A DNA stretch of 60,138 nt, taken from Candidatus Blautia intestinavium (GTDB lineage Bacteria > Bacillota > Clostridia > Lachnospirales > Lachnospiraceae). The stretch is taken from assembly GCA_019113745.1 (NCBI GenBank), contig DXGV01000032.1, positions 1-60,138 on the forward strand. Reading direction: 5' to 3'. A model generated the notes under the pieces. The model did not search any database. It was given only the letters and a program-made list of their open reading frames with translations, and had not been told where the DNA came from. Below, piece by piece: positions 1 to 60,138 of the stretch (within the stretch, counting starts at the first letter, position 1; each line of letters begins with the position of its first letter). Made by a program: the position numbers and the translations under genes.

Positions 1-53
1 AAATGGAGACGGACAATCTTCTTTTTAAATTCTGGCGTGTAACTTTGTGGCAT
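1..53 (-). CDS. IS3-family transposase, OrfA-type N-terminus (partial)
   Basis: Reading leftwards from the ATG at 53-51, the first 17 residues are MPQSYTPEFKKKIVRLH, the usual opening of the helix-turn-helix OrfA protein of IS3-family transposases. This part binds the element ends; the catalytic DDE part would be further on. A Shine-Dalgarno run (AAAGAGG) sits upstream at about 60-70. The gene runs off the left edge, so length and intactness are unknown. The call rests on a short stretch, but the gene disruption next door supports it. Confidence 0.7.
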   Translation of the reverse strand, partial: MPQSYTPEFKKKIVRLH

Positions 54-127
54 AATGTGTACCTCTTTTCTTTGTAAAATTGATTATATCTTATTAGCCA
101 CTTCCGTTACAACTTTATTATAGCACT
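1..127 (-). mobile_element. End of an IS3-type insertion sequence (continues outside the window)
   Basis: The open frame of the sugar permease stops abruptly at 128-130, and the next bases on the minus strand (TGAAGTGCTATAATAAAG...) lead within about 75 bases into an IS3-type transposase start. The element boundary is inferred to lie near 126, because IS3 elements usually begin with TG. The terminal inverted repeat and the target duplication cannot be verified because the other end is outside the window. Confidence 0.6.
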
Positions 128-364
128 TCAACTGGAGATAAACGCAAAAGCCACCGTCAGCCAGAAAGAATGACTGAAGGTTTTGTCGATCAGTATTTTT
201 GTATAGTTGGAAAAGCCGACAAATGTAACATCCTGTACAGTGGTGAATTTACAGAACGAAAGATAAATGCCCCAGAGGAACGGCCACAGAAAGCCGATGA
301 TAAAAGCGGCGAACGTAGGCAGCACAAACAGCGGCCACCATTTTTTAATTGTTTTTCCTACCAT
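128..364 (-). pseudogene. Sugar ABC transporter permease (MalF-like), 5' stump cut by an IS element
   Basis: Only 78 residues remain. They match the N-terminus of MalF-type carbohydrate ABC permeases: a basic start (MVGKTIKKWW), a first membrane helix at about residues 12-35 with the usual LPTFAAFIIGFLWPF pattern, and the conserved periplasmic stretch with GFSNYTKIL followed by a second helix beginning FWLTVAFAFISS. A complete permease has about 280-300 residues, so nearly three quarters is missing. The frame ends where the IS3-type element begins. It lies just downstream of a binding-protein gene with the same orientation, so this was a binding-protein/permease operon. The importer is unlikely to work unless the rest is supplied elsewhere. 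Confidence 0.8.
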
Positions 365-435
365 AGGATCCTACCTCTTTCCTTTCATGATCTTTACGGT
401 TCCGCCTGTTGCGGCGGAAAACCTTCTCTTTTACT

Positions 436-472
436 GAAAAAGGGGCTGCTGCAGAGTTATGCAGCAGCTCCT
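436..472 (-). terminator. Intercistronic hairpin with U-tract, between binding protein and permease
   Basis: On the minus strand a 12-bp stem (arms 460-471 and 442-453, one G-T pair) with a 6-base loop is followed by five T residues. This is an intrinsic terminator shape. Its place between a binding-protein gene and its permease suggests partial termination that keeps the binding protein in excess. Confidence 0.7.
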
Positions 473-496
473 TATGATCTGTTCTGTAAATCTCTT

Positions 497-1774
497 TTAT
501 TCAGACAGAGCTTTCTCCATTGCCCAGTTGTCAACGAATGCGGAAACTACATCGTCCCAAGTTCCCGTTCCTGCAGCATAAGCGGTAAGAGCTGTTCCGA
601 GGGTATTTTTCCACTCTTCAGACGGCATTGTGGTGAAGCACCATGATACCGGGGTAAGACCTGCTTCTGTATACTCCTGATCCTGTTTTACAAACAGATT
701 GGTAGGAGTAACTGCTGTCTTGAAGGGGATTGTAAAGCCCATATCCTCAGCCATGGATTTTGTTCCTGTCTCAGAAGTTACGCACCAGTTTATGAAGTCC
801 AGAGTTGCCTGAATGTCTTCTTCAGACGCGTTCTTGTTTACACACCAGTAGTTTTCTGTACCGGTAGCAAGACCTTCGTTCTCGTCATCCACGCCGAAGT
901 AGATGGGGATCATCGCAAGTTCTTCATCGCTGAAAGTCTTTGCGAGTTCTGTATATTCCCAGGAGCCGTTCTGATAGAAAACAGCCTCGCTGTTTACAAA
1001 TTCGTTTCTGGAATCGTCGGCGGTCTTTGCGGAAAGCTCTGCGCCGTCGCAGGTGGAATCTGTAATATACAGATCAAAAAGATTTTTGTAGTTGTCAAGA
1101 TAGGTTCCCTTGATCTCATCTGTGTCGTCAATTCCGTCTTCCTTATATTCATAATAAATCGGAAGATTTGCCAGATGAGTTTTGTATCTCCAGTCAGAAG
1201 ATCCGTCCATACCTGCGGAGGTAAAGGCTCCCTTGATTCCCAACTCGTCTTTTCTGCTCTGGATATCGTCCGCTACAGCTTTCAGGTCGTCATAGCTCTT
1301 GATATCGTCCAGTGTGTATCCTGCTTTTTCCAGAAGAGTTTTGTTTACGATCAGTCCGTAGGATTCGATAACATAAGCGATTCCAGCCACCGCGTCGCCG
1401 TCTTTCAGAGCGTACGCCTCATTGGTAAGCTGTGAATAGATATCGGAATCTGAAAGATCATAGCAGTAATCCTTCCAGTTTTTCAGACCTACAGGTCCAT
1501 TTACCTGGAAAAGTGTGGGAGCTTCGCTCTTTGCCATCTCAGACTGAAGCGTCGTCTCGTACTGTCCGGAAGCCGCGGTCACTACCGTTACCGGAACTCC
1601 TGTCTCCTCGGTATATGCCGCCGCAAGCTCCTGCCACGCTTCATCCTGCTCCGGCTTGAAATTCAGATAGTAAACCTGCCCGGAGGCGTCTTCCGCCATT
1701 GCGGGAACCGCCGGAACCATCGTTGCCGCCATAACTGCCGCAAGACCCAGTGCTGCGATTTTCTTCGTCTTCAT
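497..1774 (-). CDS. Extracellular sugar-binding protein of an ABC transporter (SBP_bac_1 type)
   Basis: A 425-residue secreted solute-binding protein. The start at 1774 follows AAAGGAGAGG at good spacing and gives a signal peptide (MKTKKIAALGLAAVMAA... ending near AMA|ED); a longer frame upstream has no such features. The mature part has the family 1 extracellular binding-protein pattern: YYLNFKPEQDEAWQELAAAY near the start, WKDYCYDLSD, and GSWEYTELAK, which normally lines the sugar site. No lipobox Cys is seen. It would deliver an oligosaccharide to the permease stump downstream, which is broken, so it may now be an orphan. Confidence 0.85.
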   Translation of the reverse strand: MKTKKIAALGLAAVMAATMVPAVPAMAEDASGQVYYLNFKPEQDEAWQELAAAYTEETGVPVTVVTAASGQYETTLQSEMAKSEAPTLFQVNGPVGLKNWKDYCYDLSDSDIYSQLTNEAYALKDGDAVAGIAYVIESYGLIVNKTLLEKAGYTLDDIKSYDDLKAVADDIQSRKDELGIKGAFTSAGMDGSSDWRYKTHLANLPIYYEYKEDGIDDTDEIKGTYLDNYKNLFDLYITDSTCDGAELSAKTADDSRNEFVNSEAVFYQNGSWEYTELAKTFSDEELAMIPIYFGVDDENEGLATGTENYWCVNKNASEEDIQATLDFINWCVTSETGTKSMAEDMGFTIPFKTAVTPTNLFVKQDQEYTEAGLTPVSWCFTTMPSEEWKNTLGTALTAYAAGTGTWDDVVSAFVDNWAMEKALSE

Positions 1775-1889
1775 AGTGTAATCCTCTCCTTTACATTGAA
1801 TTTCGTTTTTTTGATCTGGTTTTATTATATTTCCGGGAGAAAAATTCCACCATGATAAAAAATCAAGAAATATGTTCAAATTTCACTTT

Positions 1890-3236
1890 TTAATATCCTA
1901 AAAATCTCTGTATCACCGTTCCGTCTCTGGCGTCAAGGGTCAGTATTGGAAAATCGTCCGCTTCCATACTGGAGGAAGCAATGCCGCTCCCACTCGTCAA
2001 CTCTGCGGTCCATACGCCGTAAAAATCCCACACCGGAATCAGAAACCCTTTTTTGTTACTCAGATTATCCCTCTGTCTCATATAGCCCAGTTTTACTTTT
2101 GTAACCGTCATATCTACGGAATCCACATTATATATAGGAACCCCGGACATATCGGCATATGTCTGCGAATATCTGTTCTCTTCGGTCATCATCTGCAGCG
2201 CGACCGTTCTTTCAAAAATATCTCTGATCTCCTCAAAAGGAAGAAGAAACTGTTTTTCATCTGACAAATCAGAAATTTCAAGGCCATCTCTGTACTGAAA
2301 AATTCTTACAGTTCCTCCGGCAAACTCCATGCTGAGTTCTTCCTGCATCCAGATCAGATTCTCCCCTTCCGCTGCAGTTTCGTCCCCGATCACAGACGCC
2401 GCCCCATCTTCATATACCGGGAGCAGGCTTTCCGTTATATAATTTACCGGAACTCCGTCCACAACCCGTTCAAAAGTAAAACCGTCTCTGGCTACCGGAC
2501 CGTTTTTCCCGTCTCTGGGCAGGGTATCGTGATATTCCGAGCAGATCTGAAATCCCTGCAGTCCTATTCCTTCCAGAAATTCCAGGGCTTCTTCTCCTGT
2601 CACTTTTCCGGTGTCCACGGCATATTTCTCAAACAGCTCCGCCTGCCAGCTTTCCAGATCCTCTACAGTATCTGCAACCTGGGAAAGATCCGTTAAACAG
2701 GAAAAAGATTTTCTGTTTTCACCGATATTGCAGGCATAAGTATAAGGGATCTCCCCTGCAGTAAAATTACCCCGAACACTTTGTCCGCCATTTTCCTGAG
2801 AAAATTCTTCTGATATCTTAATTTCTTTTCCGGCAGCGATCCCACGGATCATCTGCTCTGCCATTTCTTCCGTACCGGACGCTTTGTCCGCTTTTTTCAG
2901 AAGAATGGAATCCACCTGAGGTACCTCCACCGGGGCTTCTGCGGTCAAAATAAATTCCAGCGGCGAGGATTTGTCTTCCCTGGACGCGCTCCGGAGATAT
3001 TCTATCCGGGAAGTCTCATAGATTTCCGGCGCCTGTACCTGCTCCGGGACTGTTTTCAAAGCGTTCCGGGAAGAAGCCTCTTTCCCTTTCGTTCCTTCAG
3101 AAGCGTCTGTGGCGTTTTCTTTTCCTGCGTTTTCTTCGGCCACCACCGCAGACTTTACCATTTTACCGCATCCGGACATTCCTGCTCCCGCCAGAAAGAA
3201 TATACTGATAATCATATAAAATTTTTTTGTTTTCAT
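1890..3236 (-). CDS. Lipoprotein of unknown function in a two-component operon
   Basis: A 448-residue protein; the start at 3236 follows AGGAGGTGG and gives a lipoprotein signal with lipobox AGAGMSGC, so Cys near residue 23 should be lipidated and the rest face outside. A low-complexity linker (Ala/Glu/Lys rich) covers about residues 27-60. The C-terminal third (pattern DMTVTKVKLGYMRQ, GFLIPVWDFYG, ILTLDARDGTVIQRF) resembles secreted regulatory domains such as YycI-like folds, and perhaps the DUF6034 family; this is a weak guess. It follows a kinase and regulator in the same direction with a 78-base gap, so a role as an external modulator of that kinase is plausible but unproven. Confidence 0.6.
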   Translation of the reverse strand: MKTKKFYMIISIFFLAGAGMSGCGKMVKSAVVAEENAGKENATDASEGTKGKEASSRNALKTVPEQVQAPEIYETSRIEYLRSASREDKSSPLEFILTAEAPVEVPQVDSILLKKADKASGTEEMAEQMIRGIAAGKEIKISEEFSQENGGQSVRGNFTAGEIPYTYACNIGENRKSFSCLTDLSQVADTVEDLESWQAELFEKYAVDTGKVTGEEALEFLEGIGLQGFQICSEYHDTLPRDGKNGPVARDGFTFERVVDGVPVNYITESLLPVYEDGAASVIGDETAAEGENLIWMQEELSMEFAGGTVRIFQYRDGLEISDLSDEKQFLLPFEEIRDIFERTVALQMMTEENRYSQTYADMSGVPIYNVDSVDMTVTKVKLGYMRQRDNLSNKKGFLIPVWDFYGVWTAELTSGSGIASSSMEADDFPILTLDARDGTVIQRFLGY

Positions 3237-3314
3237 ATGCCACCTCCTGTAACTCAAAGGTACCATATCTGTTGTGCAAAGTATTCAGGAAAATGTAAAC
3301 AAAATGTAATTTCG

Positions 3315-4574
3315 TCAGAAAACAGCAGACACAACCGTGCCTTCTCCTTCTCTGCTTTCTACTGTGAGTTTTCCTTTATGAAGCCGGGCGATACTCTCGC
3401 ACAGGGCCAGGCCCAGGCCTGCTCCGCCGTTCTGGCGGCTTCTGGATTTATCCGCCATATAGAAAGCCTCCGTCACCCTGTCCAGATCTTTCTCCGGGAT
3501 TCCATGACCGTTATCCGACACCCGGAAGAATATTTTCCCGTTTTCACGCCCCGCTCTGACACTGACCCGGCCGCCTTTATCAACGGCGTGAAAAGCGTTA
3601 TCGATCAGATTCACCAGAAGACTTTCCATCAGGGCGGGATCCATCTTCATAGAAAAATCCTCACATTCCACTGAAAAACAGACGTCTTTTTTCTCTGCCC
3701 GCCCCTCTTCCAGCGTCCGGATCCTGTCAAAAAGCTCCTTTACAGAGTAATCCTCCATATGGATCGCCCTATTCCTGTGCAGGCCAAGAAGTTCCAGAAG
3801 TTTTCCCGACAGTGTTTCCAGCCGTCTTCCCTCTCTTTCAATGTGCTCCAGGGCACGGTCTCTCTGCTCCTTTCCAAGTTTCACATGACGGAGGCTGTCC
3901 GAATAGCCGATGATCGATGTCAGAGGCGTTTTCATTTCATGGGCGAGAGCCCCCAGCAGCATCTCCTGTTTTCCCGCCACTTCCTGAAGTTCCTCCATAC
4001 GCCGTACTGTCCGCCGCATCATTCTGTAAATAAAAAGGCCTGCCAGAAGGAAGATTCCAAAACAGATGATCAGAAACATCACCGCAGTATACCGCAGTTC
4101 AGCAAAAACATCCGTAATATTCCTCACAGACAGGAGCAGATAGCCTTCCGGCTGCTCCGGCACGGTCTGCTGAAGCAGAAGGATCTTCCCGTCCAGCCGC
4201 TGGATCCGGTAGTCTTCCGCGCCGCTGTCCTCCGGAATATCCATCGCCTTAAGATCCACGATCTGATATCCTGTAAAATTCCCTTCCACTTCTCCGCTCT
4301 CTCTGTTGATCAGGGCGTAGCCGTCCCCGCAGCACATCCGGAACTGGAATTCCCGATAAGCCTTTTTTCCGGTCTCCGACATCAGGCTGTACTGGCTTCC
4401 ATCCCAATACTGCTCCATCAGAGACGCGGCTGCTTTCAACTGTCTGCCGAAGGTCTGAACCGTGTTTTCCAGTGCTCTCTTTCCTGTGAGGAAAAGGCTC
4501 AGGCCGCCTACCAGAACAAGGGAGAACAAAAGAGTGGTCAGCATCAGAGCAACCGTTTTCTTCCATAACTTCAT
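3315..4574 (-). CDS. Membrane sensor histidine kinase
   Basis: A 419-residue kinase. A first membrane helix lies at about 9-30 and a second at about 163-184, with an extracytoplasmic sensor part of about 130 residues between. No clear HAMP domain follows. The HisKA box LGALAHEMKTPLTS puts the phospho-accepting His at about 212. The HATPase domain shows the N box (LVNLIDNAFHAV), G1 box (VSDNGHGIP) and G2 box (GGAGLGLALCESIA). It starts 3 bases after the response regulator ends, so the two are translationally linked partners. The signal sensed is unknown. Confidence 0.92.
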   Translation of the reverse strand: MKLWKKTVALMLTTLLFSLVLVGGLSLFLTGKRALENTVQTFGRQLKAAASLMEQYWDGSQYSLMSETGKKAYREFQFRMCCGDGYALINRESGEVEGNFTGYQIVDLKAMDIPEDSGAEDYRIQRLDGKILLLQQTVPEQPEGYLLLSVRNITDVFAELRYTAVMFLIICFGIFLLAGLFIYRMMRRTVRRMEELQEVAGKQEMLLGALAHEMKTPLTSIIGYSDSLRHVKLGKEQRDRALEHIEREGRRLETLSGKLLELLGLHRNRAIHMEDYSVKELFDRIRTLEEGRAEKKDVCFSVECEDFSMKMDPALMESLLVNLIDNAFHAVDKGGRVSVRAGRENGKIFFRVSDNGHGIPEKDLDRVTEAFYMADKSRSRQNGGAGLGLALCESIARLHKGKLTVESREGEGTVVSAVF

Positions 4575-4577
4575 CCG

Positions 4578-5237
4578 TTAATCCTCCAGACGGTATCCAA
4601 GCTTGGGAATCGTCCTGATCTCCTCATACAGTTCCAACTTCTTCCGCAGCTGTCCCACATGCACGTCCACAGTCCTGCTCTCTCCCAGGAATTCCGTCCC
4701 CCATACTCTGCGGAGTATTTCCTCTCTTCCCAGAGCAATGTTCCGGTTCTGAAGAAGGAGAACCAGAAGATCATATTCCATGGGTTTCAGATTCACTGCC
4801 ACGCCTTTTTTCGTCACCTGGTGCTTTTCCAGATCAACCTTTACGTCCCGGATCTCAAGGATCTTTTTTGCTCTTCCTGTCCGCTCCAGTACCTTTTCTA
4901 TGCGGACAAGAAGTTCCAGCATCTCAAAGGGCTTCACCATATAATCCTCGGCGCCAAGCTTCAGACCTTTTACCTTGGACGCCACGTCATCCTTCGCGGT
5001 AAGATAGATTACCGGAAGATTTTTCTCATTAAAATCATCCATCAGGGAAAAACCGTCTTTCCCCGGCAGCATGATATCCACAAGGGCGAGATCCGCGTCC
5101 TCATGCCACAACAGCAGCCTGCGGGCTTCCTCCCCGTCATAGGCTGCTGCTGTTTCATACCCTGCTGCGTTAAGATTCATACAGAGCAGTTCAGAAATCG
5201 CCCTGTCGTCTTCGATCACCAGAATTTTATTCTTCAA
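4578..5237 (-). CDS. OmpR/PhoB-type response regulator
   Basis: A 219-residue DNA-binding response regulator. The receiver has the acidic pocket ED at residues 9-11, the phospho-acceptor Asp at about 54 (LALVDIMLPGKDG) and the switch region VIYLTAKDD. The C-terminal winged helix includes LKPMEYDLLVLLLQNRN and the RTVDVHVGQLRKKLE recognition region. It overlaps the upstream DUF308 gene by 11 bases and precedes its kinase by 3 bases, so the operon is DUF308, regulator, kinase, lipoprotein. Confidence 0.93.
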   Translation of the reverse strand: MKNKILVIEDDRAISELLCMNLNAAGYETAAAYDGEEARRLLLWHEDADLALVDIMLPGKDGFSLMDDFNEKNLPVIYLTAKDDVASKVKGLKLGAEDYMVKPFEMLELLVRIEKVLERTGRAKKILEIRDVKVDLEKHQVTKKGVAVNLKPMEYDLLVLLLQNRNIALGREEILRRVWGTEFLGESRTVDVHVGQLRKKLELYEEIRTIPKLGYRLED

Positions 5238-6126
5238 TTACATGCTCCTCCTGAGGCTCTTCCTGCCGCTTTGCTTCATAGTTTTCCATGTTCCTGGCAG
5301 AAGCGTCCGTTTCTTCATCGTCATCTTCTTCTGCTGAAGCATCTTCCGCCGCAGTTTTTTCCGAAAGTTCAGTTTTCCCTGTTTCTATAGGGGAAGGATC
5401 GTCGCCTTCGGATTCATCGTTTTCCTGTCCCTGCATATCTTCCGCCTGTTTGTTTTCCTCTTGTTTATTTTCCGCCTCCCGCTTATTCCGTGAACTCCAG
5501 GGCGCGTAAACCGGCTCCTGTTCCCGCAGTTCGGCTGCGGCAGCTTCCTCCTTCTCTTTTGCCCTCTGCCGGAATTCCGTCAGCGTCCGGATTCCTTTCC
5601 TGATCAGAAAGAGGAACGCAAAATCCGCGATGCCGTTCACCAGAAGGACACAGCCTGCAAAGACGATCATTACCTTTACCGCTGAGAAGGGGTTTACGAT
5701 CATAGCAATGCCGAGAACGATAAAAATAAGGCTTCCTGCCAGAAGGATCTTCCATTCCAGCCCCTGGCTGTCCCTTTTCCTCATCTTCACGCAGCCCTTC
5801 AGGACCCATATGCTGTCTGTAAGGATAAATGTTCCCAAAAGTACCGGAAGGAGACTGACAACCACCTCGGGATTATAAAACAGAAAAATTCCAAGTACCA
5901 GAATCAGTCCTCCTGAAAAAAGATCCATTAATGTGGAATTCTGTTTTTCCTGTACATAAATCCAGATATGGTAAAGCCCCGCCGCGATCAGCACCACCCC
6001 GAATATAAATCTGCATAAAATATTTACTGCATCTACAGGCATACATATCAGACAGAGCCCCAGAAGAATATAAATCAGAGATGTGGTTACCTGTCCTTTC
6101 AAAATCCTGCTGATTTTTTCCCGCAT
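5227..6126 (-). CDS. DUF308 (HdeD-like) membrane protein with acidic tail
   Basis: A 299-residue protein starting after AGGAGG. The first 180 residues form about six short membrane helices in the DUF308/HdeD pattern, with motifs such as LLGLCLICMP, GGLILVLGIFLFYNPE and VLGIAMIVNPFSAVKV. HdeD in enterobacteria is linked to acid stress, but no function is settled for Firmicute members. The last 110 residues are hydrophilic and very rich in Glu, Asp and Ala, and should be a disordered cytoplasmic tail. First gene of the two-component operon, so it could be a membrane partner or a target of the system. Confidence 0.85.
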   Translation of the reverse strand: MREKISRILKGQVTTSLIYILLGLCLICMPVDAVNILCRFIFGVVLIAAGLYHIWIYVQEKQNSTLMDLFSGGLILVLGIFLFYNPEVVVSLLPVLLGTFILTDSIWVLKGCVKMRKRDSQGLEWKILLAGSLIFIVLGIAMIVNPFSAVKVMIVFAGCVLLVNGIADFAFLFLIRKGIRTLTEFRQRAKEKEEAAAAELREQEPVYAPWSSRNKREAENKQEENKQAEDMQGQENDESEGDDPSPIETGKTELSEKTAAEDASAEEDDDEETDASARNMENYEAKRQEEPQEEHVIEE

Positions 6127-6181
6127 AATTTTTTCCTCCTTTTATGCATTAGTATACCCTTTTTCTTCCAATTCGTCCAGA

Positions 6182-6228
6182 AAAAAAGCCTGTTTTTTCT
6201 GATATTTCAGACAAAAACAGGCTTTTTT
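6182..6228. terminator. Bidirectional intrinsic terminator
   Basis: AAAAAAGCCTGTTTTT and its inverse face each other around a 15-base loop, leaving T runs on both strands. It ends the sortase-sirtuin-DUF951 unit on the minus strand. The gene on the other side (DUF308) starts beyond it and reads away. Confidence 0.85.
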
Positions 6229-6269
6229 ATAATTATTTCAGCGCAGTATTTTTTTTATACTATAACTCC

Positions 6270-6467
6270 TTATGATTCCTTCTGCGTTTTTTTCAGATCT
6301 CTGGTATTTTTTTCCACCATTTTCCGGGGAACCATGATCTGGTGTCCGCACCCTGTACATTTCAACCGGAAATCAGCTCCCACACGAAGGATTTCCCATT
6401 CACGGCTGCCGCAGGGATGGCTTTTTTTCAAAGTGACAATATCTCCCACTTCATAGGCAAAACCCAT
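6270..6467 (-). CDS. DUF951 family small protein
   Basis: A 65-residue protein with the DUF951 pattern: VGDIVTLKKSHPCGS, WEILRVGADFRLKC and CTGCGHQIMVPR. The CGS...CTGCGH cysteines suggest a small beta-rich metal-binding fold. The family is widespread in Firmicutes, usually near rpsF/ychF or housekeeping genes, and has no assigned function. It starts 3 bases after the sirtuin stop with its own AAAGGAG, so it is cotranscribed with it. A strong terminator follows. Confidence 0.9.
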   Translation of the reverse strand: MGFAYEVGDIVTLKKSHPCGSREWEILRVGADFRLKCTGCGHQIMVPRKMVEKNTRDLKKTQKES

Positions 6468-6470
6468 CTT

Positions 6471-7202
6471 TTACTCTCCTTTTACTCTGATCTGCGAGAA
6501 TACTTCTCCTATAGGATCTTTGATAAGCAGATCCGCGTTGCAGTCTCTCGCCGTTGACGCTTTATTGATCACCACAAGGCAGTCTCCCCGGAAGTAGTCG
6601 ATCAGTCCTGCAGCCGGATAAACAGCCAGAGAAGTTCCGCCGATGATCAGAACCTGGGCTTTAGAAATGGCGTCTACAGATTCCGCAAGAGTTTTGCTGT
6701 CCAGCCTCTCCTCATAGAGCACCACATCCGGCTTCACCACTCCGCCGCATTCACAGTAAGGCACGCCTTTGCTGTTCTTCACATAGGAAAGATCATAAAA
6801 ACGGTCGCACCGCATACAGTGGTTTCTGTATACGCTTCCATGAAGCTCCAGAACCTTTCTGCTTCCGGCCATCTGATGGAGGTTATCAATATTCTGTGTG
6901 ATCACTGCCTTCAGCTTTCCTGCCTTTTCCAGCTCCGCCAGTTTTATGTGAGCCGCGTTTGGTCTGGCGATATCGCAGATCATTTTGTCCTTGTAGAATT
7001 TAAAAAATTCCTCAGGTCTGCTCAGGAAAAACGAGTGGCTGAGAATTGTTTCCGGCGGATAATCGTATTTCTGATGATACAGACCGTCCTGAGAACGAAA
7101 ATCAGGGATCCCGCTCTCTGTGGAGACTCCGGCTCCGCCGAAAAACACCAGGTTATCGTGCTGGTCGATGATTTCCTGCAATTGTCTGATTTTGTCTGCC
7201 AT
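6471..7202 (-). CDS. cobB: NAD-dependent protein deacylase (sirtuin)
   Basis: A 243-residue SIR2-family enzyme that removes acyl groups from lysines, using NAD and giving nicotinamide and O-acyl-ADP-ribose. Motifs: GAGVSTESGIPDFRS for NAD, TQNIDNLHQMAG, the catalytic His in LHGSV, and the zinc site CMRC...CECGG. GGTSLAVYPAAGL closes the nucleotide pocket. Cytoplasmic. It sits between a class B sortase 26 bases upstream and DUF951 3 bases downstream. The symbol is by family; it could also be named npdA. Confidence 0.95.
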   Translation of the reverse strand: MADKIRQLQEIIDQHDNLVFFGGAGVSTESGIPDFRSQDGLYHQKYDYPPETILSHSFFLSRPEEFFKFYKDKMICDIARPNAAHIKLAELEKAGKLKAVITQNIDNLHQMAGSRKVLELHGSVYRNHCMRCDRFYDLSYVKNSKGVPYCECGGVVKPDVVLYEERLDSKTLAESVDAISKAQVLIIGGTSLAVYPAAGLIDYFRGDCLVVINKASTARDCNADLLIKDPIGEVFSQIRVKGE

Positions 7203-7228
7203 TTCTACCCCTTCCTTCTGGTCAGGTC

Positions 7229-8041
7229 TTACGAAACATCCTCGGCATTCACCTGTTTGCCCTGTACTACGAATCTGGTAGATTCATTGCCGGTACAGGT
7301 GGACAGCGTGACGATCTTATCTTTTATTGTAAGATTGGTATCGTCTGTCTTGATATCCGAATAGCCTTTGATGGTGTCCAGATATTTCTGGAATTCGTCC
7401 CCCGGCCCTTTAAATAATGTGTAAGTATCGCTGTTTACCCCGGTAGTATAGGCTGCGATGATCTCGTAGCGGTAATTTTTTTCCGGAGTGAGTATCCAGA
7501 AATACTTACTTTTTTCATAGGTTGCCTGATCTTCTGAAAACTTTTTTAGCTGGCCGAACATGGAGCCGTTTTTCATATTATGGCCGTACACCAGCGTATT
7601 GCAGTCTGTAAAATCGCTGCTGTTTTCATAATCTATGAAAATGGTTCCCGCAAAGTTATAATTTTTTTCGTAGGTGGTATGAAGATATTCCTCGTTGTCC
7701 TTTCCCTTTACAACCGGGTAACTGATATCGTTAAGCGCTTCTATGTATATCCATCCCACTACGTCCTCATTGACGCTCTTTAACGCGGCAAAATCAACGT
7801 CAATAGGAGGTTTCGGACCCTGATCCTCCTGCTCGGTCTGTTCTGTGTCTTCCGTCTCCGGGGCGCGCTCTGTCACCGCCATCTCTTCAATATGATTGTA
7901 TTCATCCGTACCCTTTTTATATTCTGTATATATGTGATACAGATTGTACGCGGCAAAACAGAATACTGCCACCGCAACGATCAGCGCAAGCGTCAGCAGA
8001 AGATCGCCTTTCTTTTTTGTCTTTTTTTTCTTGTCTTTCAT
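7229..8041 (-). CDS. srtB: Class B sortase
   Basis: A 270-residue membrane-anchored transpeptidase. I chose the ATG at 8041 because AAGGAG lies 7 bases before it; a GTG two codons earlier would overlap the site. A lysine-rich cytoplasmic start is followed by one membrane helix (about residues 13-33), a Glu/Thr-rich linker, and the sortase fold with catalytic His in LVYGHNMKNGSMF, Cys in TLSTC and Arg in STRF. The length and the helical insert before the Cys fit class B. No substrate with a sorting signal or pilin is in this window, so its target is unknown. Confidence 0.93.
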   Translation of the reverse strand: MKDKKKKTKKKGDLLLTLALIVAVAVFCFAAYNLYHIYTEYKKGTDEYNHIEEMAVTERAPETEDTEQTEQEDQGPKPPIDVDFAALKSVNEDVVGWIYIEALNDISYPVVKGKDNEEYLHTTYEKNYNFAGTIFIDYENSSDFTDCNTLVYGHNMKNGSMFGQLKKFSEDQATYEKSKYFWILTPEKNYRYEIIAAYTTGVNSDTYTLFKGPGDEFQKYLDTIKGYSDIKTDDTNLTIKDKIVTLSTCTGNESTRFVVQGKQVNAEDVS

Positions 8042-8165
8042 AATCACACTCCTTGGCTACATTATAATGTTCCAGGAAGTTTCTTGCAACCTGTTTTCAG
8101 ATAACTGTTATTCTTATATATTATACCCTCCCTGTCCAGCATTTTGTATTTCAGACTTTGACATT

Positions 8166-8999
8166 TTACAGAAGTCCCATCCGGTACATTTCGTGATATA
8201 TCCCGTCCTCCCAGACACTTTCACACACACGGTCGGCCATTTCCTTCAATTTTTCACAGGCGTTTCCCATGGCTATACTGATGCCTGCGGCCTTCATCAT
8301 GGCTAGATCATTCATACTGTCCCCAAAAGCCACCGTATCCCTCAGTTTTGCTCCGTAATATCCACAGATAAGCTCCATCCCCTTTCCTTTGTCCACCTCT
8401 TTCGGGATGATCTCCCCGTTAAAGCAGGACGTGCTGTCTCCGTAGGGAAAAATGGCGTAGTGGAACCTGTCCTGAAGATAAATCTTTGTTTTCTCTATTG
8501 CTTCCAGGTCCGTACTGGTAAAGCAGATTTTGTACGCGCCCTGTCCAGGATATTCCGCATAAGGACGGATGGGGATTCCTTTCTCTATCTCTTTCTGCAT
8601 ACGGATCAGCTCGGAATTTGTCCGGTCCGCCTGCGTCTGCTTAAGAAGAGCCTCCATCTGAGGATCCGTATAAATTCCCTCCGGAGTCTCAATCCTGCAG
8701 TACATTCCGTTTTCATGGAATACAGACAGACATTCCTGAATCGTCTTCTCCGGCAGAATGCGGTCCAGAAGGATCCTGCCGTCCGCTTCCACATGAGCGC
8801 CTGCGCTGGCTACCACACCGTCAAATCCCACTTCAAGGATTTCCCGGCCAATGATAGGCATGTTCCGGCCTGTACATAAGAATACTTTATTTCCCTTTTT
8901 TCTTGTGCCGCGCACCGCCTCTTTTACAAGAGGCGACGGCGCCGACAGATCAGAAACCAATGTTCCGTCTATATCTAAAAATATCATTTTTCCGTTCAT
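8166..8999 (-). CDS. HAD-family phosphatase (Cof type)
   Basis: A 277-residue hydrolase. Start at 8999 chosen because AGAGGAA lies 5-6 bases before it; the longer frame from 9017 has no good site. Motif I is FLDIDGTLV (nucleophile Asp), motif II is in FLCTGR, and motif IV is FGDSMNDLAMMKAAG followed by SIAMGNA. A C2B cap lies between. Cof-type enzymes dephosphorylate sugar phosphates or flavin precursors with loose specificity. It lies 42 bases downstream of the PTS gene in the same direction, so a role in sugar-phosphate relief is possible but only inferred. Confidence 0.92.
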   Translation of the reverse strand: MNGKMIFLDIDGTLVSDLSAPSPLVKEAVRGTRKKGNKVFLCTGRNMPIIGREILEVGFDGVVASAGAHVEADGRILLDRILPEKTIQECLSVFHENGMYCRIETPEGIYTDPQMEALLKQTQADRTNSELIRMQKEIEKGIPIRPYAEYPGQGAYKICFTSTDLEAIEKTKIYLQDRFHYAIFPYGDSTSCFNGEIIPKEVDKGKGMELICGYYGAKLRDTVAFGDSMNDLAMMKAAGISIAMGNACEKLKEMADRVCESVWEDGIYHEMYRMGLL

Positions 9000-9041
9000 G
9001 GTGTTTCCTCTGCTCATAATTTATCCGTCTTTTTTGCGGCA

Positions 9042-10931
9042 TTATTCTGACGGCATCCTTTCGATCACGGCTGCCGGCGTATCTTTATCCATAGCTCCGG
9101 GGCCGGACACCTTAAGTTTCTTATCCTCCGGAAGATCCGTAAAGATCATGGGGATCACCGTATCGTAACCTGCCTTTTCAATCTGCTCCTTATCAAACTC
9201 GATCAGAAGCTGTCCTCTTTTTACTGTATCTCCGTCTTTTACATGAGCGGTAAAATATTTTCCCTGCAGATTCACCGTATCCACTCCGATATGGATCAGA
9301 ATTTCTGTTCCGTATGTACTGGCAAAACATACAGCATGTTTTGTGTCAAAAACGCTTAAGATCGTTCCGTCTGCGGGAGCATATACCTTTCCTTCCTCCG
9401 AGATTACCGCAATGCCGTCCCCAAGTACCTTGTTTGCGAAAGTTTCATCCTTGACGTCCTCCATGGCAATGTCCTGTCCTTTTGCATAGCCGAAAAATTC
9501 CTCTTTCTCCGGAGCTTCTGCCTGAACGCTTTCTTTTCCGGAGCCATCCTCTTCCTGGGCCGTCACGCTGTCATCGTCCGTCTCCGCAGGCTTTGCCGCA
9601 GGAACATCCGCCACGTCCGGGGTCTGATCCATAAATCTTCCCAGAACCAGCGTCATGAAAAAGCCTCCCGCAATAGCCACTCCATGGGCGATCACATAAT
9701 TCACATATCCGTTTCCCGCCGGATCCGCAAGAGCGATTCCCGGCAGAACAGTAGTTCCAAATCCTACTGCCGCAAGATTTGTAAAGTATACCACCAGACC
9801 GCCTAAGGCGCCGCCGATGATAGGGAAGCGGTACCGGAGGTTAATACCGAACAGAGCCGGCTCTGTAATGCCGAAAAGCACTGAAATAAAACTGGGAATA
9901 CAAAGTTCTCTTGTTTTTACGCTTTTTCTGTGAAGGACCAGATATCCAAGAACGGCGCCGCCCTGAGCGATGATCGCCACAGACATCAGAGGATTCAAAA
10001 AGTTTCTTCCGGTATCTGCCAGAAGCTGGGCCTCGATAGCTCCGAATATATGATGCAGTCCTGTGATCACCACAAGCTGCTGCAGTCCGGAGAATGCGGC
10101 ATATCCCACCGCGCCCAGATTCTGTGTCATCCATACAAGAGCGTTGGTGATCCCTGAAGAAAGTCCCCGTCCCACAGGGCCGATAATGGTGAACAGAAGC
10201 AGCGCTCCTACCAGTGTTGTTAAAAGCGGAGACACCAGAAGACGGATTACCTCCGGAACCTTTTTTTCAAAGAAAATATCAAGTTTTGCCGTTACAAAGC
10301 CCATCAGAAGGGCTACGATAATACCGCCCTGAAAACCTACAAGCTCCACACCCAGTCCAAAAATATGGAGAGTTGTCACCTCGACAGTTCCCTGGGCTGC
10401 CGAATAGGCGTTTGCCAGACTGCCGCTGAGCATGATACATCCCATCACAATGCCGAGAATCGGCCTGCCGCCGAACCTTTTGCATGCGCTGTAGGCCACT
10501 GCCAGAGGCAGAAAATCAAAAATAGCGCTGGATGCGATATTGATAAGCCTGTTGATTCCGAATAAGGTATCGTTGGCCTGCACCACCTCCAGATTTCCCA
10601 GTACGCCGGAAAGTCCGGTAAGAAGGGCCGCTGCCAGGATTCCCGGCATAATGTCCACGAAAACGTCAGACAGCGCCTTGATGATCCGCTGAAGAGGGTT
10701 CATCTTCTTATTCGCCACTGTTTTCAGATCACTTAAGCTCATATTTTTCATGTTATTATAATCTGCAAAGACTTCATATACATCATTGACCAGACCTGCC
10801 CCGAAGATGATCTGTACCTGGTCGCCTGCTACAAATACGCCTTTCGCCAGATCCACGTCTTCTATGGCCTTCAGATCCGCCTTGTCGTTATCTTTAAGAA
10901 CGATCCTCAGGCGGGTGGCACAGTGAGCCAC
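9042..10931 (-). CDS. PTS sugar transporter EIIBCA (sucrose/trehalose type), open part of a gene with an early stop
   Basis: From the GTG at 10931 this gives 629 residues: EIIB with the phosphorylated Cys in AHCATRLR, about ten EIIC membrane helices (residues about 80-430) with the signature FGITEPALFGINLRYRFP, and a C-terminal EIIA-Glc domain with active-site region EILIHIGVDTV. It imports and phosphorylates a disaccharide or glucoside; EIIC looks closest to sucrose/trehalose carriers, but the substrate is not certain. The real start is probably the ATG at 11015, yet TAA at 10973-10971 lies in frame, so the first 31 residues would be lost or the gene is dead. The GTG has no well-placed ribosome site: AGGAGG is 19 bases away. 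Confidence 0.8.
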   Translation of the reverse strand: MAHCATRLRIVLKDNDKADLKAIEDVDLAKGVFVAGDQVQIIFGAGLVNDVYEVFADYNNMKNMSLSDLKTVANKKMNPLQRIIKALSDVFVDIMPGILAAALLTGLSGVLGNLEVVQANDTLFGINRLINIASSAIFDFLPLAVAYSACKRFGGRPILGIVMGCIMLSGSLANAYSAAQGTVEVTTLHIFGLGVELVGFQGGIIVALLMGFVTAKLDIFFEKKVPEVIRLLVSPLLTTLVGALLLFTIIGPVGRGLSSGITNALVWMTQNLGAVGYAAFSGLQQLVVITGLHHIFGAIEAQLLADTGRNFLNPLMSVAIIAQGGAVLGYLVLHRKSVKTRELCIPSFISVLFGITEPALFGINLRYRFPIIGGALGGLVVYFTNLAAVGFGTTVLPGIALADPAGNGYVNYVIAHGVAIAGGFFMTLVLGRFMDQTPDVADVPAAKPAETDDDSVTAQEEDGSGKESVQAEAPEKEEFFGYAKGQDIAMEDVKDETFANKVLGDGIAVISEEGKVYAPADGTILSVFDTKHAVCFASTYGTEILIHIGVDTVNLQGKYFTAHVKDGDTVKRGQLLIEFDKEQIEKAGYDTVIPMIFTDLPEDKKLKVSGPGAMDKDTPAAVIERMPSE

Positions 10932-10970
10932 GCCCTGGATATTCTCTTTTCCTCCTACTAATTTTGTCAG

Positions 10971-11015
10971 TTAGATGGAGATTTTTTCATATCTTTGCCG
11001 CTTATTTGCATCCAT
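10971..11015 (-). pseudogene. 5' end of the PTS gene: ATG, 14 codons, then in-frame TAA
   Basis: ATG at 11015-11013 follows a strong AGGAGGAG and reads MDANKRQRYEKISI, then TAA at 10973-10971. After the stop the same frame continues LTKLVGGKENIQGVAHC, the normal EIIB N-terminal helix, so this is the natural start with one nonsense codon. One base change from GAA, CAA or AAA explains it. A base-calling error is also possible. Confidence 0.75.
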
Positions 11016-11115
11016 ATCAAATGCTCCTCCTTCTCTTTTCGCTGCAAAAATGTCCGCCTTACGATCCGTCTGTGGCCACAGGAACAAGAAAAACGTCCGG
11101 CTTTTCATTTCCTTC

Positions 11116-11144
11116 TTGTATGTCCTATTATATCCCGCTATAAT
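11116..11144 (+). promoter_or_regulatory. Sigma-A promoter of the AraC regulator
   Basis: TTGTAT, 17 bases, then a perfect TATAAT, about 58 bases before the AraC start. The divergent PTS gene starts at 11015. A 12-base palindrome CTGTGGCCACAG at 11082-11093 lies between the two genes and is a possible operator. Confidence 0.55.
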
Positions 11145-11202
11145 CATAATTACATGGAGATATGTGACTTTTATATCGAAGTTTATGACATAAGGAGTTT
11201 TT

Positions 11203-12033
11203 ATGGAGGATTATATTTTTTCCAACGATTTTACAAGAAACATCGACGCAATGATCTATACCTGCGGATACGAGGACTGCGCGCCGGGGCACAGCTATGG
11301 TCCTGTTTTAAGAAACGGATATCTGATCCACTATATTCTGAAAGGGCAGGGTATTTATAAAGCCCGGGGGAAGATTTTCCGCCTTGGTCCGGGAGACGCC
11401 TTTCTTATCTGTCCCGGGGAACTGATCTATTATCAGGCAGATATGAAAGAGCCCTGGAGCTACACCTGGATCGGTATGCAGGGCATCAAGATCAAAGGCT
11501 ATCTGGAGCGGACCACTCTTCCGGATAAGCTGACTGTCCATTACGGCCAGGACGACCAGATGCGGCTTTGTCATGAAAAAATGTTCGAGGCGGATAAGCT
11601 TCCCCGAAACCGTGATCTTATTATGAACAGCATTATGTATGAGTATCTTTTTCTGTTGGCACGGAAGTTTCCCAATGACCAGCTTTCTGTCAGCGAGAAA
11701 AAATCCGACTATGTGGAAAAGGCTCTGAAATTTATCGAAGCCCGCTACTGCGATCCTGTCACAATTCAGGATATTGCGGATGATCTGAACATCAACCGCT
11801 CCTACCTGCACCGGCTCTTTAAATCTTTCACCGGCTTTTCCATCCAGGGATACCTTCTTGATTACAGAGTCAGACAGGCCTGTATCCTTTTGAGAGATAC
11901 AGACCTGTCTGTCCGGGTGATCGCGCACTCTGTAAGCTACGCCGATCCATTATATTTTTCCAGGATCTTTCATCAGAAAATGGGGATGAGCCCCAGCGAT
12001 TACCGGAATCATATCCGGCGCCAAAAATCCTGA
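11203..12033 (+). CDS. AraC-family transcriptional regulator
   Basis: A 276-residue regulator starting after AAGGAG. The N-terminal half is a cupin sugar-sensing domain (GHSYGPVLRNGYLIHYILKG, then FRLGPGDAFLICPGE and SYTWIGMQG), typical of raffinose/melibiose-type AraC proteins. The C-terminal half has two helix-turn-helix motifs: IQDIADDLNINRSYLHRLFK and VRVIAHSVSYADPLYFSRIFH, ending GMSPSDYR. It is divergent from the PTS gene and so is its likely activator. Its stop lies 4 bases from the convergent mmsB-type gene. Confidence 0.92.
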   Translation: MEDYIFSNDFTRNIDAMIYTCGYEDCAPGHSYGPVLRNGYLIHYILKGQGIYKARGKIFRLGPGDAFLICPGELIYYQADMKEPWSYTWIGMQGIKIKGYLERTTLPDKLTVHYGQDDQMRLCHEKMFEADKLPRNRDLIMNSIMYEYLFLLARKFPNDQLSVSEKKSDYVEKALKFIEARYCDPVTIQDIADDLNINRSYLHRLFKSFTGFSIQGYLLDYRVRQACILLRDTDLSVRVIAHSVSYADPLYFSRIFHQKMGMSPSDYRNHIRRQKS

Positions 12034-12037
12034 CTCT

Positions 12038-13210
12038 TTATTTTACAATAAAGGATTTTCTCTTGCTTACTACATCGAAGATAACGGCTGCCAGAAGAAC
12101 AAGGCCTTTTACAACCTTCTGCATATTCTGGTCAACGCCCATGATACTCATACCAAGGTTCAGAACACCCATCAAAAGAGCACCGATGATAACGCCGGGC
12201 ACCGTTCCTGTTCCGCCGTATGCGGAAGCACCGCCGATGAAGCAGGCGCCGATGGCGTCCATCTCGAAGTTTGTTCCTGCAGTAGGATTGGAAGAATTCA
12301 GACGGGCGGTAGTCACCATACCCGCGATCGCTGCCAGGAATCCCATGTTCAGGTATGCAAGGAAGTATACTCTGTTGGTGTTGATACCGGAGAGTTTCGT
12401 TGCTTTCTCATTGCCGCCTACAGCGTAGAAGTAACGTCCCGCTGTAGTCTTGGAAGAGATGTATGTATAGATTGCGATCACTACCGCGATCCATACAAGA
12501 GAGTTAGGAATGCCTTTATACTGTGCAAGGCGGAACATAAACGCCAGGACTGCGGCACAGATCACTACCATCTTTACAACAACTCCGGTCAAAGGCTCTA
12601 CACGATAACCTTTTTTCACACGGCTCATACGTCCTTTCAGCACCATCAGCACATAGATGACGCAGACAACGATTCCCACTGCAAAGCAGGTAATATTAAA
12701 GCCTTCTCCGCCGAAGAAATCCGGAATGTAGTTGTTGAACAGCGCCAGGAAGTCATCCGGCATGGGAGCCAGAGTCATACCTCCTAAGACTACATTGGAA
12801 AGTCCACGGAAAACAAGCATTCCCGCCAGGGTAACGATAAAGGGAGGAATCCTTACATAAGCGATCCAGAATCCCTGCCACGCTCCAATGAGAATACCTA
12901 CCAGAACCATTACCAGCATACTCAGGTAAGAGTTCATTCCGTTGTTTACCATCATGCTTCCGCCTACGGCTCCGATAAAGCAGACTACAGAACCTACGGA
13001 CAGGTCGATGTTTCCACCTGTCAGGATACAGAACAGCATACCGGTTGCCAGAATAAATACATAGGCGTTCTGGGCGATCAGGTTATTGACGTTCTGGGGA
13101 AGAAGCATCTTTCCCCCTGTATTCACGGTAAAAAGGATCACCACTGCCACCAGGACGATGACCATGGTATATTTTTTTAATACTTCAGAAATTCTTATTT
13201 TATTTTCCAT
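12038..13210 (-). CDS. mmsB: Monosaccharide ABC transporter permease (MmsB/GguB type)
   Basis: A 390-residue integral membrane protein with about ten to eleven helices. It carries the BPD_transp_2 signature GGNIDLSVGSVVCFIGAVGG early on, AVGGNEKATKLSGIN in the cytoplasmic loop and ACFIGGASAYGGTGTVPG near the end. The extra long middle part is typical of multiple-monosaccharide permeases such as MmsB, GguB or XylH rather than the shorter RbsC. It forms the channel for the ATPase 2 bases upstream and the binding protein at 14824. Substrate range in this family includes xylose, arabinose, galactose and glucose. Confidence 0.9.
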   Translation of the reverse strand: MENKIRISEVLKKYTMVIVLVAVVILFTVNTGGKMLLPQNVNNLIAQNAYVFILATGMLFCILTGGNIDLSVGSVVCFIGAVGGSMMVNNGMNSYLSMLVMVLVGILIGAWQGFWIAYVRIPPFIVTLAGMLVFRGLSNVVLGGMTLAPMPDDFLALFNNYIPDFFGGEGFNITCFAVGIVVCVIYVLMVLKGRMSRVKKGYRVEPLTGVVVKMVVICAAVLAFMFRLAQYKGIPNSLVWIAVVIAIYTYISSKTTAGRYFYAVGGNEKATKLSGINTNRVYFLAYLNMGFLAAIAGMVTTARLNSSNPTAGTNFEMDAIGACFIGGASAYGGTGTVPGVIIGALLMGVLNLGMSIMGVDQNMQKVVKGLVLLAAVIFDVVSKRKSFIVK

Positions 13211-13212
13211 GA

Positions 13213-14751
13213 TTATTCTCCTTTGCTTGATTTCAAAATACGTGACATGATCATTTCCTGGGTTGCTTCTTTGCCGTCTACCTCGCCGACGATCTTTCCT
13301 TCATTCATGATGTAGATACGGTCGGACATTCCCAGTACTTCCGGAAGTTCTGAGGAAATCATGATCACCGATTTCCCTGCCGCTACCAGATCGTTAATGA
13401 TACAGTAGATTTCATATTTTGCGCCTACGTCGATTCCTCTTGTAGGCTCGTCAAGGATCAGGATATCCGGTTCTGTAAACATCCATTTTGCCAGCAGAAC
13501 CTTCTGCTGGTTTCCGCCGCTTAAGTTTCCTACGTTCTGCTCCACTGTGGGACATTTTGTCTTCAGCTTTTCCCTGTACTCCTCGGCTACCGCGTACTCC
13601 TTGTCCACGTCAAGGACTCCATGAGAGCTTACTGCCTTTAAGTTCGCCAGGGTGGTGTTGATCTTGATGGGATTGCTGAGGATCAGTCCGTTGCCCTTAC
13701 GGTCTTCTGTCACATAGGCCAAGCCGTGCCGGATGGCTTCTGTCACAGTGTTCAGCTTTACTTCCTTTCCATTAAGGAATATCTGTCCGCTGATCCCCGT
13801 TCCATAGCTTTTTCCGAAAATACTCATGGCAAGCTCGGTTCTTCCTGCCCCCATCAGTCCGGAAATTCCTACCACCTCGCCTTTATGTACCTTAAAGGAA
13901 ACATTGTCCACTACTTTTCTTTCTGAGTAAAGAGGATGATGAACCGTCCAGTTCTTTACCTCCATGACCACATCGCCGATCTTTGTATCAGGACGCTTCG
14001 GGAAACGGTCTGTCAGTTCACGTCCTACCATTCCCTGAATGATACGCGCCTCGGAGATATCGTCTTTTTCCTTGTCCAGCGTTTCGATAGTGGAGCCGTC
14101 ACGGATAACTGTGATCTTGTCCGCCACATAGGAGATCTCGTTCAGTTTGTGAGAGATAATGATGGAAGTCATCCCCTCTTTTTTGAATTTCAGAAGAAGG
14201 TCCAGAAGCGCTTTGGAATCATCTTCATTCAGAGAGGCCGTCGGCTCATCAAGAATTAAAAGCTTTGCATGTTTCGCCAGTGCCTTGGCGATTTCCACAA
14301 GCTGCTGCTTTCCTACTCCGATATCCTTGATCAGCGTACGGGAAGACTCTTCCAGACCTACTGTTTTCAGATACTCGTCTGCTTCCCCATAGGTTTCGTT
14401 CCAGTTGATAGAGTACGATTTTCCCTTTTCATTTCCCAGATACATATTCTCGCCTATGGTCATATAGGGGATCAGAGCAAGCTCCTGATGGATGATAACG
14501 ATGCCTTTTTCTTCACTGTCCTTGATCTTTGCAAAGCGGCAGATCTCGCCGTTGTAAATAATATCTCCCTCATAGGAGCCGTATGGATAAATCCCGCTCA
14601 GTACGTTCATCAGCGTGGATTTTCCTGCGCCGTTCTCTCCTACCAGCGCATGGATCTCTCCTTCTTCCACCTTCAGGTTTACGTTATCCAGGGCCTTTAC
14701 ACCGGGGAATGTTTTGGTAATATTTTTCATTTCCAAAAGTATCTTAGCCAA
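13213..14751 (-). CDS. mmsA: Monosaccharide ABC transporter ATP-binding protein (MmsA/GguA type)
   Basis: A 512-residue protein with two fused ABC domains. The first has Walker [10 protein letters not shown] and Walker [12 protein letters not shown]; the second has signature LSGGNQQKV and Walker [15 protein letters not shown], with its Walker A degenerate (GLMGAGRTE), as in RbsA/MglA/GguA proteins. The start is TTG at 14751, 7 bases after GGAGG; the next Met is 7 codons in. It powers uptake through the permease that follows 2 bases later. Confidence 0.93.
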
Positions 14752-14777
14752 TGATGTCCCTCCTTTTCCTAAATTTA

Positions 14778-14804
14778 CAGGCGGGGGAGAAACGCCCCCG
14801 CCTG
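14778..14804 (-). terminator. GC-rich intercistronic hairpin after the binding protein
   Basis: A perfect 10-bp stem CAGGCGGGGG/CCCCCGCCTG with a 7-base loop between the binding-protein stop and the ATPase start. The T-tract is weak, so it more likely stabilises the upstream message or gives partial termination, favouring the binding protein. Confidence 0.6.
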
Positions 14805-14823
14805 TGTCCGTGTCATAATGAAA

Positions 14824-15900
14824 TTATTTTAACTGGTCTGCTGTGTAGTATCCGGAGTCAACGAGGATTTCCTCATAGTTGTCTGCCGTTACAACAACCG
14901 GTTCGCAAAGATATGTGGGGATTGCGCCTGTTCCATTGTCGTAGGATTCTGTATCATTTACTTCCGCTTCTTCTCCGTTCAGCACTGCCTCAACCATGGT
15001 AACAACCTGGTCTGCCAGTGTACGGGTATCTTTGAAGATATCCATTGCCTGTTTTCCTGCTGCCAGATTCTTTACATTCGGAAGGTCACAGTCCTGTCCT
15101 GTGATAACAGGATATTCACCTGTATAGGAAGCTGCCAGAGAGTTTGCTACGCCAAGAGCTGTGGAGTCGTTGGAGCAGAGAACTGCGTCCAGATTCGTTC
15201 CGTCGGAATAGTTTCCTGCAATAATGGTATCCATTCTGTCCTGAGCCTTTGCGGAATCCCATGCCTGGGTAGCGCATGTCTCAAAATCTGTCTGGCCGGA
15301 TTTTACAACAAGTTTTCCTTCGTCAATGTACGGCTGAAGAACATCCATAGCGCCTCCGTAGAAGAAGGTTGCATTGTTATCGTCCGGTGCTCCCGCTACG
15401 ATCTCCAGGTTAAAGGGACCATCTTCCTCTTCAAGGTTCAGCGCGTCCACAATATATTCACCTTGTTTCTGGCCTATCATGTAGTTGTCAAATGTTGCGT
15501 AGTAAGTTACTGCGTCGGATTCCATCAACAGACGGTCATAAGCGATAACCGGGATTCCGGCTTCCTTCGCCTGTCCCAGAGGCTCGCCCAGAGAGCTTCC
15601 GTCAATGGATGCGATTACCAGGATATCGCAGCCGTTGGAGATCATGTTCTCTACCTGGGATACCTGTGTAGCAACCTCATTAGAAGCATACTGAAGGTCT
15701 ACTTCATAGCCGGCCTCTTCCAGAGCCTTCTTCATGTTGTCGCCGTCCTGATTCCATCTCTGGAGATCCTTGGTGGGCATTGCAACGCCGACAAGTTTCT
15801 TCTCGTCATCGGCCTTTACTTCTTTTGCCATTCCCGGAACTGCAACCATTCCTGCCACCATGCATAAGGTCAGTAAACCTGCAACTGCTTTTTTCTTCAT
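14824..15900 (-). CDS. Monosaccharide-binding protein (ChvE type)
   Basis: A 358-residue secreted binding protein. The ATG at 15900 follows GGAGG and starts a signal peptide (MKKKAVAGLLTLCMVAG... cleaved near GMA|KE). The type I periplasmic fold shows VGVAMPTKDLQRWNQDG, the ligand-site run YASNEVATQVSQVENMI, IPVIAYDRLL and GQDCDLPNVKNL, as in ChvE and XylF-like proteins. It delivers aldoses to the MmsAB pair. A 195-base gap in front holds an extended -10 (TGCTATAGT on the minus strand), so it starts its own transcript, probably driven by the YesN-type regulator upstream. Confidence 0.9.
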   Translation of the reverse strand: MKKKAVAGLLTLCMVAGMVAVPGMAKEVKADDEKKLVGVAMPTKDLQRWNQDGDNMKKALEEAGYEVDLQYASNEVATQVSQVENMISNGCDILVIASIDGSSLGEPLGQAKEAGIPVIAYDRLLMESDAVTYYATFDNYMIGQKQGEYIVDALNLEEEDGPFNLEIVAGAPDDNNATFFYGGAMDVLQPYIDEGKLVVKSGQTDFETCATQAWDSAKAQDRMDTIIAGNYSDGTNLDAVLCSNDSTALGVANSLAASYTGEYPVITGQDCDLPNVKNLAAGKQAMDIFKDTRTLADQVVTMVEAVLNGEEAEVNDTESYDNGTGAIPTYLCEPVVVTADNYEEILVDSGYYTADQLK

Positions 15901-16095
15901 ACTTAGATCCTCCAATCTTTTTTTGTTTTGGGATACGTCCCTTCTCTTTAAGATGGTTTTACTATAGCACAGACAGTTCTGGAAATAGTTGGCAAGCATC
16001 TGTAAATTTTTGAGAAAAAGAAAAATGCCCTGCAGGATGCAAGACATTTTTGTGCCAAAAATATGCTATTGACTTTTTCTTTCCGCCGTTTTCTT

Positions 16096-17172
16096 TTATC
16101 CCATGAGGTCCTTCTGGACATTAAGATAAACGTCCTCTCTGCTGTAAAGCCCGCTGTCGATCACAATCTCATCCAGATTGTCTCTGTTTACCGCCACAGG
16201 CTCCAGAAGAAGAGCCGGAACGTCGTAGGAGCCATCGTTCATTACAGCCCCTCTCGTATCAATATCTTCTCCACGAGCCAGCTTTACGGCAAATTCCGCC
16301 GCAGTCTCCGCTTCTTTTTCCATCTGTTTAAATACAGTCATGGACTGGGTTCCCTCTACGATCCTCTGGCAGGCCGTAAGATCTCCGTCCTGTCCTACCA
16401 CCGGGATGCTTCCCGCTCTTCTTGTCTCTGCCAGAGTCGTGATCACCTGATTGGCGATTCCGTCATTGCCGCACATGATCCCCGCCACGTCCGGAAATTT
16501 CTCCAGTCCCTCGTTTAAAGCATCTACAGACAGTTCCGCCCTCCAGCCCTGGCAGTTGGCCGTATAGACTACTTTCAGGCTGCTGCCGGAAAGTACCTTC
16601 TGGAATCCTTTGCGGACAAGTTCTACATTATTGTCCTCCTCCGAACCCTGGATCATAAAGATCTCTCCGTTTTCCGGCACCTCTTTCACAAGAGTTTCCG
16701 CCATGAGCTCTCCTACTTTTTCATTATCAAAAGATATGTAGAGGTCTGTGCCCGCATTCTGTATGAGACGGTCATAGGAGATTGTTTTGATTCCGGCGTC
16801 CTTTGCCTCAGTCATCACTTCGGACAGAGCCTGACAGTCCGTAGCTACTACCACAAGAACGTCCACCTGCTTCCGGATCAGATAACGGATCTGGTCGATC
16901 TGCTCCTCTACGTCTCCATTGGCATTCTGTACATTTGTCTCCGCTCCGAGAGACTCCGCCGCCGCCACAAAAGCGTCCCTGTCCCTGAGCCAGCGGTCCA
17001 GCACAAAGGTGTCAAAACTCAGACCGATGCTTATTCCGCTTTCTTCCTGTACAGCCTCTGTCTCCTCTGTTTCTTCCTGCTGTGTCTCCCTGCCTTTGCA
17101 GCCCGCAAAGAGCAGGCTGCCTGACAGGATGAGAACTCCCGCTGCCAGAACCGCCGCTTTTCTTCTCTTCAT
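16096..17172 (-). CDS. Second sugar-binding lipoprotein (XylF/ChvE-like)
   Basis: A 358-residue binding protein. The start at 17172 gives a lipoprotein signal with lipobox LLFAGC; the longer frame from 17199 overlaps the regulator. A Glu/Thr/Gln linker follows the Cys, then the type I fold: IGLSFDTFVLDRWLRD, NANGDVEEQIDQIRYLI, IKTISYDRLIQNAG and VVGQDGDLTACQRIVEG. It is paralogous to the protein at 14824 but sits in the operon of the sensor genes, 4 bases after the response regulator. So it may serve the sensor or share the transporter. Confidence 0.88.
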   Translation of the reverse strand: MKRRKAAVLAAGVLILSGSLLFAGCKGRETQQEETEETEAVQEESGISIGLSFDTFVLDRWLRDRDAFVAAAESLGAETNVQNANGDVEEQIDQIRYLIRKQVDVLVVVATDCQALSEVMTEAKDAGIKTISYDRLIQNAGTDLYISFDNEKVGELMAETLVKEVPENGEIFMIQGSEEDNNVELVRKGFQKVLSGSSLKVVYTANCQGWRAELSVDALNEGLEKFPDVAGIMCGNDGIANQVITTLAETRRAGSIPVVGQDGDLTACQRIVEGTQSMTVFKQMEKEAETAAEFAVKLARGEDIDTRGAVMNDGSYDVPALLLEPVAVNRDNLDEIVIDSGLYSREDVYLNVQKDLMG

Positions 17173-17176
17173 ATTT

Positions 17177-18769
17177 TCACAGCCTTTCCCTGTATTCACT
17201 GGGCGTTACCCCCTCATATTTCTTAAAGATTCTGCTGAAATAGTTTGGATCGCCGTACCCGGAACGGACGCAGACCTCCTTAATGGAGTACTCCTGGTTT
17301 TTCAAGAGTTCTTTCGCGTTTCCGATCCGGACCTTTGTCAGATATTCGATAAAGTTTTCCCCTGTTTCCTGCTTGAACAGCTTGCTGAAATAATAGGGAC
17401 TGATATCCACCGCGCGGGAGACCTCGTCCAGAGTCAGATCCTTCTGAAAATGTTCCCTGATATAAGTCTGGGCCTTCTCCATAATCGTTTCGGACTGTCT
17501 CTCTTTTGCCGTTTTCATATTCCGGCAGATGTCCCGGGTCTGCTCCCAAAACCAGTCTTTCAGCATCCGGATATCTGTTATGCCCTGAAGCTCATGAAGA
17601 TAACGGCTCCTGTTTTTTCTGCGGTACGCCGGCCTTCCTCCCTGCGCCGCTTTCTGTTCCAGCCGGATCAGAAGCTCCAGTGCCTTGAGCTTCATCTCGT
17701 CGGACTGACCTTCATAATTCTTCTCCATCCATCCGAAAATACGATCCACGCTCTCTGTCATCCCCGCCACATCCTGCTTTACGGCACTGTGAAGATACCT
17801 GTTTTCCAACGCCTCCGGCACGTCCTCTTCGCTGTCCGGAGGAAGGGAGATATCGTTGATGTGGACTACATGGCTATCTTCTTCTCTGAGCGCCTGAAGC
17901 GCCTCCCCGTAAGATTCCCGCAGGTTTTCTTCTTTTTTTACTCCGCCTATTCCTGCCCGGAACCGGCTGTCGATCCTCGTCTCCAGTTTATGCACCATAT
18001 TTCTGGTCCTTGTAAGGATATGCACTCTCTCCTCATAAGCAAGGATTTCTTTTTCCGACGGTACCATAAGGACCACGCGGTTTCCCATAACAGGGCCCAC
18101 CAGACATCTGAAAAATTCTCTGGCCGTTTCCCTGATCTCGGAATAATACTTTTCCGCTCTCACTCCTGCTCCCACCGCGTTGGTAAGTATCCCGTTCTCA
18201 TCATTGTCTCCAAATTCGATCACGATCATAAACCCGTATTTTTCTTCAATCCCCATAAGCTGGCGGTATTTGTCATTATAGTTGTGAAAGGCGTCGGGCA
18301 GGAGCAGATTATACAGATATCCGCTTTCAAGAATAGGGATCACCGTTTCCAGCTTTTCCCGGATCTCCAGATCATCGCTGCGCTTCTGGCGGGCTTCGTC
18401 CACCTTCCGCATGGCTTTCATACAGACGTCAATGATCACTCTCTTGTTTACCGGCTTTGTAAGATATTCCAGAACGCCCAGATTGATGGCCTCTTTTGCA
18501 TAGCTGAACTTATCATAAGCAGAGATCACGATAAAAACAATGTTGCTGTTGTACTTCTGGATCTCCTTCATCGCCTGGATCCCGTTCAGTCCGGGCATCT
18601 GGATATCCATAAAGGCAATGTCCGGCCGGAATCTTTCCGCCAGCTCCACTACCGCTCTTCCCGTCTTGGCGCTTTCGATCTCACACTCATCTCCGAAATT
18701 GGAGTCTATGATATTTCTCAGCGCTTCCAGCATGATCCCTTCGTCATCAGCCAGCATTATTCTGTACAT
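17177..18769 (-). CDS. YesN-type response regulator with AraC DNA-binding domain
   Basis: A 530-residue regulator starting after GGAGGGG. The receiver has LADDE near residue 7, phospho-acceptor Asp in IAFMDIQMPGLNG, and the switch VISAYDKFSYAKEA. A middle region of about 270 residues is typical of YesN proteins and has no clear fold by eye. The C-terminal AraC domain ends VRIGNAKELLKN, ...YFSRIFKKYEGVTPSEYRE. It overlaps its kinase by 13 bases. Likely target: the promoter in front of the ChvE-type gene at 15900. Confidence 0.93.
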   Translation of the reverse strand: MYRIMLADDEGIMLEALRNIIDSNFGDECEIESAKTGRAVVELAERFRPDIAFMDIQMPGLNGIQAMKEIQKYNSNIVFIVISAYDKFSYAKEAINLGVLEYLTKPVNKRVIIDVCMKAMRKVDEARQKRSDDLEIREKLETVIPILESGYLYNLLLPDAFHNYNDKYRQLMGIEEKYGFMIVIEFGDNDENGILTNAVGAGVRAEKYYSEIRETAREFFRCLVGPVMGNRVVLMVPSEKEILAYEERVHILTRTRNMVHKLETRIDSRFRAGIGGVKKEENLRESYGEALQALREEDSHVVHINDISLPPDSEEDVPEALENRYLHSAVKQDVAGMTESVDRIFGWMEKNYEGQSDEMKLKALELLIRLEQKAAQGGRPAYRRKNRSRYLHELQGITDIRMLKDWFWEQTRDICRNMKTAKERQSETIMEKAQTYIREHFQKDLTLDEVSRAVDISPYYFSKLFKQETGENFIEYLTKVRIGNAKELLKNQEYSIKEVCVRSGYGDPNYFSRIFKKYEGVTPSEYRERL

Positions 18770-20274
18770 GCTTCTTCCCCTCCTGTTATTTTAGGTATGG
18801 TAAGGACAACTTCTGTTCCCTGATCCAATCCTCCGCTGTATATCTGCATCAGCCCTTTCCTGTCGTAAAAAAGCTCCAGACGGCTGATCACATTATTCAT
18901 TCCGATACCGGTAGAGTCTGACTGCTCTTCTCCATTTCCCGCATGGCCGCTCAGCACTTCCTCTATCCGTTCCCTGCTCATTCCCTTTCCATTGTCCCGC
19001 ACACAGATCACTATTTTTTCCTCTTCTTCCCGGATCTCCAGATGTATCTTTCCTTCCCGCTCAATATTCCGGATACCGTGGTTTACCGCGTTTTCCACAA
19101 TGGGCTGAAGGATCATGCTCGGCACGCGGCATTCCATGATCCCCTGGTCGATCTCTTTTGTAAAATGGATATCTCCAGCAAAACGAACATTCAGGATATA
19201 AATATAGTTCTCTACAGCCTCCACTTCTTCCGCCAGACTTGCGTCTCCCATTCCCTTCTTTACATTGTACCGGAAAAAATCCGCCATTTTTTCCACAAAA
19301 ACGCAGGTTTTTTCCGCGTCCTCCATCATGGCGAGCTGCGCCCCTGCATTAAGGGAATTAAAGAGAAAATGGGGGTTGATCTGTGACTGGAGAAAACGGA
19401 GCTGCGCCTCCTTGAGATGGTTTTCCATAAGCAGCTCCCTCTCCATCATCTGCTGTTCCTTTTCCATGCTCTCCTTTGTCCGGATAATATATTCCTCCAG
19501 ACTTTCCACCATGGTGTTAAAAGCTCTCGTTACGATCCCTACCTCGTCAAGGGAATCTGTTTCAGGCATCTTCACGCTGAAGTTCCCCTGGCCTACCAGA
19601 TTGGCTGTTTCCGCCAGATTGGTAAGAGGAACGATCATCTCCTTTGTAAACAGGTACAAAATGGCGATACTGATACCCATCATCACGATCATGATCACCA
19701 GACTGGAGATTTCCAGATAAGTAAGCGCCTCTCTCAATGTCTGATAACTGGAAGAATTATTTCTGAACTGCTGGCTGTTCAGCTCTTCAATATAGCTGTT
19801 GATATATCCGTACAGATTCTGCGTCTCTTCATAAAGATTTTTGTATTTTTCTACATTCCGCCCTCTTTTGGCAGTTACCGCCTCCTCGGTTACTTTCAGA
19901 TATGTATTGGACATTTTCCGGATCTTCCGTTCCAGAAGCTTTGCCGGATTGGATGTGATCTTATAATTCAGCCGCCCGAGGAGATTGCGGTATGCCTGCT
20001 CGCTCCGGTAATAATCCTCCAGGGATTCGGAGCTTTTTACACTTAAATAGGAATAAAGATCATCCTGTACTTCGTCCAGAGCCTCGGAAATCTCTGTCAT
20101 GTTCACATTGCTGGAATAAACCGTATCCATTTTTTCAATGATCCGATTTACCTGGAAATAAAGCAGCGAATCAATGAGAAAAAGAAGCAGAGTGATAATT
20201 CCCACAGCAATCAGCACTTTCCTGGCAAGGGGGATATCCTCCCAGCGTTTCCTCTTAACTGTTTTCATTTTCAT
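18757..20274 (-). CDS. YesM/LytS-type sensor histidine kinase
   Basis: A 505-residue kinase. Membrane helices at about 20-40 and 190-215 flank an extracytoplasmic helical sensor of about 150 residues. A HAMP domain follows (LTNLAETANLVGQGNF...), then a coiled stretch, the His_kinase box SQINPHFLFNSLNAG with the phospho-accepting His, and a HATPase domain with NAVNHGIRN and DNGKGMSRE. It overlaps the anchored binding protein by 20 bases and the regulator by 13, tying three proteins into one signalling unit. Confidence 0.93.
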   Translation of the reverse strand: MKMKTVKRKRWEDIPLARKVLIAVGIITLLLFLIDSLLYFQVNRIIEKMDTVYSSNVNMTEISEALDEVQDDLYSYLSVKSSESLEDYYRSEQAYRNLLGRLNYKITSNPAKLLERKIRKMSNTYLKVTEEAVTAKRGRNVEKYKNLYEETQNLYGYINSYIEELNSQQFRNNSSSYQTLREALTYLEISSLVIMIVMMGISIAILYLFTKEMIVPLTNLAETANLVGQGNFSVKMPETDSLDEVGIVTRAFNTMVESLEEYIIRTKESMEKEQQMMERELLMENHLKEAQLRFLQSQINPHFLFNSLNAGAQLAMMEDAEKTCVFVEKMADFFRYNVKKGMGDASLAEEVEAVENYIYILNVRFAGDIHFTKEIDQGIMECRVPSMILQPIVENAVNHGIRNIEREGKIHLEIREEEEKIVICVRDNGKGMSRERIEEVLSGHAGNGEEQSDSTGIGMNNVISRLELFYDRKGLMQIYSGGLDQGTEVVLTIPKITGGEEACTE

Positions 20275-21304
20275 ACCGCCCTTCTGAATCAGAGGAAAGC
20301 GCCGTGTCCTCCGTAATAAAGTTCAGATCTACATTATAATAGGAATTCACCCGTCCTTCCTGCTTATACTCCCAAAGAGCCTCAACCGTGTCTTTTCCCA
20401 TCTGCACAGCATCCAGGCTGAAGGTGACAGGGATCAGGCCTTTTTGTACGGCTTCCCGGATAGCATCGGAAAGATAATAGCCGATGATCTTGACATCCCC
20501 TACCATATTAAAGTCGATCATCGTCTGGTAGGCGCACTCTGTCGTCGTCTCGTCCATGCATACAAGAATCTGGGGCGGCCCCTGGGGATCCTGGAAAATC
20601 TGTCTCATGGCCTCTTCAATATCAAATTTGCTGCCGGTGGTCATATTCCGGGCAGTTACCTGGATTTCTTTTCCTCCCGGAGTATTCTTTACCGCGCTGC
20701 TGATCAGACTGTAGATCTGATTCTTTTCCAGATCCCCCTCCTCGCTGTTCAGAAGGATCAGGATATTTCTGGTATTCTCATCCATAAGCTTGACCACCTG
20801 CTGGCCGTAAGCCTGACCAAGCTGGTAATCGTTGACGCCGACAAAGCTCTGGCGCTTGCTGTCCTGGGCGTCGTTCATCACTGTCACTACCGGGATCTTC
20901 TGTTCCACAGCCTTGTTGATCTCATCCTTCAGATCTTCTTCCCCGTTGTACTCCAGGATGATCCCGTCCACGCCGGACGCAATACTGATCTCCATATAAT
21001 CGTTTTCATCATAGCCGTCCGCCTTGCTGCTGACCATCAGTTCCACATTGACTCTGTATTTTTCCGCCTGTTCCTTTGCGCTTCCGTAGACCGCCTGCCA
21101 CAGTTCCTCGTTTCCGCTGTCCACGATCATTGCGTATTGATAATCGTAGGTCTGCGTTTCCTCCGCTTCCTCAATCCCGCTTCTTTCCCACACGCTTTTA
21201 AAAAAATTGTTCATAAAGATGAGAAAAAAGACGACAAAAAAGACACCCAGGAAAATCAGCCATATTTCTTTTTTTACAGTGTTTCTTCTGCTTTTTCGAT
21301 TCAT
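20255..21304 (-). CDS. Membrane-anchored sugar-binding sensor protein
   Basis: A 349-residue protein with one uncleaved helix at about 13-33 (IWLIFLGVFFVVFFLIFMNN) and an external type I binding fold. Motifs: YAMIVDSGNEELWQAVYGS, GVDGIILEYNGEEDL, IPVVTVMNDA and FVGVNDYQLGQAYGQQVV. There is no lipobox or signal cleavage site. It is the first gene of a run of overlapping genes with a YesM kinase and YesN regulator. This matches the XylFII-LytS/YesN three-component arrangement known for xylose sensing in clostridia. The sugar it binds is not shown by the sequence. Confidence 0.82.
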   Translation of the reverse strand: MNRKSRRNTVKKEIWLIFLGVFFVVFFLIFMNNFFKSVWERSGIEEAEETQTYDYQYAMIVDSGNEELWQAVYGSAKEQAEKYRVNVELMVSSKADGYDENDYMEISIASGVDGIILEYNGEEDLKDEINKAVEQKIPVVTVMNDAQDSKRQSFVGVNDYQLGQAYGQQVVKLMDENTRNILILLNSEEGDLEKNQIYSLISSAVKNTPGGKEIQVTARNMTTGSKFDIEEAMRQIFQDPQGPPQILVCMDETTTECAYQTMIDFNMVGDVKIIGYYLSDAIREAVQKGLIPVTFSLDAVQMGKDTVEALWEYKQEGRVNSYYNVDLNFITEDTALSSDSEGRYENENS

Positions 21305-21366
21305 AACTTTATATTATATATTTTTTCTGAATAATTTCAAGTATATACCAAAACATACATACAACG

Positions 21367-21417
21367 AAAAAAACTGATATGCCATGGTTAATGATTCAGC
21401 CACGACATACCAGTTTT
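21367..21417 (-). terminator. Intrinsic terminator after xylulokinase
   Basis: On the minus strand, AAAACTGGTATGTCGTGG pairs with CCATGGCATATCAGTTTT (18 bp, two imperfect pairs, 12-base loop) and is followed by a run of T. It ends the DUF4867-isomerase-kinase unit before the sensor genes. Confidence 0.88.
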
Positions 21418-21426
21418 GCTTTTTGT

Positions 21427-22884
21427 TTAAAACAATTCCCGCATCGCCGGGTACAGTTTTCTGAATTTCTGGTAACGTTCTTCATATTTTGCCACCAGCT
21501 CCGGTTCCGGCTCCACTGTTTCCACTACATGGACAAATTTTTCCGCAATGGTTTCCACATCAGGATAAGCGCCGCAGCCTACTGCCGCCAGCATAGCGCC
21601 TCCCATGGAAGGACCTTCCTCCACTGCCGGAACATCTACTTTCAGATTCATCACATTGGCGATGATCTTTTTCCACAGAGGACTCTTGGCGCCTCCGCCG
21701 CAGATCTTTGTCCGCTCTATATGGATTCCAAGGCTTCTGGCAACCTCCAGGGAATCCCGAAGACCGAAAGCCACTCCCTCAAGAACCGCCTGGGTCATGT
21801 CTTCTCTGGACGTATCCATGGACATTCCGAAAAAGACGCCTCTTGCATCGGGATTGTTATGGGGAGATCTCTCTCCCATCAGATAGGGCAGGAAAAACAC
21901 CTGATTTTCTCCAAGCTTTGCGATTCCTTCCTGTTCTTTCGCAAAGTCCTTTGTATGCAGGATTTCTTCAGACCACCATTTGTTGCAGGAAGCCGCGCTG
22001 AGCATACATCCCATCAGATGATATTTTCCATCTGCATGAGCGAAAGAGTGAAGGGCGTTATTCTCATCCACGCCGAATTCTTTGCTGGAAATAAACACTG
22101 TGCCTGAGGTTCCCAGAGAAATATTGCACTGTCCGTCCCCTACTGTTCCTGTCCCAACTGCCGCTGCAGCGTTGTCTCCCGCTCCGGCGACAAATTTTAC
22201 ATCTTCGGGAAGTCCCAGTCCGTCAGCAATTTCCGGTTTCAGGGTTCCCACTACCTGCCAGCTCTCATAAAGCTTCGGAAGCTGTTCTTCCGTAATACCG
22301 CAGATGTCCATCATTTCTTTTGACCAGCAGCGGTTCTTCACATCCAGAAGGAGCATACCGGAAGCGTCAGACATATCTGTACAGAAGGAGCCTGTCATGC
22401 AGTACGCCAGGTAATCCTTTGGAAGCATGATCTTCTTTACCTTTGCGAAATTCTCCGGTTCGTTTTTCTTCATCCAGAGGATCTTCGGCGCCGTAAATCC
22501 GGCAAATGCAATATTGGCGGTATACTGAGAAAGCTTCTCTTTTCCGATCACCGTATTCAGATAATCGGTTTCCTCCCCTGTTCTTCCGTCGTTCCAGAGA
22601 ATAGCGGGACGGATCACATGATCCTCTTCGTCCAGAGTTACAAGGCCATGCATCTGGCCGCCGCAGCCGATACCCGCTACTTTTGACCTGTCGATATCCG
22701 CCGTCAGTTCTTTGATCCCCTCCATGGTCTCTCTCATCCAGTCTTCAGGATTCTGTTCAGACCATCCCGGATGGGGAAAGTACAGCGGGTATTCCTTTGA
22801 TACGATTTTTTCTATTTTTCCGGATTCCTCCATGAGAAGGAGCTTCACAGCGGAGGTTCCCAGATCCACACCTATATAATACAT
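21427..22884 (-). CDS. xylB: Xylulokinase (FGGY family)
   Basis: A 485-residue sugar kinase that phosphorylates D-xylulose to D-xylulose 5-phosphate with ATP. The start at 22884 follows GGAGAAG and opens with MYYIGVDLGTSAVK, the phosphate loop. GWSEQNPEDW, IGCGGQMHGLV, the catalytic Asp region LWNDGRT, SLGTSGTVF, AGAGDNAAAAVGTG and CGGGAKSPLW all fit XylB. It lies 69 bases after the isomerase-like gene. With no xylA in the window, its ketose must come from that enzyme or from elsewhere. Confidence 0.93.
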   Translation of the reverse strand: MYYIGVDLGTSAVKLLLMEESGKIEKIVSKEYPLYFPHPGWSEQNPEDWMRETMEGIKELTADIDRSKVAGIGCGGQMHGLVTLDEEDHVIRPAILWNDGRTGEETDYLNTVIGKEKLSQYTANIAFAGFTAPKILWMKKNEPENFAKVKKIMLPKDYLAYCMTGSFCTDMSDASGMLLLDVKNRCWSKEMMDICGITEEQLPKLYESWQVVGTLKPEIADGLGLPEDVKFVAGAGDNAAAAVGTGTVGDGQCNISLGTSGTVFISSKEFGVDENNALHSFAHADGKYHLMGCMLSAASCNKWWSEEILHTKDFAKEQEGIAKLGENQVFFLPYLMGERSPHNNPDARGVFFGMSMDTSREDMTQAVLEGVAFGLRDSLEVARSLGIHIERTKICGGGAKSPLWKKIIANVMNLKVDVPAVEEGPSMGGAMLAAVGCGAYPDVETIAEKFVHVVETVEPEPELVAKYEERYQKFRKLYPAMRELF

Positions 22885-22953
22885 ATTTCTTCTCCATATT
22901 TTCCGGAGCATCCCGCAGACGCAGGATGCTCCGTTTTTTTACTTTTCTGAAGA

Positions 22954-24438
22954 TTATCCCCAGGGATTTTCTGTAGGATATCTTACTCCTGCCGGCTGAT
23001 TGTATCCGATCTCGTTTACCGGAACGCCGATATATTTGAATACTTCAAACAGAGCTTTGCCCCAGTGTCCGAAAGCCACTGCTCCGTGGTGCGGGAAACC
23101 GCCCTCGATCAGGACATGACGGTAGAATCTTCCCATTTCCGGAATCGCGAATACACCGATGGAACCGAAGGAACGGGTTGCAACCGGAAGCACCTCGCCG
23201 TGGGCGATATAAGCGCGCAGCTTGTTGTCCGCTGTGCTCTGAAGGCGGAAGAAAGTGATATCTCCCGGAACAATATCGCCTTCCAGAGTACCCTGGGTAA
23301 CTTCCTCCGGCAGATTTCTCGCCATGATCATCTGGTACTTCATCTCGCAGGAGGTCAGCTTGCTGGAAGCAGTATTTCCGCAGTGGAAGCCCATGAAGGT
23401 ATCTTTCTGGGTGTAGTTGTATTTTCCCTTGATTTCTTCCTCATACATATCGTTGGGAACGGAGTTGTTGATGTCCAGCAGAGTTACGATATCATCGCTT
23501 ACCACTGTGCCGATAAACTCGCTGAGAGTTCCATAGATATCCACTTCGCAGGATACCGGAATGCCCTGTGCGGTAAGACGGCTGTTCACATAGCAGGGAA
23601 CAAAGCCGAACTGTGTCTGGAATGCCGGCCAGCACTTTCCAGTAAGAGCCACATATTTGCGGTATCCCTTATGCTCCTCTACCCAGTCTTTTAAAGTCAG
23701 CTCATACTGAGCCAGTTTCGGAAGGATTTCCGGTTTCTTATTTCCTGCTCCCAGTTCTTCTTCCATTTCTTTTACAAGAGCCGGAATTCTCTCGTCTCCC
23801 GCATGTTTATTGAAAGCTTCAAAAAGGTCAAGCTCGGAGTTTTCCTCGATTTCCACGCCGATGTTGTAAAGCTGTTTGATAGGCGCGTTGCAGGCAAGGA
23901 AGTTTAACGGACGCGGGCCGAAGCTGATGATCTTCAGATTGTTCAGCGCGTAAACAGCCTTTGCGATGGGAACAAATTCATGGATCATATCCGCGCATTC
24001 CTCTGCGTTTCCTACCGGATATTCCGGAATATAGGCTTTGATATTGCGGAGCTGCAGATTGTAGCTTGCGTTCAGCATACCGCAGTATGCGTCGCCGCGG
24101 CCCTGCACAAGGTCGTTTCCTGATTCCTCAGCCGCTGCGATAAACATCTTCGGTCCTTCAAAATGTTTTGCAAGAAGGGTTTCGGAAATTTCCGGTCCGA
24201 AGTTTCCAAGATAAACAACAAGGGCGTTGCAGCCTGCCTTCTTTACGTCTTCAAGAGCCTGCACCATATGGATCTCGCTCTCTACGATACAGATAGGACA
24301 TTCGTAGATGTCGTCTGCGCCGTATTTCTTTGTGTAAGCGTCAACAAGGGCTTTTCTTCTGTTTACGGAAAGACTTTCCGGGAAGCAGTCTCTGCTGACT
24401 GCAACAATTCCGATTTTGATCTCTGGTTTGTTATTCAT
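22954..24438 (-). CDS. L-fucose/L-arabinose isomerase family protein
   Basis: A 494-residue cytoplasmic protein; start at 24438 chosen after GGAGAAA, since the longer frame has no site. The fold begins IKIGIVAVSRDCFPESL and continues NALVVYLGNFGPE, with metal-site-like residues around VPCYVNSRL, CEVDIYGTLSEFIG (Glu and Asp) and FHCGNTASSKL (His). The end has EGGFPHHGAVAFGHWG. It is shorter than FucI (about 590) and about the length of AraA. Its partner genes, xylulokinase and DUF4867, suggest it isomerises a pentose, perhaps to xylulose; exact substrate unknown. Confidence 0.85.
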   Translation of the reverse strand: MNNKPEIKIGIVAVSRDCFPESLSVNRRKALVDAYTKKYGADDIYECPICIVESEIHMVQALEDVKKAGCNALVVYLGNFGPEISETLLAKHFEGPKMFIAAAEESGNDLVQGRGDAYCGMLNASYNLQLRNIKAYIPEYPVGNAEECADMIHEFVPIAKAVYALNNLKIISFGPRPLNFLACNAPIKQLYNIGVEIEENSELDLFEAFNKHAGDERIPALVKEMEEELGAGNKKPEILPKLAQYELTLKDWVEEHKGYRKYVALTGKCWPAFQTQFGFVPCYVNSRLTAQGIPVSCEVDIYGTLSEFIGTVVSDDIVTLLDINNSVPNDMYEEEIKGKYNYTQKDTFMGFHCGNTASSKLTSCEMKYQMIMARNLPEEVTQGTLEGDIVPGDITFFRLQSTADNKLRAYIAHGEVLPVATRSFGSIGVFAIPEMGRFYRHVLIEGGFPHHGAVAFGHWGKALFEVFKYIGVPVNEIGYNQPAGVRYPTENPWG

Positions 24439-24488
24439 GGTTTTTTCTCCTTTTTTATTATTACTTTTATATACATGTTCCCATTCTG

Positions 24489-25106
24489 TCAGCGGATCTC
24501 GATATTTTCTCCCTTCAGACCGTTGAAAGCGCCTTCGATCCCTGCCTCTTCGTGAGCGATGAGCCATTTGTTCTTCGCCGTCATCAGGCTGTCCTCGCCG
24601 GACTTCTCTGTCTCAAAGGTAAGATCTGTATTTGTTCCTCTCGGAAGCACTACCACACACTGGAAACCGCCTTCGTTTACGTGGCAGGGCGCATAGTGAA
24701 GCGTGGTGGCATAAACTTCGATGCCTGTTCCCGCCGGAACCAGGAAAGCTTCGATTTTTGAGGTGTCATATGTAAGATCGTCCTCAATATCCTGCTGGCA
24801 TCCCAGAAGAAGAACAAGATCCGTCACAGCCACATTGATCTCTGAATTTCTGTGATATTCCACTGCGTTCAGTTTCTTGTTATGTCCGTTGCAGAATCCG
24901 ATCTGAATAGGAAGTCCGCCGAACGCCTTGTTTGTCAGCGCCTTCTCCACCTCCAGAGCTTCAAGTTCCTCTACGGACGGCACATAGATCACGTCCTCCG
25001 GAACCGGCGTGTGCTTCATTTCTCTGATCAGCGCGCTGAAATCATACCCCTCCAGCACCTTTCCGTATCTGCGGAAAGAAGCGTCTGCTACATTCTGGAT
25101 TTTCAT
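24489..25106 (-). CDS. DUF4867 family protein
   Basis: A 205-residue protein starting after AAGGAGG. It looks like a cupin or ureidoglycolate-lyase-like beta barrel: KLNAVEYHRNSEINVAVTDLVLLLG, IEAFLVPAGTGIEVYATTLHYAPC, and FQCVVVLPRGTNT. His and Glu in EYHRNSE and the His in LHYAPC could bind a metal. The DUF4867 family has no assigned reaction. It is the first gene of the operon with the isomerase-like protein and xylulokinase, so a sugar epimerase or mutarotase role is a reasonable inference. Confidence 0.8.
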   Translation of the reverse strand: MKIQNVADASFRRYGKVLEGYDFSALIREMKHTPVPEDVIYVPSVEELEALEVEKALTNKAFGGLPIQIGFCNGHNKKLNAVEYHRNSEINVAVTDLVLLLGCQQDIEDDLTYDTSKIEAFLVPAGTGIEVYATTLHYAPCHVNEGGFQCVVVLPRGTNTDLTFETEKSGEDSLMTAKNKWLIAHEEAGIEGAFNGLKGENIEIR

Positions 25107-25183
25107 CCTGTTACCTCCTTAAAAATCCCGGGGAAACTCCAGCGTCCCCTTTTCCTTCTCCTTCGGACGCTTTTCCCCTGAAA

Positions 25184-25216
25184 GTAAAAAAAGCATACCA
25201 CAATCCGGTATGCTTT
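25184..25216 (-). terminator. Intrinsic terminator after the AraC gene
   Basis: On the minus strand AAAGCATACC and GGTATGCTTT pair around a 7-base loop and are followed by seven T residues. It separates the AraC gene from the downstream DUF4867 operon. Confidence 0.88.
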
Positions 25217-25261
25217 GCGCCATTTTTCTTGTCTAATCTATAGCAGTTTTTTGACCTTTTT

Positions 25262-26179
25262 TTATTTCTTGTTTTCGTCTGATTTTTTTGCTCCCCTCCG
25301 GATCTCACTTGGCAGGATCCCGTACCTTTTTCTGAATTCCCCTGAAAAAGCGCGGCTTGTGCAGAATCCCTGCTCCATGGCGATCTGGCTGACCGTCTTA
25401 TCCGTATGCATCAGTTCCCGGTAGGCATACGCCATGCGGATGTCCTGAAGATATGTCTTAAAATTGACTTTTATATATTTTCGGAACATTCGCGACAAAT
25501 ACTCCGGGGAATACCCGAATGCAGCCGCCACCTGGGTAAGCTTCAGGTCTTCCTGGTAATGATCCCTCATATAAGTAGTGATCCTGGAAAGTACAGCCAG
25601 CTTCCTGTTATGACGGAGCTCTCTTTCCTGAACCTCCGTCTCTCTGTACTCTGTGACCAGCAGATACATGATCTCATAAAACAGGGCTTTGATCTTAAAC
25701 TCGTATCCCGCTGCCGCCGTCTCCCGCTGCGGTGCCCCGGCGGTTCCGGACAGGGGATTTCCCTTTCTTCCCTCTTCATAAACATGAAAGATCTCCTGCA
25801 TCAGAGCGGCGGTTTCTCTGTTTTTTTCTTTTCTCTCCGGAGTGTCTACGGACTCCGGCCTGGAAAAACGGATGAATCTCTGCGCCGTAAAGTATTCTTC
25901 AAACTGTTTCAGCGGGATCTGAAGGACCGCCGTTCTGTTTTTCTCCCGGGCATGGATCGAATGGATCTCATTGGAATTAATGATCAGAAACTTTCCTGCC
26001 GTAAGAAGATATTCCTCCTCATTCAGAAAGAAGGTAAGCTGCCCTTCCATTACGGCAAAAATCTCTATGGATGTATGCCAGTGCTTTTCCCTTACATAAT
26101 TTCCATTATACCCCTCAAACAAAAAAAGCTTGAAAGGAAGTCCCTCGTCCGGAATGATCAGTTCGTGCTGAAGTTCCAT
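25262..26179 (-). CDS. AraC-family transcriptional regulator (cupin type)
   Basis: A 305-residue regulator starting after AGGAGG. The N-terminal cupin has REKHWHTSIEIFAVMEGQL and YLLTAGKFLIINSNEIHSI. The C-terminal domain has LTQVAAAFGYSPEYLSRMFR and VSQIAMEQGFCTSRAFSGEFR, with the closing RYGILPSEIRR. Placed just upstream of the DUF4867-isomerase-xylulokinase operon in the same direction, it probably controls that operon. Confidence 0.92.
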   Translation of the reverse strand: MELQHELIIPDEGLPFKLFLFEGYNGNYVREKHWHTSIEIFAVMEGQLTFFLNEEEYLLTAGKFLIINSNEIHSIHAREKNRTAVLQIPLKQFEEYFTAQRFIRFSRPESVDTPERKEKNRETAALMQEIFHVYEEGRKGNPLSGTAGAPQRETAAAGYEFKIKALFYEIMYLLVTEYRETEVQERELRHNRKLAVLSRITTYMRDHYQEDLKLTQVAAAFGYSPEYLSRMFRKYIKVNFKTYLQDIRMAYAYRELMHTDKTVSQIAMEQGFCTSRAFSGEFRKRYGILPSEIRRGAKKSDENKK

Positions 26180-26250
26180 AATGCCAGCCTCCTGTTATGC
26201 AGCCTGCTGCTTTTCTATTTCCTATATCTTCACTCGCCTGACTGCCGTCT

Positions 26251-26946
26251 TCATCCAGACAGCTTTTCTTCCATACGGATTTTTCCGCTTTCCACTTCCG
26301 TAAGGGCGCCGCGGGCCAGTTTATCCACCTGCTCGTTATAATGATCCCCTGTATGGGCTCTCACCTTCTGAAAGGAAATACATAGCTTCCGGCTGTTGTT
26401 CCGCATATACTGCGCATATTTCTGCGTAAGAGTGTTTTTCGCCTTCCATATGCCGGAGGCCCACTTTTCAATCCCTTCGTAGTCATAATAGATTTTCAGG
26501 GAATCATAGCCGTTTCTCACCGCCCACTGTACTGCGTGCATGGCTCCCAGCATCTCTCCCGCCACATTGCGTATGGCAAGAGAATCCGGATTGTCGCCGC
26601 TTCCGGAGATCCACAGTTCCCCTCCTCCCGGAATCAGAAGGATACAGCCGAAGGCGTATTTTCCCACTGACTGGTCAAAGCTGCCGTCCACATAGGCAGC
26701 AAGCCCTTCTTCCTTTCTGCCTTGTTCTATCTCTTTTTTCAGTCCCTTCTTCCGGCCTGAGGAATCCCCGTCTGTCTCCGATGCGTCCGCGCCGCAACCC
26801 AGGTAGGCTCTGGCCTCTTCTTCTGTGGCAAAACCTTTAAACTCTGCCCCCGGGCAGCCATGAACGGCCTCCCGGCATTTTTCCCATGTATCAAAAAGTC
26901 CGGTCATTTTTCCCTTTTTCACCGCATATACCTTTTTTTTTGCCAT
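26251..26946 (-). CDS. Ribonuclease HI with viroplasmin domain
   Basis: A 231-residue enzyme that cuts the RNA strand of RNA-DNA hybrids. The first 50 residues (KVYAVKKGKMTGLFDTWEKC, FKGFATEEEARAYL) are the Cauli_VI/viroplasmin RNA-binding domain common in eukaryote-like and Firmicute RNases H. A charged linker follows. The catalytic carboxylates are Asp in AYVDGSFD, Glu in NVAGEMLGAMHA, Asp in YYDYEGIE and Asp in NEQVDKLARG. Stands alone in its direction with its own GAGGAG site. Confidence 0.95.
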   Translation of the reverse strand: MAKKKVYAVKKGKMTGLFDTWEKCREAVHGCPGAEFKGFATEEEARAYLGCGADASETDGDSSGRKKGLKKEIEQGRKEEGLAAYVDGSFDQSVGKYAFGCILLIPGGGELWISGSGDNPDSLAIRNVAGEMLGAMHAVQWAVRNGYDSLKIYYDYEGIEKWASGIWKAKNTLTQKYAQYMRNNSRKLCISFQKVRAHTGDHYNEQVDKLARGALTEVESGKIRMEEKLSG

Positions 26947-27000
26947 TTTCTCTCCTCTATACAGAAATTCTTTTCTCTTCCCAGGACTTTTCTTCTGATA

Positions 27001-28995
27001 TCAGCGGTACTTTCTCACCGCCAGTATGTAAAGCCTGGAAAGATTCCTGGCATACTGTGTCATCAGCCTGGAAAGCTGGGGCTCTCCGTCAATATATCTC
27101 TGATACTGCATTCCCTCGATATTTTTCAGCTTTTTTTCTTTTCTAAGGTGCATCATTTCCTGAATCTGGTTCAGCACATAATCTGTATAGTAAATATACC
27201 GTTCCATAATATTCCGCGCCGCAGCGTCCCATTTTTTATGCGTAGTCTGAAAAATCATCTGCTGTATTTCGGACGCCATCCTCCAGGTAAGCCCCAGGAC
27301 TTTCAGATACCTGTTCTCTTCTTTTGCCGCCACTTTTGGAATATCCGCCCTGATCTGCCCCTGTACCATATGATACTGAAGCTGGGCGTCGCAGATCCTC
27401 CAGTAGTCCAGCGGATGAGACAGGCAGTCTTCCAGAATACGCAGATACATATGATGCATGTGAAAGAGCATCTGCAGATTATACCGGAACTGGCTTCCCA
27501 TACTGGTCGGGAAGAAAAAGCGGTTCACCACCAGGACAAACAGGACTGCCCCAATCACATATATGAGTCTCAGAGCCGCCGCTTCATTCGTTCCCATAGC
27601 CATTGTGGTCATAGTAAGGGCATAACATGTCACAAAAACCGCATGAATGACTGTCCCCGGCACCGCCGTATACATGCAGGCCACCATAACGCTGGCGAAA
27701 AGGAAATGAGCCGCTGTCCCGTGAAGCAGCGGGATCAGGACAGTAATGATCAGGCATCCCGCCGCCGTCCCCAGAAAACGTGTCCGCATCCGGTATCTGC
27801 TTTCCTCATACATAGGTCTTAAAAGCAGAAATGCGTTCATCACAAACCAGTAGGAATGTCCCTCGTCAAACATCATATTAAACGCCATCCCCACCATCAG
27901 CACAAGACTCATCCTCAGAGCAAAACGCATCTCAAAGCTGTCCGGCCTCATCCGGTACAATACCCGGTCCTTAAATTTCTGTTTTGCCGGAACGTCCCAC
28001 TGTTCGTTAAAAAAGACACGGTCTTTTCTTCCGGACTGATAAAGGATAAACAAAAAAAGACGCAGAAAATCCGCCACTGACCGGTAAAAATCGTCTTTTC
28101 CGGCCTCCGCTTTTTTCAGGAGCTTACGCCCCTCCTTTTCCAGATATTCTGAAGGCCGGTTCATAAAATCACATTTTCCGGCTTCTTTCATATAACAGGA
28201 TAACTCAAGGGCAAGCTTTCTGGCTTCCGCTTCTTTCGGCCTCAGCGTCTCGCTTCCACTGGTGACAAAATAGATCGTCCTCTGCATCAGGACCGCAAAC
28301 ATATATTTCCGTTTTCCCTCAGAAGTTACGATATGTTTTCGCCCTCGCTTCTGATACGCCTCCTGGTACAGCACTCTCTGAAGCCGGAAAAGTTCTTCCA
28401 GCTTTTTTGAATTTCCCGGAATCTCTTCTTCCCGGGCAATCTTTTCCAGAGCATTTCCCAGAATCTCCATACTCTTCTGTTCTGCGTGGGAATCTCCGGA
28501 AACTCTTCCCGACCTTGAATAAAAAAGTACGGCGATAAAAACAAAAACGCAGCAAAAGATCATTGCTTCAAGCTGGACAAGAAATCCCTTCCAGTCCACT
28601 GGCATCAGTTGGAGAAAAGTAAACGTCATCAGACAGGAAAAATATCCCAGTAGATTAAAAGGAGATGACTTTGAAAAAATCAGCCAGAACGGAACCACCA
28701 GATTCAAAAGCAGGCAGAACGGGATATTCCAGGTAGCCGCATAAGCCAGGACCAAAAGGCAGATCTGTTGTCCCAGGAGAAGCAGAATGGAGGAAACTGT
28801 GTGAAATTTTTTATAGTTTACCTGAAAATACAGGGTTCCCAGAGAAACAACCATCACATACTGCGTTCCAAATAAAAGCAGCACCGCATAAAACATGGCC
28901 AGAAAAAATACAACCACGGGAAGCGACTGAGTAAATTTTCCCCGTACATATTCCATCTGCTTCCTTATGGAATCCATTACTGTATTTTCTGTCAA
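27001..28995 (-). CDS. FUSC/YccS-like integral membrane protein
   Basis: A 664-residue protein. An N-terminal block of about six helices (residues 25-160) and a second block (about 360-470, including VLMVGMAFNMMFDEGHSYWF and YEESRYRMRTRFLGTAAGC) flank a soluble region, the layout of the FUSC/aromatic acid exporter group. The sequence RPMYEESRYRMRTRFLGTA is the typical FUSC loop. Proposed roles for the family are efflux of aromatic acids or cell-envelope stress relief; the substrate here is unknown. The start is uncertain: TTG at 28995 or ATG at 28977. Confidence 0.82.
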   Translation of the reverse strand: MTENTVMDSIRKQMEYVRGKFTQSLPVVVFFLAMFYAVLLLFGTQYVMVVSLGTLYFQVNYKKFHTVSSILLLLGQQICLLVLAYAATWNIPFCLLLNLVVPFWLIFSKSSPFNLLGYFSCLMTFTFLQLMPVDWKGFLVQLEAMIFCCVFVFIAVLFYSRSGRVSGDSHAEQKSMEILGNALEKIAREEEIPGNSKKLEELFRLQRVLYQEAYQKRGRKHIVTSEGKRKYMFAVLMQRTIYFVTSGSETLRPKEAEARKLALELSCYMKEAGKCDFMNRPSEYLEKEGRKLLKKAEAGKDDFYRSVADFLRLFLFILYQSGRKDRVFFNEQWDVPAKQKFKDRVLYRMRPDSFEMRFALRMSLVLMVGMAFNMMFDEGHSYWFVMNAFLLLRPMYEESRYRMRTRFLGTAAGCLIITVLIPLLHGTAAHFLFASVMVACMYTAVPGTVIHAVFVTCYALTMTTMAMGTNEAAALRLIYVIGAVLFVLVVNRFFFPTSMGSQFRYNLQMLFHMHHMYLRILEDCLSHPLDYWRICDAQLQYHMVQGQIRADIPKVAAKEENRYLKVLGLTWRMASEIQQMIFQTTHKKWDAAARNIMERYIYYTDYVLNQIQEMMHLRKEKKLKNIEGMQYQRYIDGEPQLSRLMTQYARNLSRLYILAVRKYR

Positions 28996-29107
28996 ACTCC
29001 CACCCGCCTTTGCCGTCGCCAGAATCTGTATCAGGCGGCTTTCTTTTAAAATGCTTCAGGATCTATTCAAAATCAGAAAAATCCGAAGGTTTCCTATATA
29101 TTTTACC

Positions 29108-30502
29108 TCATGATTCCGGCTGCTTACAATAGTTTTCACCTTGTTTTTTTGAAAGAGGGATGAAAAAGCAGAACCGGGATCCTTTTCCCGGAGCACTTTC
29201 CACAGAAATTTCTCCGCCGTGGATCTCAACGATCCATTTTACTATGGGAAGCCCCAGTCCGGAGCCCGTGTTTTCCTTTCCTGTCCTGGAAGAGTCCGCC
29301 TGATAAAACCTCTCCCAGATATGCGGAAGCTGTTCCTCGGAAATTCCGATCCCGTTATCTTCAACGCAGCCACAGGCGCGGCCGTTTTCCTCCTTCAGGC
29401 CGACTTTTAGCCATCCGCCCTTTTTTCCATAAGAAATCCCGTTTCCAATCAGATTCATCCACAGCCGGATAAACAGCGTCTCGTCAACATAGCCTTCTAT
29501 TCCTTCCTGAATATCCGTCTCTATCCTGATTCCCTTTTCCCCCGCTATCTCAATCTGTTCTTCTGCCGCCATCTCCGTAATAAGTGAAAGATCCAGAAGT
29601 TCTTTATGCACTGCCTGCCGGCTCTGATCCGCCCTGGAGAGAAAAAGAAGCTGGGCGATCATCTTAGACATATTCCGCGCCTTCTGCCTTATCACTTCCA
29701 CTGCTGAACGCTCCTCGCCGGACAGCTCCCCGTCCTCCAGAAGATATTCGCACTGTGAAAGGATCACGGCCACCGGCGTGCGCAGCTCATGAGACGCGTC
29801 GGAAGTAAATCTCTTTTCTTTTTCAAAAGCCTGCTCCACCTTATCCAGCATCAGATCAAAAGTCTCCGCCATAACATAAATTTCATTTTTCTCTCCGGTA
29901 AGGCCAATCCGCTTGGAAAGATCCTTCTTCTCGTAAATCTCTCTTGCCGTGGCTGTGATCCCGGCTACCGGACGGAATACTCTCCGTACAAACAAATATC
30001 CCAGAACCGCAGCCAGCGCTACCAGAAGAGGGAACAGGATCAGAGACAAACGGATCGTTATCTGAAGGCTGCTCTCAGCGTCTGTAATGGAAATGATCCC
30101 CCGGACATAAACTGTTCCATAGCCGGGTATCTCAAAGGAGGCGTCCCGGATTTCCCACTGGATCCCCTGGGCGGAAATCTTGTGCAAACCTTCTTCCAGC
30201 GGGACGTCCTGGGTAAATTCGTAAGGAAGTCTTCCTCCGATCAGATCTCCCTCCCCATCGTAGGCGGAAAGATAAATTCCGTTTTCCACTTCGTAAAAAT
30301 CTGAATCCAGACGGAGCCTTTCCCCGTTCCATTCCATATCCTCTGAAACGCTAAAAACTCTTTCTTCCATCTCTTTTTCCGCAGAGGAAAGTATCTCGCT
30401 GCTGCTTAAAGACAAAAGGACTCCCAGCATCACTACCGTAAGGATTGTCATAAACGCGGTATACAAAATGGTCAGTTTCCATTTCAAAGGCAGCTTCTTC
30501 AT
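29108..30502 (-). CDS. Membrane sensor histidine kinase (HAMP type)
   Basis: A 464-residue kinase. Helices at about 10-32 and 150-172 flank a 118-residue external sensor. HAMP follows at about 173-226 (VFRPVAGITATAREI), then HisKA with FTSDASHELRTPVAVIL (His about 238) and the HATPase domain with LWMNLIGNGISYG, DNGIGISEEQLPHIWERFY and GSGLGLPIVKWIVE. It overlaps its response regulator by 4 bases (ATGA). Last gene of the unit that starts with the Cys/Asp-repeat protein. Confidence 0.94.
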   Translation of the reverse strand: MKKLPLKWKLTILYTAFMTILTVVMLGVLLSLSSSEILSSAEKEMEERVFSVSEDMEWNGERLRLDSDFYEVENGIYLSAYDGEGDLIGGRLPYEFTQDVPLEEGLHKISAQGIQWEIRDASFEIPGYGTVYVRGIISITDAESSLQITIRLSLILFPLLVALAAVLGYLFVRRVFRPVAGITATAREIYEKKDLSKRIGLTGEKNEIYVMAETFDLMLDKVEQAFEKEKRFTSDASHELRTPVAVILSQCEYLLEDGELSGEERSAVEVIRQKARNMSKMIAQLLFLSRADQSRQAVHKELLDLSLITEMAAEEQIEIAGEKGIRIETDIQEGIEGYVDETLFIRLWMNLIGNGISYGKKGGWLKVGLKEENGRACGCVEDNGIGISEEQLPHIWERFYQADSSRTGKENTGSGLGLPIVKWIVEIHGGEISVESAPGKGSRFCFFIPLSKKQGENYCKQPES

Positions 30503-31179
30503 TCTTCCTCCCTTAATACATAACCGGCCCCCCGAACTGTATGTATCAGTTTCGGCGAAAAGCCCTCGTCGATCTTTTTCCGCAGATACCGTATGTAGAC
30601 GTCCACCACATTGGAACCTCCGGCATAATCATAATTCCAGATATGCTCCTCAATTTTATCTCTTGAAAGCACGATACCCTTATTCATGCAGAGATATCTC
30701 AGAATCGAGAACTCCCGGCTGGAAAGACTGATCTCTTTCCCGCCGCGGCTTACCTTCTGTGTATTCAGATCCACCCTCATATCCGCCACTTCGATAATAT
30801 TCGTCTTCGTTTCCGCCCCGGCGTTTTTCCTCAGCATAACCCGGATACGGGCCAGAAGTTCGTCAAAGGCAAAGGGTTTGATCAGATAATCGTCTGCTCC
30901 CGCGTCCAGTCCCGTCACCCTGTCCTCCACGCTGTCCCGGGCAGTCAAAAGCAGTACAGGAGTATTTTTCTTTTTATCGCGGATATATTTCAGCACCTCA
31001 AGCCCGTTCTTTTTCGGCATCATAATATCCAGGATCACCGCGTCGTATTCCGTAACTGCCAGGTAATCCACCGCCTCCTCGCCGTCAAAACAGGCGTCCA
31101 CACTGTATTTCTGCTTTTCCAGCCTTTTTTTCAGAAGATTATTAAGATCCCTCTCATCTTCTGCAATTAAAATCCGCAT
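30499..31179 (-). CDS. OmpR-type response regulator
   Basis: A 226-residue regulator; start at 31179 chosen because AAGGTGA precedes it and the protein opens MRILIAEDE. The phospho-acceptor Asp is about residue 51 (DAVILDIMMPKKNG). The switch is VLLLTARDS, and the winged helix has LSSREFSILRYLCMNKG and VVDVYIRYLRKKID. The start is 19 bases after the anti-sigma stop, so all five genes 29108-33229 appear to be one transcript. Confidence 0.94.
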   Translation of the reverse strand: MRILIAEDERDLNNLLKKRLEKQKYSVDACFDGEEAVDYLAVTEYDAVILDIMMPKKNGLEVLKYIRDKKKNTPVLLLTARDSVEDRVTGLDAGADDYLIKPFAFDELLARIRVMLRKNAGAETKTNIIEVADMRVDLNTQKVSRGGKEISLSSREFSILRYLCMNKGIVLSRDKIEEHIWNYDYAGGSNVVDVYIRYLRKKIDEGFSPKLIHTVRGAGYVLREEE

Positions 31180-31198
31180 AAAATCACCTTCATTTTCT

Positions 31199-32245
31199 TT
31201 ATTCTCTGTGACGTCTCCCATGTCCTGCCCCATGTTCGCCGTAGGATTCCTGATGATGAGCGCCGGTTCCGTTCATACCGTACCCGTTTCCTGCTCCAGT
31301 TCCGTCCCCAGCTTCGGAGCCATTCCCGTTACCGTTCCCGGCGCCACTTCCATTTCCTGCTCCAGTTCCGTTCCCCTCTCCGTTTCCGCTTCCTGCATTA
31401 TTCCCGTTACCAGAGCCAGTTCCACTTCCAGCGCTGTTTCCGCTTCCAGAACCATTCCCGTTACCTGAGTCAGTTCCACTCCCGGCGCCGTTTCCGATAT
31501 CATTCCCCTGCAGTTCTTCTATCCGGTTCCTGATTTCTCTCATGGTCATTCCCTGCACATCCCCGGGAGAGATATCAGGGTCCAGCTCCTTCAGTTCCAG
31601 ATATGCCATATATTTCCCGTAGGAAAGTCCGGACGCATGAGCATCTTCCAGAACCTCAGAATCTGCATGATAGCAGTGAGTATTTTCCTGTCCCTGTGTG
31701 CATTCTTCCACATTGGAATAGACCGTCTGCGTCTTTTTCTCATCTTCTCCGGCGACCACAATAGACATCACCTGATCCTGGGCAAGATAGTCCTGCACGC
31801 TCTCATTATCCATAATCTCTTCCAAGGCCTCCTCATAATTCATAAACAGTATCTTCAGAGATTCCGCCAGTTTTTCTCCATCCTCATTATACTCTTTCAC
31901 ATCCACCACTCTGTCAAACCGGTTGACGTCCAGTTCCAGGGAAGGATTAATATCAATGCTGATCACCGACACCGGCTTAAAATAAAGCTGCCAGCCGCCA
32001 AAGACCATCAGAATAAGCATACAGCAAACGGCCGGGATAACACGGAATACGCCGGAAACTCTGCCAGGCCTCCGCGTCCGGGTGTAAAAGGCGTCAGGCA
32101 AGTCGGCATCCCCTGCTTTCACAGGAACCAATTCCGGAGACTTCTGATAATCTCCCGTGGTCTTTGCCAGGAATTCCCTGGTTTTGTTCTTTAATTCTTC
32201 ATCGGCGTGTATCATATCAAACGTTTCCCGGATCTTACGCTTCAT
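31199..32245 (-). CDS. RsgI-like membrane anti-sigma factor with Gly/Asn/Ser-rich tail
   Basis: A 348-residue protein. The ATG at 32245 is 8 bases after GGGAGG; one two codons earlier is too close. A cytoplasmic part (about 1-68) should hold the ECF sigma factor, one helix spans about 69-89 (IPAVCCMLILMVFGGW), and the external domain opens SVISIDINPSLELDVNRF, the RsgI-type periplasmic pattern. About 100 C-terminal residues from about 247 are nearly only Gly, Asn, Ser, Thr and Ala in short repeats, ending in a His-rich stretch. Overlaps the sigma gene by 11 bases. The tail may reach into the cell wall or bind a surface ligand; this is inference. Confidence 0.82.
   Translation of the reverse strand: MKRKIRETFDMIHADEELKNKTREFLAKTTGDYQKSPELVPVKAGDADLPDAFYTRTRRPGRVSGVFRVIPAVCCMLILMVFGGWQLYFKPVSVISIDINPSLELDVNRFDRVVDVKEYNEDGEKLAESLKILFMNYEEALEEIMDNESVQDYLAQDQVMSIVVAGEDEKKTQTVYSNVEECTQGQENTHCYHADSEVLEDAHASGLSYGKYMAYLELKELDPDISPGDVQGMTMREIRNRIEELQGNDIGNGAGSGTDSGNGNGSGSGNSAGSGTGSGNGNNAGSGNGEGNGTGAGNGSGAGNGNGNGSEAGDGTGAGNGYGMNGTGAHHQESYGEHGAGHGRRHRE
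31260..31500 (-). repeat. Short tandem degenerate repeats coding Gly-Asn/Gly-Ser tail
   Basis: The DNA runs through many near-copies of a six-base unit (GGAANN/GGCTCT-like on the coding strand), translating to GNG, GSG, GAGN and similar. Such tracts change length by slippage. Approximate limits. Confidence 0.7.
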
Positions 32246-32720
32246 ACTCATCGCCTCCCAACTTATCTTTCAGAATCTTTCGCGCCCGCTTCAGCAGAGT
32301 GTAGACAGTGTTTTCTTTTTTCCCCAGAATACGTCCGATCTCTGGCGCCGTATATTCCTCATAATAATAAAGATAAACTACGTCACGGTATTTCGCCGGA
32401 AGCTCCAGAACAGCCTCCAGAACTTCCCTGTTGTCCTGCGGCATCTGAGACGGTTTTTCCACCAGTTCGTCCAGCGACACCGTCCGGCTGCGGAAAAAAC
32501 TTTTCAGAAGATCTTTGCAGGCATTCACCGTCACACAGATGAACCATGCTTTTTCATGCTCTTCACTTTCAAATGAAACAGAACTAAGGACATACTTCAG
32601 AAACACTGTCTGAAATATGTCCTCAGTGTCCGCGTTGTTTTTCAGATGAACGATACATATCCTCCGGACGGTATCCGCATATTTTTCTATCGCCCGGTTT
32701 ACTTCCTCCTCACAGCGCAT
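32235..32720 (-). CDS. ECF-type RNA polymerase sigma factor
   Basis: A 161-residue sigma-70 family protein with only regions 2 and 4. Region 2 has VRRICIVHLKNNADTEDIFQ and FLKYVLS..., FESEEHEKAWFICVTVNAC. Region 4 has VLELPAKYRDVVYLYYYEEY and the helix-turn-helix TAPEIGRILGKKENTVYTLL. It starts 17 bases after the Cys/Asp-repeat gene and overlaps the anti-sigma gene, the classic sigma/anti-sigma arrangement. The promoter it reads is probably the one in front of its own operon. Confidence 0.93.
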   Translation of the reverse strand: MRCEEEVNRAIEKYADTVRRICIVHLKNNADTEDIFQTVFLKYVLSSVSFESEEHEKAWFICVTVNACKDLLKSFFRSRTVSLDELVEKPSQMPQDNREVLEAVLELPAKYRDVVYLYYYEEYTAPEIGRILGKKENTVYTLLKRARKILKDKLGGDEYEA

Positions 32721-32737
32721 ATCTAATCCCCAATCTG

Positions 32738-33229
32738 TTATCTGCGGGAACCTCCGTGATGTCCGTTTCCCTGGCCTGTGTGATGTCCCTGACCGTTTCC
32801 GCCTGTTCCGTAATTGTCGCAGACTCCGTTGTTATCCGCGTCCACATAATTTCTGCCCTGGCCGTTTCCGCCTGCATAATAACCGCAGTTGTCGCAGATC
32901 CCGTCATCGTCCGCGTCAACACAGTAGCTTCCCGCCATACATCCGTTCAGATCCCGGCTACAGTTGTCGCAGATCCCGTCGTCGTCCGCGTCAACACAGT
33001 TCCGTCCCCAATGACATACGCCGTCTTCCACGCCGCAGTAATCGCAGATTCCATCGTTGTCCGCATCGGCATGGCATCTTCCCTGAGCGCAACCGCCTGT
33101 ATAGTTACAGGAACTGCTGCAGTAACCCGCTCCGTTTCCATGATGTCCGCCATGGCCTCCTGCAAATACAGTTGCTGCAGACACTGTGAACAATGCCGCG
33201 AATAAAACTCCTGCAAATAATTTCTTCAT
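32738..33229 (-). CDS. Small secreted protein with four Cys/Asp calcium-loop-like repeats
   Basis: A 163-residue protein after AAGGAGGA, with a signal peptide ending near residue 23 (VFA|GG). Four repeats at residues about 52-65, 78-90, 103-115 and 128-140 follow the pattern C-x-D-A-D-x-D/N-G-x-C-D-x-C, spaced 25-26 residues. DADDDGICD resembles thrombospondin type 3 or dockerin-like calcium loops, here locked by Cys pairs; the last copy has Tyr in place of the outer Cys residues. Both ends are rich in Gly and His (GGHGGHHG and HHTGQGNGHHGG), possibly for metal. No family name is recognised. First gene of the ECF/anti-sigma/two-component operon, so perhaps a metal-responsive surface factor or a target of the sigma. 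Confidence 0.8.
   Translation of the reverse strand: MKKLFAGVLFAALFTVSAATVFAGGHGGHHGNGAGYCSSSCNYTGGCAQGRCHADADNDGICDYCGVEDGVCHWGRNCVDADDDGICDNCSRDLNGCMAGSYCVDADDDGICDNCGYYAGGNGQGRNYVDADNNGVCDNYGTGGNGQGHHTGQGNGHHGGSRR
32815..33080 (-). repeat. DNA repeats coding the Cys/Asp loops
   Basis: Four copies of a 75-78-base unit, of which the two middle ones share an almost identical 38-base core (around 32900-32930 and 32970-33000 on the plus strand: GTCGCAGATCCCGTCGTCGT type). Recent internal duplication or gene conversion is likely. Limits approximate. Confidence 0.7.
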
Positions 33230-33423
33230 AGTATCTTCCTCCTTCATATTCTGTATTATTTACCTCTTCACTACTAATACGAATGACAGGAAGAAATCCG
33301 TCCAAAATAAAAAAATTTTTTTAAATTATCGGTTTTTGCGTATATGATTTCCAGAAACATGAGATTCAGGGTAATAAAAAACGCCACATCCCACGGTAAT
33401 GAAACATGACGCCTTTCGCTAAA
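33230..33423 (-). promoter_or_regulatory. Region upstream of the Cys/Asp-repeat operon
   Basis: No gene is seen here. About 55 bases before the start, the minus strand has a T-rich run, then GGACGGATTTCTTCC and CGTATTAG about 8 bases later; CGTATTA resembles ECF-type -10 sites, so an autoregulated ECF promoter is possible. This is a visual guess, not a scored match. Confidence 0.3.
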
Positions 33424-33497
33424 TAGCGGGGACAGGATTTGAACCTGCGACCTTCGGGTTATGAGCCCGACGAGCTTCCGGACTGCTCCACCCCGCG
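33424..33497 (-). tRNA. Initiator tRNA-fMet (anticodon CAT)
   Basis: A 74-base cloverleaf on the minus strand: acceptor CGCGGGG/CCCCGCT with a mismatch at the first pair, D arm with GGAGCAGTCCGGAAGCTC, anticodon stem GGG-CTCATAA-CCC, and T loop GGTTCAAATCC. Three consecutive G-C pairs next to the anticodon loop and the 1-72 mismatch mark the initiator. The CCA end is not encoded (TTT follows). Confidence 0.95.
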
Positions 33498-33544
33498 TTA
33501 TATAAATTCCCAGCGGTGAAAGTATACCTTCCTACTCCCTGAGA

Positions 33545-33576
33545 CAAAAAGAACCACAGGTTTTTCACCTGTGGTT
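33545..33576 (-). terminator. Terminator of the redox operon
   Basis: Perfect 10-bp stem AACCACAGGT/ACCTGTGGTT with a 5-base loop and five T on the minus strand. It lies after the NapH-like gene and before the tRNA; T residues on the plus side would let it work both ways. Confidence 0.85.
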
Positions 33577-33697
33577 TTATTATAGTCCTGTCGCTTTAGT
33601 TTGTCAATATATTTTTCTGAATTTTTTAATTCTTAAATTTAATTTTCTATTTTCAAAAATTCATCCTTTATTTAATCTGGTATCCGGGCAAATTTTT

Positions 33698-34600
33698 TCA
33701 TGTCATTTTTTCTTCTGACGGTTTTCTTTCTTTGAAGCACTGTTTTTTCTTTTCAAATCCCAGGTTTATCGCTGCCGCCGGGCAGACTTTTTTGCAGTTT
33801 CCACATCTGATGCATTCCGGATCATTTGGATTCTTCACCGGATCCACCTGCATTTTGCAGACTTTGGCGCAGGCGCCGCAGTGAACGCAGGATTCCCTGT
33901 CTACCCGGTAACGGAAAACCGCAATGGGATTAAACACCGAATATACGGCTCCCAGAGGACAGATATACTTGCAAAACGGCCTGTAAATCATTATAGAAAG
34001 GACGATTATCATTACAAGAAGCACATTCTTCCAGGTATAAAGCCATCCCACCGTTGCCCGCATGGCGCTGTTGAGAAGCACCAGCGGTATCCCGCCCTCC
34101 AGAGTTCCCGCGGGACAGATCAGCTTACAGAAATACGGCGCTCCCTGTCCAAGCATATCCACCACAAACATTGGAAGCAGAATCACAAACACCAGAAAAA
34201 TCACATACTTCAGTTTCCTGAGAAGCCGGTCTCCCCGGAAAGTATTTATTTTTTTTACAAAAGGAATCTTATGAAGGAGATCCTGGATCAACCCGAAAGG
34301 ACAGAGCCATCCGCAGACAAACCTGCCCATAAGGGCTCCCACAAACACCAGAAATCCGGCCACATAAAAGGCCATCCTGAAGTTCCAGCTTCCGATCACC
34401 GCCTGCATGGCTCCTATGGGGCAGGAACCCAGAGCGCCGGGGCAGGAGTAGCAGTTCAGTCCGGGTACGCAGAGATTCTTCAGTTTTCCCTCATAAATCT
34501 TTCCCTTCGCGAACCCCACCAGATAGCTGTTGGTAAGAAAAGCCCAAAGGATCTGGATTATGTGTCTTCCCCACTCATTTGTTTTCTTTTTATTATCCAA
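33698..34600 (-). CDS. NapH-like membrane ferredoxin protein (4Fe-4S)
   Basis: A 300-residue membrane protein. About five helices carry the NapH/RdxA motifs VCGWLCPFGLIQDLLHK and FCKYICPLGAVYS, preceded by CPGALGSCPIGAMQ. The C-terminus has two ferredoxin 4Fe-4S motifs: CVHCGACAKVCKMQVDP and CIRCGNCKKVCPAAA. It likely passes electrons from the cytoplasm towards the outer face. The start is TTG at 34600, overlapping the stop of the 58-residue gene upstream; GGAG lies 10 bases before. Partner: TlpA-like protein upstream. Confidence 0.88.
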   Translation of the reverse strand: MDNKKKTNEWGRHIIQILWAFLTNSYLVGFAKGKIYEGKLKNLCVPGLNCYSCPGALGSCPIGAMQAVIGSWNFRMAFYVAGFLVFVGALMGRFVCGWLCPFGLIQDLLHKIPFVKKINTFRGDRLLRKLKYVIFLVFVILLPMFVVDMLGQGAPYFCKLICPAGTLEGGIPLVLLNSAMRATVGWLYTWKNVLLVMIIVLSIMIYRPFCKYICPLGAVYSVFNPIAVFRYRVDRESCVHCGACAKVCKMQVDPVKNPNDPECIRCGNCKKVCPAAAINLGFEKKKQCFKERKPSEEKMT

Positions 34601-34769
34601 TTCCGATACACTCCATACAGATTCTTACAGCCTTATCAAAAACCACGGACATTTCTCCTCTGGAAATACCATAGAGCATCATTGCCGCACCCAAAAGCGC
34701 CGCAAATATTCCCGCTATGGGAATTCTGTCATTGCAGCGCGCCCACAGGCCGCGTATTTTCGTCTTCAT
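34593..34769 (-). CDS. CD1871A-type CXXC mini-protein (58 residues)
   Basis: A short gene below a 60-codon cutoff. It begins MKTKIRGLWARCNDRIP, has one membrane helix (about 18-33, AGIFAALLGAAMMLYG) and ends SVVFDKAVRICMECIGIG, the CxxCIGIG end typical of the CD1871A family. AAAGGA precedes its ATG. It sits between a TlpA-like thioredoxin gene and the NapH-like gene, whose TTG start overlaps its last codons. The CXXC motif and the context imply a role in membrane thiol or heme/Fe-S redox chemistry; no reaction is known. Confidence 0.85.
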   Translation of the reverse strand: MKTKIRGLWARCNDRIPIAGIFAALLGAAMMLYGISRGEMSVVFDKAVRICMECIGIG

Positions 34770-34884
34770 CTTTCCAATTCCTTTCTGCAGTCATTTCCGC
34801 TCCTGTTTTTCCCGACGGTTCTTCCATACACCTGTAAATCCGTACATTTTCCGCAGAAATTCCAGGAGCTCTCCGTCTCCCTTC

Positions 34885-35466
34885 TCAGGAATCTTCCTTA
34901 AGTGCTTTCAGCTCGTTTTCTACGATTTCTTTCCATGCGTCCAGATCCCGGGCTCCAACATAGCTTTCCCCTACGATCTCCCCGTCTTTATTCACAAAGA
35001 AAGTTTCCGGGTAAGCCTGGATTCCGGAAAGCCTGTCGTTCATCAGACCTTCGTCCGGGATCAGGAAGGGATAGTCTGTTTCCGCTACTTCCGCCAGAAG
35101 CTTCGCCGTTTCCAGCGCCTCTTCATCTGTTTCTTCTATAGTTCCGGTATCCATTACCATACCGATCACCTGAACGCCCTCGTCCTCCATCTCCTCGCTG
35201 AGCTTCTGAAGCTCCGGAACCTCACTGATACAGGGACCGCACCAGGTAGCGAATACGTTTACAAGAGTCAGTTCCGCTTCCGCAAAAAGCTCCTCCGTAT
35301 ATTCTTTTCCATTGATATCTTCTGTTGTAAAAGTCCCTACTGTCTGAGGCTCTTTCTTCTCCTCCGCCATAGCCGGAACCGCTCCGAAGATTCCCGCCGC
35401 AAGGATTCCGGACAGCATCAGGGCCTGAAATTTTTTTCCTGTTTTGTTCATGTTTCGTTTCTTCAT
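34885..35466 (-). CDS. TlpA/ResA-like secreted thioredoxin
   Basis: A 193-residue protein after AGGAGG with a signal sequence (about 1-35, ALMLSGILAAGIFGAVPAMA|EE). The thioredoxin fold has VNVFATWCGPCISEVPELQKL with the catalytic WCGPC, then a cis-Pro region (IQAYPETFFVNKDG). It would reduce or oxidise disulfides outside the membrane, fed by the NapH-like protein and the CXXC mini-protein. First gene of the three-gene operon. Confidence 0.92.
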   Translation of the reverse strand: MKKRNMNKTGKKFQALMLSGILAAGIFGAVPAMAEEKKEPQTVGTFTTEDINGKEYTEELFAEAELTLVNVFATWCGPCISEVPELQKLSEEMEDEGVQVIGMVMDTGTIEETDEEALETAKLLAEVAETDYPFLIPDEGLMNDRLSGIQAYPETFFVNKDGEIVGESYVGARDLDAWKEIVENELKALKEDS

Positions 35467-35650
35467 TTAATCACTTCCTCCTGTTTACATTTTCATCACC
35501 TGAATCTGTATTCATTTTACCTGAAAGTCTTACTACCGTAAAGTTTTTATTTGTTCTTTACAAAAAAACACATATAAAAAGCATGCATTTTCCCATGCGG
35601 CATGTTAAAATAAACTGCATCTGTTAACCTATATATAATAAGGAGCATTT

Positions 35651-37309
35651 ATGAATAAGAAAATTTTATCTTTTATTCTGGCGGCGTCCATGGCGGCCGC
35701 CTGTAGCACAGCCGTATCCGCCGGGGAACAGGAAGGCGGTATTGTTGTTCTTTATACCAACGATATCCACTGCGCGGTAAACGAAGATGAAGAGAATCAG
35801 GTCCTGGGCTATGCCAGAATCGCCGGACTGAAGAAGCAGCTGGAAGCAGAGGGAAATGATGTCATCCTTGCAGATATGGGAGACGCGATCCAGGGAGATG
35901 TGATCGGCACCTTATCCGAAGGCGAATATATTATTGATATTATGGATCAGGTCGGTTACGACCTCGCCGTACCCGGAAACCACGAATTTGATTACGGAAT
36001 GGATCAGTTCCTGTCTCTTGCAGAGAAAGCGTCTTTCCCCTATTTATCCTGTAACTTTAAGGATCTGACTTCCGGAGAACCCGTTTTTGAACCTTACGAG
36101 ATGATGGAGGCCGACGGAAAGACTATTGCATTCATCGGAATCTGCACGCCTAAGACGATTACTTCCTCCACACCGAAATATTTTCAGAATGAAGACGGGG
36201 AATTCATTTACGGTTTCGAGCAGGATGAGGACGGAACTGCTCTTTATGAATGTGTGCAGGAAGCCGCTGATTCCGCCCGCAACGAGGGAGCCGATTATGT
36301 GATCGCACTCTCCCATCTGGGAATCGACGCGAGCTGCACCCCCTGGACGTCCTCCGAAGTCATCGAAAACACTTCCGGGATCGATGTTTTTCTGGACGGC
36401 CATTCCCACAGTGTGATCGAAGGGGAAACTGTTAAAAATAAAGATGGAGAGAATGTCCTTCTCACTTCCACCGGAACCAAACTTTCCTCAGTGGGCGAAC
36501 TTACCATAGCAGAAGACGGCACATTCAGCTCCGCTCTTATTTCCGGGGGAATGGAGGCTGATCCGGAAACAGAGGCATACATCAATGACATCAACACAGA
36601 ATTTGAAGGTATCTTAAACGAAGTAGTTGCCGAAACAGACGTTGCCCTTGTCGTGAACGATCCCGCCACGGCGGATCAGGAGGAACCTGTACGCCTTGTC
36701 CGCACCTGTGAGACCAACCTGGGCGACCTCTGCGCGGACGCGTACCGGGCTGTCACCGGAGCGGATATCGGCTTCTGCAACGGCGGCGGAATCCGGGCAG
36801 ATATCGCGGCCGGAGATATCACTTACAGCGACATCATCAGCGTGCAGCCTTTCGGAAACGAGATCTGTATGGTGGAAGCGACCGGGCAGCAGATTCTGGA
36901 CGCGCTGGAAATGGGCGTTATGGATCTCCCGGCAGAATCCGGCAGTTTCCAGCAGGTTTCCGGTATTTCCTTCGAGATCCATACTTATCTGGATTCCTCC
37001 GTACAGCTGGACGCGGACGGCATGTTCCAGTCTGTTGACGGCGAGTATCGCGTGCAGAATGTAAAAATAAACGGAGAAGATCTTGATCCGGAAAAAACCT
37101 ATACCGTAGCCTCTCATAACTATATGCTGAAAAATGGCGGCGACGGCTTCAACATGTTCCAGAACTGCAATATGCCCCTGGAAGATATCATGCTGGACAA
37201 TCAGGCTCTGATCCAGTATATTACTGAAGATCTGGACGGAACCGTCGGCGAACAGTATGCAGATCCATATGGCGAAGACCGTATCGTGATCGTTGAAGAA
37301 GAGCCGTAA
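35651..37309 (+). CDS. Secreted 5'-nucleotidase / 2',3'-cyclic phosphodiesterase
   Basis: A 552-residue enzyme after AAGGAG. Signal peptide about 1-24 (ending VSA|GE). The metallophosphatase domain has LYTNDIHC, ADMGDAIQGD, GNHEFDYG and LDGHSHS for the two metals. The C-terminal 5_nucleotid_C domain (about 345-530) has ETNLGDLCADAYR, CNGGGIRADIAAGD and NGGDGFNMF. It releases phosphate and nucleosides from nucleotides or UDP-sugars outside the cell. No wall anchor is seen at the C-terminus. Divergent from the TlpA operon; a 184-base gap has no promoter I can name. Confidence 0.95.
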   Translation: MNKKILSFILAASMAAACSTAVSAGEQEGGIVVLYTNDIHCAVNEDEENQVLGYARIAGLKKQLEAEGNDVILADMGDAIQGDVIGTLSEGEYIIDIMDQVGYDLAVPGNHEFDYGMDQFLSLAEKASFPYLSCNFKDLTSGEPVFEPYEMMEADGKTIAFIGICTPKTITSSTPKYFQNEDGEFIYGFEQDEDGTALYECVQEAADSARNEGADYVIALSHLGIDASCTPWTSSEVIENTSGIDVFLDGHSHSVIEGETVKNKDGENVLLTSTGTKLSSVGELTIAEDGTFSSALISGGMEADPETEAYINDINTEFEGILNEVVAETDVALVVNDPATADQEEPVRLVRTCETNLGDLCADAYRAVTGADIGFCNGGGIRADIAAGDITYSDIISVQPFGNEICMVEATGQQILDALEMGVMDLPAESGSFQQVSGISFEIHTYLDSSVQLDADGMFQSVDGEYRVQNVKINGEDLDPEKTYTVASHNYMLKNGGDGFNMFQNCNMPLEDIMLDNQALIQYITEDLDGTVGEQYADPYGEDRIVIVEEEP

Positions 37310-37396
37310 AAAACTTTGCATAAAAGAAAATGCCATCGAATGGGGGAAAGGAACTTCCCCTATCCGATTCCCGCGATACCCGGGCGTATCGCGCAA

Positions 37397-37441
37397 AACG
37401 GAGAGGCTGCTCAGTTCTCTGACATTGAGCAGCCTCTCCGT
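37397..37441. terminator. Strong convergent terminator hairpin
   Basis: A perfect 17-bp stem (AACGGAGAGGCTGCTCA and inverse) with an 11-base loop between the convergent nucleotidase and GNAT genes. Short T runs follow on the minus strand (TTTT), weaker on plus. Confidence 0.85.
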
Positions 37442-37481
37442 TGTTACGTCATCAGCCAAAGCTGAATTTCCAGTCCTCCTT

Positions 37482-38021
37482 TCAGACAGGCGCGCAGCTC
37501 ATTTCATGCCACGCTTCCCCTCCCCAGGAAGAATCCGCCATTCCATCATCCTGAAATCCCATTTTTTTATACATTTCTACTTTGGCGTCCAGACAGGTGA
37601 GAAGAACCTTTTTCTTTCCTCTCTCTTTCTGTATGGCAAGATAGCGCCGCATCAGTTCTGACGCAAGGCCCTGCCTGCGGTATTCCGGGAGCACGTCAAG
37701 CCCCAGCAGCATGACTGTCTTCCCCTTCGGATCATGCAGCCCGGCATCTGTAAAAAACTCATCCCGGAAAGCGGATTCATCTGTCGCGAGACCGTTGAGA
37801 AAACCGGCGATCCTTCCTGTCGCCCTGTCTACAGCCACCAGAAAATATTCCGGCGCCCTGTTCACACGTTCCACCATCATTTTCTCTGAACAGGCCTCAT
37901 TTGGCGGAAAACAGATCCTTTCAATTTCCGCGGTCTGAAGAGCCTCGTCCCGACGTATATTGCGAAACTCGAATTTTTCATGCAGATTCCTACCTGCTTT
38001 CTCATATTTCGTACTTTCCAT
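37482..38021 (-). CDS. GNAT-family N-acetyltransferase
   Basis: A 179-residue enzyme; start at 38021 preferred over 38063, with AGGAGA upstream. The acetyl-CoA site is LLGLDVLPEYRRQGLASELMRRYL, and the C-terminal beta strands include KVLLTCLDAKVEMYKKMGFQDDG. The substrate amine is unknown. It lies downstream of a GntR gene but has a 100-base gap with the inverted repeat TTTTGTTACAAAA, so may be separately transcribed. Confidence 0.88.
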   Translation of the reverse strand: MESTKYEKAGRNLHEKFEFRNIRRDEALQTAEIERICFPPNEACSEKMMVERVNRAPEYFLVAVDRATGRIAGFLNGLATDESAFRDEFFTDAGLHDPKGKTVMLLGLDVLPEYRRQGLASELMRRYLAIQKERGKKKVLLTCLDAKVEMYKKMGFQDDGMADSSWGGEAWHEMSCAPV

Positions 38022-38121
38022 AACACACCTGTCTCCTTCTGTCAGAGTTCTAAATATTATCAAAATACTCTGCTGCTATTTTTACAACATTTATTTATAA
38101 TATTTTGTAACAAAACACAAA

Positions 38122-38829
38122 CTATAAATTATATTCCTTCTTCAGCCACAGTGCATGAAGGTCAGTCTCATAAATTGACCGACACGCCTCGCCGGCTTTC
38201 ACAAAATTCTTTTCCCTGATTCCTTCCAGAATCAGACGATGATACGGAATTGTAGATATCCAGATATTATCCGCGCCCTTCAGCACTTCCCCATAGGAAT
38301 CCAATGTCTTTACAAGACTGTCTATCAGCTGTTCTAAGGCCGAATTTGGAGTCATATGGCGAAGACGACTGTGGAACTCAAAATCTGCTTTCTGAAGATA
38401 CAGCCCTTCTTTTGCCGCGTTTTCCATCTGACAAAGAGGCGCTTCTATTTTGTCTAAATCTATTTCTCCTTTATGGTAACAAAGCTGTTCAACAATACTG
38501 CGCTCCAGCAAATATTTAATTTCAAGCAGTTCTTTATAATCCACACGCCACAGTTTTACATTGATCATACTCTCAGGAGAACCGCTTAAAACATAAGCGC
38601 CTTTCCCTGTCCTGACCTCAATAATACCCTCATTCTCCAAAACACGCAGAGCCTCCCTCAGAGAGTTCCTACTTGTAGAAAAACGTTCTGCCAAAGTTCT
38701 CTCCGATGGTAGCTTGTCACCTTTTTTCAGATTGTTCACCTGGATATAGTCGATAATTGCGTCTGCAATCTTGCGATGCAAAGAATCTTTTGAAACAGGG
38801 CGAATCGTCATAATTCGCTGATCCATCAT
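38122..38829 (-). CDS. GntR-family (FadR type) transcriptional regulator
   Basis: A 235-residue repressor. The winged helix-turn-helix (LPSERTLAERFSTSRNSLRE, ALRVLENEGIIEVRTGKGAYV) is followed by an FCD ligand domain (about 95-230) with helical ELLEIKYLLERSIVEQL and EFHSRLRHMTPNSALEQLIDSL. It follows the two sugar permease genes after a hairpin, so it probably controls that operon and the divergent glycosidase-like gene. Confidence 0.92.
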   Translation of the reverse strand: MMDQRIMTIRPVSKDSLHRKIADAIIDYIQVNNLKKGDKLPSERTLAERFSTSRNSLREALRVLENEGIIEVRTGKGAYVLSGSPESMINVKLWRVDYKELLEIKYLLERSIVEQLCYHKGEIDLDKIEAPLCQMENAAKEGLYLQKADFEFHSRLRHMTPNSALEQLIDSLVKTLDSYGEVLKGADNIWISTIPYHRLILEGIREKNFVKAGEACRSIYETDLHALWLKKEYNL

Positions 38830-38848
38830 CCATCCCCCATACTAAAGC

Positions 38849-38884
38849 GCCGGTATAAGCATGTTAAAAGCAGTTTATACCGGC
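38849..38884 (-). terminator. Hairpin between permease and gntR gene
   Basis: A 10-bp stem GCCGGTATAA/TTATACCGGC with a 16-base loop. On the minus strand only CTTTAG follows, so termination would be partial; it may set a lower level for gntR. Confidence 0.6.
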
Positions 38885-38932
38885 ACTCATCATTTTCTTG
38901 TTTCTCTTAATATTAATCTTTACTAAAATAGT

Positions 38933-39775
38933 TTACTCCTTGACAGCTCCCGATGTCAAGCCTTGAACCACATATTTCTGAACGAAAACAAACATGATTC
39001 CTGTTGGCAAAAGAGCCAGAATACCGCCCGCCATCAGAGCTCCCCACTGTACATTATACTTTCCTATCAAAGACTTCAAGCCTACAGGAATTGTCCACAT
39101 GTCAGGCGTATTAATAAAGATTGTACCTGCAATCAATTCATTCCATGCACCGATAAACGCAAAAACGAATACTGCTACTATCCCGGGGAACATTACGGGA
39201 AGCACAATCTTCCATAGTGTCTGAAAACGTCCGCATCCGTCTACCCATGCCGCTTCTTCCAACGAATAAGGGATTCGCTCAAAGAAACTCCGCATGGTGA
39301 TAACACAAAACGGAAGGTTTGTGATTGCATAGAAAATAAATAGAGAAAGCCTGGTATTGATAATTCCCATATTTGAATACACAATATACATAGGAATAAT
39401 AACAAGAATACTCGGGATCATCTGAGTAATCAGGAAATAGAGAAGCATTGTCCCCTTTCCTCTAAATTTGTAGCGAGCCAGTCCATATCCTCCAAAGATT
39501 GAGAGAATCACGACAAAAACAGCTGTAGCAAGTGTCACGATAATGCTGTTCTTAAGGTATACTCCATAGTCCAGCATATTAAATAGTGACTGATAATTTT
39601 CCGTGGTAAACACATGAGGATAATAGGTAATCTGCTGTGCATCCACGATTTCCGCATTTGTCTTAAAGGATGTTACGAGCATCCAATAAATCGGGAGAAC
39701 TACCAGAAGAAGAAAAAACAGCAGAATAAAAAATCTTACGACGTTGATCAGTCTCCTTTTTACCTTTCGTCCCAT
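38933..39775 (-). CDS. Sugar ABC transporter permease (MalG-like)
   Basis: A 280-residue membrane protein with six helices. The EAA loop is EEAAWVDGCGRFQTLWKIVLP. The N-terminus is basic and followed by a strong helix (FILLFFLLLVVLPIYWML). Typical MalG length and end (GLTSGAVKE). Its ATG overlaps the stop of the first permease by one base (TAATG), so they are translationally coupled. No ATPase is encoded nearby; a shared MsmK-type ATPase elsewhere is expected. Confidence 0.94.
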   Translation of the reverse strand: MGRKVKRRLINVVRFFILLFFLLLVVLPIYWMLVTSFKTNAEIVDAQQITYYPHVFTTENYQSLFNMLDYGVYLKNSIIVTLATAVFVVILSIFGGYGLARYKFRGKGTMLLYFLITQMIPSILVIIPMYIVYSNMGIINTRLSLFIFYAITNLPFCVITMRSFFERIPYSLEEAAWVDGCGRFQTLWKIVLPVMFPGIVAVFVFAFIGAWNELIAGTIFINTPDMWTIPVGLKSLIGKYNVQWGALMAGGILALLPTGIMFVFVQKYVVQGLTSGAVKE

Positions 39776-40665
39776 TAAAAATCACCTGCCTTTTCATAAT
39801 TGCTGAGCTTCAAAAACAGGGTTGCATATATTCCAAGAATTACAATCAGCAAAACTCCAAACGCACTTGCCAGTCCGAAATCATAGGAGGAAAATGCCTT
39901 AGAGTACATGTATGACGGAAGTGTCTGCGAATAATTCACCGGTCCTCCTCCTGTAATAATTACGATCAAATCGAAGGAGTTAAAAATCCATATCGTACGA
40001 AGCAGAACCGTCATAATAATCGTTGGCTTTATATAAGGAAGTGTCAGGGAGAAGAATTTTCGAAACATTCCGCAGCCGTCAATGTCGGCAGCCTCATAAA
40101 TGTCCTCCGGCACTGACTGAAGCGCAGCAAGGATCATGATTCCGAAAAATGGAATTCCCATCCAGATCATTGCAATGATCACAACTGCCAGAGATAAGCC
40201 GGGAGTACCCAGCCAGGCCACATTTTCATCGATAATTCCAAGTTTCATCAAAATATCGTTGACTACTCCGTACTCTCCGTTAAAAGACCAGCGGAACATC
40301 AGGCCTACTACGAAAGAAGAAAAAGCCCATGGAAGAAATACGATCGACTGATAAATGCCTCTTCCACGGAATTTATCTTTCAGACACAGGGCGAGAAGCA
40401 GGCCCAGGAAAAACTGAACCATTACCGATATTACCACATAAATCAATGAGTTTTTCAGTAGCAATAGAAAATCTGTGTCAGAAAACATTTTTTTAAAATT
40501 TTCGAAATGGTTAAACGCTACATCTCCTACTGATGTCAGTTTATAGTCCTGCATAGACATAATAATACTTTTGACCAGAGGATACCCGTACATGATCAGA
40601 AGAAGGATCAGAACAGGCAGAACAAACAAATAAGGCATTATCTTTTTTTTCGTCTTAAGATTCAT
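39775..40665 (-). CDS. Sugar ABC transporter permease (MalF-like)
   Basis: A 296-residue permease; the ATG at 40665 follows AAGGAGA, and the longer frame from 40701 has no site. Six helices; the EAA loop is EDIYEAADIDGCGMFRKFFSLTLP. It starts 68 bases after the binding-protein gene and pairs with the MalG-like protein to form the channel. Confidence 0.94.
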   Translation of the reverse strand: MNLKTKKKIMPYLFVLPVLILLLIMYGYPLVKSIIMSMQDYKLTSVGDVAFNHFENFKKMFSDTDFLLLLKNSLIYVVISVMVQFFLGLLLALCLKDKFRGRGIYQSIVFLPWAFSSFVVGLMFRWSFNGEYGVVNDILMKLGIIDENVAWLGTPGLSLAVVIIAMIWMGIPFFGIMILAALQSVPEDIYEAADIDGCGMFRKFFSLTLPYIKPTIIMTVLLRTIWIFNSFDLIVIITGGGPVNYSQTLPSYMYSKAFSSYDFGLASAFGVLLIVILGIYATLFLKLSNYEKAGDF

Positions 40666-40733
40666 AACTGTTCTCCTTATGTCATATGGCAGAAAGGGCA
40701 CCGTTATCCGGTGCCCTCCCTGGCATATTTAAA

Positions 40734-42089
40734 TTAATCATCCATTGTCAACGCTGTTTCCACCTGCACGTCCGGATGCTCTTCCAGATAAGTCTTCATT
40801 CGGGATTCCAGTTCATCTGCAATGGTATACAATGCCGTTTTTGCATCCTCGTCTCCCAGCAGATATTTCTGAATTTCCTCGTGCATCATTCCCTGATGCA
40901 TATCGGTATAGTCGAAGGGTCCCATCGTAGCCGGTACGACCAGATTAGGATCATTCAGCTGCATGGTGAATGTGTAGTAGGGTCCTCCCTCTCCATACAT
41001 TTCATCTTCTGCCGCATCTTTTTTGATTGGAATGAGACCGGACATACGGCAGTATTCACTGCTATTGTCAGTTCTTGTAAGGAATTCGATCAGTTTCCAT
41101 GCTGCATCCGGATTTTCCGAATCTGAAGAAATAGACAGAGAATAGGAGCCATTGATCAGATTATACAATTTTCCATCCTTATCACTTTTCGGAACCGGCA
41201 TGACCATCCACTGGTCGTCCTCCATATTAGCAAGACAGGTTGCCGCCACTTCAGAATCGTTCATTAATGTCCCCGTCAGACCGCCGATAAAATTATCCAC
41301 CATTTCTGTAAACCCCCAGTTAATGGAATCTTCCGGAGCATAGCCATCCAGGTAAAGTCCTGTCCATTTTTCAAAAGCTTCCAGACATTCATCTGATTTA
41401 ATCAGGATATTTCCTTCACTGTCATAGGTATTTCCGCCTGTATAATTCTGCAGATACGTCATAAGCGGATCAAACGCCCCTCTGGCGCCCCTATAGGACA
41501 CTCCATAACGTTTTTTCTCCGGATCGGTCAGTTTTTTGACAACATCGAAATATTCATCGTAAGTCCATCCTTTTTCCGGATCCAGTTCAATTCCTAATTC
41601 TTCGCACCAATCTTTTCTGACAAAGATACCTTTTACCATCATGCCATCCGGTATCGTATAAATATCTCCGTAGCGATCCTTTTCACTCTGCCAGAATAAT
41701 TTATTCACCGCCGTCGTGTACTCTTCCGTACTGTCTCCCAGATAATCAGTCAACGGGATGATCCATTCGGAACCTGTCAGCTGCCCCAACCATCCAGAAT
41801 GTGTAGTTAATACATCCGGAAGCTGATCAGACGCTCCCAGTACTGTAATTTTATTAGCCGCATCATCCCATGGCACGCTTTCATACGTTACGGAAATTCC
41901 GGTTTCTTCTTCAAATTTCGCAAAAGCTTCCTCATAATACGCCTGACGCGATTCACTTGGAGAGACATCCAGGAACCGTAGGGAAACTCCTTCGAACTCT
42001 TTACTGTCATTGGATTCAGCGACACAAATCTGCGCCATTCCCAAAGTCATCACCGCGGCCAGTACAATGCTTAGTACTTTTTTCTTCAT
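40734..42089 (-). CDS. Sugar-binding protein of the ABC importer (SBP_bac_1)
   Basis: A 451-residue secreted binding protein. Signal peptide MKKKVLSIVLAAVMTLGMAQICVA|ES; no lipobox Cys is placed for lipidation. The fold shows LRFLDVSPSESRQAYYEEAF, ISVTYESVPWDDAANKI, LPDVLTTHSGWLGQL and an end-region AAWKLIEFLT. It binds an oligosaccharide and passes it to the permeases. Only 38 bases separate it from the PLP enzyme upstream. Confidence 0.93.
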   Translation of the reverse strand: MKKKVLSIVLAAVMTLGMAQICVAESNDSKEFEGVSLRFLDVSPSESRQAYYEEAFAKFEEETGISVTYESVPWDDAANKITVLGASDQLPDVLTTHSGWLGQLTGSEWIIPLTDYLGDSTEEYTTAVNKLFWQSEKDRYGDIYTIPDGMMVKGIFVRKDWCEELGIELDPEKGWTYDEYFDVVKKLTDPEKKRYGVSYRGARGAFDPLMTYLQNYTGGNTYDSEGNILIKSDECLEAFEKWTGLYLDGYAPEDSINWGFTEMVDNFIGGLTGTLMNDSEVAATCLANMEDDQWMVMPVPKSDKDGKLYNLINGSYSLSISSDSENPDAAWKLIEFLTRTDNSSEYCRMSGLIPIKKDAAEDEMYGEGGPYYTFTMQLNDPNLVVPATMGPFDYTDMHQGMMHEEIQKYLLGDEDAKTALYTIADELESRMKTYLEEHPDVQVETALTMDD

Positions 42090-42127
42090 TCTCGTTCCTC
42101 CTTTTTAATGAAATCATAATTCTAGGG

Positions 42128-43294
42128 TTACAGTTTCTTTAAGGCCACCTCCAAATCCTCAATTAAATTGTCCGCACCCTCTAGGCCACAATACAGACGT
42201 ATCAGCTGCCGTTTTGTCTCCCTCTGCGTCAGTTCCTCTTCCGTGGCTTTATATAAAGGCATTAATGCGAGACTTTCAAATCCGCCCCATGAGCATCCCT
42301 TCCCGAATAATTTCAAATCATCGAGAAATTTTATGGACTGCTCTACTGTAGCATCAAGTATCAGGCTCATCAGACTGGTATGCCCTTTCTGCTGTTTCAA
42401 AATTATGTCACGCTGAGGATGCGATTCCAGCCCTGTATAATAAACCCGAACTACTTTTTCGTTTTTTTCCAGAAATTCGGCTACCTTCAAAGCTGTATCC
42501 TGAAGCTGCATCATTCTCGCATAAAGTGTACGGAGCCCGCGAATGGCAAGCCAGCCTTCCATAGGTCCCAGAATTCCTCCGTACCATTCTCTCATCTGTG
42601 TCTGAATCCTGTCCATGAGCTCTTGATCTTTTGATACAAGAACGCCTCCTATGATATCGCTGTGTCCTCCTATATACTTAGACATAGTATGCATTACAAT
42701 ATCAATTCCGTAATCCAGAGGATTCTGAAAAAGAGGTGTCATACAGGTATTGTCAATATATGTTTTCACCTCGTAACGATGCGCCAGTTTCGCAATTTGT
42801 TTCAAATCAACCACACGGAAAACAAAAGTGGCCGGACTTTCCAGTATCATCAGATCTGCCTTCTGTTTCATGGCATCCTCGACTTCATCCAGATCGTTTC
42901 CGGAAACATAGGTCACTGTCATATTCAGCTTTGGAACACAAAAACAATTTAGGAAATGAGTTACTGGCTGATATACATCTTTCATACAGATAATATGAGA
43001 ACCTGCTCTGCATGTCGCCATAATAGCAGCCGTACAGGCAGCCATTCCTGATGAAAAAGCAAGTGCTTTGCTTCCATGCTCCAGTTCTGCAATCTTTCTT
43101 TCTAAAATTGAAACGGTGGGATTGGCGTCACGGCCGTAAATATACTCATCTTCTTTTAAAATGTCCGCATCTGCATAATCCTCAAATCTATCATAGATAT
43201 GAAGTGAAGTAAGAAAAACCGGCGGCGTCACAGCATGGAAATATTTTTCCGGAGTCTCTCCTGAATGTGTCAGGCTTAACAACTTTTCTTTCAT
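42128..43294 (-). CDS. Cys/Met-metabolism PLP enzyme (trans-sulfuration family)
   Basis: A 388-residue PLP enzyme. YGRDANPTVSILERKIAELE and ALAFSSGMAACTAAIMA bind the phosphate, YIDNTCMTPLFQNPLDYGID is the cofactor Asp region, and MSKYIGGHSDIIGGV holds the Schiff-base Lys. Family members are cystathionine synthases or lyases and methionine gamma-lyase; which one cannot be told by eye. It is the first gene of a sugar ABC operon, an unusual partner, with a strong promoter of its own. Confidence 0.88.
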   Translation of the reverse strand: MKEKLLSLTHSGETPEKYFHAVTPPVFLTSLHIYDRFEDYADADILKEDEYIYGRDANPTVSILERKIAELEHGSKALAFSSGMAACTAAIMATCRAGSHIICMKDVYQPVTHFLNCFCVPKLNMTVTYVSGNDLDEVEDAMKQKADLMILESPATFVFRVVDLKQIAKLAHRYEVKTYIDNTCMTPLFQNPLDYGIDIVMHTMSKYIGGHSDIIGGVLVSKDQELMDRIQTQMREWYGGILGPMEGWLAIRGLRTLYARMMQLQDTALKVAEFLEKNEKVVRVYYTGLESHPQRDIILKQQKGHTSLMSLILDATVEQSIKFLDDLKLFGKGCSWGGFESLALMPLYKATEEELTQRETKRQLIRLYCGLEGADNLIEDLEVALKKL

Positions 43295-43392
43295 ACGAAA
43301 TCCCTTTCTTTTAATAGGTATAGTGGTAGAACCAGTTATCCCAAAATATTATCCATATAATTCTTATCAATCCCCTTATGTTTATAGACAAT

Positions 43393-43421
43393 AGTATACT
43401 TTGGACACAAAATTTTGTCAA
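43393..43421 (-). promoter_or_regulatory. Sigma-A promoter of the PLP-ABC-gntR operon
   Basis: TTGACA, 17 bases, TATACT on the minus strand, about 100 bases before the PLP start. The palindrome ACAAAATTTTGT (43408-43419) overlaps the -35 and spacer and could be an operator. Confidence 0.75.
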
Positions 43422-43452
43422 TACTTTTTTTTACATCAAAGTAATAAATTCA

Positions 43453-43481
43453 TTGCAAAATCCCTGTAATAATGCTATAAT
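43453..43481 (+). promoter_or_regulatory. Sigma-A promoter of the glycosidase-like gene
   Basis: TTGCAA, 17 bases, TATAAT, about 41 bases before the start. The two divergent promoters lie back to back within 90 bases, so one regulator could control both. Confidence 0.75.
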
Positions 43482-43522
43482 CCACCTAAACACCAATCAA
43501 ATATTATAAAAAGGAGAAGATT

Positions 43523-45595
43523 ATGAGCAATCTTTATAAATCTTCCTCAAAGTGCTACCTGATAGACCATCATTCGCCCCAACCACCTATCATACCACTA
43601 AACCATTTGGACATTAAAGAATATGAAGCGTTTATCGACACTGCGAACGTGGATTCTATGATGGTATACTGCAAAGATCACTGGGGCGTAACGTATTATC
43701 CATCCAAAGTTCCCGGCGCACAGTTGCACCAGGGGATTACTGACGACTGGATTAAATCTGTAAGCACTCTTTTAAAGAAAAAGAAAATTGAATTTATTGC
43801 CTATTACTGCATTGAATACGATGAAGGCGCTGCCAGAAACCATCCGGAATGGAGAGCCCGAAAAGCCGACGGCAGTCCTCTCATCCGTGAGGACACTTAT
43901 GCCAGATGGAGTCTCTGCTGCTATCAGACGTCTTATCGCGAATATTGCCTTGCACAGTTGAAAGAAATCGTCACAAATTATGCTCCTGATGCGTTATTCC
44001 TAGATATTTTCGGCGCCTCTCTCTGCTACTGCGGCAGCTGCCGCAGAAAATTCCAGGATTTATATGGCTATCCACTTCCGGAAACATCCGAAGATATTCA
44101 CCTGCACATCTCAGACATTATCAAATTTTTGGATGACAACGCATATGATTTTTTTCACCAGATCAAGACAGAACTAAAGGCCATTGATCCTTCTCTTGCC
44201 ATCACTGTTAATTTTTCCTGCCATTATCCCCAAAAGTTCCGGAAGCTGCTGGACTATCAGTTTTCTGAGCCACTTTTGTCGGATAACTGGTATTCCTCTG
44301 CTTATGCCAGGGATACTGCAGAGGGTCAGTTCCCTATTCTTTCTCCCGGGGAAGCTTCACAGGTATATAACTACGCACCGCAGAATCAGTACATTTATAA
44401 TTTGTCCTCCATTGCTGCCCAGAACTGTCGGGTGGGTATGTACAGCGGATCCCAGCATCGTGACGGCACCCTTGATTTTGAAGAGGCAAAGCGCCTGGGT
44501 GCAGCTTATCACATACTGGATAAAATGTCTCCCTGGCTTACCGGACGCGCAGCCTATGGCAATGTAGGGATCATTCAAAGTGATGCCTCCAAAGCCATCC
44601 ATCTTCCGCAGCTGATTCCCGATGCCATTCTCCGGATGAAACGGCACTGTCCTCATACGAACGCAGTTCTCGGAGCCATGAAACTCTGTGAAAATGTAAA
44701 GATTCCCTGGAGAGTTCTGCCGGAAGCAGTTCTGACGCCAGATCTGCTTAAGCAGTATGATCTTCTTCTGCTTCCGGAGGTCTATGTTGTCAGTCCTCAG
44801 CTTCTGAAGCTTCTGCAGGACTATGCGGTATCCGGCGGAAAAATTATATCTTCCATGGAGTCCGGCCTCTGGAATCCGGACGGAACCCGTAGGGACGAAT
44901 CTGTGCTGTCAGAGCTGCTTGGCGTTTCATTTAAAGAATTGCACCATGAATATTCTCAGAATACCTGGGCGGCCTATCTTACCCCGAAAAATGGATTCTC
45001 CTTTCAGGGCCTGCTTTCCTGCACTACCACTCCTGTAAGTAGCGTCTTTTCAGAAGTGCAGTGTATAAGAGCTCACGAAATAGCAGAATTTATACTTCCC
45101 AGCGTAGCCTGCGACTTCCAGCACTGGGTAAATTGGTGGAGTCCTCCACCGGGAGATCCTTCCGGATATCCTGCTATTACCCTTAACAAATACGGAAAAG
45201 GACATGTTCTCTACACCGCCTTTGATTATTTCACCATGGCAGCAGAAGAGACTTATGAAGATACCGATTTGCTGTTTCAGGATTTTTTTAATGCTCTGAA
45301 TTTTATTCCACGGATTCAAAACAAAACGCCATACAGCCATGTAATCCGGACTGCGTTTTCGCGGCAGAGAGATCATTATCTTGCACATCAGATCTCCTCT
45401 ATTCCACACCTGTGCAAAGGAGAAGCTCCGCCTATCAGCGGAGGCGAGCTAGTGATACAGGGAAAAATTTCTTCCGCTTTTCTTGTATACCCACGGAAAG
45501 AAAACCTCTCCTTCCGCTATGACGGAAAAGTTTCTGTAATTTCTCTTCCGGACTTTTCCATGCAGCAAATCATTTCCTTTAAAATGTTTGAATAG
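43523..45595 (+). CDS. Glycoside hydrolase-like protein (GHL6/beta-galactosidase trimerisation-like)
   Basis: A 690-residue cytoplasmic protein after AAGGAGAAG, with no signal peptide. The N-terminal 350 residues look like a TIM barrel: FIAYYCIEYDEGAARNHPEW, PDALFLDIFGASLCYCGSC with Asp as a possible catalytic residue, and LAITVNFSCHYP. The cysteine pair CYCGSCRRKFQDLYG is typical of the GHL6-type hypothetical glycosidases. From about 380 a Rossmann-like domain similar to the beta-galactosidase trimerisation domain follows (LLLPEVYVVSPQLLKLLQDY, SGGKIISSMESGLW). It probably cleaves the sugar brought in by the divergent ABC importer. Specificity unknown. Confidence 0.75.
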   Translation: MSNLYKSSSKCYLIDHHSPQPPIIPLNHLDIKEYEAFIDTANVDSMMVYCKDHWGVTYYPSKVPGAQLHQGITDDWIKSVSTLLKKKKIEFIAYYCIEYDEGAARNHPEWRARKADGSPLIREDTYARWSLCCYQTSYREYCLAQLKEIVTNYAPDALFLDIFGASLCYCGSCRRKFQDLYGYPLPETSEDIHLHISDIIKFLDDNAYDFFHQIKTELKAIDPSLAITVNFSCHYPQKFRKLLDYQFSEPLLSDNWYSSAYARDTAEGQFPILSPGEASQVYNYAPQNQYIYNLSSIAAQNCRVGMYSGSQHRDGTLDFEEAKRLGAAYHILDKMSPWLTGRAAYGNVGIIQSDASKAIHLPQLIPDAILRMKRHCPHTNAVLGAMKLCENVKIPWRVLPEAVLTPDLLKQYDLLLLPEVYVVSPQLLKLLQDYAVSGGKIISSMESGLWNPDGTRRDESVLSELLGVSFKELHHEYSQNTWAAYLTPKNGFSFQGLLSCTTTPVSSVFSEVQCIRAHEIAEFILPSVACDFQHWVNWWSPPPGDPSGYPAITLNKYGKGHVLYTAFDYFTMAAEETYEDTDLLFQDFFNALNFIPRIQNKTPYSHVIRTAFSRQRDHYLAHQISSIPHLCKGEAPPISGGELVIQGKISSAFLVYPRKENLSFRYDGKVSVISLPDFSMQQIISFKMFE

Positions 45596-45913
45596 ACATG
45601 AAATTCAGATATCGTAACTTTACAACTGACCAGAGCTTCTATACAGCAAGAGAAATCGAGTTGTAAAATAATTTTGATTTTAGTCCCTAACAAATAAGAA
45701 TGAGGCAATCCCACAGAATTCAGTTTTTTGGAAATTCAAATTCTGCACGGGATTGCCTCTCACTTTTTGTAAGCTCGATTTTAGAACGCAAATAACTTAT
45801 GTGGATTTCACAAAGAGTACCATCGTTTATTCCTAAGTATTCTGAACAGTTCCCCTTATTTGGAACTGCTTATTTCCAGTCAGTCTCATAAACATTTATC
45901 ATTATTCTTTCGT
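45596..45913. other. Gene-free spacer between glycosidase-like and NMO genes
   Basis: 318 bases without a credible gene. It holds the terminator at 45702-45768, an inverted repeat TTACAACT/AGTTGTAA (45620-45665), and a small hairpin CAGTTCC/GGAACTG at 45847-45868 that may end the minus-strand NMO gene, though it lacks a T-tract. Confidence 0.5.
45702..45768 (+). terminator. Intrinsic terminator of the glycosidase-like gene
   Basis: Long stem GAGGCAATCCC/GGGATTGCCTC plus an inner CAGAATT/AATTCTG, followed by CTTTTTG on the plus strand. Confidence 0.85.
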
Positions 45914-46993
45914 TTAAATCAGCTCCTGTATCAGCTGATGTACCGTCGTCATTTCCCTGATGCGGCCCACATTGCTTCCACAGAAGATCAAACCGTTTTC
46001 CACATCTCCTTTTACCGCGTCGATCAGCGCTTTTGTGATGCAGTAAGGCACTTTTGCCGGATTACACTTTTCCAGGCAGTTGTAACATTTCGCCACCGGC
46101 TGACGGGCTTGCTCCACCTGACGGATAAAACGGTTCCTGAGCGCGCGTCCCGGCATTCCCACCGGGCTCTGAATGATCTGCACGTCTTCCTCTTTTGCAT
46201 CAATATAAGCCTGTTTGTAGGCCTCTGACGCGTCGCACTCTTCCGTCGCCACAAAACGGCTGGCGATCTGTACACCGTCGGCGCCCAGATCCAGCGCATG
46301 AGCGATATCTTCCCGGTCAAAAATTCCGCCGGCAACCACTACCGGGATCTTCTTCCCGTATTTCTCTTCATATTCTTCTTTACAGGCTATGATCTGCCGG
46401 ATCTCATTATCGTAATCCAGTTCATCCATATGATCCAGCTGTTCTCTGGAAAATCCCAGATGTCCGCCTGCTTTCGGTCCCTCTATCACGATAAAGTCCG
46501 CGGTTCTGTCGTATTTGTGCGCCCACATCTTAAGAATCAGCTTCGCCGCGCGGCAGGAGGAAACAATGGGCGCGATCTTCGTCCCGCATGTTTCACTGAC
46601 CAGCGCCGGAAGGTTCACCGGCAGACCGGCGCCGCTGATGATCACATCCGCTCCGGCCGCTACAGATTCTTTCACATGCTCCGCGTAATGTTTCAGAGCG
46701 ACCATAATGTTCACGCCGACCAGGCCTTTCCCGCCGGCGATCTCCTTCGCCCGCTGTATATGTTTCCTGATCGCCCGCGCGTTGCATCCCGCCTGATCCT
46801 GCGCGAATCCTTCCTCATCATAGCCGATCTGTGCCGTGGAGATCACGCCGACGCCGCCTTCTTTCGCCACTGCTCCGGCAAGGCCGCTGCGGCTGATCCC
46901 TACGCCCATACCTCCCTGAATGATGGGAATATCCGCAATTTTCTCCCCTATACACAGTTTCTTAAGTTTTGTTCTGTAGTTATCCATATCCAT
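45914..46993 (-). CDS. Nitronate monooxygenase family flavoprotein (FabK-like)
   Basis: A 359-residue FMN enzyme. The start at 46993 follows GGAGGG; the longer frame lacks a site. TIM-barrel motifs: PIIQGGMGVGISRSGLAGAV, VGVISTAQIGYDEEGFA, ADVIISGAGLPVNLP, the catalytic His in GPKAGGHLGF, and the phosphate site VVAGGIFDREDIAHALDLGA then GVQIASRF. A Cys cluster near the end (KCYNCLEKCNPAKVPYC) is typical of clostridial members. Relatives oxidise nitronates or reduce enoyl-ACP (FabK); alone, away from fab genes, an NMO role is more likely. Confidence 0.88.
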   Translation of the reverse strand: MDMDNYRTKLKKLCIGEKIADIPIIQGGMGVGISRSGLAGAVAKEGGVGVISTAQIGYDEEGFAQDQAGCNARAIRKHIQRAKEIAGGKGLVGVNIMVALKHYAEHVKESVAAGADVIISGAGLPVNLPALVSETCGTKIAPIVSSCRAAKLILKMWAHKYDRTADFIVIEGPKAGGHLGFSREQLDHMDELDYDNEIRQIIACKEEYEEKYGKKIPVVVAGGIFDREDIAHALDLGADGVQIASRFVATEECDASEAYKQAYIDAKEEDVQIIQSPVGMPGRALRNRFIRQVEQARQPVAKCYNCLEKCNPAKVPYCITKALIDAVKGDVENGLIFCGSNVGRIREMTTVHQLIQELI

Positions 46994-47170
46994 GATTTCC
47001 CTCCGGGTTATACCTGTTTTATATGAAACATTAATTTGTTTTTCAAATAATTTGAATATCAAATTATTTTAAGTATAATCCTTTGGGTTTTTCATGTCAA
47101 TAGATATTGTAATGTTTTCTATTTGATGTAGTTATGGATACCATATTGTTCTTGTTAAAATAATTCACTG

Positions 47171-47608
47171 TTAAAAATTCGTACGACAAAATTCTTCTTT
47201 TGCACCTTCCTGCTCCTCCCCTCCCTGAAACAGCAATTCCGGCATTTCCTCCAGCACCTCATAATAAGGTCTGTTAAAATGGCAGTAAAAAGCCAGATAA
47301 AAAAGCATATCCCTGGGCGCGCGGATATCTCTTAATTGCCGTCCGATATATGTCCGCCTTCCCTCTTCTCCCAGATTATCCCAGCAAAGGTTTCCCATTC
47401 TTTCAAGTTTTCGTGATACTGACGCATAACTCTTTCCTGTTCGTTTTGCTACCTCAGGATATACATGCTTTGTTACCCGGATATCGTCCTGGGACATTCT
47501 TTCATCAAACAGCAAATGGACTGTTATTCCGACAGCACAGGCAAAGGTTCTGATTTCACTTCTGACAGGGCCTAAAATACTGCGGATTACAGCTTCCTCT
47601 TTTGTCAT
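47171..47608 (-). CDS. Small protein with Spo0A C-terminal-like DNA-binding domain
   Basis: A 145-residue protein; start at 47608 (MTKEEAVIRSILGPV) because the longer frame has no site. Residues about 40-80 (DDIRVTKHVYPEVAKRTGKS then YASVSRKLERMG) resemble the Spo0A effector domain (VTKHIYPxIAKxxxTxxxxVER). There is no receiver domain. It may bind Spo0A-box-like DNA or be a distant relative with another target. No partner genes: it is flanked by the NMO gene and a gene-free region. Confidence 0.6.
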   Translation of the reverse strand: MTKEEAVIRSILGPVRSEIRTFACAVGITVHLLFDERMSQDDIRVTKHVYPEVAKRTGKSYASVSRKLERMGNLCWDNLGEEGRRTYIGRQLRDIRAPRDMLFYLAFYCHFNRPYYEVLEEMPELLFQGGEEQEGAKEEFCRTNF

Positions 47609-47996
47609 ACCATAAAAACCCCTTTCTTTTCCTATTATTTTTATGATATGGCATATTCTTCCTGTTCCGACGTCAGGCGACATAATACGACAGTTAGAAA
47701 TATTCTTTCATAAACAAGACGGTCAAAGGGTTTCTTCACTGAGCATTTGGACACGTAAGCATCGGTGTACAAGGGGCAGAAATCAGCTCTTTATCGACTG
47801 TATTGTCCCCTTGTACATCGATGCTAGACACGGCAGAAGAATACGGCGGACAGAAAATAACAGGAATATATTTGTGAAAGCATCTGTTTTTTGGAAATTT
47901 CCGTATTATTATACGAATTCCTCCCAAAGAAATATCTGCAATCCTGTAAAAAATCCCCGCATATTTTCCGTGTCTTCCTATATGATACCACTTAAA
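47609..47996. other. Gene-free region with one long hairpin
   Basis: About 390 bases between the Spo0A-C-like gene and the transporter terminator. I see no open frame with a ribosome site on either strand. The notable content is the inverted repeat at 47759-47824. Confidence 0.5.
47759..47824. repeat. Long inverted repeat (candidate ncRNA or miniature element)
   Basis: GCATCGGTGTACAAGGGG at 47759-47776 pairs with CCCCTTGTACATCGATGC at 47807-47824, 17 of 18 bases, with a 30-base loop. No T-tract follows on either strand, so it is not a simple terminator. Confidence 0.6.
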
Positions 47997-48028
47997 AGAA
48001 GCGGACATGATTTCTCACGTCCGCTTCT
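47997..48028 (-). terminator. Terminator of the lct/YkvI operon
   Basis: AGAAGCGGACGTGA pairs with TCATGTCCGCTTCT (one G-T pair, 4-base loop) on the minus strand and is followed by TTTT, 20 bases after the YkvI stop. Confidence 0.85.
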
Positions 48029-48047
48029 GATGAAGATTAAACAATAT

Positions 48048-49226
48048 TCAGATTTCTTTCCCCTTTGTCATGATCCAGTGGAGTACAAAAGGAATAAACA
48101 GAGTGATCAAAGCCGCATAACCCAGATAAGCATAACCTTTGCTGACTACTGTCATCAGTCCGAACTGGGCGATGGCGAAAGCCAGGAAGGTAAAGATCAG
48201 AGTAAACACCGCGTTTCTCGCAAGATGGCCATGTTTTCTTTTTGCCGGAGAATCCATTCGCCGTTCCACTGCGTTTACGCACCTGGTAACAATTCCTGAT
48301 ATCATATTTACCGCAGTAGAAATTGCTCCGAGAATGATCAGCAGGGAAATCACCGGAGTCAGAACCCCGGCGCCCACTCCATTCTGTACCAGCACCAGCA
48401 TCGGTACAGAGGCTGTCGCCAGATCCGCCACATAAGCCACTGCCAGAAGTCCTACAATGGACAGCTCCATGGCAAAAAAGTTGCAGACAAACATTCCAAC
48501 TGCTGCTCTGTTGATCTGCTTAACATCTGTAACAGGCTCCACATGCTGATACATTACAGAAACAGAAGAAAGCTGGAACAAAAAGTACAGCACTGCCGAC
48601 CAGAGAGCCGGCCCGAAAGCGCCGCTTTCTTTTGAAAGCACTGTCATCTCTCCGCTGCTCATACGACTTACAGCGGCCGCAATGCTGTCCCACTGGACGA
48701 TGATATTCGGCACCAGAACAAGTACAAGACCGATGATAATAAGAACGCTCAGTGTAGACGCGCATTTACGCACAACATTGGTTCCAAACAGGGCGATAAT
48801 AAAAATGAAAGCCGCAACAAAAACTGTACACAGCCAGTACGGAATCCCGAAAAGCGTCTCCAGTGTGGAACCGCCGGTGGCAAAAGCCGCCGCTGACGCG
48901 GTTCCGATCATGATCAGATAGCAGATTTCATGCAGATTCGACATGACATGCCTTGTCTTTCCATAAAACGTGTCGGAAAAACTTCTGTAATCATAAGTTT
49001 TATGTTTATACGCATAGCGCATTCCATACCAGAAAAACACAGAATAGAGTCCCTGCGTCAGTATGGGGAGGATCAGGCACCAGATCCCGTAATTAATAAA
49101 ATACTGATAGATCTGCGCTCCGGAAGCAAAGCCCCCTCCGAACTGTGTAGTAAACGCCACAAATGCAATGCCCATAGCCAGAGGCATTTTACTTTTATCA
49201 ACCAACAATGAATTTTTCTTACTCAT
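48048..49226 (-). CDS. YkvI-type APC-superfamily membrane transporter
   Basis: A 392-residue protein with about ten helices. Helix one holds AFVAFTTQFGGGFASGAQIYQYF, a broken-helix pattern like that of sodium-coupled APC/BCCT carriers, and helix three ICYLIMIGTASAAAFATGGS. This matches the YkvI family, whose substrate is unknown. It lies 63 bases downstream of the lactate dehydrogenase-like gene and in front of a terminator, so it belongs to the lct operon and may carry lactate or another small acid. Confidence 0.82.
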   Translation of the reverse strand: MSKKNSLLVDKSKMPLAMGIAFVAFTTQFGGGFASGAQIYQYFINYGIWCLILPILTQGLYSVFFWYGMRYAYKHKTYDYRSFSDTFYGKTRHVMSNLHEICYLIMIGTASAAAFATGGSTLETLFGIPYWLCTVFVAAFIFIIALFGTNVVRKCASTLSVLIIIGLVLVLVPNIIVQWDSIAAAVSRMSSGEMTVLSKESGAFGPALWSAVLYFLFQLSSVSVMYQHVEPVTDVKQINRAAVGMFVCNFFAMELSIVGLLAVAYVADLATASVPMLVLVQNGVGAGVLTPVISLLIILGAISTAVNMISGIVTRCVNAVERRMDSPAKRKHGHLARNAVFTLIFTFLAFAIAQFGLMTVVSKGYAYLGYAALITLFIPFVLHWIMTKGKEI

Positions 49227-49289
49227 CTTTCTTTCCTCTGTAAATTAAAATTTTTATTCCCGCTGCAGTACGGCATTTCCCTGCCGGCA

Positions 49290-50708
49290 TCATTTATTGA
49301 ATTCTACAATCTTTCCCGGATTCAGGATCAGCTTGTCGTCAAAAGCCAGTTTGATGTTCTTATAAAGCTGGATCATTCTGGGGCCTACAAATTCTTCCAG
49401 GAATTCCAGGCGTCCGTTGCCGATACCATGTTCTCCGGAAAGCTGTCCGCCCAGTTCTTTTGACAGGGCATACAGTTCTTTCAGACAGGCATGGGTAGCG
49501 CTCTTCCATTCTTCATCGCTCATACCGGCGTCCCGCAGCATCTCTGTATGGATATTTCCGTCTCCGCAGTGGCCGCAGGGCTCTACCCTGATCCCATGGG
49601 AAAGAGCGATCCTCTTGGCCGCCTTTACGTATCCCGCAATCTTTGAACGGGGAACCACTACGTCGCATTCCTCCTGTGAAACAGAATCCGCCTTCATCCC
49701 TTCCAGAATCCCGCCCCGGACAGACCACACGGTAGCCGCCCGCTCAGGCGTATCGGCAATACAACAGTCGTAAGCTCCGTTCGCAAGGGCTGCCTCCGAA
49801 GCGGCTTCCACCGCGCTGTCCAGCTCCTGCTGGCTGGAAGCGTCGTACATGACGATGAGGACGGCTTCTCCCTGCTTTACCGGGAACTGGCGATTCAGAT
49901 TTTTTTCTACAATATCAATAAGTTCTCTCTCCAGGAATTCGATAGCAGTCGGCACAAAGGGCAGTTCCAGAACCTTCGGCACCATATCCGCGCATGATTC
50001 CAGACTGTCAAAAGGCATTACCAGGGTAGCGCTGCAGGTAGGCGCCGGAAGAAGCTTCAGCGTTACCTGGGTCAGGATACAAAGAGTCCCCTCCGAACCG
50101 ATCACCAGATCTTTTACCGCATATCCGGTAGTATTTTTTACCACATTGGAGGAGAAATTCATAATAGAGCCGTCCGGCATTACCGCTTCGATGCACCGCA
50201 CAAAATCGCGTGTGAGGCCATAGCGTACCGCCTTCATACCTCCTGCATTGGTGATGACATTTCCTCCGATCGAGGCTGTCTTTTCTCCCGGATCAGGCGG
50301 GTAAAAAAGTCCTTCTGCCGCCGCTGCGGCCTGAATATCCAAAAGCAGGGCTCCCGGTTCCGCAGTAATCGTCTGATTCTTGTGATCCACCGGAAAGATC
50401 CTGTTCATTCTCATAACAGACAGCATAATGCCGCCGTATTTGCAGGTGGCTCCTCCTGCCAGTCCGGTTCCCGCCCCGCGGCAGACCACCGGAATATTAT
50501 TTTTATAAGCATAAGCCATCACAGCCGATACTTCTTCTTTATTTATTACTTCCACATAAAGCTCCGGAGGAAAAACTCCATATTCCGGCATTTCATCCCG
50601 GTAGTATTCCCGGGCGATGGCTTCGCCTGTCCACACACGGTCAGGCGCTGTCACAGAACGGATGTATTCAAAATCCTCTTCATCCATTTTTTTGTAGGGA
50701 TATGCCAT
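49290..50708 (-). CDS. lctD: FAD-linked D-lactate/glycolate dehydrogenase (LctD/GlcD type)
   Basis: A 472-residue FAD enzyme of the VAO family. PVVCRGAGTGLAGGATC and DPGEKTASIGGNVITNAGG bind FAD; the C-terminal FAD-oxidase domain has HGIRVEPCGHCGDGNIH and SGEHGIGNGRLEFL with metal/substrate His. Directly after EtfA and EtfB, it fits LctD of the electron-confurcating LctBCD complex, which oxidises lactate with NAD and reduced ferredoxin exchange. It could accept other 2-hydroxy acids. Confidence 0.9.
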   Translation of the reverse strand: MAYPYKKMDEEDFEYIRSVTAPDRVWTGEAIAREYYRDEMPEYGVFPPELYVEVINKEEVSAVMAYAYKNNIPVVCRGAGTGLAGGATCKYGGIMLSVMRMNRIFPVDHKNQTITAEPGALLLDIQAAAAAEGLFYPPDPGEKTASIGGNVITNAGGMKAVRYGLTRDFVRCIEAVMPDGSIMNFSSNVVKNTTGYAVKDLVIGSEGTLCILTQVTLKLLPAPTCSATLVMPFDSLESCADMVPKVLELPFVPTAIEFLERELIDIVEKNLNRQFPVKQGEAVLIVMYDASSQQELDSAVEAASEAALANGAYDCCIADTPERAATVWSVRGGILEGMKADSVSQEECDVVVPRSKIAGYVKAAKRIALSHGIRVEPCGHCGDGNIHTEMLRDAGMSDEEWKSATHACLKELYALSKELGGQLSGEHGIGNGRLEFLEEFVGPRMIQLYKNIKLAFDDKLILNPGKIVEFNK

Positions 50709-50712
50709 TGTC

Positions 50713-51903
50713 CTAGTCCTCCTTCCGGTTCTTCACAAGTTCTGTAAGCTTTGGCACTACCTGATTCAGATCGTCCACAATACAGTAATGGGCCGTATTG
50801 AATATCTGCGCTTCCGGATCACTGTTGACGGCCACAATACATTCGGAACCGTTCATACATGAGGTAAACTGTATCGCACCTGACACGCCGCAGGTAATGA
50901 TCAGTTTTGGCCGCACTGTCCTGCCGGACAGACCGATCTGATGAGCGGTATCCCCGAATCCGTCCTCAACCATAGGCCGGGTAAAAGCAAGCTGCCCGCC
51001 AAGGGCATCGGCCAAAGCTCTGCAAAGAGCCACCCCCGCCTCATTTTTCGCTCCGCGGCCGGCAACAACAATGATGTCTTCTTCTTCCAGGCTTTTTTTC
51101 TTTTCCAGCACTTCGGCGCTTAAAATCTCTATCGAAGATTTTACCATGGTGTCCGGCGTCTCGCAGCGAATGATCTCGCCTGAAGGATTCTCCGCCTTAC
51201 AGGCTTTTTCCATAACTCTGTAGCGCACTGTAGCAAACTGCGGCCTGGATCTGGAAATAGAAATCTGGGCCATGATATTTCCGCCAAAAGCAGGTCTTAT
51301 CTGAATCATATCCGTATTTTCCTTAATATCCAGCTTCGTACAGTCCGCCGTCAGTCCCGTATGGAAACGGGTGGCAAGTCTGGGCGCCAGTGAACGCCCC
51401 AGCTCCGTACCTCCGATAAGGACAGAGCTGGGTTTTACCGCCGCGATACAGTCTGCCACCACATCGGTACAGCAGTCCGCCCGGAACCACTTCAGCGCCT
51501 CATGCTCATAGACAAATACTTTATGTACGCCGTATTCCAGCAGGATTCTGGCATTATCCTCCGTTCCCTTTCCCCCGGCGATCACACAGTTTACATGATA
51601 CCCTACCTTTGGAGCCATTTTCAGGGCCTCGCCGATCAGCTCAAATACAACCGGATGAATTTTTCCCTGTTCCTGCTCCGCAAAAATCAGAAAATCTCTC
51701 CACTCTTCTTTATTTACTTCATTGGCTTTCTGCTCAAAACGGATGGCTTTCTCCGGACATTTCCGCACACAGAGCCCGCACATCCGGCAGCTCTCTCCCA
51801 CTTCAATCCCGTTTTTTTCAAACTTCAGGGCGCCGAAAGGACAGACGTTTACACAAATGCCGCAGAGCGTACATGCCTCCGCATCAAAATTCAAAAAATC
51901 CAT
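50713..51903 (-). CDS. lctC: Electron transfer flavoprotein alpha subunit with ferredoxin domain
   Basis: A 396-residue EtfA. The first 60 residues contain two 4Fe-4S motifs, CTLCGICVNVCPFGALKF and CRMCGLCVRKCPEKAIRF, as in CarE/LctC-type bifurcating Etf. Then the alpha domain (VFVYEHEALKW, VLIGGTELGRSLAPRLATR) and the FAD domain (VAGRGAKNEAGVALCRALAD, QIGLSGRTVRPKLIITCGVSG). It starts 15 bases after EtfB and ends 4 bases before LctD. Confidence 0.93.
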   Translation of the reverse strand: MDFLNFDAEACTLCGICVNVCPFGALKFEKNGIEVGESCRMCGLCVRKCPEKAIRFEQKANEVNKEEWRDFLIFAEQEQGKIHPVVFELIGEALKMAPKVGYHVNCVIAGGKGTEDNARILLEYGVHKVFVYEHEALKWFRADCCTDVVADCIAAVKPSSVLIGGTELGRSLAPRLATRFHTGLTADCTKLDIKENTDMIQIRPAFGGNIMAQISISRSRPQFATVRYRVMEKACKAENPSGEIIRCETPDTMVKSSIEILSAEVLEKKKSLEEEDIIVVAGRGAKNEAGVALCRALADALGGQLAFTRPMVEDGFGDTAHQIGLSGRTVRPKLIITCGVSGAIQFTSCMNGSECIVAVNSDPEAQIFNTAHYCIVDDLNQVVPKLTELVKNRKED

Positions 51904-51918
51904 ATTCTCTGTCCCTCC

Positions 51919-52707
51919 TCAGATGATCTTTTTTGATATCAGAATATCAAAAAGTTCTTTTGTCTTTTCCTGCGTACTTCCTTCCAGATACACCTGCTTC
52001 TCCGCTTTTTCCGGCGGGAACATACGATCCACCGCCGTAGGAGAACCGTTCAGTCCGTATCTTGTAAGGTCCTGATCCGGCAGATCCTCGTAGCTTAAAA
52101 ACCGTACTTTTCGGTCTGCCGTCTTTTTCTTCAGAATCCAGGAAGGAAGACGGGGAACACACATATCCTTCTCTACAGTGATCAGACAGGGATAGGGAAG
52201 CCTTGAAACCTGAGTCACACTTCCAAGCTTCTGCTGTACAGAAATAGCGTTCTCCGTCACTCCTTCGATTTTTGTCACCCATGCCGCATGAGGGATATGC
52301 ATATGTTCCGCAAGAGCAGGTCCTACCTGGGCGGTATCTCCATCCGTAGTCTGTTTTCCGCAGATGATCAGATCTGCTCCTCCCAGAACCTGGATTCCCT
52401 GGCGTAGCGTATAGGAAGTGCTCAACACATCCGATCCCGCAAATTTGCGGTCAGATAAAATCACCGCCTCGTCAGCTCCGCAGGCGTAGGCGTCTCTCAT
52501 CATGCTTTCCGCCTGAGGCGGGCCCATGGTAAGGACAGTAACCGTTCCTCCCATTTTTTCCTTTAAAAGAAGCGCCGTTTCCAGTGCAAACAGATCATAG
52601 GGATTCGTTCTTGCTGCGCTGGAAAGACGCTTCATAGCCCCTGTTTCCGGGTCGATTTCCACGTTGGCGCCTGCCGGCACCTGTTTCATGCACACTATGA
52701 TTTTCAT
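51919..52707 (-). CDS. lctB: Electron transfer flavoprotein beta subunit
   Basis: A 262-residue EtfB. It begins MKIIVCMKQVPAGANVEID and has MKRLSSAARTNPYDLFALE, GTVTVLTMGPPQAE and the NAD/FAD-site run LIICGKQTTDGDTAQVGP. The TDGDTAQVGP loop binds the bifurcating FAD in such complexes. First gene of the lctBCD-transporter operon; a 61-base gap in front holds the presumed promoter, which I cannot name. Confidence 0.93.
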   Translation of the reverse strand: MKIIVCMKQVPAGANVEIDPETGAMKRLSSAARTNPYDLFALETALLLKEKMGGTVTVLTMGPPQAESMMRDAYACGADEAVILSDRKFAGSDVLSTSYTLRQGIQVLGGADLIICGKQTTDGDTAQVGPALAEHMHIPHAAWVTKIEGVTENAISVQQKLGSVTQVSRLPYPCLITVEKDMCVPRLPSWILKKKTADRKVRFLSYEDLPDQDLTRYGLNGSPTAVDRMFPPEKAEKQVYLEGSTQEKTKELFDILISKKII

Positions 52708-52768
52708 TTGTTCTTTCCTTTTCCACTTTATTGCTCTGTCACATTAAACCAGCCAGTTCATTATACCA

Positions 52769-53272
52769 TTATTCACCGGGAAATGTCCAGAATATTTCAT
52801 GTAAAGGAAATTTTTCTACTTTATCTGTTCCTCTCAGCCTGTCCTCCACCTTTTCCGGGACTCTGATCAGGCCCAGAAGCCAGAACAGACTGTATATATA
52901 AGAAATACCGAATATCTGTCTGATGGCCTTGGGGCCGCTATACTCCGGCGCTTCCAGAATATGTTTTCCTCTTTCCTGCCGGCAGAACGGCATCATCTCC
53001 TCCATCCGTTTCAGTACAATATGAAATGCCAGAAAGACAGAACTTTTTGTCAGTGTCTTGTTGCCCTCTTTACGGGACACAAGAATCTCTCCGCTGTATT
53101 CTCCGTTCTTTTTCCTCTTGATCCTGTATGAAAAGGGCAGGCCGGAAACGGTCCGAAGAGGATAATCCTGAAACGCCAGAACCGCCGCCCACAGCAAGCC
53201 GTCTACATCTCTGCTTTTTGCCAAAATTCCTGTGTGAAGTTCTGTAATCGTTCTCTTTCTCTCCTGTGTCAT
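52769..53272 (-). CDS. Protein of unknown function
   Basis: A 167-residue protein; start at 53272 (MTQERKRTITELHTG) preferred over a TTG at 53293. It is basic in the middle (FSYRIKRKKNGEYSGEILVSRKEGNKT) and has a hydrophobic patch near the end (ISYIYSLFWLLGLI). I recognise no domain. It lies between the lct operon and the M20 gene, with neighbours too far apart to imply a partner. Confidence 0.65.
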   Translation of the reverse strand: MTQERKRTITELHTGILAKSRDVDGLLWAAVLAFQDYPLRTVSGLPFSYRIKRKKNGEYSGEILVSRKEGNKTLTKSSVFLAFHIVLKRMEEMMPFCRQERGKHILEAPEYSGPKAIRQIFGISYIYSLFWLLGLIRVPEKVEDRLRGTDKVEKFPLHEIFWTFPGE

Positions 53273-53411
53273 CTTTATATATCCCCGGCGCAAGGGCCTT
53301 TATGTGTTCTGTTAAAAACTTTTCTGTTTTTTATCTTATCACCATAACCCTGGCAAGACAAGAAGAGTGGTCATTCTTACAATATTATATTGTCAGCCGC
53401 CTTTACTTCAA

Positions 53412-55064
53412 CTAAGATAATTCTATTACTTCCCGCCGGTAGTCGGAAAAAGATTCTGTTCCATCGGATGTGATCAAAAAGCCATCTTCTACACGGATTC
53501 CCGTTTCTGTTTCATCATCTCCTAAATATAGACAAGTTGAAAATGTCATATTTTCTTTTAGTATATAGTCTGAATCCTCCTCAATCCATGGATATTCCCC
53601 CTCCATAAGCCCAGTTCCATGACACGGTCCATATAGAATATATTTTTCCATTTTTCTGTCTGACAATATTTTATGCTGCAGTTGTGCTATTTCCCCTGCA
53701 TTAATTCCAGGCCTGATCCTATCCAAAATTTCCTTCTGTAACTCAAAAGCAGCTTCTATCATTGCTTTTATCCGGCTATCTGTTTTCCCGATCACAACTG
53801 GACGTCCTATAGTAGATGCATATCCTTCATATCTTGCACCAATCTGAATCTGAATCAAATCACCTTCCTGCACAATTCTGTTTCTGCATCTGCTGATCGC
53901 CTGAAAAATTGTAGGTATTTGTCCAGTATTTTGGAGATGTCTTGCATCTGCTCCACTTGGAAGACCTGATACTCTGGCTCTGCCAATAACTTCCATACTG
54001 GAACCCCTGGCAATTTCTATGATTGGATGATTTGTTTCTATTGAATGAGGCATAACGCTTAAATACCAGTTTTTCCTAACCGGATGTTTACATAACCATT
54101 CGTCTGCCTTACAAATTCTGTCTATACAATTTTTAACCTCTTTTTTTATTTTTTCTCCTTTTACCAGTACTTTATTACCCTGTTCACCTATTTCGTACGG
54201 AAGATATTTAATATCAAATCTCATTTGACAGGTTCCCGGAACTGTTGCGGCCGAAATTCCTCCATGAATTTCTCCCAATCCTATGGTTGGTGAAGGAAGG
54301 TATGGATTTTTTCGTAAAGCAAGCCATCTTGTTTCCAATTCTTTTAAACCTGAAACGATTTTAAATCCCTTCTCAATCGCATTTACCCCTTGCCATTTAA
54401 AGCATGCATGTGCCGGTTTTCCTTCCACCTCTATTTCCAAAAGATAAACTCCTCTGCTGGCACTGTATATATCAAGATTCGTCGGTTCTGTAACTATTGC
54501 TGCATCGGCATGATACCCTTTTTTTATACAGGACAGAGTCCCGTTTCCTCCGCCTTCTTCATCGACAACAGATTCTATGATAATGTTTCCGCAATGCTCA
54601 ATCTGACAATCGTTTAGGAATTTAACCGCCAAAATCATTGCTGCCAGCCCTGCCTTCATATCACAGGCGCCTCGCCCATAAATTTTCCCATTATCTACGG
54701 TAGCACTAAGTGGATGGTATTTCCATTTTCTTATGTCATCAAGAGGAACTGTATCCATATGCCCGTTTAAAATAATAGACTTTCCACCTCCCGAGCCATA
54801 ATGAATTGCAACTAAGTTTGGTCTGTTCTCATAATTATGTCCGGGATTATAATCAGGCATATTTTTGATATGTTCATTTGACGGTTCAAACAACTCTGTC
54901 TCAAATCCCCACTCGTGCATCCTTTTTTCCAGCCATTCCTGTGCTTCTTTTTCTCTTCCGTCCACTCCCTGTTCAATAAACGATGTGTCAAAAGAAATCA
55001 GTCTACGCAGGAAGTTCACCGCCTCGTCCTGATGACTGTCAATATATTTCATCAAATTTTCCAA
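53412..55064 (-). CDS. M20 peptidase fused in frame to an M24 (creatinase-like) C-terminus
   Basis: A 550-residue chimera; the TTG at 55064 is 9 bases after GGAG and matches M20 N-termini (MENLMKYIDSHQDEA). Residues 1-388 are an M20 amidohydrolase with metal motifs LNGHMDTVPLDD, GRGACDMKAGL, VDEEGGGNGT and VTEPTNLD. It breaks off after GADARHLQNTGQIPTIFQ, before the last His ligand. Residues 389-550 continue as the end of an M24 pita-bread enzyme: EGDLIQIQIGARYEGYAST, then CHGTGLMEGEYPWI and GIRVEDGFLIT. The M24 Asp ligands are replaced (Q and T), as in creatinase. Junction near 53900. Either a deletion joined two neighbouring genes or it is a real fusion. It follows an RbsABC-like importer. 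Confidence 0.82.
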   Translation of the reverse strand: MENLMKYIDSHQDEAVNFLRRLISFDTSFIEQGVDGREKEAQEWLEKRMHEWGFETELFEPSNEHIKNMPDYNPGHNYENRPNLVAIHYGSGGGKSIILNGHMDTVPLDDIRKWKYHPLSATVDNGKIYGRGACDMKAGLAAMILAVKFLNDCQIEHCGNIIIESVVDEEGGGNGTLSCIKKGYHADAAIVTEPTNLDIYSASRGVYLLEIEVEGKPAHACFKWQGVNAIEKGFKIVSGLKELETRWLALRKNPYLPSPTIGLGEIHGGISAATVPGTCQMRFDIKYLPYEIGEQGNKVLVKGEKIKKEVKNCIDRICKADEWLCKHPVRKNWYLSVMPHSIETNHPIIEIARGSSMEVIGRARVSGLPSGADARHLQNTGQIPTIFQAISRCRNRIVQEGDLIQIQIGARYEGYASTIGRPVVIGKTDSRIKAMIEAAFELQKEILDRIRPGINAGEIAQLQHKILSDRKMEKYILYGPCHGTGLMEGEYPWIEEDSDYILKENMTFSTCLYLGDDETETGIRVEDGFLITSDGTESFSDYRREVIELS

Positions 55065-55130
55065 ACTGTACCATCTCCTTCTCAAAACTGGCAGAAGACG
55101 ATCTTCTGCCAGTTATAATCTTCCATACTG

Positions 55131-56159
55131 TCAAAATTGGTCTAACCAGTACCAGTCTTCGGGAGATACTGCTTTGAGAATCTGATCCGCCTGACTTAAA
55201 TTACTTTCATCAATTACAGTATTTTTTTCGTTAATGACAGAAGGAACCTCTTCACCATTCAGATATCTGACTGCAACATCAACTGCAATATATCCCTGAA
55301 TATAACCAGGTGTTCCATTAGTCGCACCAAGAGTTCCATCTGCAATTGCTTCCAACGCTTCATCGGTCCCGTCATTTCCCATCACAAATATATCATCACT
55401 CTTCCCGGCCGCTTCAATTGCTTGTGCCGCGCCTAATGCCATTTCATCATTGGCAGCATAAACTGCGTCAATGTTATCAAATGACTGAAGCAGATTTTCC
55501 ATAACTGTCATAGCTTCTGCACGATCATAATTTGCTGTCTGGGATGCCAGAATTTCAATATCCGGATATTCGGCAATCGCCTCCTGAAAACCTCGGGATT
55601 TTTCCCGGCTCGTTTCTTGTCCCATAACACCCTGGAGTTCAATAACCGTTCCTTTTTCTTCCAGAACACCAGCGATATATGTACCGCCATTATATCCGGA
55701 TTCATAACTGTCAAAGCTTATCGCACACTGAATATCTCCTCCTGTTGGAAGTTCTGCTGTGGTAAATACTGGAATTCCGGCATCATTTGCACTTTCGATT
55801 GCCGTAACAATTCCCGTTGTATCCACGGTCTGTACAATAATGGCATCCATTCCCTGCGAAATAAAATCTTCTACCTGCTGTACCTGTTTTGTTACATCGT
55901 TGTCGCCGCCCAACATAGTAAGCGTTACGCCTCTTTCTTCTGCTGCTTTTTCCGCTCCCTCCATCATACCGACAAAAAACGGATTATTTAGAGTCGGACA
56001 AGTATAACCCAATACAAATTCTTCTTTTGCCGCCGGCATCTCTGCACCTGTTTCTTCTCCGGTTTCAGCAGATTCCTCTTCTTCTGCTGCATATATCCCG
56101 CTTGTACAGGATACTGTCAACATCACTGCCAATAAACTACACAGTACTTTTTTCTTCAT
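55131..56159 (-). CDS. Periplasmic-type binding protein of an RbsABC-like importer
   Basis: A 342-residue secreted binding protein: signal peptide MKKKVLCSLLAVMLTVSC... with a lipobox-like VSC near residue 18, though the run continues to YAA, so lipidation is uncertain. A Glu-rich linker follows, then the RbsB fold: FVLGYTCPTLNNPFFVGMM, MDAIIVQTVDTTG, YNGGTYIAGVLEEKG, DAVYAANDEMALGAAQAI and FVMGNDGTDEAL. Ligand unknown; sugars or other small polar molecules. Confidence 0.92.
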   Translation of the reverse strand: MKKKVLCSLLAVMLTVSCTSGIYAAEEEESAETGEETGAEMPAAKEEFVLGYTCPTLNNPFFVGMMEGAEKAAEERGVTLTMLGGDNDVTKQVQQVEDFISQGMDAIIVQTVDTTGIVTAIESANDAGIPVFTTAELPTGGDIQCAISFDSYESGYNGGTYIAGVLEEKGTVIELQGVMGQETSREKSRGFQEAIAEYPDIEILASQTANYDRAEAMTVMENLLQSFDNIDAVYAANDEMALGAAQAIEAAGKSDDIFVMGNDGTDEALEAIADGTLGATNGTPGYIQGYIAVDVAVRYLNGEEVPSVINEKNTVIDESNLSQADQILKAVSPEDWYWLDQF

Positions 56160-56210
56160 GGTTATTCACCCTCCTTAAATAAAAATTTTTCAAAACAGGA
56201 TTTCTACCTG

Positions 56211-57164
56211 TTATGATTCTTCATTTACCCGTGTCTGGATAAAACGGTCAAATAATACCGCCGCTAAAACAACTGCTCCTGTTACAATATCCTGATAATA
56301 CGAATTGACCTGCAAAAGATTCAGCGCATTTTTTATTACGCCGATAATAATTGCGCCAATAAGCGTCCCCCATATACCTCCGCTGCCCCCCGACAGACTG
56401 GCACCTCCGATTACAGCCGCAGTGATCGCATCCATTTCATATCCTTCACCCAGCGAAGGGGTTCCGGAAGAAAGTCTTGATGTATAAATAACACCCGCTA
56501 ATGCCGCTAAAAATCCACATAGCACATATACCATTGTTTTTATTTTTATCACCTGTATACCGGCAACTATAGAAGCTTTTTCATTGCCGCCGATCGCATA
56601 CACATAACGTCCAAATTTTGTCCTGTTCATTAAAAAGGCTGCAAGAATAAAAATGAATAACATTACTAAAAATGGAATCGGAATGATTGCAAGGCTTCCC
56701 TGCCCCAATACTTTAAATCCCTCATTATCCAGCGGAATAGGCATTGCCATTGTTGATGCCTGCACAATTCCAGAACAGATAGAACATGATGATAAAGTTA
56801 TAATAAACGGGGCAATTTGAGTCTTTGCAATCAAAATGCCATTTATGAATCCCACCAGAATCCCTATTAACAGTGCTGCAAGAATTGCCAATACAACCTG
56901 TCCTGTCTTAGAAATGATCTCTGCACATACTACACCGCTCATCGCTACAATAGCACCAACTGAAAGGTCAATTCCACCGGAAATGATTACCATCGTCATT
57001 CCTACACTTAATATGGCATTCATAGATACCTGTCTTCCTACATTAGATAAATTATTTGCAGTAAAAAAACGATCTGTCAAAAAGAACATAGCGGCTACTA
57101 TCAGACACAAGATCGCAAAAGTGGCATATTTCCTAGCTATTATCCAAAATTTTCTTTTATCCAT
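56211..57164 (-). CDS. RbsC-type ABC permease
   Basis: A 317-residue membrane protein; the start at 57164 is 8 bases after AGGAGG. About nine helices with ISGGIDLSVGAIVAMSGVV, AIGGNEKASIVAGI and ITAAVIGGASLSGGSGG, all RbsC hallmarks. It overlaps the ATPase stop by 8 bases. Confidence 0.94.
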   Translation of the reverse strand: MDKRKFWIIARKYATFAILCLIVAAMFFLTDRFFTANNLSNVGRQVSMNAILSVGMTMVIISGGIDLSVGAIVAMSGVVCAEIISKTGQVVLAILAALLIGILVGFINGILIAKTQIAPFIITLSSCSICSGIVQASTMAMPIPLDNEGFKVLGQGSLAIIPIPFLVMLFIFILAAFLMNRTKFGRYVYAIGGNEKASIVAGIQVIKIKTMVYVLCGFLAALAGVIYTSRLSSGTPSLGEGYEMDAITAAVIGGASLSGGSGGIWGTLIGAIIIGVIKNALNLLQVNSYYQDIVTGAVVLAAVLFDRFIQTRVNEES

Positions 57165-58653
57165 GTTGATATCCTCCTGTTGCATAAACCATAATATCTT
57201 CTTGTGTCACATTTTCATTCTTCATTTCTTTTACAAGCCTTCCTTTATAAAGGATACCAATCCTGTCGCTCATTCCAATAATTTCTGCTATTTCAGAGGA
57301 AATTAAAATAACAGCAGTCTTTTTTTCCAGAAGCTGATCAATTATTTTATAGATATCCACTTTACCATTTACATCAACGCCTCTGGTTGGTTCACATAAC
57401 AAAACAATTTGAGGATTCGTGCTTAAAACTTTGGCAAGTACTACTTTTTGCTGATTTCCTCCTGATAACAGAACCACTTCCTGATTTACTGAATCCGCTT
57501 TTATACTATATTTTTTCACACTTTCTCGAGACAAAGCATCTTCCAGCATTGCTGAAATAATACCTTTTATTTTGCATATTGGAGACCATGGAGAAAGCCC
57601 TACATTTTCTTTAATTTTCATAGATAAAACCAGGCCTTCCTCTTTTCTGTTTTCTGTTACCAGTCCGATTCCATAACTTATAGACTTGCCCGGCGAATTT
57701 ACGGTTACTTTCTTTCCATTCACCCATATTTCTCCGCTTTTCACTGAATTTAATCCGTATAAGCATCTGGCCAGATCGCTTTGACCGGCTCCAACTAAAC
57801 CTGCTATTCCATAAACTTCTCCTTCTCTGACTTCAAAATTGATGTCAAAAAAATTCTTTTCATCTGTCAGATGTTTAATCTCCATCTTAACATTTCCGAT
57901 AGTATGGGTTGTTTTAGGATAGTAATTTTCGATAGTCTGCCCTACCATCCATTCGATTATTTTATCTATTCGTGTATTTTGAGGATCACATTGTGCAATC
58001 AGCTTACCATCTCTTAACACACATATTCTTTCTGCGATTTGAAAAATTTCTTCCAATCTGTGAGAAATGTAAATAATACCCTTTCCCTGTTTTTTTAAAT
58101 CTTTAATAATACTGAACAATCGCTCTGTTTCTTCTGCACTTAATGCAGCCGTTGGTTCATCCATTATGATTATCTCGGCATTTTGGGATAACATCTTTAC
58201 AATTTCTACAATCTGCTGCTCGGCCACTGAAAGGCTGCCTATCCGTTGATTTGGGTCCAAATCAAGTCCCAATTTTGTTAATAAGCTTTTTGTTTCCTTG
58301 TATATTGTCTTCTCGTCAATCTGAACATGTCTCTGTTTTTCCCTTCCCAAAAATATATTCTGCGCCACAGATAAATTAGAAATCAAATTCAGCTCCTGAT
58401 GAATAATCGCAATTCCAGCACGCTGCGCATCGATCGGAGAATTAATTTCTGTTTTCCGACCATGGATTTCAATTTCACCCTCGTCTTTTTTATAAATACC
58501 TGTAATGATTTTCATCAAAGTACTTTTTCCAGCTCCATTTTCTCCAACCAACGCCAGACATTCTCCGCTGTAGAGTTCCAACGAAATATCTTTTAGCACA
58601 TTATTATTCATAAAAGATTTAGATACATGCTGTACTTTCATTATTGCATCCAT
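57157..58653 (-). CDS. RbsA-type ABC ATP-binding protein
   Basis: A 498-residue double ABC protein. First domain: [31 protein letters not shown]. Second: [36 protein letters not shown]. The second Walker B has Cys before Glu, an oddity seen now and then in RbsA. First gene of the operon, with the LacI operators in its promoter. Confidence 0.94.
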   Translation of the reverse strand: MDAIMKVQHVSKSFMNNNVLKDISLELYSGECLALVGENGAGKSTLMKIITGIYKKDEGEIEIHGRKTEINSPIDAQRAGIAIIHQELNLISNLSVAQNIFLGREKQRHVQIDEKTIYKETKSLLTKLGLDLDPNQRIGSLSVAEQQIVEIVKMLSQNAEIIIMDEPTAALSAEETERLFSIIKDLKKQGKGIIYISHRLEEIFQIAERICVLRDGKLIAQCDPQNTRIDKIIEWMVGQTIENYYPKTTHTIGNVKMEIKHLTDEKNFFDINFEVREGEVYGIAGLVGAGQSDLARCLYGLNSVKSGEIWVNGKKVTVNSPGKSISYGIGLVTENRKEEGLVLSMKIKENVGLSPWSPICKIKGIISAMLEDALSRESVKKYSIKADSVNQEVVLLSGGNQQKVVLAKVLSTNPQIVLLCEPTRGVDVNGKVDIYKIIDQLLEKKTAVILISSEIAEIIGMSDRIGILYKGRLVKEMKNENVTQEDIMVYATGGYQHG

Positions 58654-58673
58654 GAAATCCCTCCCTCCTTTAT

Positions 58674-58685
58674 CTACTCGTGTAA
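58674..58685. promoter_or_regulatory. LacI-type operator 1
   Basis: CTACTCGTGTAA, match to the palindrome TTACTCGTGTAA. It lies between the -10 and the rbsA-like start, where repressor would block elongation or initiation. Confidence 0.7.
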
Positions 58686-58696
58686 ATTATGATTTT

Positions 58697-58725
58697 ATTA
58701 TAATTTACTCATGTAAATTTGTCAA
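58697..58725 (-). promoter_or_regulatory. Promoter of the RbsABC-like operon with operator 2 in the spacer
   Basis: TTGACA, 17 bases, TATAAT on the minus strand, a near-perfect sigma-A promoter. The operator TTACTCATGTAA (58705-58716) fills the spacer, so a bound LacI protein excludes polymerase. Confidence 0.85.
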
Positions 58726-58793
58726 GTCATTCTTATATAGCTCTTATGATTTTGTACAATTATTACAAAATAATTTTACATATTTTGGAACTC

Positions 58794-58820
58794 TTGACTT
58801 TATCCTGATTCTAGTATAGT
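58794..58820 (+). promoter_or_regulatory. Promoter of the lacI-type gene
   Basis: TTGACT and TATAGT with a 15-base spacer, a shorter spacing than usual. The operator at 58841-58852 lies just downstream. Confidence 0.5.
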
Positions 58821-58840
58821 CTAACAATATATATTATCAA

Positions 58841-58852
58841 TTACTCGTGTAA
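58841..58852. promoter_or_regulatory. LacI-type operator 3
   Basis: TTACTCGTGTAA between the lacI promoter and its ribosome site, implying self-repression. Confidence 0.75.
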
Positions 58853-58875
58853 TTTAAGGGAGGAGACTTTAGCAC

Positions 58876-59853
58876 ATGGTTTCCATGAAAGATATTGCCG
58901 CTGAATTAAATCTATCACGCTGTACTGTCTCAGACATTTTGAATAATAAAACGAAAACCAAATCCTATAAGCAAGAAACTATAGATCTTGTTTTAAATAA
59001 GGCTAAAGAAATGGGATATATCACCAATAACATTGCCAAATCGTTAAAAACTGGCCGAACAAAGACAATCGCTCTCGTTGTTCCTGATATCTCCAATTCT
59101 TTTTATATACATATAATTAAAGAAATTGAAAATTTAGCATACGCTGCAAATTACAGTACAATTATATGCATAACAGAGGAAAACCTGGAAAAAGAAAACC
59201 ATATTCTTCATATGCTTTCCAGTAGAATGGTAGACGGAATTCTTATCTCTGCAGTTTCTTCTACTCAATCACTGCAGGACGATTATCCATTTCAAATTGT
59301 ATGTTTTGACCGTGCAATTGAAAATAAAAAATATTGCTCCATTACGATCAATAACGAATTATCAGCTTACAATCTGGGAAAGTATTTTATTGAGAAAAAG
59401 GCACGCAATCCCCTGTTTATTTCTACTTCTTCTGCTGACTATACAGTCCAGCACAGAATTCAAGGGTTTTTAAAATCATTTTCAGATGTTGGAATAGAAA
59501 TTCCAAAAAAGAATATTTTATACGATGTATATAATACAGAAATGGCATATAAATGCCTGCACCAGATAATTGAATCCAACGAAACAGAATTTGACTCCAT
59601 TGCTCTAAGTACAAATTACTATATATATGGGATTCTAAAAGCATTAAAAGAAAAAACAAGACAGGTAAAAGCTCTTGGCGGTTTTGAAACTTTTTCGGGA
59701 TATGATTTTTTTGATAACATTATATGTATACAACAGCCTGAAAAAGAGATGGCTTCTCTTGCCTTCCTGGCTCTTCTGCAGCTACTTAAAGGAGAAAAAG
59801 CTGCCTCTAAAATACTGGATACTTCCATTTTTTATCCTGGTTTTGTTAAATAA
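58876..59853 (+). CDS. LacI-family transcriptional repressor
   Basis: A 325-residue repressor after AGGGAGGAG. The helix-turn-helix is MKDIAAELNLSRCTVSDILN with hinge ITNNIAKSLKTGRTKTIALV; the ligand domain follows with VPDISNSFYIHIIKEIENLA, MVDGILISAVSS and FQIVCFDRAI. The operators it probably binds are the three TTACnCGnGTAA-like sites in the 222-base divergent region. AT-rich like its neighbours. Confidence 0.93.
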   Translation: MVSMKDIAAELNLSRCTVSDILNNKTKTKSYKQETIDLVLNKAKEMGYITNNIAKSLKTGRTKTIALVVPDISNSFYIHIIKEIENLAYAANYSTIICITEENLEKENHILHMLSSRMVDGILISAVSSTQSLQDDYPFQIVCFDRAIENKKYCSITINNELSAYNLGKYFIEKKARNPLFISTSSADYTVQHRIQGFLKSFSDVGIEIPKKNILYDVYNTEMAYKCLHQIIESNETEFDSIALSTNYYIYGILKALKEKTRQVKALGGFETFSGYDFFDNIICIQQPEKEMASLAFLALLQLLKGEKAASKILDTSIFYPGFVK

Positions 59854-59929
59854 AAAAGTCTATACAGTCTATATTTCATTGAATATACCTTAAATAAAAG
59901 ATATCTGTATTAGCAGCTTCAGCAAGCAT

Positions 59930-60138
59930 GACTGGACAAATCGGCGGTGTGAAAGTTTTCTGTAAATACGTAAATATAAGAGGTTCTTCTATGATAAAAT
60001 CTAAGTTATAGGAGGGCCTTTTATTATGGCAAAACAAAAGAAACCTGTTCATCGAGTACAAATGACGGAAGGAAAACGAAACATTATCCATCAACTCCTG
60101 GAAGAATACGACATTCAGACCGCTGAAGATATCCAGGA
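59930..60138 (+). mobile_element. Left part of an IS256-family element
   Basis: After the lacI stop, from about 59930, GACTGGACAAATCGGCGGTGTGAAAGTTTTC looks like an IS256-type left end, followed by a transposase start. The exact end is uncertain and the right end is outside the window. Confidence 0.6.
60026..60138 (+). CDS. IS256-family transposase (N-terminus, partial)
   Basis: ATG at 60026 after GGAGGG. The 37 residues read MAKQKKPVHRVQ, MTEGKRNIIHQLLEEYD, IQTAEDIQ, the usual beginning of clostridial IS256-family DDE transposases. It runs off the right edge. Confidence 0.82.
   Translation, partial: MAKQKKPVHRVQMTEGKRNIIHQLLEEYDIQTAEDIQ

Follow-up and report, generated by a model that had tools for sequence, protein, structure and literature searches.

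Gene content of the locus

The window, i.e. the whole stretch of 60,138 nucleotides of Candidatus Blautia intestinavium DNA that we analysed, contains five neighbouring genes that all lie on the minus strand in the ORF listing. The first three, encoding a secreted protein, a sigma factor and an anti-sigma factor, are referred to below as the cassette.

33424..33497, minus strand: tRNA-Met (CAT), immediately upstream of the cassette and also present in a cassette-free relative
33276..33304, minus strand: putative ECF-type promoter of the cassette, TGGACGG-N15-TCGTATT, an element common to 75 of 81 upstream regions (genome pattern search)
32738..33229, minus strand: gene of a Cys-rich secreted protein of 163 aa with four DxDxDG-type loops, a C-terminus rich in Gly and His and, by visual inspection, a signal peptide
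32235..32720, minus strand: ECF sigma factor of 161 aa containing regions 2 and 4 (Sigma70_r2, Sigma70_r4_2)
32583..32627, minus strand: predicted 19-pair hairpin within the sigma reading frame, codons 32-46 (folding energy and synonymous shuffles)
31199..32251, minus strand: RsgI-type anti-sigma factor, 350 aa (PF23750 match and AlphaFold model)
31943..31948, minus strand: codons for Asn102 and Pro103, between which self-cleavage is predicted (alignment to solved RsgI B chains)
31181..33373, minus strand: promoter and three genes, missing at the matching place in genome G009 (locus L212; alignment)
30499..31179, minus strand: OmpR-type response regulator, a separate neighbour outside the cassette (Pfam Response_reg, Trans_reg_C)
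29108..30502, minus strand: sensor histidine kinase, a separate neighbour (Pfam HAMP, HisKA, HATPase_c)

ORFs and Pfam domains bear out the five same-direction genes of the first-pass annotation. The spacing of 17-19 bases that it gave holds for the 17-base gap between secreted protein and sigma genes, the 17-base overlap of sigma and anti-sigma and the 19-base gap between anti-sigma and regulator, but it overlooked the 4-base overlap of regulator and kinase. For the secreted protein an alternative upstream ATG is possible at 33247; the regulator has an ATG at 31179, while the mechanical ORF opens at 31233.

The sigma factor and a predicted intragenic hairpin

The sigma factor is a short protein that carries regions 2 and 4 only, as expected of the ECF group, with Sigma70_r2 at 33.9 bits and Sigma70_r4_2 at 57.2 bits (both above cut-off) and 81.1 against a cut-off of 42.9 for NCBIfam TIGR02937. 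SigI factors have another C-terminal domain in place of region 4 (PMC6056542); membership of that family was rejected, region 4 being present here.

Within the sigma reading frame, a hairpin is predicted with a minimum free energy of -26.7 kcal/mol, and when the 48-base stretch was shuffled synonymously 500 times, no version was equally stable. Stability beyond the synonymous expectation (z < -2) was seen in 51 of the best 80 members of the sigma family and in 0 of 9 other ECF factors. Counting against the hairpin, RNAalifold returned no consensus structure for it on 79 rows, and although 89.2% of cells are paired, 28 of 30 double changes fall at one pair. Several codons of the hairpin show elevated conservation, but this does not single out the element, because codons 78 and 155-156 are equally raised. 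The hairpin was rejected both as an RNA of a known type, since it matched no Rfam family, and as a DNA site present in repeated copies, since the window contains no more half-site matches than chance would give (9, mean 6.2).

The anti-sigma factor

The anti-sigma factor matches RsgI_M (PF23750) with 101.3 bits against a cut-off of 25.3 (E 8.4e-29), and its AlphaFold model matches the solved RsgI domains 8t9n, 8hep and 8hdj, with all of the top ten Foldseek hits being RsgI. Short N-terminal helices (two in the modelled first 66 residues) are followed by a helix at 67-91, which we take as transmembrane, RsgI_M at about 93-249 and a tail. This tail, noted previously as a stretch of 100 residues rich in Gly, Asn and Ser, is indeed present at about residues 250-350; it ends in a His-rich stretch, and its pLDDT of about 37-53 marks it as disordered. 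The N-terminal sigma-binding family of RsgI, which we take to be PF12791, was not among the Pfam matches of the protein at E values up to 1.

Three alignments to solved RsgI B chains start at the proline aligned with Pro103, and self-cleavage is predicted at Asn102-Pro103. Asn-Pro is retained in 78 of 79 family anti-sigma factors (73 by regular expression, five of the remaining six by eye); at loci L105 (Butyricicoccus pullicaecorum), L059 and L060 it is absent. The genome encodes an M50 (RseP-type) protease, and RsgI anti-sigma factors are degraded by RseP and ClpXP (PMC12203970).

The secreted protein and the question of metal

The secreted protein, in its 163-aa form, has loops at residues 55, 80, 105 and 130, which read DADNDGICD, DADDDGICD (twice) and DADNNGVCD. 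Four loops had also been counted in the first-pass annotation; the disulfide lock that it assigned to them was conjectural, and loop 4 cannot be locked in the same form because it reads CDNY where loops 1-3 have a second Cys (CD.C). In profile searches the window protein matched no Pfam or NCBIfam family, toxin families included, and no solved chain was significant; the AlphaFold model is of low confidence (pLDDT 55.9) and its fold is not interpretable. The DxDxDGxxD spacing resembles that of the calcium loops of thrombospondin type 3 and EF-hand-like proteins, from which the window protein differs by Cys in and after the loop (CD.C), by its short repeats and by having no profile match over cut-off. 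Assignment to a calcium-binding family was rejected, as nothing exceeded its cut-off (EF-hand_5 reached 18.5 against 25.9 for the relative at L098).

Across the family, the histidine contents of the anti-sigma tail and of the secreted protein rise and fall together (contrast r 0.59), with a Spearman correlation of 0.68 (contrast r 0.61) for tail and secreted C-terminus. The correlation of the RsgI_M core with the secreted protein is weaker (0.44; contrast 0.32), and because it exists at all, part of the histidine signal may be general composition. Such covariation would fit a metal or pH role. One could go further and propose that secreted protein and tail both bind metal, calcium at the Asp loops and zinc, nickel or copper at the His stretches, and that metal level or competition releases sigma. 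We consider this possible but doubtful. Besides the histidine covariation, at least one DxDxDG-type loop is found, by a loose regular expression, in 70 of 72 secreted proteins, and the best scores of the adjoining two-component pair are to heavy-metal families. These scores are, however, below the curated cut-offs (237.2 against 279.2 for TIGR01387, 206.4 against 292.55 for TIGR01386), which led us to reject a CzcRS/CopRS identity, and the pair lies outside the cassette. Furthermore, there is no widely recurring neighbour cluster, albeit that the clusters are unannotated and single metal transporters could be among them.

Conservation of the cassette

Relatives of the sigma factor number at least 573 among the 596 pattern matches listed in the genome collection, of which the best 80 were kept. 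An anti-sigma gene adjoins sigma in 79 of these, the 80th running out at a contig edge, and a secreted gene lies upstream in 74 of the 78 loci with readable upstream DNA (absent at L067, L102 and L127, doubtful at L139), which bears out the three genes as one unit. The secreted proteins at L128 and L129, like those at L059-L061, are free of loops. The first-pass annotation would have been refuted by a repeat gene standing apart from the sigma pair in the majority of relatives; instead, the search with the secreted protein gave nine matches to eight genes, distributed over 7 of 98 genomes when that of the window is counted, all beside a sigma gene, although this search was insensitive and missed sigma-adjacent genes in G011, G023, G066, G052, G059 and G083. 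Frames overlapping cassette genes aside, no other neighbour recurs in more than 8 of 92 loci. A terminator follows the anti-sigma gene in 12 of 75 loci, against none in 75 shuffles, but with so few cases it does not tell where the unit stops.

The cassette is common to many gut Clostridia, with a patchy occurrence (14 of 393 genomes of the class at 198 bits or more); named strains that carry it include Sellimonas caecigallum SW451 (L100) and Mediterraneibacter agrestimuris DSM 111629 (L113). Its sigma tree has intermixed families and few firm forks, its genomic neighbours are diverse, and G044 holds a decayed copy (L216), in which only the end of the anti-sigma gene is left behind the promoter. 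All four observations would suit a module that spreads horizontally and is largely selfish or competitive, in which the Cys-rich protein would be directed at other cells and the sigma pair would do no more than control that protein. Yet no sigma relative was found on plasmids or phages at 60% identity or more and none was confirmed in viral contigs, nor does the window protein match a toxin family, and we regard this explanation as improbable.

The two-component pair is a separate unit

Genes in the order of the cassette are widely kept among relatives, whereas the full five-gene order recurs in few (4 of 14 near-relative loci, 1 of 80 wider loci). Moreover, G009, G043 and G036 have the pair but no cassette with it, and in G046 it is on another contig. 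G009 has the gene order of the window with no cassette between tRNA-Met and regulator, its alignment to the window stopping at 33374 and restarting at 31180. This cassette-free syntenic locus and the rarity of the pair behind the cassette led us to reject a five-gene unit; the five window genes are two units, a three-gene cassette and an older, separate two-component pair, whose tight spacing made them resemble one system. That sigma pair and two-component pair are nevertheless layers of one pathway in the window lineage is the least probable of the readings considered, since the close spacing and shared order in the window and four near relatives (L049, with only the regulator visible before the contig end, L050, L051 and L052) are set against 10 of 14 loci in near relatives (at L057 the sequence extends no more than 1.4 kb to the right) and 79 of 80 wider loci (14 with less than 2 kb to the right) where the pair is not seen downstream, as well as against the three genomes with the pair alone. 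The proposal of three regulation layers in a five-gene system is not supported.

A conserved promoter-like element and the search for other targets

An ECF-like element, TGAATGGATT-N12-TCGTATT, precedes the cassette in those 75 of 81 upstream regions, and the window copy has an A/T tract directly upstream. An unbiased count of word pairs retrieved TGAA-N18-TCGT in 72 of 81 regions, whereas in three shuffles no pair exceeded 8. We infer from this conservation that the element acts as a promoter, and it is an indirect hint that the sigma may drive its own operon, as ECF factors do.

A strict pattern gave 46 sites in 98 genomes, of which 13 belong to cassettes and one to the decayed cassette in G044, which leaves 32 unexplained against 19 control hits; nine of these 32 are near-copies of two sequences (seven of one, two of the other). 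A relaxed pattern in 10 cassette genomes gave 35 matches, 10 at cassettes and 25 elsewhere, against 26 in the reversed control. A wider regulon was thus rejected, as neither search yielded a second target above background, bearing in mind that a consensus pattern would miss weaker targets. As to individual sites, the sequence with seven copies has two in G013 and G014, genomes without a sigma match, and its copy in G000 crosses a 366-codon frame on the opposite strand; one relaxed-pattern site recurs in G007 and G025 and crosses long frames on the opposite strand.

Comparison with known systems

With SigI-RsgI of Bacillus subtilis and Clostridium thermocellum the cassette shares adjoining sigma and anti-sigma genes, an extracytoplasmic RsgI_M domain with Asn-Pro and one membrane helix. 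It differs in that its sigma is an ECF factor with regions 2 and 4, its anti-sigma lacks a match to another RsgI N-terminal family and a folded C-terminal sensor domain, and a secreted protein comes first. In B. subtilis RsgI, a 2022 study of disordered-tail sensing in Genes Dev reportedly describes RsgI_M followed by a disordered wall-side tail. The likeness to our anti-sigma is in domain order; the cassette tail differs in its Gly/Asn/Ser/His composition and in its covariation with a secreted protein encoded in the same cassette. Related genomes contain further ECF/RsgI_M pairs (L044, L045, L048), which likewise have a region 2+4 sigma directly before the anti-sigma, which is longer there (385-524 aa), and a different protein as the nearest upstream frame of at least 100 aa (frames of that size being compared). 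In SigV-RsiV of Clostridioides difficile the anti-sigma RsiV is said to be tied to lysozyme resistance, and we know of no secreted loop protein in that system. Activation of this ECF factor is reported to require intramembrane proteolysis of the anti-sigma (PMC9044953), and the cassette may be likened to it through the proteolysis proposed below. None of the literature searched describes the cassette.

A probable self-contained switch

We believe that the cassette is probably a private, self-inducing and self-contained ECF/RsgI switch that controls mainly itself. In the resting state, sigma would be held at the membrane by the helices at the N-terminus of the anti-sigma, while outside RsgI_M, self-cleaved at Asn-Pro, would stay associated as two pieces and the disordered Gly/Asn/Ser/His tail would extend into the wall. 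A change in the envelope or its ionic state, or a pull on the tail, might then release the outer piece, after which RseP and then Clp proteases would degrade the anti-sigma. The freed sigma would act on essentially one promoter, its own, and the main output, the Asp/Cys-loop and often His-rich secreted protein, would work in the same outer layer and influence the tail in turn. Because the cassette stands immediately ahead of the two-component pair in the lineage of the window, the pair may by now share its transcript. A bolder version, which we hold to be unlikely, makes the secreted product the ligand of its own anti-sigma, with the two His-rich ends binding each other or a common metal across the wall and the sigma-gene hairpin setting how much secreted protein is made relative to sigma, in a portable single-target self-inducing switch.

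On a practical matter, the cassette would give a fixed promoter for reporters, and the role of a family-less secreted protein becomes testable. If real, the hairpin is a dual-coding RNA element within a sigma gene. The cassette would be a natural example of RsgI-type signalling coupled to an ECF sigma that has almost no regulon, and it would define an envelope-signalling module common to many gut Clostridia.

A cassette separate from the two-component pair

The window spans an entire contig from a draft genome of 2.73 Mb (completeness 82.7%), and the five genes proposed for it by the first-pass annotation are all present, with their boundaries confirmed:

33229-32738 (-), secreted protein with Asp/Cys loops
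32720-32235 (-), ECF sigma factor
32251-31199 (-), RsgI-type anti-sigma
31179-30499 (-), response regulator
30502-29108 (-), histidine kinase

There are two real units at this locus, one of which, formed by the first three genes, is a widespread private-sigma cassette. Among 98 related genomes, the sigma factor was found at E 1e-50 or better in 14 loci of 13 genomes besides the window's, and RsgI_M, the extracytoplasmic domain family of the anti-sigma, adjoins it in all 14. The nine secreted-protein matches (eight genes) all adjoin the sigma gene, bearing out the earlier suggestion that this protein and the sigma pair are one unit; more divergent secreted genes escaped that search and were recognised by eye in the equivalent position. 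A scan of a wider genome collection found at least 573 sigma relatives among the 596 pattern matches listed, and the best 80 were kept. The anti-sigma is present in 79 of these, the 80th (L082) stopping at a contig edge. A secreted gene is present in 74 of the 78 loci with readable upstream DNA (72 usable proteins from the gene caller, plus L071 and L097 with loops seen by eye; L093 and L131, cut off upstream, were left out). By eye, no secreted gene was seen upstream of the sigma gene in L067, L102 and L127, and L139 is doubtful.

The proposal that all five genes make up one system was not supported: the two-component pair lies 3' of the cassette in four of the 14 near-relative loci and downstream in one of the best 80 (L063, a contig of G007), 14 of which have less than 2 kb to the right. 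L080, L092, L097 and L126 have response-regulator genes at other positions in their flanks. Beyond cassette genes and overlapping frames, the largest neighbour cluster was response regulators (8 of 92 loci, four from the window lineage), followed by an ABC ATPase assigned by eye (5/92). Genome G046 carries two cassette copies on different contigs, G046:C87 and G046:C221 (L057, L058).

A cassette-free site and cassette decay

Close kin of the window kinase occur in G009 (81%), in G046 (71%), on a contig without that genome's cassettes, and in G043 (65%), with one stop within the matched stretch; a more distant relative is found in G036 (52%). The window gene order is repeated in G009 with the cassette absent: thioredoxin-like protein, ferredoxin-type membrane protein, tRNA-Met, regulator, kinase, FUSC protein, RNase H and AraC-type regulator. 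The alignment ends at window position 33374 and restarts at 31180, setting about 2.2 kb of the window against about 20 bases in G009. The difference could stem either from gain in the window lineage or from loss in G009. Cassette loss does occur, since at a decayed locus in G044 (L216, 3873-4249 of G044:C17) a full promoter is immediately followed by the final portion of an RsgI-type anti-sigma, and neither a secreted gene nor a sigma gene separates them.

Upstream of the cassette, window 33698-35466 encodes a thioredoxin/redoxin-family protein, a small CXXC protein, which we take to be CD1871A-like, and, scoring below cut-off, a ferredoxin-type membrane protein resembling NapH. The ferredoxin-type protein is also found near the cassette of G011 (L056), there on its opposite side.

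A shared predicted promoter element

The element TGAATGGATT-N12-TCGTATT, in many cases flanked by an A/T tract upstream and by GTGAA downstream, precedes the secreted gene in 75 of 81 upstream regions (72 from the 80-locus set, the window and eight near-relative loci), counted with TCGT fixed, and hence invariant by construction, and scores of at least 11 of 18 kept; it was missed in L082, L101, L108, L109, L118 and L138. A free word-pair count placed the promoter pair in 72 of the 81. Applied to 10 cassette genomes, a relaxed pattern matched 35 sites, 10 of them at cassettes and 25 elsewhere, against 26 for the reversed control; thus no second target was seen within reach of the consensus pattern. 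One promoter-like match in the window's own genome (L187, G000:C47:28900-28928) recurs with hardly any change in several relatives, including two that gave no sigma match. Because a 366-codon frame on the opposite strand (HrcA-like by eye) spans the site, it is probably coding sequence.

The secreted protein and the anti-sigma

At least one DxDxDG-type loop, and up to 10, was found by a loose regex in 70 of 72 secreted proteins, which have a median of seven cysteines and in which regex searches found no LPxTG or lipobox. Pfam identified extra surface domains in L099 (LRR_5) and L130 (Listeria-Bacteroides repeat), while by eye L103 appeared LRR-like and L097 Big-like. A second short motif resembling RPQDGTG was seen by eye near the protein end in L091, L101, L116, L117, L132, L137 and L140.

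RsgI_M is clear in the anti-sigma by profile, by solved kin and by structure model, the model being disordered past residue 250. We place the predicted cleavage bond at Asn102-Pro103, judging from sequence, because solved RsgI B chains begin at the proline aligned with Pro103. Asn-Pro is kept in 78 of 79 family anti-sigmas (73 by regex, five more by eye), the exception being L105. Three divergent cassettes (L059, L060, L061) have secreted proteins without Asp loops, and Asn-Pro is lost in L059 and L060. The ECF/RsgI_M pairing alone is not new, since such pairs also occur in L044, L045 and L048 of related genomes.

Histidine content covaries between the anti-sigma tail (residues 250-350) and the secreted protein (Spearman 0.64, contrast r 0.59, n=70 loci; reached by none of 500 tip permutations), a post hoc finding among nine residues tested. 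For the C-terminal 40 residues of the secreted protein the values were 0.68 and 0.61, and for the RsgI_M core as control against the secreted protein 0.44 and 0.32.

A 2022 study in Genes Dev reportedly dealt with disordered regions and B. subtilis RsgI, and work from 2023 is said to concern RsgI autoproteolysis. Our literature search, which mostly lay outside subscription journals, found no paper linking RsgI with Lachnospiraceae, none with the loop strings of the secreted protein and none combining 'thrombospondin type 3 repeat' with 'ECF sigma factor'. Background literature comprised PMC6056542, PMC12203970, PMC7406223 and PMC9044953.

A predicted hairpin within the sigma gene

Inside the sigma frame (window 32583-32627, -) lies a 19-pair stem (MFE -26.7), which is likely a dual-coding element. 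Its 48-base codon stretch folds at -26.8, whereas synonymous shuffles average -11.2 (sd 3.6) and not one of the 500 is as low. In a sliding scan of 88 sigma genes, among them two pairs from identical loci, the mean z was -2.09 at the hairpin, -1.26 at a second, weaker structure excess (codons 8-23) and -0.52 to +0.31 at the remaining positions. A z below -2 was obtained for 51 of 80 family sigmas vs 0 of 9 other ECFs, a further seven of the 16 controls lacking the motif and being left unscored. In the stem, 89.2% of cells are paired vs 29-63% for slid versions, and covariation is carried mainly by one pair. RNAalifold returned no consensus structure for the hairpin, and codon conservation does not set its codons apart.

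Spread of the sigma factor

Among 393 genomes of the class (completeness of at least 90 requested, except for the window's own), 14 including the window's carry the sigma factor at 198 bits or more, a count of sigma matches; one of them, G150, has a stop inside it. The sigma tree, in which 26 of 82 inner branches are firm, intermixes Lachnospiraceae, Oscillospiraceae, Butyricicoccaceae and others. The distribution would fit a patchy spread with exchange or loss. We regard the cassette as a private-sigma variation on ECF and RsgI systems, and have moderate confidence in the mechanism proposed for it, a self-inducing ECF/RsgI switch.
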